From Armatimonadota bacterium (GTDB lineage: Bacteria > Sysuimicrobiota > Sysuimicrobiia > Sysuimicrobiales > Kaftiobacteriaceae), in NCBI GenBank assembly GCA_031081675.1, contig JAVHLZ010000018.1, positions 1 to 44,209 of the forward strand: 44,209 nucleotides of DNA, in the 5' to 3' direction. Positions 1 to 44,209 of the stretch are shown here, piece by piece; positions within the stretch are counted from its first letter, which is position 1; every line of letters begins with the position of its first letter. A program made the translations under genes and the position numbers. The notes beneath the pieces are model-generated. The model was not told the origin of the DNA. It made no database searches and saw only the letters and a program-made list of their open reading frames with translations.

Positions 1-1
1 G

Positions 2-778
2 GACACCTACAGCATGCACCGGGGCTATTCGGTGCCGGCGGTGGTGACCGGCAAGCCGCTGAGCATCGGCGGCTCCCACGGCCGGGTGGAGGCCACCGGG
101 CGGGGAGTCACCATCGTCACCCGGGAGGTCGCCCGCCACCTGGGACTGTCCCTGGCCGGGATGCGGGTGGTGGTGCAGGGGTTCGGCAACGTGGGCTCCG
201 TGGCGGCGGCCCTGCTGCACGACCAGGGGTGCACCGTGGTGGGGGTCAGCGACTCGGGAGGCGGGATCTACACCCCCCGGGGCCTGGACCCCCGGGCGGT
301 GCTCCGCTTCAAGGAGGAACACGGCTCGGTGGCGGGCTTTCCCGGCGCCGACCGGGTGACCAACGAGGAACTGCTGGAGCTGCCCTGCGACATCCTGGTG
401 CCCTCCGCCCTGGAAGGGCAGATCACCGGCTCCAACGCCCCGCGGATCCAGGCCCGCGTGATCGTGGAGGGGGCCAACGGGCCGGTGACCCCCGACGGGG
501 ACGCGGTGCTGGTGGACCGGGGGGTGACCGTGGTCCCGGACATCCTGGCCAACGCCGGCGGGGTGATCGTGTCGTACTTCGAGTGGGTGCAGGGGCTGCA
601 GCAGTTCTTCTGGACCGAGGAGGAGGTCAACCAGAACCTGGAGCGGATCATGGTCCGCAGCTTCGGGCAGGTCCTGCGGACCGCCCAGGAGCGGTCGGTG
701 CCCCTGCGCACCGCCGCCCTGATCCGGGCCATCGAGCGGGTGGCCGACGCCCTGATGACCCGGGGGATTTACCCGTAG
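2..778 (+). CDS. gdhA: Glutamate dehydrogenase, C-terminal part (5' end outside window)
   Basis: This is the C-terminal two thirds of an NAD(P)-dependent glutamate dehydrogenase, which interconverts glutamate with 2-oxoglutarate and ammonia in the cytoplasm. The frame is open from base 2, and the internal ATG at 14 is not the true start. Visible family features are the GGSHGR-EATGRG segment that leads into the nucleotide domain, the Rossmann motif GFGNVG (about residues 60-65 of the visible part), the segment VEGANGPVTPD and the motif DILANAGGVIVSYFEW. Leucine/valine dehydrogenases share the fold, but GGS-GR-EATGRG and the ANGPVTPD segment favour glutamate dehydrogenase. The gene lies about 280 bases upstream of a branched-chain amino acid transporter in the same direction, which fits amino acid catabolism. 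Only the catalytic N-terminus is missing, because of the window edge. Confidence 0.93.
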   Translation, partial: DTYSMHRGYSVPAVVTGKPLSIGGSHGRVEATGRGVTIVTREVARHLGLSLAGMRVVVQGFGNVGSVAAALLHDQGCTVVGVSDSGGGIYTPRGLDPRAVLRFKEEHGSVAGFPGADRVTNEELLELPCDILVPSALEGQITGSNAPRIQARVIVEGANGPVTPDGDAVLVDRGVTVVPDILANAGGVIVSYFEWVQGLQQFFWTEEEVNQNLERIMVRSFGQVLRTAQERSVPLRTAALIRAIERVADALMTRGIYP

Positions 779-1059
779 CTCCGGCACCCGGCCGGGTCCC
801 GCCGCCCCTGCTCGGGAAGGCGGAGGGAGGCCTGCGGGAGGAGTGGGGGGGTGGGCGGCGAACGTAGCAGGCGTCCCGTACGTGTACGTCACAGGTGGCG
901 AGCGCGCCCGCGGATCCGGTGCTGCGGAGGGGATCATGGCGGCCGGGCCCGGTACAGGGCCGGCCGGGCAAGGAGGTGAGCGCGGGCGACGAGAGCGAGG
1001 CGGGTGTGGCTGGACGGGTGATCTGAACCATACTGCGGACAAAGGGGGGAGAGGTGCGG

Positions 1060-2322
1060 ATGAGACCACTGCGGATTCCGCTGGTCGCGGGGCTGGCCGT
1101 GCTCCTGGCCGCAGGTGCCCTGATCCCGGCGGCCCCCGCCGCCACCGTGGGGCCGGTGACCGACCCCATCGGGGTGGTGCGCATTGCCCGGGGCCAGCCG
1201 CTGATCATCGCCTACTGGCTGGTGGTGGCCGGTCCGGACGCCAGCCTGGGCATTGACAGCCGCCGGGGCATCGAGATCGCCATCGACGACAAGGGGGGCC
1301 GGCTGCTGGGGCACCCCATCCGGCTGATCGGCGAGGACTCGGGCTGCAACGCCGAGGGTGGGGTGACGGCGGCGACCAAGCTGGCCGCCAACCGCCAGAT
1401 CGTGGCCGCCATCGGCAGCAGCTGCAGCAGTGAGGCCGTGCCCGGCGCCCCTATCCTGTGGAAGGCCGGCATCGTCACCGTGTCGCCGTCCAACACCGCG
1501 CCCCGGCTGACGGACCCCAACCGGGGGCCGGACTATGACGGCTACCTGCGCACCGCCCACAACGACCTGGTGCAGGGGCGGGCGGCGGCCCAGTTCGTCT
1601 TCCACTTCCTGGGCCTGCGGCGGGCGGCCACCATCCACGACGGCAGCCCGTACGCCGAGGGCCTGGCCAACGTGTTCGCCGACGTCTTCAAGCGCCTGGG
1701 CGGGACCATCACCTCCCAGGAGGCCATCTCCCCCACCGACACCGACATGCGGCCGGTCCTGACCCGGATCGCCGCCGGGCGGCCGCAGCTGATCTACTAT
1801 CCGATCTTCATCGCCGCCGGCGGCCACATCACCCGGCAGGCCAAAGAAGTGGCCGGCCTGGAGCAGGTCAGGCTGATGAGCGCCGACGGCACCTTCTCGC
1901 CCGACTTCTGGAAGGCGGCGGGAGAGGCGGCCAAGGGGGTCTACAACTCCAGCCCCGACCTGTCGGTGGAGGCCCTGGGTCCCAAGTACCAGGAGTTCCT
2001 CAACAAGCACCAGCGCAAGTACGGGGAGAAGCCCCTGTCGGCGTTCCACGCCCACGCCTACGATGCGGCCATGATGATCTTCGCGGCCATCGAGAAGGTG
2101 GCGAAGAAGGACGCCCAGGGCAACACCTACATCGGCCGCAAGGCCCTGCGGGACGCCCTGTACGCGACGCGGAACTTCCCGGGCATTACCGGGACGCTGA
2201 CCTGCACCCCCTACGGGGACTGCGCCGACCCCAAGATCGCCGTCTACCAGACGATCTCGGCGGACCCGGCCAAGTGGAACCCGGGCACCGACCCGAAGAA
2301 GCTCTGGTCCATGAAGCGTTAG
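1060..2322 (+). CDS. Branched-chain amino acid-type ABC transporter substrate-binding protein
   Basis: This is the secreted or anchored binding protein of a Leu/Ile/Val-type (HAAT family) ABC importer, about 420 residues. A signal peptide is clear: basic MRPLR, a hydrophobic stretch to about residue 22, then an Ala/Pro-rich cleavage region. There is no lipobox cysteine at the usual position. The mature part has the Peripla_BP_6 fold pattern: an opening ligand lobe with DSRRGIEIAIDD and a central GSSCSSEAVPGAP segment, the latter typical of the ligand pocket. The ATG at 1060 is preferred over the in-frame GTG at 1054 because the purine-rich GGGGGGAGAG at 1044-1053 is better spaced from it. The gene opens a five-gene liv cluster. 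Its natural ligand could be another amino acid, amide or urea, since the family is broad. Confidence 0.93.
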   Translation: MRPLRIPLVAGLAVLLAAGALIPAAPAATVGPVTDPIGVVRIARGQPLIIAYWLVVAGPDASLGIDSRRGIEIAIDDKGGRLLGHPIRLIGEDSGCNAEGGVTAATKLAANRQIVAAIGSSCSSEAVPGAPILWKAGIVTVSPSNTAPRLTDPNRGPDYDGYLRTAHNDLVQGRAAAQFVFHFLGLRRAATIHDGSPYAEGLANVFADVFKRLGGTITSQEAISPTDTDMRPVLTRIAAGRPQLIYYPIFIAAGGHITRQAKEVAGLEQVRLMSADGTFSPDFWKAAGEAAKGVYNSSPDLSVEALGPKYQEFLNKHQRKYGEKPLSAFHAHAYDAAMMIFAAIEKVAKKDAQGNTYIGRKALRDALYATRNFPGITGTLTCTPYGDCADPKIAVYQTISADPAKWNPGTDPKKLWSMKR

Positions 2323-2351
2323 GCCGGCGCGCCCGAGCGGGGCCGGGTCGC

Positions 2352-2388
2352 GGGGGGACGGATGACCCTTGACGGTGTCCGTCCCCCC
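2352..2388 (+). other. Strong stem-loop between binding-protein gene and livH
   Basis: An 11-base-pair perfect stem is visible: GGGGGGACGGA (2352-2362) pairs with TCCGTCCCCCC (2378-2388), with a 15-base loop. It lies 30 bases after the binding-protein stop and before livH. No U-tract follows, so it is more likely an mRNA-stabilising or attenuating element than a full terminator. That would let the binding protein be made in excess over the membrane components (inference). Confidence 0.6.
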
Positions 2389-2477
2389 CAGTACGTTGAT
2401 AGGAAGCGCATTCGGAGGGGGAGAGTCTGGCCACCGAGGCGGTCGCAGTCCGATCCAGGATCCGGCGGCTGTCGTTC

Positions 2478-3506
2478 GTGGACGCCTTCCTGTGGGCGTT
2501 CCGGCTGGCGGTGCTGGTGGTGGTGGTGTGGGGGACCATCGGCACCCTGCGCCTGGGCCGCTACACGAGCGAGCAGTGGCTGGACTTTGTCGTCTTCGGC
2601 CTGGCCCAGGGGGGGATCTACGCCCTCATCGCCCTGGGCTACACCATGGTCTACGGCATCCTGCGCATGATCAACTTCGCCCACGGCGAGGTGTTCATGA
2701 GCGGGGCCTACACCGCCTACTTCGTGGCCGCGCCCCTGGCGGCGTCGGGTTTTCTCAACCGCCACCCCCTGGTCTCCCTGCTGCTGGTCGTCGTGGTGGC
2801 CGCGGCGACCTCCACCAGCGTGGCGGTCCTGGTGGAGCGGGTGGCCTACCGCCCTCTGCGGCGGGCGCCGCGCCTGGTGCCCCTGATCACCGCCATCGGG
2901 GCGTCGTTTTTCCTGCAGTACGCGTTCCGGGGGCTGTACGGGTCCGGCTTTAAGGCGTATCCCGAGTTCGCCGTCTTCCGGGGCGAGTGGCAGATCGCCG
3001 GGGTGGGCATCCTGCGCACCCAGGCGGTGGTCCTGGTGGCCGCCGCCCTGTTCATGTTCGCCCTGTACCAGGTGGTGATGCGCACCAAGGTGGGCCGGGC
3101 CATGCGGGCCGTCTCCGAAGACAAGGATGCTGCGGCCCTGATGGGCATCGACGTGGACCGGATCATCGTCCTCACCTTTGCCATCGGCGGAGCCGCCGCC
3201 GGGGCGGCCGGGGTGCTGTACGCCCTGGTCTTCAAGCAGGTGCACTTCTTCATGGGGTTTGTGCCGGGCATCAAGGCGTTCACCTCCGCCGTCCTGGGAG
3301 GGATCGGCAACATCCCCGGCGCCATGCTGGGGGGGCTGTTCCTGGGCGTGGTGGAGTCGGTGGGGCCGGCCCTGTTCCTGGACGGCCTGGGGATTGTGGC
3401 CCCCTACCAGCTGAAGGACGTGATCGCCTTCACCATGCTGGTCATGGTCCTGATCTTCCGGCCTTCAGGCATCCTGGGAGAGCGCCTGGCGGCCAAGAAG
3501 GCGTAG
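2478..3506 (+). CDS. livH: Branched-chain amino acid ABC transporter permease LivH
   Basis: This is an integral membrane permease of the LivH type, one half of the channel for the amino acids delivered by the upstream binding protein. The signature block GGIYALIALGYTMVYGIL followed by MINFAHGEVFM is textbook LivH. The usual C-terminal cytoplasmic segment KAFTSAVLGGIGNIPGAMLGG is present, and about eight hydrophobic helices can be traced. The start is uncertain. GTG at 2478 has no ribosome binding site. The only in-frame alternative with a good one is CTG at 2427, eight bases after GGAGG (2414-2418), which would add 17 residues rich in arginine before the first helix. The frame is closed by TAG at 2400. 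The stop lies 10 bases before livM. Confidence 0.95.
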   Translation: MDAFLWAFRLAVLVVVVWGTIGTLRLGRYTSEQWLDFVVFGLAQGGIYALIALGYTMVYGILRMINFAHGEVFMSGAYTAYFVAAPLAASGFLNRHPLVSLLLVVVVAAATSTSVAVLVERVAYRPLRRAPRLVPLITAIGASFFLQYAFRGLYGSGFKAYPEFAVFRGEWQIAGVGILRTQAVVLVAAALFMFALYQVVMRTKVGRAMRAVSEDKDAAALMGIDVDRIIVLTFAIGGAAAGAAGVLYALVFKQVHFFMGFVPGIKAFTSAVLGGIGNIPGAMLGGLFLGVVESVGPALFLDGLGIVAPYQLKDVIAFTMLVMVLIFRPSGILGERLAAKKA

Positions 3507-3516
3507 GGAGCGAACC

Positions 3517-5232
3517 ATGGCGGGTCCTCCTGCACTGCGCCGGGCGGTGACTGCGGGTCTGGTGTGGGGCGCGGCCGCCGTCTTCGTGTCCCTCGCCGGC
3601 ATGGTGGAGATGATGCATGCCCGCGCCATCCTCAGCGGCGTGGTGTCCCTGGGGCAGGGCCTGCTCCTGCTGGCGGTCTTCGGCAGCGGGTACACCGCCG
3701 CACGCGCCGCCCGCGCGCGGGGCGGCGCCGGCCTGCTGGCCGGGGGACTGGCGGGGTGTGCGGCGGCCGTGCCGGTGGCGGTCCTGGTCCTGGCGGGGGA
3801 GCGGGTGAACCTGCGGACGATGTTCGTCAACGCCTCCCCGGCCCTGTTCCGGATCCTGACCTTTGACCGCGGGGCCGCCGCCGTCTGGGCGATCCCGATC
3901 CTGGGCGCCGTCGCGGGCGGGCTGGGGGCCGCCGCCGTGGTCGTTCCCGCCGTCTGGCGCCGGCCGGTGAGCTGGGGCGTGGCGTCGGTCCTCGTCCTCA
4001 GCATCTTCCAGGAGCTGATCCAGCTCATCCTGCAGTCCGAGGGTCTGCCCGCGCTGGTCCGGGAGTTCCTGTACGCCCCCGACGGGCCGTCGGTGCCCGG
4101 AGGAACCGCGGCCTTCCTGGGCACGGCCGCCGCCGCCGGGATCTGGCCCCGGGTCAGCCGTCCCGCGCAGGCCCGGGTCCGGAAGATGCCGCCGGTGGGC
4201 CGGGGCCTGGTGCGCGCGGCGCTGCTGGGAGCGGGCCTGCTGGCGCTGCTGCTGGTGCCGGTGGCCGGCGGGCCGTTCGTGGCCCAGGTCATCGTCATCG
4301 TGGGCCTGTACACTCTGATGGGCCTGGGGCTGAACCTGGAGGTGGGGCTGGCGGGGCTGCTGGACCTGGGCTTTGTGGCGTTCTTCGCCATCGGCGCCTA
4401 CACCGTGGGCCTGCTGACGTCCACGGGTCCTCTGGGCATCGCCCGCTGGTCGTTCTGGGCCGCCGTGCCGGTGGCGGTCGCGGTCTCGCTGGTGGCAGGG
4501 GTGATCCTGGGCATTCCCGTGCTGGGCATCCGCGGGGACTACCTGGCCATCGCCACTCTGGGATTCGGCGAGATCACCCGCCTGCTGGTCCTGTCGGACT
4601 TCCTGCGGCCGTGGCTGGGAGGCTCCCAGGGAGTGCTGGCCATCCCCAAGCCGCACATCGGTCCGTATGAGCTGTCCGGCCCCCAGCACCTGTTCTACGT
4701 GACCCTGGTCGGCTCGGCCCTGGTGGCCTACGTGGCGTGGCGGCTGGAGCGGTCCCGGCTGGGGCGGGCCTGGATGGCCATCCGGGAAGACGAGGACGTG
4801 GCCGAGGCGCTGGGGGTGAACCTGGTCCAGGTCAAGCTGCTGGCCTACGGGCTGGGGGCGGCGTTTGCCGGGGTGGCCGGGGCGATCTTCGCGGTCATGG
4901 TGGGGTCGGTGTTCCCCCACAGCTTCCAGCTGCTGATCTCGATCAACGTGCTGGCCCTGATCATCGTGGGCGGGCTGGGCAGCACTCCGGGCGTGGTGGT
5001 GGGCTCCCTGGCCCTGGTGGGGTTGCCCGAGCTGCTGCGGGAGTTCGGCGAGTTCCGCTTCCTGGTGTACGGCGCCGTCCTGGTGGCCATGATGCTCCTG
5101 CGGCCGGAGGGCCTGCTGCCGGCCGCCGCCCAGCGGCGGGAACTGCGGGAGGCCGCGGAGACCGAGCCGGCGGTGCCCGCCGCCCTGCCGGTGGCGGCTC
5201 GCGCCGAGGGCCGGGTGGAGGTGGACGGGTGA
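3517..5232 (+). CDS. livM: Branched-chain amino acid ABC transporter permease LivM with long N-terminal membrane extension
   Basis: This is the second permease of the Liv importer. The C-terminal part, from about residue 228, is a standard LivM. It has YTLMGLGLNLEVGLAGLLDLG, then GIRGDYLAIATLGFGEI, then a C-terminal NVLALIIVGGLGS block, each typical of the family. The protein is 571 residues, whereas ordinary LivM proteins are about 300-350. The first 225 residues form a separate block of four to five hydrophobic helices broken by a segment containing MFVNASPALFRILTF, and they look unrelated to the LivM core. I do not recognise a named domain there. The ATG at 3517 follows GGGAGCGAACC and lies 10 bases from the livH stop. 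The stop at 5232 is 7 bases before livG, so the operon is tightly coupled. Confidence 0.94.
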   Translation: MAGPPALRRAVTAGLVWGAAAVFVSLAGMVEMMHARAILSGVVSLGQGLLLLAVFGSGYTAARAARARGGAGLLAGGLAGCAAAVPVAVLVLAGERVNLRTMFVNASPALFRILTFDRGAAAVWAIPILGAVAGGLGAAAVVVPAVWRRPVSWGVASVLVLSIFQELIQLILQSEGLPALVREFLYAPDGPSVPGGTAAFLGTAAAAGIWPRVSRPAQARVRKMPPVGRGLVRAALLGAGLLALLLVPVAGGPFVAQVIVIVGLYTLMGLGLNLEVGLAGLLDLGFVAFFAIGAYTVGLLTSTGPLGIARWSFWAAVPVAVAVSLVAGVILGIPVLGIRGDYLAIATLGFGEITRLLVLSDFLRPWLGGSQGVLAIPKPHIGPYELSGPQHLFYVTLVGSALVAYVAWRLERSRLGRAWMAIREDEDVAEALGVNLVQVKLLAYGLGAAFAGVAGAIFAVMVGSVFPHSFQLLISINVLALIIVGGLGSTPGVVVGSLALVGLPELLREFGEFRFLVYGAVLVAMMLLRPEGLLPAAAQRRELREAAETEPAVPAALPVAARAEGRVEVDG

Positions 5233-5239
5233 GACGGCC

Positions 5240-6022
5240 ATGAGCATCCTGCGGGCGCGGGGCGTCACCAAGCGGTTCGGCGGCCTGGTGGCCCTCAACC
5301 AGCTGGACCTGGACGTCCGCGAGCGGGCCATCCACAGCATCATCGGCCCCAACGGAGCCGGCAAGACCACGTTCTTCAACTGCGTCACGGGCTTTTACCG
5401 TCCCGAAGAGGGGGCCATCGTCTTCGGCGAGGACTCCCTGGTGGGGCTGCGGCCCGACGAGATCGCCGCCCTGGGCATCGCCCGCACCTACCAGAACATC
5501 CGCCTGTTCGCCAACATGACGGTCCTGGACAACGTGCTGGTGGGCATGCACCTCCACCTGACCAGCAGCTGGGTGGGGGCGGTCCTGGGGGCGCGGTCGG
5601 TGGCCCGGGAGGAGGCCCAGGCGGTGCGCCGCGCCCGCGAGCTGCTGGAGTTCGTCGGCCTCGCCGGGCGGGAGCACTTCCTGGCCCGCAACCTGCCCTA
5701 CGGGGAGCAGCGGCGGCTGGAGATCGCCCGGGCCCTGGCGGCCCGGCCCCGGCTGCTGCTGCTGGACGAGCCCACCGCCGGGATGAATCCCCGGGAGACC
5801 GTGGAGATGATGGCGTTCATCCGCCGGCTGCGGGACGAGCTGGGGATCACCATCCTGCTCATCGAGCACCAGATGCGGGTGGTGATGGGGATTTCGGAGA
5901 CGGTGACGGTCCTGGACTACGGGGTGAAGATCTCCGAGGGGACCCCTCAGCAGGTGCAGAACGACCCGCGGGTCATTGAAGCGTACCTGGGGACGCGGCG
6001 GGTGGGCGCGTCCGCCGGGTGA
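5240..6022 (+). CDS. livG: Branched-chain amino acid ABC transporter ATPase LivG
   Basis: This is one of the two cytoplasmic ATPases that power the Liv importer, 260 residues, the normal LivG length. Walker A is GPNGAGKTT (about residues 34-42), and the LivG-specific Q-loop region ARTYQNIRLF is present. The signature is unusual: LPYGEQRRLEIARAL instead of the common LSYGQQR. It is followed by Walker B LLLLDEPTAGMNP, where the Gly-Met-Asn-Pro D-loop is typical of LivG. The H-loop histidine is in LIEHQMRVV. The gene lies between livM and livF and its stop is separated from the livF ATG by only four bases. Confidence 0.96.
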   Translation: MSILRARGVTKRFGGLVALNQLDLDVRERAIHSIIGPNGAGKTTFFNCVTGFYRPEEGAIVFGEDSLVGLRPDEIAALGIARTYQNIRLFANMTVLDNVLVGMHLHLTSSWVGAVLGARSVAREEAQAVRRARELLEFVGLAGREHFLARNLPYGEQRRLEIARALAARPRLLLLDEPTAGMNPRETVEMMAFIRRLRDELGITILLIEHQMRVVMGISETVTVLDYGVKISEGTPQQVQNDPRVIEAYLGTRRVGASAG

Positions 6023-6026
6023 GACG

Positions 6027-6737
6027 ATGGCGCTGCTGGAAGTCGACTCCCTGCACGTCTACTACGGGCAGATCCACGCCCTGAAGGGGATTTCCCTGAC
6101 GGTGGAGCCGGGGGAGATCGTCACCCTCATCGGCGCCAACGGCGCCGGCAAGAGCACGACCCTCAACACCATCAGCGGCCTGCTGCGCCCCCGCCAGGGC
6201 CGGATCACCCTGGCCGGGGAGGACCTGGCGGCGCTGCCGCCCCACGAGATCGTGCGCCGGGGCGTGGTGCAGGTGCCCGAAGGGCGGCGTATCTTCGGCC
6301 AGCTCACGGTCCTGGAGAACCTGTCCATGGGCGCCTACACCCGCACCGACCGGGACGGCATCCAGGAGGACCTGGAGCGGGTGTTCACCCTGTTCCCGCG
6401 GCTGAAGGAGCGGCGCCACCAGGTGGCCGGGACCCTGTCGGGTGGCGAGCAGCAGATGCTGGCCATCGGACGGGCCCTGATGGCCCGCCCCCGGGTCCTG
6501 CTGATGGACGAGCCCAGCATGGGGCTGGCGCCGGTCCTGGTGGAGCAGATCTTCGAGACCATCACCAGCATCAACCGCCAGGGGACCACCGTCCTGCTGG
6601 TGGAGCAGAACGCCTACATGGCCCTGCAGATCGCCCACCGGGGCTACGTGCTGCAGACGGGCGAGATCGTGCTGTCGGGGTCGGCCCGCGAGCTGCAGGC
6701 CGACGAGGACGTGCGCCGCGCCTATCTGGGCGGCTGA
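6027..6737 (+). CDS. livF: Branched-chain amino acid ABC transporter ATPase LivF
   Basis: This is the second ATPase of the Liv importer, 236 residues from the ATG at 6027. That start begins MALLEVDSLHVYYG, the normal LivF N-terminus, so in-frame upstream starts reaching back into livG are rejected. Walker A is GANGAGKST, the Q-loop region carries VPEGRRIFGQLTVLENL, the signature is LSGGEQQMLAIGRAL, and Walker B is VLLMDEPSMGLAP. VEGRRIF and DEPSMGLAP are diagnostic of LivF as against LivG. It is the last gene of the liv operon and runs head to head (convergently) with the histidine kinase gene on the other strand. Confidence 0.96.
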   Translation: MALLEVDSLHVYYGQIHALKGISLTVEPGEIVTLIGANGAGKSTTLNTISGLLRPRQGRITLAGEDLAALPPHEIVRRGVVQVPEGRRIFGQLTVLENLSMGAYTRTDRDGIQEDLERVFTLFPRLKERRHQVAGTLSGGEQQMLAIGRALMARPRVLLMDEPSMGLAPVLVEQIFETITSINRQGTTVLLVEQNAYMALQIAHRGYVLQTGEIVLSGSARELQADEDVRRAYLGG

Positions 6738-6757
6738 GCCGCGGGGCGCCGCACCCG

Positions 6758-6791
6758 GCGCGAACCCCCGCTGGCACGCGCGAATCCCCGC
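6758..6791 (+). repeat. Two 14-bp direct repeats in the convergent gap
   Basis: GCGCGAACCCCCGC at 6758-6771 is repeated with one change (C to T) at 6778-6791, a 20-base period. The repeats lie in the 77-base gap between the convergent livF and histidine kinase genes. No hairpin-plus-U-tract terminator was seen here. The function is unknown, and chance duplication in GC-rich DNA is possible. Confidence 0.35.
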
Positions 6792-6814
6792 ACGGCCTGC
6801 GCGGACGTTCTCCG

Positions 6815-8575
6815 TCAGCCCTCCTGGCCGGTTCGGGAGCCGCCGTTGCGGGGGAGGACCACGGTGAAGGTGGTCCCTTCACCGGGGCGGCTGCGCACCG
6901 CGATGCGGCCGCCGTGGGCCTCCACGATGTGGCGGGCGATGGCCAGCCCCAGCCCCGTGCCCCCCGACCCGCGGGTCCGGGAGCGGTCTGCCCGGTAGAA
7001 CCTCTCGAAGACGTGGGGCAGGTCCTCGGCAGGGATGCCGCGGCCGGTGTCGGACACGGTGACCTCCACCTCGCCCGCCCGGGGATGCACCGCCACCTCC
7101 ACGCGGCCGCCGGCGGGGGTGTACTTGAGGGCGTTGTCGATCAGGTTGGTCAGGACCTGCTCCAGGCGGTCCCTGTCGGCGGGCGCCACGACGCCCGGCG
7201 GCGCCTGCACCACGAACGTCAGCCCGCCGGCGTCGGCCAGGGGGCGCAGCTTGTCCACCGTGTGGGCGACCAGCGCGCCCACGTCCACCGGCTGCAGGTC
7301 CAGGGTCACATGGCGGCTCTCCAGGCGCGACAGGTCCAGCAGGTCGTCCACCAGTTTCACCAGCCGGTCCACCTCGCTCTGGATGATGGTGAGGAACCGG
7401 CGGCAGGTGGCCTCGTCGCGCATGGCGCCGTCCAGCAGCGTCTCGGTGAACCCTTTGATGGAGGTCAGCGGCGTCCGCAGTTCGTGGGAGACGTTGGCGG
7501 TCAGCTCCCGGCGCAGCCGCTCGGTCTGCCGCAGCTCCGTCACGTCCCGCAGGACGGCCACCGCGCCGATCACCTCGCCCCGGTCGTCCCGGTAGGGGGC
7601 GCAGTGGACCTCCACCACCCGGTCGCCCACCAGCCCGGGGGGCAGTTCCTCGGCGATGATCCGCCCCCGGGCGGCGTCCTCCAGCAGGGCGGCCAGGCGC
7701 CCGCCCCGGAGGACGTCCCGGGCCGGCCGGCCCAGGGCGGAGTCGGGGGGCGTCCCCAGCAGCTCGGCGGCGGCGCGGGTGAACAGGACGACCGCACCGT
7801 GCCGGTCGGTGGCCACCACCCCGTCGGTCATGCCGCCGACGATGGCCTCCAGCTTCTTGCGCTCGGCGGTGATCTCGGCGATGGTGCGCTGGAGGTGGTC
7901 GGCCATGGTGTTGAACGTCCGGCCCAGCCGGGCCAGTTCCTCGGTGTCGTCGTGGGGGACGCGCCCGGCGAAGTCGCCGGCGGCCAGGCGTTCGGCCACC
8001 TGGCCCAGCTGCAGCAGCGGCTGGGTCAGGCGCCGGCTGAGCCGCGATCCCACCACCCACGCCGCCAGCAGGCCCACCAGGACGGCGCCCAGGGCGCCGG
8101 GCGCCTGGCGCCGCAGCTGGCGCCACACCCACGCCTCCGGGGCGGACACCTGCACCACGCCCACGATCCGGCCGTCGGGGCCCAGCACCGGGGCCGCGGC
8201 GAACACGCGCACTTCTCCGGTGGCCGGGTCATAGCGCACCGCCTGGCTCTCGCGGCCGGCGAACGCCGCCGCCACCTCGGGCGCGCCCGGGTCCACCGGC
8301 GGCGCCGACCGCCCGGTGGCGTCGATCAGGGTGATGGTGGCCTCCCGGCGCCACCGCAGGGTCTGCACCATGGGCTGCAGGTCCGCCAGGTTGCGGTCGC
8401 CGGCGTACTCCCGCATCATCAGGGAGATGACCTTGGCCTGAATGGACACGGCGTACGCGTAGGAGTTGATGTACGAACGGTGCAGGGCCCGGGCCCCGTA
8501 GGCGGTCACCAGAAGCAGGACCAGCAGGACCAGCAGCAGGTAGGACGAGGTCAGCTTCCACCGGATGGACCGCAC
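6815..8575 (-). CDS. Membrane sensor histidine kinase (HAMP-PAS-HisKA-HATPase)
   Basis: This is the sensor kinase of a two-component system, 586 residues. Its order is: first membrane helix (about 11-30), an extracytoplasmic sensor domain of about 125 residues, second helix (about 158-176), HAMP (about 177-232), and a PAS domain (about 240-345). The dimerisation domain follows with SHELRTPL, whose phospho-accepting histidine is residue 364. The ATP-binding domain comes last, with N-box NLIDNALKYTP, G1 DTGRGIP and G2 GTGLGLAIARHIVEAHGG. The architecture matches PhoR/WalK/ResE kinases. The GTG at 8575 is supported by GGGAGG eight bases upstream and lies 18 bases from the response regulator stop, so the two genes are co-transcribed. 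The signal it senses cannot be told from the sequence. Confidence 0.95.
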   Translation of the reverse strand: MRSIRWKLTSSYLLLVLLVLLLVTAYGARALHRSYINSYAYAVSIQAKVISLMMREYAGDRNLADLQPMVQTLRWRREATITLIDATGRSAPPVDPGAPEVAAAFAGRESQAVRYDPATGEVRVFAAAPVLGPDGRIVGVVQVSAPEAWVWRQLRRQAPGALGAVLVGLLAAWVVGSRLSRRLTQPLLQLGQVAERLAAGDFAGRVPHDDTEELARLGRTFNTMADHLQRTIAEITAERKKLEAIVGGMTDGVVATDRHGAVVLFTRAAAELLGTPPDSALGRPARDVLRGGRLAALLEDAARGRIIAEELPPGLVGDRVVEVHCAPYRDDRGEVIGAVAVLRDVTELRQTERLRRELTANVSHELRTPLTSIKGFTETLLDGAMRDEATCRRFLTIIQSEVDRLVKLVDDLLDLSRLESRHVTLDLQPVDVGALVAHTVDKLRPLADAGGLTFVVQAPPGVVAPADRDRLEQVLTNLIDNALKYTPAGGRVEVAVHPRAGEVEVTVSDTGRGIPAEDLPHVFERFYRADRSRTRGSGGTGLGLAIARHIVEAHGGRIAVRSRPGEGTTFTVVLPRNGGSRTGQEG

Positions 8576-8593
8576 GGGTGTCGCCTCCCGGCG

Positions 8594-9316
8594 TCAGCGG
8601 GCCTCCGGCGTCCCCCGGCGGGAGCCGTCGGCCCCTTTGAACTTGTAGCCCACCCCGCGCACGGTGACGATGTAGGTGGGCGTCACCGGATCATCCTCGA
8701 TCTTCTCCCGCAGGCGGCTGATGTGCATGTCTACCGTCCGGGTGCTGCCGTAGTAGTCGTACCCCCAGATCCGCTCCAGCAGGAAGTCCCGGGTGAAGAC
8801 CCGGTTGGGATGGCTCATCAGCAGCCGCAGCAGCTCGAACTCCTTGGCGGTGAGGTCCACGGGGCGGCCCCCCAGCGTCACCTCATGGGTGGCGGGATCC
8901 AGGACCAGCGCTCCCGCCCGCAGCGGGCCGGGGGCTGCGGGGGCGGCGGGGGTGGCGGTGCGCCGGAGGATGGCGCGCACCCGGGCCACCAGTTCCCGGG
9001 GGGAGAAGGGTTTGGTGACGTAGTCGTCGGCGCCGGACTCCAGCCCTCCCACGCGCTCGACCTCCCCGTCCCGGGCGGTGAGCATGATGATGGGGACGGC
9101 GGACTCCCGCCGGATCCGCCGGCACACCTCCAGCCCGTCCACCGACGGCAGCATGATGTCCAGGATGATGAGGTCCGGCCGCGCGTCCCGGGCGCGGGCC
9201 AGGGCCTCGCCGCCGTCGGCAGCGGTCACCACGTCGAACCCCTCCCGCAGCAGGTTGTAGCGCACCAGTTCCACGATATGCGGCTCGTCGTCGACCACCA
9301 GGATCCGCGCGGCCAT
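8594..9316 (-). CDS. OmpR/PhoB-type response regulator
   Basis: This is a DNA-binding response regulator of 240 residues. The receiver domain has the acidic pair DDE near the start, the phosphorylation site Asp53 (LDIMLP), the switch Thr80 and the conserved Lys102 (VTKPF). A proline/alanine-rich linker leads to a winged-helix output domain with LTAKEFELLRLL, then YGSTRTVDMHISRLREKI and VRGVGYKF, classic of the OmpR/PhoB family. It is presumably phosphorylated by the kinase encoded 18 bases downstream. It lies 22 bases after the DUF2231 gene. The tandem hexamers upstream of that gene are a likely binding site for this regulator and suggest autoregulation (inference). Confidence 0.96.
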   Translation of the reverse strand: MAARILVVDDEPHIVELVRYNLLREGFDVVTAADGGEALARARDARPDLIILDIMLPSVDGLEVCRRIRRESAVPIIMLTARDGEVERVGGLESGADDYVTKPFSPRELVARVRAILRRTATPAAPAAPGPLRAGALVLDPATHEVTLGGRPVDLTAKEFELLRLLMSHPNRVFTRDFLLERIWGYDYYGSTRTVDMHISRLREKIEDDPVTPTYIVTVRGVGYKFKGADGSRRGTPEAR

Positions 9317-9338
9317 GGCTCTCTCCCCCGCCGGTCTG

Positions 9339-9743
9339 TCACATGATCCGGCGGACCTCGCCTCCCCACCACCCCGTCAGGCCGATCAGCACCGCCCCCG
9401 CCGCCGCCGCGGCCAGGGACAGGGCGCGGGGCATCTGGTGCCACCGCCACCGGGCGACAAACAGGGCCAGGTACAGCCCCGTGGCGGTGTAGGCCAGCAG
9501 GCTGTGCACCCGGTGGCGGTCGATGAAAGCCTGGCCGACCCCCTCGGCCACCAGGGGGCGGTAGTCCAGGAAGCCGGCGACGATGGACACCCCCGCCCCC
9601 AGCAGCCCCAGCCCCACCAGGTATGCTGACGCCACGGCGAACGTCCGGTCCCGCCGCCAGGCGTGCAGGAGGTCGAACAGGAAACTGGTGAGCCACAGGG
9701 CGATGGGGAAGTGCACCACCAGGGGATGATAGAGAAACGGCAT
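9339..9743 (-). CDS. DUF2231 family four-helix membrane protein
   Basis: This small integral membrane protein (134 residues) has four hydrophobic helices. It opens MPFLYHPLVVHFPIALW, the histidine-containing HP-VVHFPIAL motif that defines the DUF2231 family. A second conserved region is the DRHRVHSLLAYTATGLYL helix, and the protein ends with GWWGGEVRRIM. The ATG at 9743 is preferred to an upstream in-frame start because GGGAGG stands six bases before it and because family members begin at this motif. The family is often found near redox or heme-related membrane proteins, but its biochemical role is not established. It is the first gene of the operon with the two-component system. Confidence 0.88.
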   Translation of the reverse strand: MPFLYHPLVVHFPIALWLTSFLFDLLHAWRRDRTFAVASAYLVGLGLLGAGVSIVAGFLDYRPLVAEGVGQAFIDRHRVHSLLAYTATGLYLALFVARWRWHQMPRALSLAAAAAGAVLIGLTGWWGGEVRRIM

Positions 9744-9804
9744 CGCGCCTCCCGCCCGGGACCGGCCGGACCGAGCCACCGGCGGCCCGCCGGCTTTACC
9801 TTGC

Positions 9805-9834
9805 AGTCTACCCGCTCCGCCGTAGATCTGTCAC
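9805..9834 (-). promoter_or_regulatory. Promoter candidate for DUF2231-regulator-kinase operon
   Basis: On the minus strand a -35 element GTGACA (9834-9829) and a -10 element TAGACT (9810-9805) are separated by 18 bases. They match the sigma-70 consensus at 5/6 and 4/6 positions. Transcription would start near 9798, giving a leader of about 55 bases before the ATG at 9743. Confidence 0.5.
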
Positions 9835-9835
9835 C

Positions 9836-9856
9836 GGCCGGTAACGGTCTGGTAAC
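9836..9856 (-). promoter_or_regulatory. Tandem GTTACC operator candidate for the response regulator
   Basis: Reading the minus strand, GTTACC (9856-9851) is repeated at 9845-9840 with an 11-base period, one helical turn. The second copy is the left half of a 14/16 palindrome (9830-9845) that runs into the -35 element. Two head-to-tail hexamers 11 bases apart just upstream of -35 is the geometry of PhoB/OmpR-class activator sites. Another GTTACCGGCC copy stands on the plus strand at 9923-9932, facing the gene at 9989. Confidence 0.5.
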
Positions 9857-9988
9857 AGCCCGCTCGCCGCGGGGCTGACCCGGGCGCGCGGGCCGGAGGA
9901 GGCGGCGCGCCCGGACGCGGCAGTTACCGGCCCAGGACGCCATGCGCCGGCCGTCGAAGGGGAAGGCAATGCAGCTCGGGAGGAGACC

Positions 9989-11680
9989 GTGAGCGACCAG
10001 ATCGTCTTTCCACCCCCACCCGCGCCGGACGCCATCGAGTGGCCCGGCAGTCCCCTGGGTCTGTCCAACGTCATCACCCGCACCCGGACCCGGACCGCTC
10101 TCCACGACAAGGCCGTCGACCGGCAGCCCGGGCGCCGGGACCAGCTGGTGCGGGCCGCCGTCACCCACCTGATCCGGGCGGCCGGCTCCGACCCGGTCTA
10201 CCAGCACGACGTGATCATCCACGGCGTCCGGGTGCGCGCCCTGACCAACTCCGACCACCTGTATGACTTCTGGGTGGACAACTGGTTCAGCCCCCGGGAA
10301 TGGCAGGAGGCCACCGGCCGGGTGCCGCCCCGGGATCCCCACGTCCTGGTGTACGCTCTGGGCGGGGTGTCCGACCAGCCCGAGGCGGCGTACTACAGCC
10401 GCGCCACCAACACCATCGTGTTCTTCAACACCGCCTACTACGGGCAGCTGAAGAGCTGGGTCCTGGGGGCGGTGGGGCGGGTCCTGGCCGAGGAGCAGGG
10501 CATCCACTCGATCCACGGCGCCTGCGTGGAGAAGGCGGGACGGGGCATCCTGTACATCGCGCCCACCGGGACCGGCAAGAGCACGTCGTCCTACGGGCTG
10601 GTGTCCCACCCCGATACCCGGTTTCACTCCGACGACTGGGTGTACGTGCGGTACCTGCACCGCACTCGGGACGGCCGGCAGATGCACCCGCAGGCGGTGA
10701 ACCTGCCGGGAGGCGGGCGGATCGCAGGCTACCGGGTGTTCCGCTGGCTGCGGGAGCGGGCCGTGGGGGGAGCCACCGTGTCCGGGGTGGATCTGGAGGA
10801 GCGGGAGGTGACGGTGCCGGTGGAGGCGCTGGACCTGGAAGCGCCGGTGGACGCGTATGCCTTCCCCTCCGAGAAGATCTTCTACCTGCGGACCAACCTG
10901 GTGGAGAACTTCCCCCTGGCGGCCCCCCGGATGCTGCAGGCCAAGTTGGAGAACGTGCCCGACGTGACCCCCGCATTCCTGCAGGCCCACGACCGCCAGC
11001 TCGAGGATCTGGCCGACACCCTCCTGGCCTCCGCCGGCCCGGGCCTGGAGGGGCTGGCCCGGGACGACCTGAAGCGGACGCTGGCGCGGCTGATCGCTTT
11101 CGACAACGCCCGGGCCATGCTGGACGTCGGCGCCGTCCTCCCGCCCCAGCGGGTGTACGCGAACCCGCTGGAGCCCACCCGGCTGCATACGGTCATCCTG
11201 CTGCGCCGGGACCGCGAGGATCCCACGGTGGCAGAGCGGCTGGACCTGGCAGCGTTCATCAGCCGGCTCCTGGTGGGGGAGACTCCGGCCCGGACCCGCG
11301 AGGTGGCCTACAATGCCTACCGGGCGGTGGACGACGCGGCCGAGCGGGCGTTCATCGACGGTCTGCTGGAGGCGGTGGGTGCCCGGCAAGGCCGGGTCGA
11401 CCCGGAGGCGCTGTACCGGGCCTTCCGGGCGCACCCGCAGGCCCCGGAGACGCTGCAGGAGGAGTTCGAGCTGTTCGAGGTACTGCACCGGGCCTGCCGG
11501 TGCTACGGCCTCAACACCGTGCTGACCGCCGATCCGGCCGTGAGGGGCCTGAAGGAGGCCGTGGCCCTGACCCTGGACCTGATCGCGGCCCTGGTGGAGG
11601 AGGCCCCGGATCCCCTGCGGCTGACCCTGCAGACGTACCGGGAGTTCCTTGCCCGCCCCGCCAGCCGGCGGTTGTCGTGA
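9989..11680 (+). CDS. HprK/PEPCK-like P-loop protein of unknown function
   Basis: This protein of 563 residues has no assigned function that I recognise. Its middle carries the hallmark layout of the HPr kinase/PEP carboxykinase fold: IHSIHGACVEKAGRGILYI (about 172-190), the P-loop APTGTGKST (191-199), then HSDDWVYV (213-220) with an Asp pair in the Walker B-like position. The first 170 residues and the C-terminal 300 do not match ordinary HprK, which is about 310 residues, or ATP-PEPCK, whose P-loop has GLSGTGKT. A later segment, VILLRRDREDP followed by LLVGETP, faintly recalls the PEPCK lobe. The GTG start has GGGAGGAG (9978-9985) upstream. The gene lies 18 bases before threonine dehydrogenase and is probably co-transcribed with it. 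It could phosphorylate a protein or a small metabolite of amino acid catabolism. The assignment to the fold is fairly confident, but the substrate is unknown. Confidence 0.8.
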   Translation: MSDQIVFPPPPAPDAIEWPGSPLGLSNVITRTRTRTALHDKAVDRQPGRRDQLVRAAVTHLIRAAGSDPVYQHDVIIHGVRVRALTNSDHLYDFWVDNWFSPREWQEATGRVPPRDPHVLVYALGGVSDQPEAAYYSRATNTIVFFNTAYYGQLKSWVLGAVGRVLAEEQGIHSIHGACVEKAGRGILYIAPTGTGKSTSSYGLVSHPDTRFHSDDWVYVRYLHRTRDGRQMHPQAVNLPGGGRIAGYRVFRWLRERAVGGATVSGVDLEEREVTVPVEALDLEAPVDAYAFPSEKIFYLRTNLVENFPLAAPRMLQAKLENVPDVTPAFLQAHDRQLEDLADTLLASAGPGLEGLARDDLKRTLARLIAFDNARAMLDVGAVLPPQRVYANPLEPTRLHTVILLRRDREDPTVAERLDLAAFISRLLVGETPARTREVAYNAYRAVDDAAERAFIDGLLEAVGARQGRVDPEALYRAFRAHPQAPETLQEEFELFEVLHRACRCYGLNTVLTADPAVRGLKEAVALTLDLIAALVEEAPDPLRLTLQTYREFLARPASRRLS

Positions 11681-11698
11681 CGCGAAAGGGGGCCCGCC

Positions 11699-12739
11699 AT
11701 GCCGCGGGCGCCTGAGATGCGGGCGGTGGTCAAGTCCGACGCCGGGCCCGGGCTGGACCTGGCTACGGTGCCGGTACCGCGTCCCGGTCCCGGCGAGATC
11801 CTGGTGCAGGTGTGGGCCGCCGGGATCTGCGGGACCGACCTGCACATCGCCACCTGGGATGCCTGGGCCCGCTCCCGGGTGATCCCGCCGCGGATCATCG
11901 GCCACGAGTTCTGCGGCACGGTGGTGGAGACCGCCGACGACGTGGACGGCGTGGCCGTGGGCGACTTCGTCAGCGGGGAAGGGCACATCGCCTGCGGGCG
12001 CTGCCGGCCCTGCCGGACGGGGCTGAACCACCTCTGCGAGAGGCTCCAGGTGGTCGGCATCGACCGGGATGGCGCGTTCGCCGAGTACGTCACCCTGCCG
12101 GCCCGGAACGCGTGGAAGGTGGATCCGGGCATCCCCCGGGACGTGGCCGCCATCCTGGACCCTCTGGGCAACGCGGTGCACGCGGCCCTGGAGGCGCCGC
12201 TGGTCGGCCGCCGGGTGGCGGTGGTGGGCTGCGGCCCCATCGGGCTGATGGCCATTGCCATCTGCCGGCACGCCGGCGCGGCGTTCGTCGCGGCCAGCGA
12301 CATCTCCGACGCGCGGCTGGCGCTGGCCCGCCGGATGGGCGCCGACCTGGTGGTGGACGCCCGCACCGAGGACCTGGCGGCCCGCATCCGCGAGGCCGGC
12401 GGGGACGGCGTGGACGTGGTCCTGGAGATGTCCGGGTCGGAAGCGGGGCTGGCGGCGGGGCTGCGGGCCCTGCGGCCCGGCGGGTGGGTCTCGCTGCTGG
12501 GGCTGCCCGACCAGCCCGTGCGGGTGGACCTGGCCGGCGGGGTGATCTTCAAGGGCGCGCGCCTGGCCGGGATCTTCGGGCGCAAGATCTGGCAGACCTG
12601 GGAGGAGGCCACCGCCCTGCTGCGCCGCGGGCTGGATGTGATCCCGGTGATCACCCACCGGTTTCCCCTGGAGCGGTTTCAGGAGGCGTTTGACCTCCTG
12701 CGGGCCGGAGCCGCCGGCAAGGTGCTACTCTATCTGTGA
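11699..12739 (+). CDS. tdh: Threonine 3-dehydrogenase (zinc, NAD-dependent)
   Basis: This enzyme oxidises L-threonine to 2-amino-3-ketobutyrate with NAD, 346 residues, a medium-chain zinc dehydrogenase. The catalytic zinc site is visible: Cys44 in GICGTDLHI and His69-Glu70 in GHEFCG. The structural zinc lobe is CGRCRPCRTGLNHLC. The Rossmann motif is GCGPIGLMAIAI, with Asp (ASDIS) at the end of the second strand as expected for NAD preference. TDH-specific features are the C-GTDLHI-TWD segment and GIFGRK-W-TW near the C-terminus. The ATG at 11699 follows AAAGGGGG. The next gene encodes 2-amino-3-ketobutyrate CoA ligase, which removes the unstable product, so this is the Tdh-Kbl threonine-to-glycine route. 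Confidence 0.93.
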   Translation: MPRAPEMRAVVKSDAGPGLDLATVPVPRPGPGEILVQVWAAGICGTDLHIATWDAWARSRVIPPRIIGHEFCGTVVETADDVDGVAVGDFVSGEGHIACGRCRPCRTGLNHLCERLQVVGIDRDGAFAEYVTLPARNAWKVDPGIPRDVAAILDPLGNAVHAALEAPLVGRRVAVVGCGPIGLMAIAICRHAGAAFVAASDISDARLALARRMGADLVVDARTEDLAARIREAGGDGVDVVLEMSGSEAGLAAGLRALRPGGWVSLLGLPDQPVRVDLAGGVIFKGARLAGIFGRKIWQTWEEATALLRRGLDVIPVITHRFPLERFQEAFDLLRAGAAGKVLLYL

Positions 12740-12793
12740 GACGACCCTGGCGGGGCGACCCCGCCGGGCAGTGGCACGACGGGTGGGAGGATC

Positions 12794-13972
12794 ATGGGCA
12801 ATCCGCTGGCCTATCTGGATCGAGAACTGGACGAGCTGCGCGAGCGGGGCCTGTTCCGGTGGCCCCGGCTGCTGGAGGGTCCCCAGGAACCCGTGGCCCG
12901 CTACGATGGCCGGGAGGTCATCAACCTGTGCTCCAACAACTACCTGGGCCTGGCCACCCATCCCCGGCTGAAGGCGGCGGCGCGGCGGGCCCTGGACGAG
13001 CTGGGCGTGGGCTCGGGGGCCGTGCGCACCATCGCCGGCAACATGGCCATCCACCGGGAGCTGGAGCAGGAGCTGGCGCGGTTCAAGCAGACCGAGGCGG
13101 CGCTGCTGTTCCAGTCGGGGTTCACCGCCAACGCGGGGACGGTGGCCGCGCTGCTGGGCAAGGAGGACGTGATCGTCAGCGACGAGCTCAACCACGCCAG
13201 CATCATCGACGGCGCCCGCCTGTCGGGGGCGCAGAAGAAGATCTACCCCCACAAGGACGTGGCCGCCGCCCGGCGCCTGCTGGAGGAATCCCGGGGGGCG
13301 CGGCGGGTGCTGCTGATCACCGACGGCGTGTTCAGCATGGACGGCGACATCGCGCCGTTGCCGGACCTGGTGGCCCTGGCGGAGGAGTTCGGGGCCATCA
13401 TGATGGTGGACGACGCCCACGCCAGCGGCGTCCTGGGCCACCAGGGCCGGGGGACGGTGGACCACTTCGGGCTGCACGGCCGGGTGCACGTGCAGGTGGG
13501 CACCCTGTCCAAGGCGTTCGCCGCCATCGGGGGATACGTGGCCGGCAGCCAGACGCTGGCCGACTTCCTGATTCACAAAGCCCGGCCGCTGCTGTTCTCC
13601 ACGTCGCACCCCCCGGCGGTGGCGGCGTCGGCCCTGGCCGCCGTCCGCCTGGTGCAGGAAGAGCCGGAGCTGATCGAACGGCTGTGGGACAACACGCGCT
13701 TTTTCAAGAAGGCCCTGGCCCAGCAGGGCTGGAACACCGGGGCCAGCGAGACGCCCATCACGCCCGTGATCGTGGGGGACGAGCGCCTGGCCATGGAGCT
13801 CTCCGACCGGCTGTTCGCCGCCGGCGTCTTCGCCCAGGGCATCGCCTTTCCCACGGTGCCCCGGGGCACGGCCCGGGTGCGCACCATCGTCACCGCCGCC
13901 CACACCCGGACGCACCTGCAGAAGGCTCTGGACGCGTTCGAAAGGGTGGGGCGGGAGCTGCGCCTGATCTGA
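12794..13972 (+). CDS. kbl: 2-amino-3-ketobutyrate CoA ligase (glycine C-acetyltransferase)
   Basis: This is a PLP enzyme of the alpha-oxoamine synthase family, 392 residues. It cleaves 2-amino-3-ketobutyrate with CoA to glycine and acetyl-CoA. It has the N-terminal NLCSNNYLGLATHPRL, the GSGAVRTIAGN loop, DELNHASIIDG, and the PLP-pocket MMVDDAHASGVLG. The Schiff-base lysine lies in GTLSKAFAAIGGYVAG. VRTIAG and the position beside tdh point to Kbl. 8-amino-7-oxononanoate synthase (BioF) is the main alternative, and some thermophile members act on both substrates. The ATG at 12794 is preceded by GGGAGG. The intergenic distance to tdh is 54 bases. Confidence 0.92.
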   Translation: MGNPLAYLDRELDELRERGLFRWPRLLEGPQEPVARYDGREVINLCSNNYLGLATHPRLKAAARRALDELGVGSGAVRTIAGNMAIHRELEQELARFKQTEAALLFQSGFTANAGTVAALLGKEDVIVSDELNHASIIDGARLSGAQKKIYPHKDVAAARRLLEESRGARRVLLITDGVFSMDGDIAPLPDLVALAEEFGAIMMVDDAHASGVLGHQGRGTVDHFGLHGRVHVQVGTLSKAFAAIGGYVAGSQTLADFLIHKARPLLFSTSHPPAVAASALAAVRLVQEEPELIERLWDNTRFFKKALAQQGWNTGASETPITPVIVGDERLAMELSDRLFAAGVFAQGIAFPTVPRGTARVRTIVTAAHTRTHLQKALDAFERVGRELRLI

Positions 13973-14030
13973 TGGCCCGGCCGGTTGTGTCCCCCCGTCC
14001 GCGCCGGGCTGCCCGGCGGGGGGAGGGTCC

Positions 14031-15260
14031 GTGAAGGTGTCCACCCCGCCGACCCCCCAGGAGGCCCGGGAGCTGTTCTCCCGGGCGTACCGCCCGCAGC
14101 CCTGCGGGGTGGAGCGGGTGCCGCTGCTGCGGGCCCGCGGGCGGGTTCTGGCCCAGGAGGTCGTGGCCTCCGGTGACCTGCCCCCGTTTGACCGCGCGTC
14201 GGTGGACGGATACGCCGTGCGCGCCGCCGACACGGCCGGGGCGTCGTCGGGGGCCCCCGTGACCCTGGCCGTGGTCGGCGAGGTCCGCGTCGATGAACCC
14301 GCGCGCGTCACCGTGGGCGCCGGCCAGGCGGTCCGGATCCCCACCGGGGGGATGCTGCCCGAGGGCGCCGACGCGGTGGTGATGCAGGAGCACACCGTGC
14401 GCCAGGACGGCGCGGTGGCGGTGGAGCGGCCGGTGCGGCCCGGGGAGAACGTCGTCCAGCGGGGGTCCGACGTGCGGACCGGAGAGGTCCTCCTGCGCCC
14501 CGGCCGCCGGCTGCGGCCCCAGGATCTGGGTCTCCTGGCGGGCCTGGACATTCCGGAGGTCCTGGTCTACCGGCAGCCGGTGGTGGGCGTGATCGTGACC
14601 GGCGACGAGCTGGTGGCTCCCGGCCACCCTCTGCGCGGCAGCCAGATCCACGACATGAACACCTACACCCTGTCCGGCCTGATCGAGCAGGTGGGGGCGC
14701 TCCCCCGCGCCTACGGGATCGTGGAGGACAACCTCGCCGTGCTGGTCCAGGTGGCCCGACAGGCCCACCGGGAGTGCGACGTCCTGGTGCTCAGCGGCGG
14801 CAGCTCGGTGGGCGAGCGGGACCTGGTGGCCGACGCCGTGGCGGCCCTGGGGGCACCCGGCATCGTGGTCCACGGGGTGGCCATCCGCCCCGGCAAGCCC
14901 ACGATCCTGGCCGTGGCCGCGGGCAAGCCGGTGTTCGGGCTGCCGGGCAACGTGGTCTCGGCCATGGTGACCTTCGACGTCTTCGTGCGGCCGGTCCTGG
15001 AGGAGATGATGGGGATGCGCGAGCCGCCCCGCCCCTGGCAGGTGGTGCGGGCGCGCCTGGCGCGGCCGGTGGCGGCCGGGGACCGCGAAGATCACGTGCG
15101 GGTCTCCTTGGTGGAGCGGACCGGAACCCTGTGGGCCGTGCCGCTGCCGGGCGGATCGGGCATCATCACGTCCATGGTGCGGGCCGACGGGCTGGTCACG
15201 GTGCCGCCGCATGCCGCCCTGGCCGAAGGCAGCGAGGTGGAGGTCAGGCTCTGTGGGTAG
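14031..15260 (+). CDS. moeA: Molybdopterin molybdenumtransferase MoeA
   Basis: MoeA inserts molybdate into adenylylated molybdopterin in the last step of molybdenum cofactor synthesis, in the cytoplasm. The protein has 409 residues, the normal length. Visible motifs are PPFDRASVDGYAVR near the N-terminus, PTGGMLPEGADAVVMQE, VTGDELV, LSGGSSVGERDL of the MoCF-binding domain, and GLPGNVVSAMV. The C-terminal domain IV is complete. The start is GTG at 14031, with GGGAGG six bases upstream. The following moaC gene starts inside this gene's last codons, so the two are translationally coupled. Confidence 0.95.
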   Translation: MKVSTPPTPQEARELFSRAYRPQPCGVERVPLLRARGRVLAQEVVASGDLPPFDRASVDGYAVRAADTAGASSGAPVTLAVVGEVRVDEPARVTVGAGQAVRIPTGGMLPEGADAVVMQEHTVRQDGAVAVERPVRPGENVVQRGSDVRTGEVLLRPGRRLRPQDLGLLAGLDIPEVLVYRQPVVGVIVTGDELVAPGHPLRGSQIHDMNTYTLSGLIEQVGALPRAYGIVEDNLAVLVQVARQAHRECDVLVLSGGSSVGERDLVADAVAALGAPGIVVHGVAIRPGKPTILAVAAGKPVFGLPGNVVSAMVTFDVFVRPVLEEMMGMREPPRPWQVVRARLARPVAAGDREDHVRVSLVERTGTLWAVPLPGGSGIITSMVRADGLVTVPPHAALAEGSEVEVRLCG

Positions 15261-15765
15261 GCGGGGCGGGCGCGCGCGCCCGGGCGAGCTGACCCACGTG
15301 GACGCCTCCGGGCGGCTGCGCATGGTGGACGTGTCGGACAAGCCCGCGACCCTGCGGGTGGCGGTGGCCCGGGGAGAGGTGCGCATGCGTCCGGCCACCC
15401 TGGCGCAGATCCGGGACCACCAGGTGGCCAAGGGGGACGTCCTGGCCGTCGCCCACGTGGCCGGCGTCCTGGCCGCCAAACGCGCCGACCAGCTGATCCC
15501 TCTGGCGCACCCGCTGCCCCTGACGGGGGTCGACCTGTCGTTCCGCCTGGACGACCGCGCCAGCGCGGTGCAGATCGAGGCCACGGTGCGGACCCGCGCC
15601 CCCACGGGGGTGGAGATGGAAGCGCTGGTGGCGGTGGCGGCGGCGGCGCTGACGATCTACGACATGTGCAAGGCGGTGGACAGGGAGATGACCATCGATC
15701 GGATCCGCCTGGTGCGCAAGACCGGAGGCCGCAGCGGAGACTACCGGCGGCCCGGGGAACCGTAG
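15253..15765 (+). CDS. moaC: Cyclic pyranopterin monophosphate synthase MoaC
   Basis: MoaC converts the GTP-derived 3',8-cyclo compound made by MoaA into cyclic pyranopterin monophosphate. The protein is 170 residues. It carries LTHVD at its start, MVDVSDK, LIPLAHPLPLTGVD, TGVEMEALVAV and the active-site MCKAVD-EM-I. The GTG at 15253 overlaps the moeA stop (15258-15260) and is preceded by GGAGGT at 15238-15243. A longer reading from 15211 would run deep inside moeA and is rejected. The stop abuts the mog start with no spacer. Confidence 0.95.
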   Translation: MGRRGGRARPGELTHVDASGRLRMVDVSDKPATLRVAVARGEVRMRPATLAQIRDHQVAKGDVLAVAHVAGVLAAKRADQLIPLAHPLPLTGVDLSFRLDDRASAVQIEATVRTRAPTGVEMEALVAVAAAALTIYDMCKAVDREMTIDRIRLVRKTGGRSGDYRRPGEP

Positions 15766-16323
15766 ATGACTTCCGACCTGCGGGGCGTGCGGGCTGTGGT
15801 GCTCACCCTCAGCGACTCCGTCGCCCGGGGGGAGCATCCCGACACCAGCGGCGAGCTGGCTGTCCGGATCCTCCGGGACCGCGGGGCGGAGGTGGTGGCC
15901 CACGACGTGCTGCCCGACGACCGGCCGCAGATCGCCGAGCGCCTGCGGGCATACGCGGACCGCCTGGCGGTGGACCTGGTCCTGACCACGGGCGGCAGCG
16001 GCCTGGCCCCCCGCGATGTGACCCCGGAGGCCACGCTGGATGTGGTCGAGCGGGTGGTGCCCGGGATTCCCGAGGCGGCCCGGGTGCGGACGGGACAGGC
16101 GACCCCGCTGGCGGTTCTCTCCCGGGGGGTGGCGGGCGTGCGGGGGCGGACGCTGATCGTCAACCTGCCCGGCAGTCCCCGGGGAGTGGAGCAGTGGCTG
16201 GAGGTCATCCTGCCCGCCCTGCGCCACGCCGTGGATCTGGTGCGCGGGGAGCCCCTTCCCTGGGGGCGCCCTCACGGCGAGCCGGGCACGCCCCCCGCGG
16301 GAGGATCCGGCGATGTCGCGTGA
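15766..16323 (+). CDS. mog: Molybdopterin adenylyltransferase (Mog/MoaB family)
   Basis: This enzyme adenylylates molybdopterin before MoeA acts, 185 residues, a MoCF-binding domain protein. The signature LTTGGSGLAPRDVTPEAT is present, with Ser where most members have Thr (TTGGTG). Earlier comes LTLSDSVARGEHPDTSG, and later NLPGSPRGVEQWL. It starts directly after the moaC stop. About 25 residues beyond the family core at the C-terminus are proline/glycine rich and overlap the next gene by 11 bases. Assignment as MogA rather than MoaB rests only on general resemblance. Confidence 0.92.
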   Translation: MTSDLRGVRAVVLTLSDSVARGEHPDTSGELAVRILRDRGAEVVAHDVLPDDRPQIAERLRAYADRLAVDLVLTTGGSGLAPRDVTPEATLDVVERVVPGIPEAARVRTGQATPLAVLSRGVAGVRGRTLIVNLPGSPRGVEQWLEVILPALRHAVDLVRGEPLPWGRPHGEPGTPPAGGSGDVA

Positions 16324-16702
16324 CGCCAGGCGCTGTTTTGTCTGCGGGCCCGACAACCCCATGGGCCTGAGGCTGGAGTTCCGGCCCTATCAGGACGGCG
16401 TGCAGGCGACGTTCGTGCCCACCGACCTGCACGTGGGCTACGAGGGGCTGGTCCACGGCGGGATTCTCGCCGCCCTGGTGGACGACGCCCTCGCCAACAT
16501 CTGGTTTGTCCGGGGCCAGCCCGCGGTCACGGGGAAGATCGAGGTGCGCTTCCGCCGCCCGGTGCGGCCCGGCGACCGCCTGGTGGTCACCGCGCGTCCG
16601 ACCGGATCCCGGGGCGGTCTGCACACCGGGCGGGTGGAGATCACCCGGGACGGCACTCTGGTGGCCGAGGGGGCCGGCGTGGTGGCGGTGCGGCTGCCGT
16701 GA
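16313..16702 (+). CDS. PaaI/hotdog-fold thioesterase family protein
   Basis: This protein of 129 residues has a single hotdog domain. The opening CFVCGPDNPMGLRLEF is a typical lead-in of this subfamily. The catalytic helix region GYEGLVHGGILAALVDDALAN contains the HGG-x-A-x-x-D pattern used to activate water against acyl-CoA thioesters. The substrate is unknown. The ATG at 16313 overlaps the end of mog, and GGGAGG precedes it. It ends in a four-base GTGA overlap with the next gene, so it belongs to the same operon, though a link to molybdenum cofactor metabolism is not obvious. Confidence 0.88.
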   Translation: MSRDARRCFVCGPDNPMGLRLEFRPYQDGVQATFVPTDLHVGYEGLVHGGILAALVDDALANIWFVRGQPAVTGKIEVRFRRPVRPGDRLVVTARPTGSRGGLHTGRVEITRDGTLVAEGAGVVAVRLP

Positions 16703-16959
16703 CGCCGGGACGGCTCCTGTGGGTGGCGGCTGTGGTGGTCACGGGAGCGGTGGTCGTCCGGCACCACCGGGACTACCTGCGCGGCCGGCGTCCCCTGTCC
16801 TTCGGGGCCTTCCTGGAAACCGCCGGGTGGATCGTGCTGGCGCTGGTGGCCGTCGCGGGCGCGGCGGGCGGCGCCGCCCATCCCGCCACCCGCACGGTGG
16901 AGATCGCCGCCGCGGTGGTGGGCCTGCTGCTGGTGGCCGTGGGCGGTCAGCTGCGCTGA
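16699..16959 (+). CDS. Small hypothetical two- to three-helix membrane protein
   Basis: This protein of 86 residues is not recognised. It is predicted to have hydrophobic helices at about 5-20, 42-60 and 68-83, with a basic loop RHHRDYLRGRRP after the first. It starts at the GTG that overlaps the thioesterase stop (GTGA), which argues for real translation by coupling. It ends 16 bases before smpB. The reading frame has the third-position GC bias of its neighbours. Confidence 0.65.
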   Translation: MTPGRLLWVAAVVVTGAVVVRHHRDYLRGRRPLSFGAFLETAGWIVLALVAVAGAAGGAAHPATRTVEIAAAVVGLLLVAVGGQLR

Positions 16960-16975
16960 CCCGGGAGGAGTCGCG

Positions 16976-17461
16976 ATGGCGACCCAGAGCGCGGAGCGGG
17001 TTGTGGCCACCAACCGGAGGGCGCGGTTCGACTATCACATCGAGGACACCCTGGAGGCGGGGCTGGTCCTCACGGGGACCGAGGTGAAGTCCCTGCGGGC
17101 GGGCCGGGCCAGCATCCAGGAGGCGTACGCCCGGATCGAGAACGGCGAGGTCTGGCTGTACCACATGCACATCCCTCCCTATGAGGCGGGGAGCATCTTC
17201 AACCACGACCCCCTGCGGCGGCGCAAGCTGCTGCTGCACCGGCACGAGATCCGCCGGCTCGCCGGCAAGGTCTCCCAGAAGGGCTACACCCTGATCCCCC
17301 TGCGGGTGTACTTCTCCCGGGGGATGGCCAAGGTGGAGCTGGCCCTGGCCCGGGGCAAGCGGCAGTACGACCGTCGGGCCGCCATCGAAGAGCGGGAGGC
17401 CGCCCGGCGCATCGCGCGGGCCCTGCGCCGCCGGGGCCCCGCCCCGGGAGGGCGCGCCTAG
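16976..17461 (+). CDS. smpB: SsrA-binding protein SmpB
   Basis: SmpB brings tmRNA to stalled ribosomes, where it mimics the anticodon arm during trans-translation. The protein is 161 residues. It has NRRARFDYHIEDTLEAGL, GTEVKSLRAGR, YHMHIPPYEAG, HRHEIRRL and KGYTLIPLRVYFSRGMAKVEL, all SmpB signatures. The C-terminal basic tail (EREAARRIARALRRR) enters the mRNA channel in homologues. The ATG at 16976 has GGGAGGAG upstream. The tmRNA itself is encoded about 900 bases downstream at 18359-18711, with one membrane-protein gene between. Confidence 0.97.
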   Translation: MATQSAERVVATNRRARFDYHIEDTLEAGLVLTGTEVKSLRAGRASIQEAYARIENGEVWLYHMHIPPYEAGSIFNHDPLRRRKLLLHRHEIRRLAGKVSQKGYTLIPLRVYFSRGMAKVELALARGKRQYDRRAAIEEREAARRIARALRRRGPAPGGRA

Positions 17462-17504
17462 GACGGGCGGGGCGCGGGCACATCACGGGCAGGAGGGGAT
17501 CCCG

Positions 17505-18317
17505 GTGCCTGCCGCCCTGACGGTCGTCCTGGCCGCCCTGACCACCTGCGCGTCCGCCTACCTGGCCCATCTGGTCTCCCTGGCCCACGCCAACGTGCTG
17601 GCCGCCGTGCCCGTGGGCGCGGCGCTGGTGGGGTCCGCCTCGGCCCTGGGCGTGGTGGCGGCCATCCGCCTGACCCACAACCACGACACCGCCAGCTTTC
17701 GCATCTTTGCCCAGGTGGGAGGGGTGACCGCCTACGCCGGAGCGGTCCTGCTGGACTACCTCGCCTACCGGACGCGCGTGGGGGCGGGGGACGGCTTTGA
17801 CCTGCTGGCGGTGCTGGACTACCTGCGGTTGCTGGTGTCCCAGGCCGCGGCGGCCATCAGCGCCCAGATGCCCGCCCAGATTCCCCTCCCGGCGCCGGCG
17901 GCCCTGTGGCTGGGGATGGTGCGGCTGCTGGTGGAGATCCTGGCGGCGGGAGTCAGCACCGGGTGGACCATTTCGTACCTGACCGGCGTTCCCTTCTGCT
18001 GGAAGAACCGCCGCTTCTACGAGCTGCGCCACCTGGTGGAGAGCGCGAACCAGGCAGCGGTGCGCGAGTGGGAGACGGCGATCCACCAGCGCCGTCCGCT
18101 GGAAGCCCGGGCGCTGCTGGCGCGGGTCCGCGCCGGGCGGGTGCAGCGGTCCGACCGCACCTGGATGCGCATCGTCATCCACCAGTGCCCCATCTGCCAG
18201 GCCGCCCGGGTCCGCATCGAGCGGTGCCGGCGGATCCCCCTGGGCGGGGCGGTGGTGGAGTCGGCCCAGGAGATGGGGTTCGACGCGGCGCGGGGCGCGG
18301 CGCTGCTGGCCACCTGA
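17505..18317 (+). CDS. Hypothetical membrane protein between smpB and ssrA
   Basis: This protein of 270 residues is not recognised. Residues 1-155 contain about four hydrophobic helices, including LTVVLAALTTCASAYLAHLVSLA and a second pair near 120-155. Residues 165-270 form a cytoplasmic-looking basic domain with FCWKNRRFYELRHLVE, several arginines and a CPIC pair (HQCPICQ) plus a further ERC. This could be a small metal site. The GTG at 17505 is preceded by AGGAGGGG (17491-17498). It sits 43 bases after smpB and ends 24 bases before the ssrA -10 box. The location may be coincidental. Confidence 0.75.
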   Translation: MPAALTVVLAALTTCASAYLAHLVSLAHANVLAAVPVGAALVGSASALGVVAAIRLTHNHDTASFRIFAQVGGVTAYAGAVLLDYLAYRTRVGAGDGFDLLAVLDYLRLLVSQAAAAISAQMPAQIPLPAPAALWLGMVRLLVEILAAGVSTGWTISYLTGVPFCWKNRRFYELRHLVESANQAAVREWETAIHQRRPLEARALLARVRAGRVQRSDRTWMRIVIHQCPICQAARVRIERCRRIPLGGAVVESAQEMGFDAARGAALLAT

Positions 18318-18337
18318 CCGGACGGCCGGCACCTCCG

Positions 18338-18346
18338 TGGTATAAT
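18338..18346 (+). promoter_or_regulatory. Extended -10 promoter of ssrA
   Basis: The sequence TGGTATAAT is a perfect extended -10 box (TG-n-TATAAT). It ends 12 bases before the mature tmRNA 5' end at 18359, so the precursor would have a short 5' tail removed by RNase P. No convincing -35 is seen at 17 bases, as is common for extended -10 promoters. Confidence 0.75.
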
Positions 18347-18358
18347 GAAGGCGGATTC

Positions 18359-18711
18359 GGGGGCGAACGGTCTCGACTGGGATGGCAGAAGCGAGGCTGC
18401 GCGCCGAGGGGGTCCGGGACCTCGTTAATCAGCCGGACGGCGCATACACGCCAACACACAGTACGCCTACGCTGCCTAAGTAGCAGCGTACGTCCACCCG
18501 GGAGGGCCGGCGGCCCGGGAAGGGCGCCACCAGCCGGCTACTGCGGCGACCGGCCGGCCCGGCCGCCGTCGCGGGAACCCCAGCAGGGCTGGCGTCCGGG
18601 CATCCCGCCCGGGGGAGGGCCTGGACGCGAGATGCCAAACCCGGGATACGCGCGTAGACGCCTGGCCCTCGCTCTCCCAGGACGCGGGTTCGATTCCCGC
18701 CGCCTCCACCA
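18359..18711 (+). ncRNA. ssrA: Transfer-messenger RNA (tmRNA)
   Basis: tmRNA rescues stalled ribosomes and tags the unfinished protein. The two ends form the tRNA-like part: GGGGGCG (18359-18365) pairs with CGCCTCC (18701-18707, one G-U), followed by A and an encoded CCA (18709-18711). The T-arm GCGGG-TTCGATT-CCCGC is intact, and the 5' part has the conserved GAACGGTCTCGAC-like D-loop region. The tag frame begins at the resume codon GCC (18450) and ends at TAA (18477-18479), encoding ANTQYAYAA. Tags of bacteria commonly end in AA after a hydrophobic residue. The length of 353 bases is normal. smpB lies upstream on the same strand. Confidence 0.95.
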
Positions 18712-18727
18712 GATCTGATGCAGGCGA

Positions 18728-18749
18728 GCCGCGGGTGCCAACCCCCGGC
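18728..18749 (+). terminator. Possible terminator hairpin after ssrA
   Basis: GCCG-c-GGG (18728-18735) can pair with CCC-c-CGGC (18742-18749) around a six-base loop, giving seven pairs with one mismatch. A weak T-containing stretch (GTCTAATTGTG) follows. It lies 16 bases after the tmRNA 3' end. The structure is modest, so the call is tentative. Confidence 0.35.
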
Positions 18750-18809
18750 CCGTCTAATTGTGTGCCCAATAGAAAGCGGCAATTGACTTCCTCACGGTGG
18801 AGGTGGAAC

Positions 18810-19607
18810 ATGCCTCGGGCCATCGCCGCAGGGAGCGTGTCCATTGACTATGTGGACTCAGGCAGTGGTGAGCCGGCCCTTCTGCTGCTGCCCGGCTGGT
18901 GCTCCAGCCGGCGCGTATTCGAGCGGCTCTTGCCTCGCGTATCCTCCACGAGGCGGACGGTGTCTCTGGACTGGCGCGCCCACGGAGGCTCGGAGCTGCC
19001 CCAGGGCGACTTCGGGTCTGAGGCGTTGGTCGAAGACGCTCTGGCCGTCATCGGGGCGAGCGGCGCACGGCGGGTGGTTCCCGTCGCCCAGGCCCACGCG
19101 AGCTGGATCGCCCTCGAGCTGCGGCGACGGCTGGGCGATCGAGTGCCCAAGCTGGTGCTGCTGGACTGGCTCATCCTGGACCCGCCGCCGCCATTCCTGG
19201 CGGTGCTGGAGGCGCTTCAGGACCGGGACCGCTGGGAGCAGGCACGGGCGGGTCTCTTCGCCATGTGGCTGGAGCACGTGGACGACCCGGTGGTGACCCG
19301 GTTTGTGAAGGAGGACATGGGCTCGTACGGGTACGAATGGTGGGCACGGGCCGGCCGGGAGATCACCCGGGCGTACGCTGAAGCGGGAAGTGGGCTCAGG
19401 GCCCTGCGCGCCCTGGACCCGCCGGTACCCACGCTCCACCTGTACGCCCAGCCGCCGCACCCGGAGTTCCTGGCAGCCCAGCGGGCGTTCGCCGTCGAAA
19501 ACCCCTGGTTCCGTGTGGAGCGTCTGTCCACCAATAGCCACTTCCCCAGCCTCGAGGCGCCGGAGCGCGTCGCCGAGGCCATCGAACGCTTCGTGGGAGA
19601 CGGCTAG
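18810..19607 (+). CDS. Alpha/beta-hydrolase resembling cofactor-free quinaldine 2,4-dioxygenase (HOD)
   Basis: This protein of 265 residues has the alpha/beta-hydrolase fold. Its sequence follows, along its whole length, the pattern I recall for bacterial 1H-3-hydroxy-4-oxoquinaldine 2,4-dioxygenase, which splits its ring with O2 and no metal or cofactor. Matching segments are GWC (30), LPVS-like PVAQAHASW (91-99), LLDWLILDPPP (117), RW-GLFAMWL (142-154), GSYGYEWWARAGR (171-183), NPWF (231-234) and SHFP (243-246). By this alignment the Asp119/His244 dyad and Trp30/Trp153 are kept. The usual nucleophile-elbow serine is Ala95, and the HOD His38 position is Ser32. A serine-hydrolase mechanism is therefore unlikely. 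The ATG at 18810 has GGAGG six bases upstream. It is a lone gene just after ssrA. The substrate is unknown. Confidence 0.72.
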   Translation: MPRAIAAGSVSIDYVDSGSGEPALLLLPGWCSSRRVFERLLPRVSSTRRTVSLDWRAHGGSELPQGDFGSEALVEDALAVIGASGARRVVPVAQAHASWIALELRRRLGDRVPKLVLLDWLILDPPPPFLAVLEALQDRDRWEQARAGLFAMWLEHVDDPVVTRFVKEDMGSYGYEWWARAGREITRAYAEAGSGLRALRALDPPVPTLHLYAQPPHPEFLAAQRAFAVENPWFRVERLSTNSHFPSLEAPERVAEAIERFVGDG

Positions 19608-19717
19608 GCGCGGGGCGCCCCACGGGTCAGGGACCGGAAGCACAGGCCATCGACAAGGCTGGCGCAGCGGCGCGGCGGGCACCGAACCCCGTCTCGCGGG
19701 ATTGCTCTGCGAGGCTG

Positions 19718-19750
19718 CCGGAGGCCGCACGGGGGAGTGCGGCCGTCCGG
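19718..19750. terminator. Bidirectional hairpin between convergent genes
   Basis: CCGGA-GGCCGCAC (19718-19730) pairs perfectly with GTGCGGCC-g-TCCGG (19737-19750) around a GGGGGA loop, 13 pairs with one bulged G. It lies between the stop of the dioxygenase-like gene and the stop of the aldo/keto reductase on the other strand, where a shared terminator is expected. There is no U-tract on either side, so efficiency is uncertain. Confidence 0.5.
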
Positions 19751-19759
19751 CGGGGGCCC

Positions 19760-20602
19760 TCAGAGCACCGGAAGGGTGCGCCGCGGTGGTCCTGCGGGAA
19801 ACGCCTCCTCGATGCGCGCGGTCTCCTCGGCGGTCAGGACGAGGTCGCCTGCGCCCGCGTTTTCCCGCACGTGCTCCACGGACGAGGATTTGGGGATGGT
19901 GAACAGGGAGGGCCGCCGCACCAGGAACGCCAGGGCCACCTGGCGGGAGGTCGCGCCCCGCGCCCGCGCGATCTCCTCCAGGACCCGCCCGCCGCGGGAG
20001 CGGGGGGAGGGGAAGGCGCCGGAGCCGAACGGACTGTAGCCCACCACGGCGATGCCGCGGGCCTCGCACCAGGGCAGCACGGCGTGCTCGATGGCGCGCT
20101 CGCCCAGGTGGTAGAGAACCTGGTTGCACGCCACGCGCCCCTCGCCGGCGACCGCCACCGCGCCTTCCAGATCGGGCACGTCGAAGTTGCTGACCCCGTA
20201 AAAACGGATCTTGCCCTCCCGCACCAGACGCTCGAACGCCCGCACCGTCTCCTCCAGGGGATGGGTCGAGGGCCAGTGCAGCAGGTACAGGTCCAGCCAC
20301 TCGGTACGCAGGCGCCGCAGACTGCCCTCACAGGCGCGCAGGACGCCCGGGAAGGTCGCGTGCTCGGGGAGGACCTTGGACGCCAGGAACACCTCGTGGC
20401 GGCGGCCGGCAATGGCCTCCCCCACGATCTCCTCCACCCGGCCGGCTCCGTACATCTCCGCGGTGTCGATGTGGGTCATGCCGGCGTCCAGCCCGGCCCG
20501 CAGGGCAGCCACCGCCCGACGGCCGTCCCGCTCCATCTGCCAGGTGCCCTGGCCGATGACCGGCACGGGCACTCCCGTCCACCCGAGCGGGCGCCGGATC
20601 AT
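19760..20602 (-). CDS. Aldo/keto reductase
   Basis: This is an NADPH-dependent oxidoreductase of the AKR superfamily, 280 residues, a TIM barrel that reduces aldehydes or ketones. The catalytic tetrad is visible: Asp in HIDTAEMYG, Tyr in the same motif, Lys in FLASK, His in LLHWPS. The NADPH-binding segments FYGVSNFD and TIPKSSS are present. The start is the ATG at 20602, which forms an ATGA overlap with the stop of the upstream GntR gene. The two are therefore a two-gene operon, and the reductase is probably controlled by that regulator. The substrate is not known. Confidence 0.93.
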   Translation of the reverse strand: MIRRPLGWTGVPVPVIGQGTWQMERDGRRAVAALRAGLDAGMTHIDTAEMYGAGRVEEIVGEAIAGRRHEVFLASKVLPEHATFPGVLRACEGSLRRLRTEWLDLYLLHWPSTHPLEETVRAFERLVREGKIRFYGVSNFDVPDLEGAVAVAGEGRVACNQVLYHLGERAIEHAVLPWCEARGIAVVGYSPFGSGAFPSPRSRGGRVLEEIARARGATSRQVALAFLVRRPSLFTIPKSSSVEHVRENAGAGDLVLTAEETARIEEAFPAGPPRRTLPVL

Positions 20603-21288
20603 GCCTGGTCCCACTGAGCGAGGACGTCCGCGCGAACGCTGGCCAGGTGCTCGCGCATCGCGGCCTCCGCCCTGGCCGGATCGCGGGCGCGGATGGCGGC
20701 CGTCACCTTGGCCATTTCGCGAAACGACCGTGTGGCCCGCTCCCGGGTGCGGAGGACGCGCATGCGTGCGGGTTGCAGGTGGGCCCGCACCAGGTCCACC
20801 ACCGCCGCCAGGCAGGCGTTGCCGGCAGCAGCGGTGATCGCCCGGTGGAGCTCCTCGTGGGCGGCCAGCACCCCGTCCAGATCCCGCCGCTGCAGGGCGG
20901 CGCCGTGGGCTCTGATGAGGTCGTTCAGCCGGGCCACGGCGGGGGCCGCCGCCCGTTCGGCCGCCCGCCGGGCCGCCAGGCCTTCCAGCACCTCCTGCAG
21001 GTCGAACAGGTCCTCCAGGTCGGAGCGGGTCCGGACGGGGACCTCGAACCCCCGACGTCCGGCGGGGCGCAGAAACCCTTCCAGCTCGAGCCGCCGCAGC
21101 GCCTCCCTCACCGGCGTCCGGCTTAGCCGCCACGCGGCGGCCAGCTCGACCTCGTGCAGCCGCGTCCCCGGAGGAATCCTCGCGTCGGCAAGGTGCTGGC
21201 GCAGGTGCCGGTAGATCACCTGGCTGACCGGCTCCCGCGGGGGAAGCGGAGCGGCCAGGATGGGAATGGCGGGAGCACGCTCGACCAT
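20599..21288 (-). CDS. GntR family regulator (FCD/FadR subfamily)
   Basis: This is a transcription factor of 229 residues. The N-terminal winged helix-turn-helix is seen as VSQVIYRHLRQHL, then RTPVREALRRLELEGFL. The all-helical FCD ligand domain follows, with DLFDLQEVLEGLAARRAAERA. The metal/ligand-site histidines are in AAHEELHRAI and MREHL. These residues usually bind a metal that holds a carboxylate effector. The ATG at 21288 has GGAGGG seven bases upstream, and longer in-frame starts lie in an AT-richer control region. It precedes and overlaps an aldo/keto reductase gene. Confidence 0.93.
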   Translation of the reverse strand: MVERAPAIPILAAPLPPREPVSQVIYRHLRQHLADARIPPGTRLHEVELAAAWRLSRTPVREALRRLELEGFLRPAGRRGFEVPVRTRSDLEDLFDLQEVLEGLAARRAAERAAAPAVARLNDLIRAHGAALQRRDLDGVLAAHEELHRAITAAAGNACLAAVVDLVRAHLQPARMRVLRTRERATRSFREMAKVTAAIRARDPARAEAAMREHLASVRADVLAQWDQA

Positions 21289-21300
21289 CGAAAGCCCTCC

Positions 21301-21327
21301 GTATTCGGAGTACTGAGTACTGTATTC
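21301..21327. promoter_or_regulatory. Operator-like repeat cluster upstream of the gntR gene
   Basis: GTATTC (21301-21306) and GTATTC (21322-21327) flank two copies of the palindrome AGTACT (21309-21314 and 21316-21321). This AT-richer patch stands out from its GC-rich surroundings and lies 13-39 bases upstream of the gntR ATG. It is a plausible self-binding site. On the minus strand TTGAAT just upstream could be a -35 element, but no good -10 is seen. Confidence 0.4.
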
Positions 21328-21458
21328 AAAACTCCGCATTCTGAATCCTCCTGGGATCAATAGACCAGTGAACATAGGTTCGCCTGCGGCTATTGCCCGC
21401 GGCCGATGTCGCGGGTACGCTGGTGTCGGAAGTGCAGACCTGCGACGGGAGGTGTGCG

Positions 21459-21830
21459 GTGGCATACATCATCGCTGAACCGTGCATTGGGACCAAGGAC
21501 CGCTCCTGCGTGGAGGTCTGCCCGGTCGACTGCATCTACGAGTACGTGGACGAGGTGGGCAGCTTCGTCGTTCCCGACCCGTCCACCGGTCCCGGGCCGG
21601 ACAAGCAGGTGATCCCCAAGGGTGAAGCGGTGCACGTTCCCGCCGAGGGCGTGCCCAAGGAGAAGCTACTGGCCCAGCTGTTCATTCACCCGGAAGAGTG
21701 CATCGACTGCGGCGCCTGCGAGTCGGTGTGCCCGGTGACCGCCATCTTCCCCGAAGCCAGCGTGCCCGACCAGTGGAGGGACTACATCACGCTCCAGTAC
21801 CAGGTCTTCGGGCTGCAGCCCAAGTCCTGA
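21459..21830 (+). CDS. 7Fe ferredoxin with 40-residue insertion
   Basis: This is a soluble electron carrier of 123 residues. It has MAYIIAEPCIGTKDRSCVEVCPVDCIYE at the N-terminus (written here as the C-x7-C-x3-C-x3-C motif) and CIDCGACESVCP near residue 81. By analogy to Azotobacter FdI and Thermus ferredoxin, Cys9, Cys17 and Cys91 would hold a [3Fe-4S] cluster. Cys21, Cys81, Cys84 and Cys87 would hold a [4Fe-4S] cluster, leaving Cys25 free. The segment between the motifs (about residues 31-74, Pro/Gly/Lys rich) is about 40 residues longer than in Thermus. The GTG at 21459 follows GGGAGGTG. The gene stands alone, so its partner cannot be inferred. Confidence 0.9.
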   Translation: MAYIIAEPCIGTKDRSCVEVCPVDCIYEYVDEVGSFVVPDPSTGPGPDKQVIPKGEAVHVPAEGVPKEKLLAQLFIHPEECIDCGACESVCPVTAIFPEASVPDQWRDYITLQYQVFGLQPKS

Positions 21831-21855
21831 CCGGCGGGGCCGCGGACCTTGCACC

Positions 21856-22239
21856 CTAGCGGAGCCGGATGGTGGTGATGCAGGTGGGGTCGCGGGGGAA
21901 CGAGGAGAAGGTTCCGGTGCCCCGCCGTCCCTGGTAGGCGAAGGTGATCACGTAGCGCTTGTGGGGCGGGACCCACAGCTCCACGAACCCGTCGTCCCCG
22001 GCCCGCACCACGCCGCTGCGGCTCACCGTCCCGTCGGTGGACCGCAGCCAGTAGCGGAACGTCGCACCCGCCAGCTCGCCCTGGCAGGACCCCTTGACGT
22101 GGTACGTGCACGGATGGGTGGTGGTCAGATACGGCGCAAGGGCCACGTAGAAGTCACCGGCGGGTGCCGGGACGGCCGCCGCGGCCAGACCCAGCACTGC
22201 CGCCAGCACCACAGGCAGGATGCGCGGCATCGCGGTCAT
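21856..22239 (-). CDS. cueP: CueP-like secreted copper-binding protein
   Basis: This secreted protein of 127 residues has a clear signal peptide (MTAMPRILPVVLAAVLGLAAAAVPAPA). The mature part follows the CueP pattern: HPC-TYH-VKGSC-QGELAG, GFVELWVPP, YQGRRGTGTFSS and PTCITTIRL. Three cysteines, Cys44, Cys52 and Cys120, match the three copper-site cysteines of Salmonella CueP, including the eight-residue spacing of the first pair. CueP binds copper in the periplasm of Salmonella and helps supply or store it. The ATG at 22239 has GAGGAGGGTG directly upstream. It is divergently placed from the glycosyltransferase gene, with no other copper gene nearby. Confidence 0.85.
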   Translation of the reverse strand: MTAMPRILPVVLAAVLGLAAAAVPAPAGDFYVALAPYLTTTHPCTYHVKGSCQGELAGATFRYWLRSTDGTVSRSGVVRAGDDGFVELWVPPHKRYVITFAYQGRRGTGTFSSFPRDPTCITTIRLR

Positions 22240-22349
22240 CACCCTCCTCGGGCGTATCCTAAGGGCGAGGGGACGCGAGCGCCATCGGGTAGCCGACCGA
22301 TTCGCCCGCGGCCCCGGGCGCGGACCGGGTTTCCCTGACACGGGCCGGC

Positions 22350-22358
22350 TGGTATAAT
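22350..22358 (+). promoter_or_regulatory. Extended -10 promoter of the glycan module
   Basis: TGGTATAAT is a perfect extended -10 box, identical to the one before ssrA. A weak -35 (TTTCCC, 22330-22335) stands 17 bases upstream. Transcription would start near 22365, giving a leader of about 120 bases before the glycosyltransferase start at 22486. Confidence 0.7.
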
Positions 22359-22376
22359 AGCGGCGAAGCCGCGCAT

Positions 22377-22462
22377 CACAATCGCATACCGACCCCGCCG
22401 GACCAGCCGCGTCCGGCGCGTTTCCAGCTGTCGTTTCGATTGTGGGAGGCCCCTTGCGGGGC
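22377..22462 (+). ncRNA. Structured leader RNA of unknown class
   Basis: Three helices are visible in the leader. CACAATCG (22377-22384) pairs with CGATTGTG (22437-22444), a perfect 8-pair outer helix. Inside, CGCCGGAC (22396-22403) pairs with GTCCGGCG (22411-22418), a perfect 8-pair hairpin with a seven-base loop. After the outer helix, GCCCC (22449-22453) pairs with GGGGC (22458-22462) around TTGC, just before the ribosome binding site. The arrangement resembles a cis-regulatory RNA, but it matches no riboswitch class I know. Confidence 0.55.
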
Positions 22463-22485
22463 GTCGGAAGCGGCAGGTGAGATCC

Positions 22486-23685
22486 ATGGTGGACCGGATC
22501 CTGACCGACTCCGATGACCGTCCCTCCCGCCGGGTCCGGGTGGCATTCGTCAGCACCTACCCGCCGCGGGAGTGCGGGATCGCCACGTTCACCCGGGACC
22601 TGATCGAGGCGCTGGCCGGCCACAATCCTCCGGTGGAGGCCGTGGTGGCCGCAGTGGATGAGGACGCTGTGGCGCGCCCTTACCCGCCGCGCGTCCGCTG
22701 GCGGATTCTCCAGCACGACGTCGACACCTACGTCCGGACGGCCCGGGAGCTCTCGGCGTCGGGAGTCGATGTGGTGAACCTGCAGCACGAATTCGGGATC
22801 TTCGGCGGGGAGTGGGGCGCCTACGTGCTGCGGCTGGGGGAACGACCGACCGTCCCCCTGGTGACCACCCTGCACACCGTCCTCCCCGATCCGCCTCCGG
22901 TGGCTGAGGCCATCATCCGGGCGCTGTGCGAGCACAGCGCCGCCGTGGTCGTGATGACCCGGTCGGCGGTGGACATCCTGAGGCGGGAGTACGGGGTGGA
23001 CGACCGGCGCGTGCGCGTCATCCCCCACGGCGTGCCGCCGGTGAGCCGGCAGGATCCGGCGCGCGTCAAGGCCGACCTGGGCCTGTCCGGCCGGCGCGTG
23101 CTGTCCACCTTCGGTCTGCTGAATCCCGGCAAGGGCATCGAGGACGTGATCGACGCCCTGGTCCACGTGGTGCCCCGCCATCCCGACGTGCTGTACCTGG
23201 TGCTGGGGGAAACCCACCCCATGGTCCGGCGGCAGCAGGGCGAGAGCTACCGGGAGTGGCTGCAGGAGCGGGTGCGGCAGCGGGGCCTGGAGGAGCACGT
23301 GCGGTTCGAGAACCGCTACCTGCCCGACCGGGAGCTGATCCGCTACCTGCTGGCCACCGACGTGTACATCACCCCCTATCACAACCCGCGCCAGATCGTC
23401 AGCGGCACGCTGTCCTACGCCCTGGGATGCGGGCGGGCCATCATCTCCACCCCCTACCTGTACGCCCGGGATGTGCTGGCCGAGGGGCGGGGCCTGCTGG
23501 TGCCATTCCGCGCTCCCCGGGAGATGGCGGCGGCCATCACGCGCCTGCTGGAGGATCCTCACCTGCGGGAACGGCTCCAGCGCGCCGCCTACAGCCTGGG
23601 CCGGCAGATGGCGTGGCCCCGGGTGGCGGCGGCCTATGGCGAGCTGTTTGCCGAGGTGGCCGCCGCCCGCGCCGTGGCCTTCTGA
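22486..23685 (+). CDS. GT4 family glycosyltransferase
   Basis: This is a GT-B-fold retaining glycosyltransferase of 399 residues, cytoplasmic. The N-terminal domain starts with VAFVSTYPPRECGIATFTRDL, an acceptor-side motif. The C-terminal domain has STFGLLNPGKGIEDVIDAL and VRFENRYLPDRELIRYLLATDVYITPY. The usual EPFG-type motif is replaced by HNPRQIVSGTLSYALGCGRAIIST, which marks a subgroup often linked to GH130 enzymes. The ATG at 22486 is chosen. The upstream in-frame GTG at 22477 overlaps the purine-rich ribosome binding site and is less likely. The next gene follows after seven bases. It probably uses a mannosyl or related sugar nucleotide (inference from neighbours). Confidence 0.9.
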   Translation: MVDRILTDSDDRPSRRVRVAFVSTYPPRECGIATFTRDLIEALAGHNPPVEAVVAAVDEDAVARPYPPRVRWRILQHDVDTYVRTARELSASGVDVVNLQHEFGIFGGEWGAYVLRLGERPTVPLVTTLHTVLPDPPPVAEAIIRALCEHSAAVVVMTRSAVDILRREYGVDDRRVRVIPHGVPPVSRQDPARVKADLGLSGRRVLSTFGLLNPGKGIEDVIDALVHVVPRHPDVLYLVLGETHPMVRRQQGESYREWLQERVRQRGLEEHVRFENRYLPDRELIRYLLATDVYITPYHNPRQIVSGTLSYALGCGRAIISTPYLYARDVLAEGRGLLVPFRAPREMAAAITRLLEDPHLRERLQRAAYSLGRQMAWPRVAAAYGELFAEVAAARAVAF

Positions 23686-23692
23686 GACCGCC

Positions 23693-24793
23693 ATGCTCCC
23701 TCCGCTGTCCGTGGCCCACCTGCGCCGGCTCACCGATGAGACGGGGGTCCTGCAGTTTGCCCGCTTCGGGGTGCAGGACCCCGCCAGCGGTTACGCCACC
23801 GACGACAACGCCCGCGCCCTGGTGGTGGCCGCGCGCCTGCCTCCCCTGCGGTGGCGGGAGACCCTGGCCCGGACCACCCTGGGCTTCCTGCTGTACGCCC
23901 AGCGGCAGGACGGCACGTTCGTCCACCTGATCCGGTACGACCGGCGGCCCGACGGTCGCCCGGGCTCCGAGGACTGCCTGGGCCGGTGCGCGTGGGCCTG
24001 CGGTGAGGTGGTGGCGTCCTCCCTTCCCGATTCCCTGCGCCGCACGGCGGAGTTCATCCTGCACCGCGTGTGGCCGCACCTGGACGGTCTGCGGTCCTGC
24101 CGCGGCCAAGCCAATGCCATCCTGGGGTTGACCGCCTACTGTCGGGCCACGGGACGGCCCGAGGCGAAGGCCCTGGCCACCGTGCTGGGCGACCGGTTGC
24201 TCCGGGCCCTGGACGACCACAGCGGCGGGGAGTGGGTGTGGTTTGAGGACATCCTGACCTACGAGCCCGGCCGCCTGCCCGCGGCCCTGTGGGATGTCTA
24301 CCGCCTGACGGGCCTGGAGCGGTTCCGGCGGGGCGCGGAGGAGACCACAGGGTTCCTGGAGCGGACCCTTCACCTCCCGGTCGGGGGAGGGGAGCGGGTG
24401 CTGGTGCCGGTGGGCAACCGCGGGTGGTATCCCCGCGGAGGCCCCCGGGCGTGGTACGATCAGCAGCCGGTGGATGCGGGGAGCCTGGTGGAACTGTACG
24501 TGGTGGCGGCGGAGACCACCGGTGAGACCCGCTATCGCCGACTGGCGGAGGAGGCGTTTGGCTGGTTTGCCGGTCGGAACACCGCCGGCGCGGCCGTCTA
24601 CGACCCCCGCACGGGAGCCTGCCACGACGGCCTGCATCCCGGCGGGGTCAACCTCAACTGCGGGGCCGAGGCCACCATCACCTTCCTGCTGGCCCGCCTG
24701 AGCCTGGGCCGGCTGCTGGGCGTGGACACGGTGCCGCCTCGCCCCCGCCGGCGGGCGGGCTTCCGGCTGCGGCCTCAGCCTGTCCTGCGGTGA
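23693..24793 (+). CDS. (Alpha/alpha)6-barrel-type carbohydrate protein linked to GT4/GH130
   Basis: This protein of 366 residues resembles the helical-barrel proteins found between GT4 and GH130 genes in other bacteria. Features are GYATDDNARALV near the start, helical repeats with DCLGRCAWACGEV, an aromatic GEWVWFEDILTYEPGRLPAAL segment, and WYDQQPVDAGSLVEL. Acidic residues in the DDNAR and WFEDILTYE motifs suggest a glycosidase-like pocket. A precise activity is not known, and the family is often annotated only as glycosyltransferase-associated. The ATG at 23693 is seven bases after the GT4 stop. The end overlaps by 19 bases with the convergent GH130 gene. Confidence 0.82.
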   Translation: MLPPLSVAHLRRLTDETGVLQFARFGVQDPASGYATDDNARALVVAARLPPLRWRETLARTTLGFLLYAQRQDGTFVHLIRYDRRPDGRPGSEDCLGRCAWACGEVVASSLPDSLRRTAEFILHRVWPHLDGLRSCRGQANAILGLTAYCRATGRPEAKALATVLGDRLLRALDDHSGGEWVWFEDILTYEPGRLPAALWDVYRLTGLERFRRGAEETTGFLERTLHLPVGGGERVLVPVGNRGWYPRGGPRAWYDQQPVDAGSLVELYVVAAETTGETRYRRLAEEAFGWFAGRNTAGAAVYDPRTGACHDGLHPGGVNLNCGAEATITFLLARLSLGRLLGVDTVPPRPRRRAGFRLRPQPVLR

Positions 24794-25815
24794 CGGGCCA
24801 CCTCGTAGGCCTCGCGGCGCGCGGCCCGGATCAGGCGCGCCGGCACCGAGGGGGCTGTCCGGGCGGCGTCGGCGGCCCACTGCAGCAGAGCCTGGCGGGA
24901 GACGCTGGCCACGCCGATGACGCTGTCGGCGGCCCCGTAGTACACGAAGTAGCGGTCCCCGAGCTCCACCGCCCCGCAGGTGAACACCACGTTGGGCACC
25001 AGGCCCTCCCGCTCGTAGGGCTCCTCCGGTTCGAGGATCGGGTTGGGAGCTCGCGCCAGGACGTGGCGGGGGTGCTCCAGATCCAGCAGGGCCACCCCCA
25101 GACGGTAGACGCGGCTGTCGTCCACCCCGTGGTAGAACAGAAGCCAGCCATAGGGAGTCCACAGAGGCGGTGCCCCCGGGCCGATGCGGTTGCTGTCCCA
25201 GCTTCCCGGCCGGACGGTGAGGATGGGCCCCAGGTCCCGCCAGCGGCGCAGATCCAGGGACGTCCCCAGGTGGATGTTGGGGAAGATCCGGTGGAGCAGG
25301 TAGTACCGCCCGCGGATGCGGGCCGGGAACAGGGCTCCGTTCTTGTCGTCCCACTGGCGGAAGGCCAGCCCCACGCGGCGGAAAAGCACGAAGTCGCGGG
25401 TGGTGGCGATGGCGATCCGCGTCCGCCAGGGGACGCCGTTGTCGTCGAAGGGGGAGGGCCCCCGCCGGCGGACCGGCCGCAGGGCCGGATACAGGGAGGC
25501 CGCCGTGTAGCAGATGAAGTACCGCCCGTCGAGAAACGTCACCCGGGGGTCCTCCACACCCAGCCTCTCCCACGGGTTGTTCAGGGCGGGCTCGAAGACC
25601 GGACGGGGGCTGCGCTCGACGACCCGCACCCCGTCCTCCAGCACCGCCAGGCCGAAGCGGGAGACCCAGTCGGCCCCCTGGGCCCGGTACAGCAGCACCA
25701 CCCGGTTCTGGTAGAGGGTGGCTCCACAGTTGAAGACCCAACGGTTTTCCCACCACCGGCTGGTGGGCGCCAGGATGGGGTTGCCGTCAAAGCGCTGCAG
25801 GCGCGGCGCGTCCAT
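24775..25815 (-). CDS. GH130 family beta-mannosyl phosphorylase/hydrolase
   Basis: This is a five-bladed beta-propeller of the GH130 family, 346 residues. GH130 enzymes phosphorolyse or hydrolyse beta-mannosidic bonds. Seen are RFDGNPILAPT and the GCAT-LYQN-VVLLYR strand. The acid/phosphate-pocket blocks follow: GVEDPRVTFLDGRYFICYTA, DDKNGALFPARIRGRYYLLHR, SNRIGPGAPPLWT and GLVPNVVFTCG. Family members begin at the RFDGNPIL segment, so the ATG at 25815 is chosen. The ATG at 25872 would add 19 residues that look unrelated, and neither start has a strong ribosome binding site. It is convergent with the helical-barrel gene and probably works on the same glycan. Confidence 0.9.
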   Translation of the reverse strand: MDAPRLQRFDGNPILAPTSRWWENRWVFNCGATLYQNRVVLLYRAQGADWVSRFGLAVLEDGVRVVERSPRPVFEPALNNPWERLGVEDPRVTFLDGRYFICYTAASLYPALRPVRRRGPSPFDDNGVPWRTRIAIATTRDFVLFRRVGLAFRQWDDKNGALFPARIRGRYYLLHRIFPNIHLGTSLDLRRWRDLGPILTVRPGSWDSNRIGPGAPPLWTPYGWLLFYHGVDDSRVYRLGVALLDLEHPRHVLARAPNPILEPEEPYEREGLVPNVVFTCGAVELGDRYFVYYGAADSVIGVASVSRQALLQWAADAARTAPSVPARLIRAARREAYEVARHRRTG

Positions 25816-26002
25816 GGGATGCCGGGATCGGGTGATTCGTCCGCCGGCGGCCGTTTCCTCCGCAGCAGGCATGCCCGGGGTCCATGCGGATCAGACCGGG
25901 GGCGGCGCGGCGAAGGCCTCAACGCGACGGCATGCCCGGCGCGTGACGGTCAGGCGACGGGCGGGCTGCCCGGCGGCCGCCGGGGAAGGCGCGCGGCCCC
26001 CC

Positions 26003-26200
26003 CTAGCGGGTGGGGACCAGCTCCCGCTCGGGCGAGGAAGCGGCACCCACCGTGTCCGCGCTCACCGGCTCCATGCGCACGGGAGCGGAGGGGGAGCGGG
26101 GATCCCGGCGGCCGCACAGGTCGTACACCGCCACGATCTCCCCGAACTGCGGCTGAAGGGTCACCGTGGCTCCGCACCGCGGACAGCGCCAGACTCCCAT
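26003..26200 (-). CDS. Small zinc-ribbon-like protein
   Basis: This protein of 65 residues begins MGVWRCPRCGATVTLQPQFGE, a CxxC half-knuckle. A third cysteine lies in YDLCGRRD, and a proline/serine-rich tail follows. Other small proteins of this kind have a full four-cysteine ribbon. Here only three are seen, so zinc binding may be incomplete or use another residue. The ATG at 26200 has GGGAGGGG five bases upstream, which supports real translation. The function is unknown. Confidence 0.6.
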   Translation of the reverse strand: MGVWRCPRCGATVTLQPQFGEIVAVYDLCGRRDPRSPSAPVRMEPVSADTVGAASSPERELVPTR

Positions 26201-26320
26201 GGGTCCCCTCCCTCTGATGAACTTCCACCTCGGCCCGGAGGTCCCTCCATCACCATAACGTACCCGCCGGCGCCCGTGTTCATCCCTCCGGGCGGGGTGG
26301 CCGGCACCCTCCGCGGCCGC

Positions 26321-26326
26321 TATACT
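26321..26326 (+). promoter_or_regulatory. -10 box before quinone oxidoreductase
   Basis: TATACT matches the -10 consensus at five of six positions, in an otherwise GC-rich gap. It is 40 bases before the GTG start at 26366. No good -35 is visible. Confidence 0.45.
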
Positions 26327-26365
26327 GGAGGCCGGCTGTGCCGGTCAATACAAGGGGGAGGATCC

Positions 26366-27337
26366 GTGAAGGCCGTTCGCATCCACGCCCACGGAGGGCC
26401 AGAGGTCCTGCAGTATGAGGAGGTGCCGGTCCCGACCCCGGGCCCGCGGGAGGTCCGGGTGAAGGTCGACGCGGCGGGGCTGAACTTCCTGGACACGTAC
26501 CATCGGACCGGCCTGTACCAGGTCTCCCTGCCCTTCACCCCGGGATCCGAGGCCGCCGGGGTGGTGGATGCGGTGGGGCCGGGGGTGGACGATCTGCGGC
26601 CCGGCGACCGGGTGGCGTGGGCGATGTATCCGGGCGCCTACGCCGAGTACGCCGTGGTCCCGGCCGCCCGCCTGGTGCCCGTGCCCGAGGGCCTGGACGC
26701 CCACATCGCCGCGGCCGTCATGGTGCAGGGGATGACCGCACACTACCTGACCCACAGCACGTACCCCCTGCGGGCCGGCCGGACGGTCCTGGTGCACGCC
26801 GCCGGGGGAGGGACCGGGCAAATCCTGGTGCAGGTGTGCAAGCGGCTGGGGGCGGTGGTCGTGGGGACCGCCTCCAGCGAGGAGAAGGCCCGCCTGGCCC
26901 GGGAGGCGGGAGCCGACCACGTGATCCGCTACGACCAGGAGGACTTCGTGGAGGCCGTGCGCCGGATCACCGGCGGTCGGGGCGTGGACGTGGTGTACGA
27001 CGGGGTCGGGCGCGCCACCGCCGAGAAGGACCTGGACGTGCTGCAGCCCCGGGGCTACCTGGTGCTGTTCGGCAACGCCAGCGGCGCGCCGCCGGCCATC
27101 TCGCCGCTCACGCTGATGGCCAAAGGGTCTCTCTTTGTGACCCGGCCCAGCCTGGGCCACTACACCGCCACCCGTGAGGAACTGCTGGAGCGGGCGCGGG
27201 CGGTGTTCGGATGGGTGCAACGGGGGGAGGTGCGTGTCCGCATCGCCCGGACGTACCCCCTGGCCGCCGCTGCCGATGCCCACCGGGCGCTGGAGTCCCG
27301 CCAGCTCCCCGGCAAGGCCCTGCTGCTGCCGCCCTGA
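26366..27337 (+). CDS. NAD(P)H:quinone oxidoreductase (zeta-crystallin type)
   Basis: This is a medium-chain reductase without zinc ligands, 323 residues, of the quinone oxidoreductase/zeta-crystallin group. It transfers electrons from NADPH to quinones or enones. Visible are MKAVRIHAHGGPEVLQYEEVPVP at the start (the typical opening), NFLDTYHRTGLY, GSEAAGVVDAVGPGV, and the nucleotide-binding VHAAGGGTGQILVQVCKRLGA, followed by GADHVI and GGRGVDVVYDGVG. The GTG at 26366 follows AAGGGGGAGGA; longer in-frame readings from 25718 are antisense to the GH130 gene. It is a single gene. Confidence 0.94.
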   Translation: MKAVRIHAHGGPEVLQYEEVPVPTPGPREVRVKVDAAGLNFLDTYHRTGLYQVSLPFTPGSEAAGVVDAVGPGVDDLRPGDRVAWAMYPGAYAEYAVVPAARLVPVPEGLDAHIAAAVMVQGMTAHYLTHSTYPLRAGRTVLVHAAGGGTGQILVQVCKRLGAVVVGTASSEEKARLAREAGADHVIRYDQEDFVEAVRRITGGRGVDVVYDGVGRATAEKDLDVLQPRGYLVLFGNASGAPPAISPLTLMAKGSLFVTRPSLGHYTATREELLERARAVFGWVQRGEVRVRIARTYPLAAAADAHRALESRQLPGKALLLPP

Positions 27338-27340
27338 CCC

Positions 27341-27678
27341 TCAGGGCGCCTCGTCGGTCAGGGGGCGGATCTCCCGGACCCAGTACAGGCGCGCGATCTC
27401 CCGCACCCGCCGGCGGGGAACGGCCCGCACCTCCACGGCGTGGTCACGGGTCCCCGACACCCGCCCGAACTTCTGGAAGGTGAGGATGTGAAACCGCTCG
27501 GGCGGGAACCGCAGCACCACCAGCAGGTCCACCGCGCCGCGCTCGGAGACGTACCGGTCCAGGTCCGCCGGGATCTTGGGTCCGGCCTGACAGGCGAGCC
27601 AGCCCTGCCACGCCGCGGTGAGGACCGCCGCGGCGAGAAGGATCCGGGCCGGACGGGACGACGCGAGCCGGCTCGGGG

Positions 27679-27682
<4 letters not shown>
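27341..27682 (-). CDS. Small membrane-anchored or secreted protein, last gene of the ABC operon
   Basis: This protein of 113 residues has one hydrophobic N-terminal helix (ARILLAAAVLTAAWQGWLA) followed by a soluble domain with DLLVVLRFPPERFHILTFQKFG and VEVRAVPRRRVREIARLYWV. I do not recognise the family. The ATG at 27682 overlaps the ATPase stop (ATGA), so it is translated with the transporter. It might be an accessory subunit or an unrelated passenger. Its stop is 3 bases from that of the convergent oxidoreductase gene. Confidence 0.75.
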
Positions 27683-28452
<770 letters not shown>

Positions 28453-28458
28453 CTCCGG

Positions 28459-29262
28459 TCACCCCGTGGCGCGGACCAGTCCCCAGCGTTCGACGGTGGC
28501 CTGCTCCGCCGGGCGCAGCACTCCGGCGTCCACCGCATACCACAGCAGCCCCAGCAGGATCATTCCCAGGATCATCTCCACCACGCTGCCCGATCGGCGC
28601 GCGTCGAACATCATGAAGCCGATGCCGCTGGTGCCCACGATGATCTCCGCCGCGATCAGGGCGCGCCATCCGTAGCCCAGGCCGGTGCGCAGCCCCGTGA
28701 TGATGTTGGGCAAGGCGCCGGGCAGGAGGACCTCCCACAGGATCTGGCTCCGGGAAGCGCCCAGGCACTGGGCGGCGCGGATGACGTCCACGGGCACGGT
28801 GCGCACTCCCAGGGCGGTGTTGAAGATGATGGGGAAGACCACGGTGTAGACGATCACGAAGGTCATGGTGGTCAGCGTGAAGCCGAACCAGATGAGCAGG
28901 ATGGGCAGCCAGGCGATGTCGCCGATGGCCTGGAAGAAGATGATCAGCGGCCAGAAGAACCGGTAGCTGAGGGGGTGCAGGCCGATCAGCACGCCCAGCG
29001 GGATGCCCACCAGCGCGCCCACCGCGGTGCCCACGGCCAGGCGGGTGACGCTGTCCTGCAGGTAGGCGGGCAGGATGCCCTTGTAGGTCAGGGCCACCAG
29101 GGCGGCCGCCACGTCGCCAGGGCCGGGGAAGAACGCCCGGGGGTAGATCTCCAGCTCCACCACCAGCTGCCAGACGCCCACCAGGAGGACGAAGGGGAGG
29201 GCGGCCTGGACCGCCGGCCGCGTCAGGCCCCACCCCACCAGGCGGCGCAGGCGTCCCCTCAT
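28459..29262 (-). CDS. ABC transporter permease (SsuC/TauC type), second copy
   Basis: This permease of 267 residues has about six hydrophobic helices. It carries the family's cytoplasmic coupling motif with AAQCLGASRSQILWEVLLPGALPNIITGLR and then GYGWRALIAAEIIVGTSGIG. The ATG at 29262 forms an ATGA overlap with the stop of the preceding permease. The two permeases resemble each other (ERWGL near both C-termini; LPGALPNI in both) and so arose by duplication. They probably form a heterodimer, while most relatives use one permease as a homodimer. Confidence 0.94.
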   Translation of the reverse strand: MRGRLRRLVGWGLTRPAVQAALPFVLLVGVWQLVVELEIYPRAFFPGPGDVAAALVALTYKGILPAYLQDSVTRLAVGTAVGALVGIPLGVLIGLHPLSYRFFWPLIIFFQAIGDIAWLPILLIWFGFTLTTMTFVIVYTVVFPIIFNTALGVRTVPVDVIRAAQCLGASRSQILWEVLLPGALPNIITGLRTGLGYGWRALIAAEIIVGTSGIGFMMFDARRSGSVVEMILGMILLGLLWYAVDAGVLRPAEQATVERWGLVRATG

Positions 29263-30092
29263 GGCGCCCCCCGGGTCAGGCCCCACCGCTCGATGGTGCG
29301 GCGCTCCAGGGGCGCCAGCACGGACCGGTCGATGAGCACCCACAGGGCGCCGATCAGGATCATGCCCAGCACGATGACCTCGGTGCGGTAGAAGTCCCGC
29401 GCCAGGAAGATCATGTAGCCCAGGCCGGCGTTGGTGGCGATGATCTCGGCGGCGATCAGCCCGCGCCAGGCAAATCCCATGCCCGTCCGGATGCCGGTCA
29501 CGATGTTGGGCAGCGCCCCCGGCAGGAGCACCTCCACCAGGACATGCCAGGGGCGGGCTCCCAGGCACCGGGCGGCGTCCCGCAGGACCTGGGGAATGCT
29601 GCTCACGCCCAGCAGCGTGTTGTACAGCACGATGAAGAACACCGCGTTGAAGATGATGAAGGTGATGGCACCGAAGCCGTAGCCGAACCACAGGGTCGCC
29701 AGGGGGATCCAGGCGATGCCCGCCAGGACCGAGAAGAACCGCAGGACCGGCAGCAGCAGGCCCGCCAGGACCCGGCTGGAGCTGATGGCCACCCCCAGCG
29801 GGATGCTGGTGGCCACCGCCAGGGTTGTCCCCACCAGGACCCGGCGCAGGCTCTGGGCGATGTGGTCGGCCAGGTCACCGGTGCGCACCTGCTGCACCAG
29901 CGCCGCGGCCACGTCGGCGGGGGCGGGGAACACCCGCAGGGGAATCCCGGCCAGGCGCACCGTCAGATGCCACGCCAGGACCAGCGCGGCGAAGGGGGCG
30001 GCGAACCACAGCGCCGCCCCCAGCCATCGCCGCGCCGGCGACCCCACGCGCGCCCGGCCCGCATCCGGGCCGGCTCCGGCCTGCCGGGTCAT
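29259..30092 (-). CDS. ABC transporter permease (SsuC/TauC type), first copy
   Basis: This permease of 277 residues starts with a basic segment, followed by about six hydrophobic helices. The coupling loop is DAARCLGARPWHVLVEVLLPGALPNIVTGIR, then GFAWRGLIAAEIIATNAGLGYMIF. The start is the ATG at 30092, two bases after the stop of the binding-protein gene (30094). The next permease overlaps its stop. It pairs with its paralogue in the same operon to form the channel. Confidence 0.94.
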   Translation of the reverse strand: MTRQAGAGPDAGRARVGSPARRWLGAALWFAAPFAALVLAWHLTVRLAGIPLRVFPAPADVAAALVQQVRTGDLADHIAQSLRRVLVGTTLAVATSIPLGVAISSSRVLAGLLLPVLRFFSVLAGIAWIPLATLWFGYGFGAITFIIFNAVFFIVLYNTLLGVSSIPQVLRDAARCLGARPWHVLVEVLLPGALPNIVTGIRTGMGFAWRGLIAAEIIATNAGLGYMIFLARDFYRTEVIVLGMILIGALWVLIDRSVLAPLERRTIERWGLTRGAP

Positions 30093-30093
30093 C

Positions 30094-31173
30094 CTACGGG
30101 CACGTTCCCCGGAACACGAACCCCGGCCCCACCTGCGCGTTCCGCGGAATGGGCGGCAGGTCGTCGAACAGCTGCGGGTGGTTGCGCATCACGTTCAGGA
30201 TGGGCCCGGGCATGAACACCCGGTTCACATCGAATGTCCCCGGGATGAACCCCAGCCGGTGCAGGGTCTGCACGCCATTGTGCAGCGCCAGGTAGTTGTA
30301 GCAGGAGATGCGGATGTCGATGGTGGGCAGGTTGTTGCGCACCCCCTGCAGGGCCACCTCGGGCCGCAGCCCCGGCAGCCAGCGCACGGCGATGATGGCG
30401 GTCTGCACCGGGTTGGCCCGCATGAACTTGTCCGCCTCCGCCCGGGCGGCCAGGAAGCGCTCGATGGTCTCCTGGTTGCGCTCGGCCCACCCGCGCAGGG
30501 CCACGTTGAACCCCATGAAGCCGATGAAGCCTCCGCCCCGCACCACCTCATAGGTGTCGGGAATCTCCCGCAGGGCGATCACCGGCCAGGGATCCCAGGT
30601 GGCGAAGGCGTCCACCGCCCCGCCCCGCAGGGCCACCGGCATCTCCTGGGGCGGGGTGTTGACCAGGGTCAGGTCGCGGACGGTGAGCCCGGCCTTCTCC
30701 AGGATGCCCAGAATGTACAGGTGGCTGATGGTCCCGAAGGAGACCGCCACCCGCCTGCCGCGCAGATCCTGGATGGTCCGGATGCCGCTGCCCTTGCGGG
30801 TGACCAGGGCCATGGTGTTGTCCCCGCCCAGCCGGACCGCCGAACCGGAGTAATTGCCCACGATCACCAGGTCCATACCCCGCAGGACGGCCCCGATCAT
30901 GGGGACGCCCACCTGCCCCATCTGGATCTCCCCCGCCTGGAGGGCGTTGAGCTGATCCACGCCGGTGGGGTAGGGGGTGGCAATGGTCACATCCAGCCCC
31001 CACTTTTCAAACAGGCCCCGGTCCAGGGCCACCGGGACGCCGAGCTGGTCGATGGCCGCCACGATCCCCACCTTCAGGGGAATCAGGGCCGGTCCGGCGC
31101 GGCTGGTGGTCACCCCCCATCCCGCCAGGACCAGCACCACGGCGGCCGCCAGGACTGCTGGCTTGCTGCGCAT
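30094..31173 (-). CDS. ABC transporter substrate-binding protein, NMT1/nitrate-sulfonate type
   Basis: This secreted binding protein has 359 residues with a signal peptide (MRSKPAVLAAAVVLVLAGWG, cleaved near SRAGPA). The mature domain follows the NMT1/SsuA pattern: KVGIVAAIDQLGVPVALDRGLFEKWGLDV, ALQAGEIQMGQVG, GDNTMALVTRKGSGIRTIQDLRGRRVAV, then FATWDPWPV. The family takes up nitrate, sulfonates, taurine, pyrimidines and other small molecules, so the ligand is open. The ATG overlaps the upstream sugar-kinase stop (ATGA), which ties the transporter to the kinase. The C-terminal 80 residues are longer than in SsuA. Confidence 0.92.
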   Translation of the reverse strand: MRSKPAVLAAAVVLVLAGWGVTTSRAGPALIPLKVGIVAAIDQLGVPVALDRGLFEKWGLDVTIATPYPTGVDQLNALQAGEIQMGQVGVPMIGAVLRGMDLVIVGNYSGSAVRLGGDNTMALVTRKGSGIRTIQDLRGRRVAVSFGTISHLYILGILEKAGLTVRDLTLVNTPPQEMPVALRGGAVDAFATWDPWPVIALREIPDTYEVVRGGGFIGFMGFNVALRGWAERNQETIERFLAARAEADKFMRANPVQTAIIAVRWLPGLRPEVALQGVRNNLPTIDIRISCYNYLALHNGVQTLHRLGFIPGTFDVNRVFMPGPILNVMRNHPQLFDDLPPIPRNAQVGPGFVFRGTCP

Positions 31174-32135
31174 CACCGTGTCCCTCCTTTCGTCCGGGAA
31201 TCGCCATGCTGCACCATGAACCGTTCCACCTCGGCGCGGGTGGGCAGGGGAGCGACGGCCCCCAGGCCCGCCGCCGTCAGGGCGCCCACCGCCGTGGCCA
31301 GGCGCGCGGCCTCCGGCGGCGGGACCCCCCGCAGCCACTCCACCAGGAAGCCGGCGTCGAAGGCGTCGCCTGCCCCCGTGGCGTCCACCACCTCCACCGG
31401 CCAGCTGGGCACCGCCCAGCGCTCGCCGCCGGCGGTGATCACCAGGCACCCGGCCGCGCCCCTCTTCAGGATCACCAGGCGCGGTCCGCGGCCGCACAGG
31501 TCCTCGGCCACCGCCTCCGCCGGTCGGGTGTCGTCCAGATGGCCGGCGTCCTCCTCGCTGAGAAACACGATGTCTGCCCGGGGAAGGGCTTCCGCCACCA
31601 GGGTCCGCAGGTGAGGCACCGGAGCCAGCCGCGGCCGCAGGTTCAGGTCGTAGCTGACCCGGACGCCGGCGCCGCGCGCGATCTCCATGGCGGCGGCCGC
31701 CGTGTCCCGGGCGGAGGGCGAGATGGCCTGGGTGATGCCGCTGGTGTGCACGACCCGCGCCCGCCTCAGGTAGTCGCGATCGAGGTCGCCCGGCGTCAGC
31801 CGGCTGGCCGCCGACCCCGCGCGGTAGTAGGTGAAGCTGTGGCCGCCCGCGTAGCGGGCGATGAAGTACACGCCGGTGGACGCCTCCCGGTCCACCACCA
31901 CCCGGGAGGCGTCCACCCCCTCCTGGGCCCACAGGCGCAGGAATGACCGGCCGAAGGCGTCGTCTCCCACCCGCGTGATGTACCCCGCCGACGCGCCGAG
32001 TCGGGCGGCCGCGACGACCACATTCGAGGTGTCGCCTCCCCACCCGCGCCGGAAGGTGTACACCTCGTCCAGGGCGCCGAAGTCGACGGCGGCGAACTCG
32101 GCCATGGGCTCTCCCAGGGCGACGATGTCCGGCAT
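31173..32135 (-). CDS. PfkB family carbohydrate kinase (2-keto-3-deoxygluconate kinase-like)
   Basis: This is a ribokinase-fold kinase of 320 residues. It has VALGEPMAEF at its start, the substrate motif RRGWGGDTSNVVVAAARLGA, GVYFIARYAGG, and the C-terminal anion-hole/base motif DATGAGDAFDAGFLVEWL. The overall resemblance is to 2-keto-3-deoxygluconate kinases, but other ribokinase-like kinases are possible. The ATG at 32135 has GGGAGAGG upstream. Its stop overlaps the start of the ABC binding protein, so it likely phosphorylates the imported compound or a breakdown product of it. Confidence 0.88.
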   Translation of the reverse strand: MPDIVALGEPMAEFAAVDFGALDEVYTFRRGWGGDTSNVVVAAARLGASAGYITRVGDDAFGRSFLRLWAQEGVDASRVVVDREASTGVYFIARYAGGHSFTYYRAGSAASRLTPGDLDRDYLRRARVVHTSGITQAISPSARDTAAAAMEIARGAGVRVSYDLNLRPRLAPVPHLRTLVAEALPRADIVFLSEEDAGHLDDTRPAEAVAEDLCGRGPRLVILKRGAAGCLVITAGGERWAVPSWPVEVVDATGAGDAFDAGFLVEWLRGVPPPEAARLATAVGALTAAGLGAVAPLPTRAEVERFMVQHGDSRTKGGTR

Positions 32136-32208
32136 GGTGCCTCTCCCGCTCGGCCCCAGACCCCCGGAGGCGATCCCGACCGGCCCCGCCCCGGACGGGA
32201 GCGACGTC

Positions 32209-32871
32209 CTAGATCCGGGCGAACTCCTCCACCGCCCGCCGGATGCTGCCCACCTCGCGGATGCGCTGGGCCACGGCCCGCTCGGCCTGCTCGATCTGCT
32301 CGGCGGCGGCCAGCACCTCCGCGGCCGCCTCCCGGGGCACGACCACGACGCCGTCGCCGTCCCCCACGACGATGTCCCCGGGGTGGACCGGGACGCCCCC
32401 GCACACCACCGGGATGTCGCGGGCGACGGTGGCGTAGCGGCCCACGGTGGTGGAGGGCACCACCGAGCGGGCGAAGACCGCCAGCCCCTCGCGCCGGATC
32501 TCCTCGGCGTCGCGCACTCCGCCGTCCAGGACCACTCCGCCCAGTCCCCGGGTGACCGCGGCCACGGTCATCAGCCCGCCCCACAGGGCCACGTCCCGGG
32601 CGGCCTCCGGATCGTCGGTGGCGATGACGATGATGGAGCCCGGGGGGGCCTCGTCGATGGCGTCCAGGGCGTGACGGGGAGGGTGGGCCTCCAGGCTGCG
32701 GCGCTCCAGCACCGTCACGGCCGGCCCCACGATCCGGACCGGCGCCAGGGGCTTGATCTCCGCGGCCATGAAGCCGCGGCGCCGGATGACCCGGTCCACG
32801 GCGTCCGCCACCGAGGCCGTGGTCACGGCCAGCCACCGATCCCTCACAGCCCGATCCAGGGGGTCAATCAC
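32209..32871 (-). CDS. RraA-like / 4-hydroxy-4-methyl-2-oxoglutarate aldolase family protein
   Basis: This protein of 220 residues belongs to the RraA/HMG aldolase family, named after a RNase E inhibitor but mostly metal-dependent aldolases or decarboxylases on short oxo-acids. Visible are VTTASVADAVDRV, the glycine-rich GGLMTVAAVTRGLGGVVLDGGVRDAEEIRREGLAVFAR with the conserved Arg-Asp pair, and HPGDIVVGDGDGVVVVPRE, all typical. The GTG at 32871 has AAAGGAGG six bases upstream and forms a GTGA overlap with the IclR gene. Given the kinase and transporter downstream, an aldolase role in catabolism of the imported compound is more likely than RNA regulation (inference). Confidence 0.92.
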   Translation of the reverse strand: MIDPLDRAVRDRWLAVTTASVADAVDRVIRRRGFMAAEIKPLAPVRIVGPAVTVLERRSLEAHPPRHALDAIDEAPPGSIIVIATDDPEAARDVALWGGLMTVAAVTRGLGGVVLDGGVRDAEEIRREGLAVFARSVVPSTTVGRYATVARDIPVVCGGVPVHPGDIVVGDGDGVVVVPREAAAEVLAAAEQIEQAERAVAQRIREVGSIRRAVEEFARI

Positions 32872-33659
32872 GGCAGGCCTCCTTTCTGCGCGCCGGACCA
32901 TCCCAGGACCCGGGAGATGCGGGCCGCCGTCTCGCGGACCCGGGGCCCCAGCTCCTCGCGGGCCCGGCGCAGGCTGATGGTGCTGACCGAACCGGAAATG
33001 CTCACCGCCCCGGCGACCCGACCCCGGTGGTCGAAGATGGGCGCGCCCACGCACCGGATGCCGTCTTCGTTCTCCACGTTGTCCACGGCGAATCCCCGGG
33101 CGCGCACCGCCGCCAGTTCCCGCTGCAGGCGCGCCAGGGTGGTGATGGTGCGGGGGGTCCGGCGGGGCAGTCCGCGCTGGGCGACGATCTCCCGGACCGC
33201 GCGGGGGTCCGACCAGGCCAGCATGGCCTTGCCCAGGGCAGTGCTGTGGGCGGGCATGATGGCGCCGATGGTGGACGCCATGCGCAGGGGGCGGGGCGGT
33301 TCCACCTTGTCGATGTACACCACGTGGCCCTGCTCCAGGACGCCCAGGTGGACGGTCTCGCCCACCTGCCGGCACAGGTCCATCAGGTAGGGGCGGCCCG
33401 CCGCCCGCAGTTCCAGCTGGGCCAGGCGCTGGCCGGCCAGCCACAGCACCCGGTGCCCCACGGCCACGGTTCCGTCCTGGATCACCACCGCGCCGTGGCG
33501 GGCGAGGGCGTCTACCAGGCGGTAGACGGTCGGTCGGGGCAGGCCCGTCCGGCGGGCCAGGTCCCGGACCGTGAGGGGCTGCCCGGCCTCGCCGAGGGAC
33601 GCGAGAAGGGCCCACGCCCGATCGATGCTCTTGACGCCGGTCCCCGTCGGTGTGTCCAC
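32868..33659 (-). CDS. IclR family transcription regulator
   Basis: This regulator has about 263 residues from the GTG at 33659. The N-terminal winged helix shows SIDRAWALLASLGEAGQPLTVRDLARRTGLPRPTVYRLVDALARHG. The effector domain has VGETVHLGVLEQGHVVYIDKVE, then PAHSTALGKAMLAW, and ends with SISGSVSTIS and ARISRVLGW. A TTG at 33698 would be an earlier start, but it coincides with the predicted transcription start (TATACT at 33709-33704), so the GTG is preferred. It is the first gene of the operon and controls the genes below it, probably in response to an imported or derived carboxylate. Confidence 0.92.
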   Translation of the reverse strand: MDTPTGTGVKSIDRAWALLASLGEAGQPLTVRDLARRTGLPRPTVYRLVDALARHGAVVIQDGTVAVGHRVLWLAGQRLAQLELRAAGRPYLMDLCRQVGETVHLGVLEQGHVVYIDKVEPPRPLRMASTIGAIMPAHSTALGKAMLAWSDPRAVREIVAQRGLPRRTPRTITTLARLQRELAAVRARGFAVDNVENEDGIRCVGAPIFDHRGRVAGAVSISGSVSTISLRRAREELGPRVRETAARISRVLGWSGAQKGGLP

Positions 33660-33703
33660 GATGCGGACTTTCTGTCCCCAACGTAAGACAGGCAGCAACC
33701 CCC

Positions 33704-33709
33704 AGTATA
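33704..33709 (-). promoter_or_regulatory. -10 box for the IclR operon
   Basis: On the minus strand TATACT (33709-33704) is a five-of-six -10 box in a GC-rich gap. Transcription would begin about 33697, leaving a leader of about 38 bases to the GTG at 33659. No clear -35 was found 17 bases upstream. Confidence 0.45.
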
Positions 33710-33805
33710 GCGGAAGGCCCCCGCCGCCGCCAGAGGCGTCCCCGCGGGCGCCGGCCGGGTCTAGCGGGCCGTCCCGCGGGCAGGGGAACCTCAGGAGGAT
33801 TGAGC

Positions 33806-34676
33806 GTGGCTGTGCTCTCCTCGCGTCCGCCCGATCGGAGCTCCGGGCCCGGCATCCTCGCCCGGTTGAGGAGCGGGCTCGGGCACACTCCGGCCGATCT
33901 CTGGGTGGGGGCGGCGGAAGACCCCCCGCTGGCCCAGCGGGCTGTGGCGCGCCTGACGCCCGGCGTGACCGCGGGGGTGGTGCTGACTGTCCTGGTGGCC
34001 CGCGCCCTGGGCATGCCGGCGCCTGCGTCGCTGGTGGTAGGGCTGGGGGCCGCTCTGGTGGCGGCGGCCTGGGTCGAGCGGGCCGCCCTGGACCACGGGA
34101 TCCTGCCCCGGTGGCTCCCCGTGGCCCACGTGGTCACCGCCGTCGTCCTCGTCACCATCGGCGTCCAGGGCACCGGCGGCGTGCGGGGGCCCTTCGTGTG
34201 GGCCTACAGCGTGGCGGCGGCCGTGGAGGCCATGCTGCGGGGATTGAGGTGGGGGATGGCGGTGGCCACCCTGTGCAGCGCGTTCCTGGTCGCGGGCGCC
34301 GCCCTCGGGCAGGCCGGGTGGTTCGCGTCGGTGCGGGTGACGGCCGACGCGCCCGTGGGGGCCTACCTGGTCAGCTACATCGGGCTGTTCTACACGATCG
34401 TGCTGGTGGCCGCCGCCCTGCGGGTGCAGGTCCTGGAGATCGCCCGCCTGGCGCGGACCGACAGCCTCACCGGCCTGGGGAACCTCCGGGCCCTGCGCCA
34501 GGTCCTGGAACGGGAACAGGCGGCCGCGCCTGAGGCGCCCCTCAGCCTGCTGATGGTGGAACTGGACGGGTTCAAGGCCGTCAACGACCGCTGCGGGCCT
34601 GCTGGGTGCCGCCGATCGCGCCATGTATCAGGCCAAGGCCGCTGGCGGCGACCGCGTGGTCCCGACACCGGTGTGA
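33806..34676 (+). pseudogene. Decayed membrane diguanylate cyclase with the GGDEF core deleted
   Basis: The reading frame from GTG 33806 (CAGGAGGA upstream) encodes about six hydrophobic helices. The beginning of a GGDEF domain follows: ARTDSLTGLGNLRALRQVL, then LLMVELDGFKAVND. At about 34595 the domain is broken. The normal middle (GHxxGD, the GGDEF active loop and the I-site) is absent. The expected C-terminal end, ADRAMYQAKAAGGDRVV, reappears at 34611 in another frame and stops at TGA 34674-34676. The broken frame itself runs on to 34702 as nonsense. An internal deletion that removed roughly 80-100 codons and shifted frame explains this. The protein cannot make c-di-GMP. The remaining membrane part might still be expressed. 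Confidence 0.85.
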
Positions 34677-34698
34677 CGCCTGCGCCGGGCCGGCGCGC

Positions 34699-34727
34699 TT
34701 GACGGGGACCCGCCCGCGTGGTACTGT
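34699..34727 (+). promoter_or_regulatory. Sigma-70-type promoter of the metal-uptake operon
   Basis: TTGACG (34699-34704) matches the -35 consensus at five of six. TACTGT (34722-34727) matches the three key -10 positions and has a TG two bases upstream (extended -10). The spacer is 17 bases. Transcription would begin near 34734, just before the Fur-type operator. Confidence 0.6.
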
Positions 34728-34744
34728 GCCCCCTGCCGGCGTGT

Positions 34745-34759
34745 TGCGAATCATTCTCA
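34745..34759. promoter_or_regulatory. Fur-family 7-1-7 operator
   Basis: TGCGAAT-C-ATTCTCA is an inverted repeat whose right arm reads TGAGAAT on the other strand, so six of seven arm positions match. This is the classic 7-1-7 geometry of Fur/Zur/PerR boxes. It lies about +11 to +25 from the predicted start and upstream of the regulator gene it probably serves, so the operon is likely self-repressed when metal is plentiful. Confidence 0.7.
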
Positions 34760-34792
34760 TGTAGCCGCAACGGAGGGCCCGGATCCAGACCC

Positions 34793-35233
34793 ATGGCTGC
34801 GGCGCGGATACCGGTCGAGTGCGCGGCATCGTTGGCCCGGCTGCGGGCGATGGGACGGCGGCTGACCCGCCAGCGGGAGGCGGTGGTGCGGGCCCTGGCT
34901 GGCCTGGGATGCGCCGCCGATGCCGCCGCCGTCCACCGGCGCGCCCGCCGGTATCATCCCCGGCTGGCCCTGGCCACGGTGTACCGGACGCTGCAGGCGT
35001 TGGCGGGGGCGGGCGTGGCGCGGGTGGTGCACATCGGGGACGGGCGGACCCGCTACGAGCTGGCCGGTCACCACCACCACCTCATATGCATCCTCTGCGG
35101 CAGGGTCGAGCGGCTGGACGCCTGCCCGGTGCGGCGGGCGCACCGCCTGGCCGCCGGGCGGGGGTTTGTGGTGCAGGAGCACCGCCTGGACCTGTTCGGC
35201 CGGTGCGCCCGCTGCCTGCGCCCGGCGCGGTGA
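34793..35233 (+). CDS. Fur-family metal-responsive repressor (Zur/Fur/Mur type)
   Basis: This regulator of 146 residues has the Fur winged-helix: RLTRQREAVVRALAGL, then RRYHPRLALATVYRTLQALAGAGV with the recognition helix. The dimer domain carries the histidine cluster HHHHLIC (93-99). Two CxxC pairs, Cys99/Cys102 and Cys138/Cys141, form the structural zinc site. The ATG at 34793 is chosen; GGAGGG lies 15 bases upstream, somewhat far, but no better in-frame start exists. It overlaps the following binding-protein gene by GTGA. The gene order regulator-ZnuA-ZnuC-ZnuB and the metal residues of the binding protein favour a zinc regulator (Zur), though manganese is possible. Confidence 0.9.
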   Translation: MAAARIPVECAASLARLRAMGRRLTRQREAVVRALAGLGCAADAAAVHRRARRYHPRLALATVYRTLQALAGAGVARVVHIGDGRTRYELAGHHHHLICILCGRVERLDACPVRRAHRLAAGRGFVVQEHRLDLFGRCARCLRPAR

Positions 35234-36108
35234 GGCGGGTGGCCGCCGGGGTTCTGCTGGCGGGGGCGCTGGCGGGGTGCGCGCGGCCCCAGGCGGCGCC
35301 GGGCCGGGTGGTCGTGGTCGCGTCCTCGTACCCCCTGTACGAGTTCGCCCGGCAGATCGCCGCGGACCGGGCGGAGGTCCTGGTGCTGGTGCCCCCCGGG
35401 GTCGCGCCGCACGACTACGAGCCCACGCCCCGGGACGTGGTCCGCCTGCGCAGCGCGAAGGTGGTCATCGTCAACGGGCGCGGCCTGGAGCCCTGGGCCG
35501 ACAGGCTGCTGGCGGACCTGCCGGCGGTGCGGGTGGTGGCCGCGGAAGCGGCGGCTCCGGTGCTGACAGGCGCGGGGCTGGAGGCAGACCCGCACCTGTG
35601 GCTGGATCCGGTGGCCGCCGAGGCCGTGGCGGCGGCCGTGGCGGCGGCCCTGGCGCGCGCCGACCCGGCGGGAGAACCGGTCTACCGCCAGGCCGAGGCC
35701 CGGCTGCGGCAGGAGCTGCGGTCCCTCCACCGGGCCTATCGGGACGGGCTGGCGTCCTGCCGGCACAGGGAATTCCTTGCCGCCCACGCAGCGTTCGGAT
35801 ATCTGGCCGCCCGCTACGGGCTGGTGCAGATCGCCATCAGCGGGCCGACGGCGGAGGCCGAGCCCAGCCCCGCCCGAATGGCCTCCCTGGCGGCTCTGGC
35901 CCGCGCCCGGGGCCTCCGGGTGATCTTCGCCGACCCGCGGCGCAGCCGGAAGGCCGCGGACGTCCTGGCCCGGGAGGTGGGGGCCCGGGTGCTGCCGCTG
36001 TCGGATCTGGAGACGGTGAGCGAGGCAGACCTGCGGCGGGGACGGTCGTACGTCGCCGCGATGTACGAGAACCTGCGATCTCTTCGGGAGGGGTTGGGGT
36101 GCCGCTAG
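35230..36108 (+). CDS. znuA: Metal ABC transporter substrate-binding lipoprotein (ZnuA-like)
   Basis: This is a cluster A-I binding protein of 292 residues. It is a lipoprotein: the signal ends in LAGALAGC, with Cys17 as the lipidation site. The metal site is visible as His61 (APHDYEPTP), His122 (DPHLWLDP), His186 (AHAAFGYL) and Asp235 (IFADP). There is no His-rich loop, which zinc-specific ZnuA proteins often carry, so zinc versus manganese remains open. The GTG at 35230 overlaps the upstream regulator stop by GTGA. A GTG at 35239 is a possible alternative. Confidence 0.92.
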   Translation: MRRVAAGVLLAGALAGCARPQAAPGRVVVVASSYPLYEFARQIAADRAEVLVLVPPGVAPHDYEPTPRDVVRLRSAKVVIVNGRGLEPWADRLLADLPAVRVVAAEAAAPVLTGAGLEADPHLWLDPVAAEAVAAAVAAALARADPAGEPVYRQAEARLRQELRSLHRAYRDGLASCRHREFLAAHAAFGYLAARYGLVQIAISGPTAEAEPSPARMASLAALARARGLRVIFADPRRSRKAADVLAREVGARVLPLSDLETVSEADLRRGRSYVAAMYENLRSLREGLGCR

Positions 36109-36917
36109 GGCGCCCCGCGGAGCGCGCGGCCATGGAGCATCCCGTCGGTCCACCTTCCAGACGGCCCGCCGGGTCCCCCGTGGCCGAACTGGAGCACGTC
36201 TGCGTGGATGCCGGCGGGGAGCGGATCCTGGACGAAGTCTCCCTGCGTATCGAGCGGGGAGATTTCGTGGGCATCATCGGACCCAACGGGGCGGGCAAGA
36301 CGACGCTGTTGCGGGTCCTGGTGGGGCTGGTGCGCCCGACCTGCGGGCACGTGAGGTTGTTCGGCACCGACCTGGCGGCATTCCGTCAGTGGCATCGGGT
36401 CGGGTACGTGCCCCAGCAGCCCGCGGCCGTGGACACCCGGTTTCCGGCCACCGTGCTGGAGGTGGTGCTGAGCGGGCGCACGGGGGTGCGGGGCCTGGGC
36501 CGCCCCTGGACGCCCGCCGACAGGGCGGCGGCCCTCCACGCCCTGGAGGTGGTGGGCGTCGACGACCTGCGGGACCGGCCCATCGGGCGGCTGTCGGCCG
36601 GACAGCTGCAGAGGGTCCTGATCGCCCGCGCTCTGGCCAGCCGGCCCGAGCTGCTCCTGCTGGATGAGCCCACGGTGGGGGTGGACCTGGACGCCCAGGA
36701 CCAGTTCTACGCCCTGCTGCGACGGTTGAACCGGGAGATGGGCACCACCCTGGTCCTGGTCTCCCACGACGTGAGCGTGGTGGCCGCGGAGGTCACCCAC
36801 CTGGCCTGTCTCAACCGCCGCCTGGTGTTCCACGGATCACCCCGCGACGCCATGGCATCGGGGGCCCTGGCCGCCCTGTATCGCGCCGACAGCCTGGTAG
36901 TGGCCCACCGGCACTGA
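36099..36917 (+). CDS. znuC: Metal ABC transporter ATPase (ZnuC-like)
   Basis: This is the ATPase of the metal importer, 272 residues. Walker A is GPNGAGKTT. The Q-loop segment VGYVPQQPAAVDTRFPATVLEVVLSG is highly typical of ZnuC/MntB. The signature LSAGQLQRVLIARAL has Ala for the usual Gly. Walker B is LLLLDEPTVGVDLDAQ, and the H-loop is LVSHDVSVV. The GTG at 36099 is preferred over the ATG at 36132, because GGGAGGGG (36086-36093) is well placed for it and it overlaps the binding-protein stop. It is followed by the permease after 17 bases. Confidence 0.94.
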   Translation: MPLGRPAERAAMEHPVGPPSRRPAGSPVAELEHVCVDAGGERILDEVSLRIERGDFVGIIGPNGAGKTTLLRVLVGLVRPTCGHVRLFGTDLAAFRQWHRVGYVPQQPAAVDTRFPATVLEVVLSGRTGVRGLGRPWTPADRAAALHALEVVGVDDLRDRPIGRLSAGQLQRVLIARALASRPELLLLDEPTVGVDLDAQDQFYALLRRLNREMGTTLVLVSHDVSVVAAEVTHLACLNRRLVFHGSPRDAMASGALAALYRADSLVVAHRH

Positions 36918-36934
36918 GTCAGGAGAAGACGTCC

Positions 36935-37732
36935 GTGGTGCCCGAGATCCTCCAGTACGACTTCATGCGGCGGGCGCTGCTGGCCGGCCTGATGATCGGG
37001 ACCGTCGGGCCGATCATCGGCGTGTTCCTGGTCCTGCGCCGCCTCAGCCTGATTGCCGACACCCTGGCCCACGTGGCGCTGGCCGGGGTGGCCCTGGGGC
37101 TGGTGACCGGGGCGCCCCCCGGCGCGGCGGCCCTGGCCGTCTCGGTGGTGGGGGCGGTGGGGGTGGAACGCCTCCGGGCATCGGGTCGGCTGTACGGGGA
37201 AGCGGCCCTGGCCCTGTACCTGTCCGGAGGCCTGGCGGTGGCGGTCGTCCTGCTGGGGCTGGGCCGGGGTCTGACGGTGGACCTCTTCGCCTACCTGTTC
37301 GGGTCCATCACCGCCGTGCAGCCGGCCGACCTGTGGGCCATTCTGGTCCTGGGGATTCTGGTCCTGGGGGCGGTGGCCGGGCTGTACAAGGATCTGTTCG
37401 CCGTGACGTTCGACGAGGAGAGCGCCCGGGTGCAGGGCGTGCCGGTGGACGCCCTGAACCTGCTGCTGACAGTGCTGGTGGCCGTGACGGTCGTGGTGGC
37501 GATGCGCGTGGTGGGGGTCCTGCTGACCAGCGCGCTGGTGGTCATCCCCGCCGTGACCGCCCTGCGTCTGGCCCGGGCCTTCCGGGCTGCGCTGCTGCTG
37601 GCGGTCGCCGTGGCGCTGGCGGCCGTGGTGGGCGGGATGGCCGCCGCGTTTTACCTGGATCTGCCCGCCGGGGGAGCCATCGTCCTGGCGGCGCTGGCGT
37701 TGTTCGCCGTCACTTCGGCGTGGAAGCGTTGA
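36935..37732 (+). CDS. znuB: Metal ABC transporter permease (ZnuB-like)
   Basis: This permease of 265 residues has about eight hydrophobic helices, of the ABC-3 family. It carries MRRALLAGLMIGTVGPIIGVFLVLRRLSLIADTLAHVALAGVALG near the start, a family hallmark. Later comes DLFAVTFDEESARVQGV, and then VVGVLLTSALVVIPAVTALRLAR, the Leu/Pro-rich helix of metal permeases. The GTG at 36935 has AGGAG nine bases upstream; a second GTG stands directly after it. It is the last gene of the metal-uptake operon. Confidence 0.95.
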   Translation: MVPEILQYDFMRRALLAGLMIGTVGPIIGVFLVLRRLSLIADTLAHVALAGVALGLVTGAPPGAAALAVSVVGAVGVERLRASGRLYGEAALALYLSGGLAVAVVLLGLGRGLTVDLFAYLFGSITAVQPADLWAILVLGILVLGAVAGLYKDLFAVTFDEESARVQGVPVDALNLLLTVLVAVTVVVAMRVVGVLLTSALVVIPAVTALRLARAFRAALLLAVAVALAAVVGGMAAAFYLDLPAGGAIVLAALALFAVTSAWKR

Positions 37733-37741
37733 AGGGTCAGG

Positions 37742-37838
37742 GCGTTGGCACGTCGGAGCGTTGGAACCGCTGGAACGTCGGACGGTGAGCCCGCCCCCGA
37801 TCCCGGATTCTGATCCCTGATCTCTGATCCCGGATCCC
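37742..37838. repeat. Two short degenerate repeat tracts
   Basis: From 37742 to about 37785 the motifs GCGTTGG, CGTCGGA and GGAAC recur in a worn pattern, for example GCGTTGGCACGTCGGA followed by GCGTTGGAACC and CTGGAACGTCGGAC. From 37799 to 37838 GATCCCGGAT, TGATCCC, TGATCTC and TGATCCCGGATCCC recur at 9- to 11-base steps. The tracts fill the gap between the permease gene and the convergent hydrolase gene. They look like eroded simple repeats, with no gene visible. Confidence 0.5.
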
Positions 37839-37839
37839 G

Positions 37840-38778
37840 TCAGTTCCCCTTCAGGTACCGCTCGAACCAGGCCACGGTGCGCTGCCAGGCGTCGCGCGCC
37901 GAGGGTTCGTGATAGCGGGCGCCCGTGTCGTTGAAGAAGGCGTGGTCGGCGCCCGGGTAGATGACGATCTCGTGGATCACCCCGGCCCGCTGGAGGGCCT
38001 CCCGGATGGCCGGGATGCCGGCGTTGATGCGGGTGTCCCGCTCGCCGTAGATGGCCAGGATCGCGGCGCGGATGCGGGGGACATCTTCCAGGGGCGGGTT
38101 CGGTCCGTAGAAGGGGACCGCGGCCCGGATGGCCGGGTTGCGGGTGGCCAGGCGCCAGGTCATGCCACCCCCGAAGCAGAACCCCACGGCCCCGATGCGA
38201 TCCCGCCGCACGAAGGGCTGGCCCTGCAGGTAGGCCACGCCTGCGTTCAGCATGGCCACCAGCTGCTCGGGGGGCGTCCGGCCCAGGAGGGCCGTGACTT
38301 CCGCCAGGTCCGAAAATCGCGCGGTGCCTCCGGCGGGGGACGCCAGGTCCACCGCCAGGGCGGCATAGCCCAGCGTCGCACAGCGCCGGCAGACGTCTTT
38401 GAAGTGCTCCAGCAACCCCCGGTTCTCGTGGATGACGATGACCCCCGGGACCGGCTCGCCCAGCCGCGGGCGTGCCAGGTAGCCGTGGACGGTGAGCGAG
38501 TCCGACGGAAACGTGACCATGCCGGCGTGGAGGGCGGGATCGTCGGGCGGCACGGTCACCCCCGACGCCTGGGCGGCCGGCGCGGGTGCGCCAGCCGCCG
38601 CAGCCGCCACCTCCTCGGCGGACGCCGCGATGCCCAGTTCCCGCAGAACCGGCAGGGCCACGGCGGCCCCGCCGGCCATGAGGGCGATGCGCCTCAGGAA
38701 CTCGCGGCGGGGGAGCCGCCCGTGCCGGTAGTCCTCGGCCCACTCCTCGACGATGTAGCGCTCCAGGTCTCCCACCAC
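37840..38778 (-). CDS. Dienelactone hydrolase family protein with Tat-like signal
   Basis: This alpha/beta-hydrolase of about 312 residues belongs to the dienelactone hydrolase family. The catalytic cysteine lies in VGFCFGGG, Asp in YGERDTR and His in GADHAFFND, the family's Cys-Asp-His triad. The N-terminal portion has LPRREFLRRIALMAGGAAVALPVL, a twin-arginine motif followed by a hydrophobic core, so export folded through the Tat path is likely, unusual for this family. The GTG at 38778 follows GAGGGGGTGGC. The GTG next to it and ATGs at 38799 and 38826 are alternatives. The natural substrate may be a lactone or ester. Confidence 0.9.
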   Translation of the reverse strand: MVGDLERYIVEEWAEDYRHGRLPRREFLRRIALMAGGAAVALPVLRELGIAASAEEVAAAAAGAPAPAAQASGVTVPPDDPALHAGMVTFPSDSLTVHGYLARPRLGEPVPGVIVIHENRGLLEHFKDVCRRCATLGYAALAVDLASPAGGTARFSDLAEVTALLGRTPPEQLVAMLNAGVAYLQGQPFVRRDRIGAVGFCFGGGMTWRLATRNPAIRAAVPFYGPNPPLEDVPRIRAAILAIYGERDTRINAGIPAIREALQRAGVIHEIVIYPGADHAFFNDTGARYHEPSARDAWQRTVAWFERYLKGN

Positions 38779-38844
38779 GCCACCCCCTCGCGCGGGCATC
38801 CCGCAGGGACCGCCCGGGCCACGCATCAGGGGAACTCCTATCGG

Positions 38845-38859
38845 GGGCGTGTCACGCCC
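38845..38859. promoter_or_regulatory. Perfect 7-1-7 palindrome in the divergent gap
   Basis: GGGCGTG-T-CACGCCC is a perfect inverted repeat between the two divergent genes. It lies about 70 bases upstream of the hydrolase start and 117 bases before the gene at 38976. A second dyad, CGATCC-CGC-GGATCG, stands at 38930-38944. Either could be an operator, and no regulator gene is adjacent. Confidence 0.4.
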
Positions 38860-38975
38860 ATGTGAATGGCGCGGCCCCTTCCCACCTGGGGGCCCGGGGC
38901 CTGCCTGACCGAGGGGTGGCAGATCCCGCCGATCCCGCGGATCGGGTAGAGTAGATAGCAGGAGGAGGACACGCC

Positions 38976-39788
38976 ATGTCGGTGGTGGCGCGTCTCACCG
39001 ATGCGGACCTGCGCTTTGTGGCGGCGACGCTGCTGCCCGACCGGGATCCCCGCCGGGCCGTCGAGCGCCTGCGGGAGAACCCGGAGGCCCTGGAGGAGCT
39101 GCTGGAGGACGACCGGCTGCTGGAGAGGCTGCGGTCCGGCGACGCCCTGGTCCGGGTGACGCCCTGGCTGCTGTTCAGCGTCCTCCTGCGGCGCGTGCGG
39201 CGGGAGCTGCGGACGGCGCCGTACACCGTGGAGAGACTGGGCACCGAGCGGGTGCCGGTCTTTGATGCCCGGCGCGCCGGCGATCTCCTGGCGGACCCGC
39301 AGATCCTGGACTACCTGGTGGAGATGCTGGTCTCGTTCACCCGCACCGACAGTTTTCTGCTGGAGGTGGAGGAAGGGGGGCGGGTGCGGCGCCGCCGCTT
39401 CAGTGACTTCGACAGTGAGGACATGATCGCCCTGGCCGCCCTGATGCCCGACGAACTGCGCTTTCCCATCCTGCGGCGCGTCGCCGACATCGCCCTGTTC
39501 ATTACGGGCATCTTCCCCGAGCACGTGGATCCCCTGGCCCGGCCTCCCGGCGCAGCCGCGCCGCCCGCCAGCCGCTGGCGGTTCCGGCGGACCCTCGAGG
39601 AGTACGAGGAGGAGGGGCGCCGCTTCTACCGCCTGGCCGCCAGCCACCGGATGGCCCGACGCCTGGGAATGGAGCGCCCGCTGGAGGCGCTGGCCGAGAT
39701 GTTCCCCCTGGCCCGCAAACCGCTGAACGTGCTGGCCTCCCAGTACATCGGCACCAGCCGGTTTGTGCTGTTCGGCGGCGCAGGGTAG
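38976..39788 (+). CDS. Hypothetical soluble protein, 270 residues
   Basis: I do not recognise this protein. It is predicted to be soluble and mostly helical. Its N-terminus has LTDADLRFVAATLLPDRDPRRAVERLRENPEALEELLEDDRLLERL, with a strongly charged helix. A middle stretch contains VTPWLLFSVLLRRVRRELR and LADPQILDYLVEMLVSFTRTDSF. A C-terminal stretch has FYRLAASHRMARRLG. No signal peptide, cysteine cluster or nucleotide motif is seen. The ATG at 38976 has AGGAGGAGG seven bases upstream, which with the good codon pattern supports a real gene. It is transcribed alone and convergent with the LLM gene. Confidence 0.75.
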   Translation: MSVVARLTDADLRFVAATLLPDRDPRRAVERLRENPEALEELLEDDRLLERLRSGDALVRVTPWLLFSVLLRRVRRELRTAPYTVERLGTERVPVFDARRAGDLLADPQILDYLVEMLVSFTRTDSFLLEVEEGGRVRRRRFSDFDSEDMIALAALMPDELRFPILRRVADIALFITGIFPEHVDPLARPPGAAAPPASRWRFRRTLEEYEEEGRRFYRLAASHRMARRLGMERPLEALAEMFPLARKPLNVLASQYIGTSRFVLFGGAG

Positions 39789-39820
39789 GGGACGGGTGCC
39801 GACCGCGGACGCGGCGAGGT

Positions 39821-39841
39821 CGGGCAGGCGACGGCTGCCCG
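39821..39841. terminator. Hairpin between convergent genes
   Basis: CGGGCAG (39821-39827) pairs perfectly with CTGCCCG (39835-39841) around a seven-base loop. It lies between the stops of the hypothetical gene (39788) and the LLM oxidoreductase (39858). There is no U-tract, so it is only a possible bidirectional terminator. Confidence 0.4.
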
Positions 39842-39857
39842 CCGGCATGACGGCTTG

Positions 39858-40871
39858 TCAGGCGCGGCAGCGGTCCAGGAGCGCGCTCCAGACGTCCTCC
39901 CGGCCGGGCAGGGGCGGGCCGTCCAGGACTACCCGGTCCGCCAGTCCCCGGTAGCGCTCCCGCAGGCGGTCGCCCACGTCCTCGGGCCCGCCGACGACCG
40001 CCACCTCGTGGAGGATCTCGTCGGGGATGAGGGTTCCCATCTCCGCCCACGCGCCCCGGGCGGCGAGCGTCCGCAGCCGCACGCCCAGCTCTCCCCACCC
40101 GTGGTGGTCCAGCACGCGCCGGTACGAGGGCGTGCTGGCATAGAACGCGATGCGCTCCCGCACCCGCGCCGCCGCATCGCGGACCGCCGTCGCGGACTCG
40201 CCCACCCCCACCAGCACGCTGGCCACCACCGGGCACGGATCCGGGCGACCGCCGCGGGCGCGGCCGCGGGCAAGGGCAGGGCGGATGACGTCGGTCAGGT
40301 AGCCGCGGGTGTGCAGCGGGTGGACGAGAAACCCGTCGGCCACCTCTCCGGCCACCTGGCACATCCGGGGGTTGACCCCCGCCGTCATGATGGGGATCGG
40401 GTAGGGGTGGGGGGCGGGGGAGAAGGCGGGCGTCATCAGGGTGAGGGTGTAGTACCGGCCGCGGTAGGCCAGCGGCGCGCCGGTGCGCCAGGCTTCCCAG
40501 ACCGCCCGCACCGCCCCCACCACATCGCGCAGCCGGGCCGCCGGGGCATCCCAGGTCAGGCCGTACCGGCGTACGATGTGGGCTCGCACCTGGGTGCCCA
40601 GCCCCAGCACGAAACGCCCCCGGGAGGCCTCCGCCAGGTCGTAGGCCAGATGCGCCAGGACGGTGGGGCTGCGGGTGAAGGCGATGGCCACGCCCGTCCC
40701 GACCAGCAGTCGCGCGGAGTGCTCGGCCGCCAGGGCCGCGCCCAGGAATGGATCGTGGGCGGTCTCGCTGACCCAGACGCCATCCACCCCCAGCCGCTCG
40801 GCCGTCCGCACAACATCTGGGACCTCCGCCAGTGTCCGGTACATCATGTGGATGTCGATGCGCACGGTCAT
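39858..40871 (-). CDS. LLM-class (F420-dependent-type) oxidoreductase
   Basis: This is a luciferase-like TIM-barrel oxidoreductase of 337 residues, of the group that commonly uses coenzyme F420 or FMN. Seen are MTVRIDIHMMYRTLAEVPDVVRTAERLGVDGVWVSETAHDPFL, VGTGVAIAFTRSPTVLAHLAYDLAEASRGRFVLGLGTQV (typical of the family), and PIMTAGVNPRMCQVAGEVADGFLVHP. The ATG at 40871 has GAGGAGAGG directly upstream. The resemblance is to the F420-dependent MSMEG_2256-type subgroup. The reaction and cofactor are not proven by sequence. It is divergent from the amidase gene. Confidence 0.9.
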   Translation of the reverse strand: MTVRIDIHMMYRTLAEVPDVVRTAERLGVDGVWVSETAHDPFLGAALAAEHSARLLVGTGVAIAFTRSPTVLAHLAYDLAEASRGRFVLGLGTQVRAHIVRRYGLTWDAPAARLRDVVGAVRAVWEAWRTGAPLAYRGRYYTLTLMTPAFSPAPHPYPIPIMTAGVNPRMCQVAGEVADGFLVHPLHTRGYLTDVIRPALARGRARGGRPDPCPVVASVLVGVGESATAVRDAAARVRERIAFYASTPSYRRVLDHHGWGELGVRLRTLAARGAWAEMGTLIPDEILHEVAVVGGPEDVGDRLRERYRGLADRVVLDGPPLPGREDVWSALLDRCRA

Positions 40872-40928
40872 CCTCTCCTCTGAAGGTGGACGGAGCGCCG
40901 GTCCGGAAGTTCCACGCGTCCGGGCGTC

Positions 40929-40960
40929 CTCCCGCCGCAGGAGAAGTCTCCCGGCGGGAG
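40929..40960. repeat. Nested inverted repeat in the divergent gap
   Basis: CTCCCGCCG (40929-40937) pairs perfectly with CGGCGGGAG (40952-40960). Inside, GGAGA (40940-40944) pairs with TCTCC (40947-40951), with a two-base loop. The element is 57 bases upstream of the LLM start and 84 bases upstream of the amidase start. A TATAGG -10-like box for the amidase stands at 40987-40992. It may be an operator or an RNA element of the LLM leader. Confidence 0.45.
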
Positions 40961-41043
40961 AAACAGAGGGGGACCGGGAGAGGCGGTATAGGAAGGGCAC
41001 TCCAGGGGAACGGCAGGTGGTGAGCGCACGCTGAGGGAGGGGC

Positions 41044-42696
41044 ATGAAGGGCGTCGCAGCCGCACTCCTGGCGGTCGTGGCGATGGGTGCGCCGCCAGCA
41101 TCCGCGTCCGGCCACGCCGCCGGCGTGCGGGTGGTGGTCAACGGCGTTGAGGTGCCCCTCCCCGCGCCTGCCCTGATCCGCGACGGCCAGGTCCTGGCTC
41201 CCCCCACGGGACTGTGGGACCCGCTGGGAGCGGTGGCCGCCTACTACGAGGCCGACCGCACCGTCGTGGTCACCAACCGCCTGCAGACCACCATCCGGCT
41301 GCGGATGGGCGAGGCCCAGGCCACGGTCAACGGGGAGGCCCGCCCGCTGCCCACCGCGCCGGTGCTGGTGGACGGCGTTCCGTACATCCCCGTGCAGGCG
41401 GTGGCGCAGCTGCTGGGGGCCTGGGTGGCGTTTGACGACGCCGCGCGGATCCTGCACGTCAGTTCCCAGATCACCGCCCTCACCCCCCAGGTCAAGGACG
41501 GCATCGTGGAGGTGGTGGTGGATGCCACCGGGCCTGTGCAGGTGGACTCGACCGTCCTGACCAACCCCGACCGCCTGGTGGTCGACCTCCAGAACGCCGC
41601 CCTGCGGGTGGCCCAGCGGGAGTACCCCGCGGGAGCGGCGGGCGTGATCCGCATCCGCGTCGGCCAGTTTCAGATCAAGCCCTACATCACCCGGGTGGTA
41701 TTCGACCTGACCGATCCGGTGGATCTTCAGGTGACGGCGTCGCCCACCACCTACGCGGTGACGCTGCGGGTGACCCCCAAGACCTCCGCCCGGGCCGACG
41801 CCCCGCCACAGCAGGGCCCGGCCCGGATCCTGGGCGTGGCTTTCGAACCCTCCGGACAGGCCGGGCGGGTCGTGGTGCAGACCACCGGGCCGGTGCAGTA
41901 CCGGGTTCGGGAGTTTGTCTACCCGGACCGCCTGGCGGTGGACATCGCCGACACTGTCTTCGTCCCCGTGCGGCAGGAGATCGCGGTCCACGGGCCGGCG
42001 GTGGCGGTGGTGCGGGCGGCGCAGTTCACCGCGCGCCCCCCGGTTACCCGGGTGGTGGTCACCCTCAAGCGCAAGCTCAACTACCTCATCGCCCAGTCCG
42101 GCGGCAGCCTGGTCATCGACCTGGACGCATCCGTCGCCCGGGCCCACGTGGTGGCCCTCGACGCCGGCCACGGGGGCAAGGATCCGGGTGCGCTGGGTCC
42201 TACGGGCCTGCGGGAGGCGGACGTGGTCCTGGACATTGCCCGCCGCGTCCGGGACCTCCTGGTGGCCGACGGAATCCGCGTGCTGATGATCCGCGACGCG
42301 GACGTGTTCGTGGACCTGTCCGAGCGCACTCGCCTGGCCCGGGAGGGCGGGGCGACGGTGTTCATCAGCATCCACGCCAACGCCAGCCCGCGGGCGGCGG
42401 TCGACGGCACCGAGACCTACTACCTCACTCCCCAGAGCCTGGCCCTGGCGCAGATGATCCAGGAGGAACTGGCGGCGGCCCTGGACCTGCCCAGCCGGGG
42501 CGTGAAGACGGCGGGCTTTGTGGTGCTGCGGGACAGCGGGGTGCCCTCGGTGCTGGTGGAGACGGCGTTCATCTCCCACCCCGACGGCGAGGCGCGCCTG
42601 CGGGATGACGGCTTCCGCCAGCGCATCGCCGCCGCTGTCCACCGCGGCATCGTGCGGTTCCTGGCCATCTACCCTGTGCCCCAGGCGGCGCCCTGA
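41044..42696 (+). CDS. N-acetylmuramoyl-L-alanine amidase with AMIN-type domains
   Basis: This secreted cell-wall hydrolase has 550 residues and cuts the bond between muramic acid and the stem peptide. The signal peptide is MKGVAAALLAVVAMGAPPASASG. A copper-amine-oxidase-like N-terminal domain follows (about 25-140, with VVVNGVEV and VPYIPVQAVAQLLGA). Two AMIN-like beta domains come next (about 150-250 and 258-365). The Amidase_3 catalytic domain is last. The zinc ligands are visible in DAGHGGKDPG (His), LREADVVLDIAR (Glu) and ISIHANAS (His), and the catalytic Glu is in LVETAFISH. The ATG at 41044 has GAGGGAGGGGC upstream. It leads a short cluster with the next two genes. Confidence 0.95.
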   Translation: MKGVAAALLAVVAMGAPPASASGHAAGVRVVVNGVEVPLPAPALIRDGQVLAPPTGLWDPLGAVAAYYEADRTVVVTNRLQTTIRLRMGEAQATVNGEARPLPTAPVLVDGVPYIPVQAVAQLLGAWVAFDDAARILHVSSQITALTPQVKDGIVEVVVDATGPVQVDSTVLTNPDRLVVDLQNAALRVAQREYPAGAAGVIRIRVGQFQIKPYITRVVFDLTDPVDLQVTASPTTYAVTLRVTPKTSARADAPPQQGPARILGVAFEPSGQAGRVVVQTTGPVQYRVREFVYPDRLAVDIADTVFVPVRQEIAVHGPAVAVVRAAQFTARPPVTRVVVTLKRKLNYLIAQSGGSLVIDLDASVARAHVVALDAGHGGKDPGALGPTGLREADVVLDIARRVRDLLVADGIRVLMIRDADVFVDLSERTRLAREGGATVFISIHANASPRAAVDGTETYYLTPQSLALAQMIQEELAAALDLPSRGVKTAGFVVLRDSGVPSVLVETAFISHPDGEARLRDDGFRQRIAAAVHRGIVRFLAIYPVPQAAP

Positions 42697-42707
42697 GGCC
42701 GCCGGCC

Positions 42708-43466
42708 GTGCGGCTGACGGTGCTGGGCAAGTGGTCGCCCTACCCGCCGGCCGGCGGGTCGTGTCCCGGATACCTGGTGGAGGCCGGCGGGGTGCGCATT
42801 CTCCTGGATTGCGGATCGGGCGTGGTGGCGGCCCTGCACCGGGTATGCACGGCGTTCGACCTCCACGCCGTCGTCCTCACCCATCTGCACCCCGACCACG
42901 TCACCGACATCTACGTGCTGCGCAACGAGCTGGCCTACGGACGGCTGCCCGGTCCCCCGGCGCCGCCCCTGCCCCTGTTCGCGCCCGCGGACGCCGCCCG
43001 GGCGCTGGTGGCGTGGCTGCCGCGACCCGAGTCCCGGCGCGAGTTCGCCGCAGGGTTCCACTTCCGTCCCCTGGAGGAAGGCGCCGGAGAGGTGGGCGGG
43101 GTGCGGCTGCGCTTTGCGCCCACCCTCCACCCCGTGCCCTGCCATGCGGTGGAAGTCCGGGCCGGCGGCCGCCGCCTGGTGTATACCGCCGACACCGGCC
43201 CGTCGGCGCAGGTGGAGGAGATGGCCCGGGGGTGCGACCTGCTGCTGTGCGAGGCGACCCTGCGGGAGGCCGACGCGGACCTCGCCGTCTCCCTGGGACA
43301 CCTCACGGGGTCCCTGGCCGGATCCCTGGCCGCCCGGGCCGGGGCCCGCCGCCTGCTGCTCACCCACCTGCACCCGCGCGGCGACGTCCAGGAGACCCAG
43401 GCGGCCGCAGCGAAGGAGTTTGCCGAAGCCGAGGTAGCCCAGGAAGGCGCCACCTACGAGGTGTGA
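42708..43466 (+). CDS. Metallo-beta-lactamase-fold hydrolase
   Basis: This MBL-fold protein of 252 residues has the metal motif LTHLHPDHVTD (HxHxDH). Additional ligands are His in PVPCHAVEV, Asp in VYTADTGPS and His in LLLTHLHPR. It resembles the tRNase Z/ribonuclease BN-type short MBL hydrolases, but the substrate is not certain. The GTG at 42708 lies 11 bases after the amidase stop, and its stop is 6 bases before rph. A role in RNA processing would fit its neighbour RNase PH (inference). Confidence 0.9.
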   Translation: MRLTVLGKWSPYPPAGGSCPGYLVEAGGVRILLDCGSGVVAALHRVCTAFDLHAVVLTHLHPDHVTDIYVLRNELAYGRLPGPPAPPLPLFAPADAARALVAWLPRPESRREFAAGFHFRPLEEGAGEVGGVRLRFAPTLHPVPCHAVEVRAGGRRLVYTADTGPSAQVEEMARGCDLLLCEATLREADADLAVSLGHLTGSLAGSLAARAGARRLLLTHLHPRGDVQETQAAAAKEFAEAEVAQEGATYEV

Positions 43467-43472
43467 GGCAGG

Positions 43473-44207
43473 ATGCCCCGTCCCGACGGCCGGGGGCCGG
43501 AGGAGCTGCGTCCGGTCCGCATCACCCGGCGCTACCTGAAGTATGCCGAGGGGTCCGTCCTCATCGAGGTGGGGGACACCCGGGTCGTGTGCTCCGCGAG
43601 CGTGGAGGAGCGCGTTCCCCAGTGGCTGCGGGGATCGGGGCAGGGGTGGATCACCGCCGAGTACGGGATGCTCCCCCGGTCGACCCAGGAGCGCAGCCCC
43701 CGGGACGTACTGCGGCCCGGGGGGCGGGTGGTGGAGATCCAGAGGCTGGTGGGCCGCTCGCTGCGGGCGGCGGTGGACCTGGAGCGGCTGGGGGAGCGGA
43801 CCATCTGGATCGACTGCGATGTCATCCAGGCGGACGGCGGGACCCGGACGGCGGCCATCACCGGGGCCTTCGTGGCCCTGGTGGACGCTCTGCACCTGCT
43901 GCGCCAGACGGGGATCCTGACGGTCTGGCCCGTGCGGGAGGTCCTGGCGGCCACCAGCGTCGGCATCGTGGACGGGCAGCCTGTGCTGGATCTGACCTTC
44001 GCCGAGGACTCGCGGGCCCGGGTGGACATGAACGTGGTGATGACAGAATCAGGGCGCTTCGTGGAGGTCCAGGGAACCGCCGAGGGCCTCCCCTTCACCC
44101 GGGACGAACTGCTGCAGCTGCTGGGGCTGGCCGAGCGGGGCATCCGCCAGCTGATCGCCCTCCAGAAAGAGGTCCTGGCCGACGTCCTGGGCGCCCCGCG
44201 CCGCTAG
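43473..44207 (+). CDS. rph: Ribonuclease PH
   Basis: RNase PH trims extra nucleotides from tRNA 3' ends by phosphorolysis, in the cytoplasm as a hexamer. The protein is 244 residues, the normal length. Seen are [47 protein letters not shown], the conserved [32 protein letters not shown], and [21 protein letters not shown]. The phosphate-binding Arg and Thr residues lie in GGTRTA. The start is the ATG at 43473, preceded by GAGGCAGG. The gene ends two bases before the window edge, and in many Gram-positive bacteria a nucleotide diphosphatase gene would follow. Confidence 0.97.
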
Positions 44208-44209
44208 AG

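Follow-up and report, generated by a model that had tools for sequence, protein, structure and literature searches.

Does the DNA between a glycosyltransferase gene and its promoter in the window (the whole 44,209-nucleotide stretch of an Armatimonadota contig analysed here) encode a leader RNA that acts in cis? A preliminary description had placed a perfect extended -10 box before this leader, and it is indeed present as TGGTATAAT at 22350-22358 on the plus strand, one of 13 TGSTATAAT sequences in the genome. Judging from this position, transcription would start near 22365, giving the GT4 mRNA a 5' untranslated leader at 22365-22485 (plus strand; 127 nt separate the -10 element from the ATG). 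The GT4 gene (22486-23685, plus strand; PF00534, 4.6e-18; PF13439, 8.3e-16) was listed as an open reading frame from GTG 22477, and the sequence points to AGGTGA at 22475-22480 as its probable Shine-Dalgarno, 5 nt before ATG 22486.

The second gene of the presumed transcript (23693-24793, plus strand) shows a weak GH127-like match that lies below the cut-off (PF07944, E 0.021). The leader had been described as preceding a GT4/GH130 module; it does precede GT4, but the GH130 mannoside-phosphorylase-like gene (24775-25872; PF04041, 1.1e-59) lies convergently on the minus strand, outside the transcript, so that only GT4 and 23693-24793 can share it. On the other side, a CueP-like gene (21856-22239, minus strand) is divergent from GT4, and a 15-nt inverted repeat links its start (22219-22233) with 22363-22377 at 93% complementarity. 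A tmRNA with its own TGGTATAAT promoter was also seen at 18338-18711, some 4 kb before the promoter of GT4.

The 8-pair outer helix around an 8-pair hairpin reported earlier can be read directly in the plus strand, to which all the following elements belong. CACAATCG (22377-22384) pairs with CGATTGTG (22437-22444) across a 52-nt interior, and this holds the inner hairpin CGCCGGAC-CAGCCGC-GTCCGGCG (arms at 22396-22403 and 22411-22418, 7-nt loop). The third hairpin, GCCCC-TTGC-GGGGC, is likewise present (22449-22453/22458-22462, loop TTGC), and its first base is also the last G of the purine stretch GGGAGG (22444-22449). This hairpin is not directly before the binding site, as had been stated, for AGGTGA begins 12 nt later. 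In the isolated leader, a closing helix GCCGC/GCGGC (22368-22372/22470-22474) is predicted just before the likely binding site, and an alternative helix CCGAC/GTCGG (22389-22393/22463-22467), exclusive with the outer 8-pair helix, is 1.5 kcal/mol worse and accounts for ~12% of the leader-alone ensemble.

Pair probabilities in the isolated leader are 0.86-0.87 for the outer helix, 0.75-0.96 for the inner one and 0.99-1.0 for the third hairpin. The closing helix reaches 0.93 for 22365-22485, 0.66 for 22365-22500 and 0.00-0.07 in three longer stretches. When coding sequence is added, the third hairpin varies between 0.12 and 0.89, while the ensemble retains both the outer helix (0.62-0.94) and the inner one (0.68-0.93); the outer helix is absent from the single best fold of 22365-22545. 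No terminator-like site, as an attenuator would carry, was found in the GT4 leader, and the third hairpin is not an intrinsic terminator because no T-run follows it.

The expectation of such helices by chance was evaluated with dinucleotide shuffles and with other parts of the contig. At least one 8-pair helix occurred in 417 of 3000 shuffles, the nested 8/8 arrangement in 1 of 3000 and the full three-helix pattern also in 1 of 3000. When a 121-nt frame was slid along the same contig, 21 of 2205 positions had the nested arrangement, at ten places including the GT4 leader, and 4 had the full pattern, at three places including the GT4 leader. The three-helix pattern is thus uncommon, yet not exceptional. 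The folding energy of the leader is ordinary (z -0.87, with 40 of 200 shuffles as good; z -0.89 in a second run), and the stability above composition that is usual, though not required, for structured leaders is not observed here. Among the 11 leaders folded against shuffles, which do not include the short ones of G002 and G005, z was below -2 only for L009 and L014; with 2 of 11, energy excess was dropped as general evidence for these leaders.

Searches of 43 genomes of the order with models R1 and R2, together with pairwise tests, found no alignable homologue of the window leader. Under stricter filters, model R1, made from the window leader, recovered itself at 2.7e-43, followed by a match at 0.008 that is not a GT4 leader. 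Model R2, made from the leader of genus g16, gave no match at 22365-22485 up to E 10 with the filters off and none in the window's genome (G000) up to E 1 with stricter filters. Similarity to the leaders of ten relatives was not significant after correction, the best scores being reached by 18 and 20 of 1000 shuffles. With the binding site retained, shuffles reached the window-L020 score in 2 of 200 cases and the window-L009 score in 5 of 200; with it removed, they did so in 361 (L020), 20 (L009) and 18 (L030) of 1000, and homology to these three leaders is not supported. A likeness to the 3' end of L030 noticed by eye, GTCGGAAG, is not the best local alignment, and the search for a second copy of the leader in its own genome returned a single copy. 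As the preliminary description had surmised in recognising no known riboswitch class, the Rfam 15 covariance models gave no match for 22200-22560 up to E 5. The GT4 loci of the ten relatives had none up to E 2, and we found no literature joining GH130 with a riboswitch.

We then consider the same position in related genomes. GT4 was present at E <= 1e-60 in 16 of the 43 genomes, the window's included, and none of the others belongs to the window's genus. GT4 start codons were chosen by binding-site strength and homology. The comparison was confined to the order, GT4 relatives from outside it being left aside (L015, L016, L019, L021-L023, L025-L027, L029 and most of L031-L110), and the leader comparisons omit G032 (L018), whose contig starts 12 nt ahead of the match, G012 (L008), where the upstream sequence seems by eye to be coding, and G038 (L024), in which no promoter was recognised.

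Of the 16 genomes, 8 (G000, G002, G011, G022, G023, G025, G028 and G031) have a perfect TGSTATAAT before GT4, and in seven of these it lies 89-127 nt ahead of the start codon. From the end of the -10 element, the distance is 127 nt in the window, 102 nt in G011, 104 nt in G023, 35 nt in G002 and, within genus g16, 95 (G022), 94 (G025), 94 (G028) and 89 nt (G031). Imperfect -10 elements were found 36 (G005), 94 (G007), 145 (G016), 148 (G019) and 161 nt (G026) before the start. Moreover, TATAATAGCGGCG has just two occurrences in the 43 genomes, the GT4 promoters of G000 and G023. The promoter before GT4 is real and conserved, and the sequence comparisons show that a long GT4 leader is kept behind this kept promoter in several genera. 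It should be noted that two of the three same-family orthologues (G002 and G005) have leaders of ~35 nt, which suggests that the leader element is dispensable for GT4 in sister lineages. As a separate observation, TGGTATAATAGCGGCGAA at G023:C1:361725-361740 is identical to the window's GT4 promoter; G023 belongs to another family, and the two GT4 proteins are 47% identical.

What else lies behind such promoters? The 2.29 Mb genome of the window holds 13 TGSTATAAT sites, against 0 in the reversed control; with gene names and starts as we read them, they precede 2 tRNA genes, the tmRNA, 2 T-box-like leaders, 7 protein genes and GT4. The leaders of the 7 plain protein genes measure about 10-72 nt, and in this genome a length comparable to that of the GT4 leader is found behind such promoters only in the two weakly matching T-box-like leaders (L113 and L119; RF00230, E 0.034 and 0.004, scoring 26.5 and 30 bits against a gathering score of 93). 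Nine genomes were counted, with 7-17 sites each and reversed controls of 0 in seven, 1 in G002 and 3 in G005. We read 30 of the 87 sites of eight relatives. Of these, 4 precede tRNAs and 3 precede T-boxes, of which one passes the gathering score; a c-di-AMP riboswitch and the GT4 gene of G023 account for one site each, and 2 further sites stand before unclassified RNAs of a single kind. The other 19 were read as protein genes, whose leaders are mostly short, with some starts uncertain; gene identities in the relatives come from our reading of the translations. Given what lies downstream of the surveyed sites, long leaders at extended -10 promoters tend to be structured RNAs. The c-di-AMP riboswitch is L153 of G005. 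A long-hairpin RNA, GGAACAGGG...CCCTGTTCC, is common to L133 (G022) and L154 (G011), where it stands behind TGCTATAAT; it is 6S RNA-like by eye, has no Rfam match up to E 0.5 and, in L154, the one that was folded, has a z of -3.0.

The four orthologous leaders of genus g16 could be aligned, and RNAalifold predicts for them an outer helix reaching to the binding site, a hairpin with the invariant GGACAATC and a second hairpin. Both sides have changed in 5 of 18 pairs and 94.4% of cells are paired, compared with 0-1 double changes and at most 49.3% of cells in slid-partner controls. Column shuffles with refolding surpassed the observed covariation term 6 and 2 times in 500; the total alignment energy is not unusual, since 129 and 134 of 500 shuffles did as well, and single g16 leaders are no more stable than shuffled sequences (z +0.24 to +1.03). 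The five double changes, as read from the alignment, all occur in one divergent species, G031, and they therefore count as one lineage's set of events. Furthermore, in each of the six g16 species pairs the leader shows higher identity than the gene's own fourfold sites (e.g., 77/87 vs 50/89 for G022/G025, and 58/83 vs 39/83 for G025/G031).

A similar comparison of the g12 pair showed that 8 of 8 varying pairs stay paired, in a structure that was itself predicted from this pair. Its energy was attained by 20 and 17 of 500 shuffles; the one double change lies in the binding-site helix, and the covariation is not significant (exceeded in 67 of 500 shuffles), and the letter-shuffle control was uninformative (255/500). 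The g12 pair is suggestive only. Covariation supports a selected RNA fold in one related genus, g16, only.

Several explanations can be set against a functional leader RNA. Nearly as likely as our best reading, and likewise short of an even chance, is that the leader is an ordinary GC-rich one, in which helices arise by chance at 68% GC and selection acts on the promoter only. The z of -0.87, the recurrence of nested 8/8 helices elsewhere on the contig, at nine places, the lack of a detected leader homologue, the ~35 nt that suffice in two of three same-family orthologues and the alteration of the fold by added coding sequence all agree with it, whereas the length of the window leader, nearly twice or more that of the seven plain mRNA leaders of its own genome, and the constrained and covarying orthologous leaders of g16 do not. 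We regard as quite improbable a metabolite riboswitch that hides the binding site to control translation. Such a switch would fit the two exclusive folds 1.5 kcal/mol apart, the position of the double change in the g12 pair, and a binding site whose pairing in G019 exceeds that obtained with shuffled leaders (1/200), a tendency that is weaker in G023 (17/200) and G016 (27/200). In the window, however, the accessibility of the binding site is as low or lower in 148 of 200 shuffled leaders and in 212 of 300 synonymous-codon controls, and no Rfam class matches; with a predicted static accessibility that is ordinary against both controls, a binding-site-hiding switch in the window is not supported.

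It is very unlikely that CACAATCG...CGATTGTG serves as a DNA operator or as part of the promoter of the divergent CueP-like gene, with its pairing in RNA being incidental. Besides the divergent arrangement, a minus-strand promoter-like sequence, TTGTGA-16-TATTAT (22381-22354), shares bases with both the 5' arm and the plus-strand -10, and 1 such match was found in 20000-26000 where 0.1 was expected. Against this, the arms are 52 nt apart with an unrelated hairpin between them, and the exact arm pair (spacing 40-65) occurs at one place in the genome, which gives no sign of a regulon. Least probable of all is the coupling of GT4 translation to an upstream short frame from TTG 22454 to TGA 22480. 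The frame and the GGGAGG before it were read by eye, its stop overlaps the GT4 binding site, and in the G023 leader, too, a TTG...TGA frame that stops at the binding site is visible by eye; but the window's frame has only eight codons, a 4-nt spacing and a rare start codon, and none was seen by eye in the g16 leaders.

Our preferred reading, held tentatively and somewhat below even chances, is that the GT4 leader is an unclassified, fast-evolving, lineage-specific structured cis-acting 5' leader RNA. A conserved strong extended -10 promoter would give the GT4 mRNA a 5' untranslated leader of ~120 nt, and this structured leader would act in cis once transcription has begun, via translation or mRNA stability; these are favoured over termination because no terminator was found. 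The kept promoter, the long leaders, and the constraint and compensation in g16 indirectly favour a function for the leader, as compared sequences go. We infer that the three helices of the window are the working structure, and also their role. The cis-acting RNA put forward in the preliminary description therefore gains from the conserved promoter, the long leader, and the compensatory changes and constraint in another genus's orthologous leaders; it loses from the ordinary energy, the ~35-nt leaders in two of three same-family orthologues and a binding site hidden no more than by chance.

Compared with known systems, the closest counterpart is the g16 GT4 leader, which shares with the window the orthologous gene, a perfect extended -10 (in g16, 89-95 nt before the start) and an outer helix around hairpins, but has no detectable sequence similarity, differs in helix lengths and order, and yields a model (R2) that misses the window. 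The T-box leaders (RF00230) L113 and L119, weak matches themselves, are also long and follow a promoter of this kind in the window's genome, whereas in the GT4 leader neither a T-box match nor a terminator was found. Translational riboswitches as a class are multi-helix leaders ending near the binding site; unlike them, the window leader has no assigned aptamer class, ligand or binding-site switch.

A broader proposal, which we consider doubtful, is that the GT4 mRNAs of this order carry a new fast-evolving regulatory leader whose position behind the kept promoter stays the same while sequence and fold are rewritten in each genus, and that the window contains the version of one lineage, whose two exclusive folds could switch. 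If functional, the leader would be an undescribed regulatory RNA on the GT4 gene in an order represented by 43 genomes, and the g16 leader provides a definite structure, with invariant loop residues, that can be put to the test. Moreover, extended -10 promoters are rare in these GC-rich genomes, and listing them may be an efficient way of finding structured RNAs.
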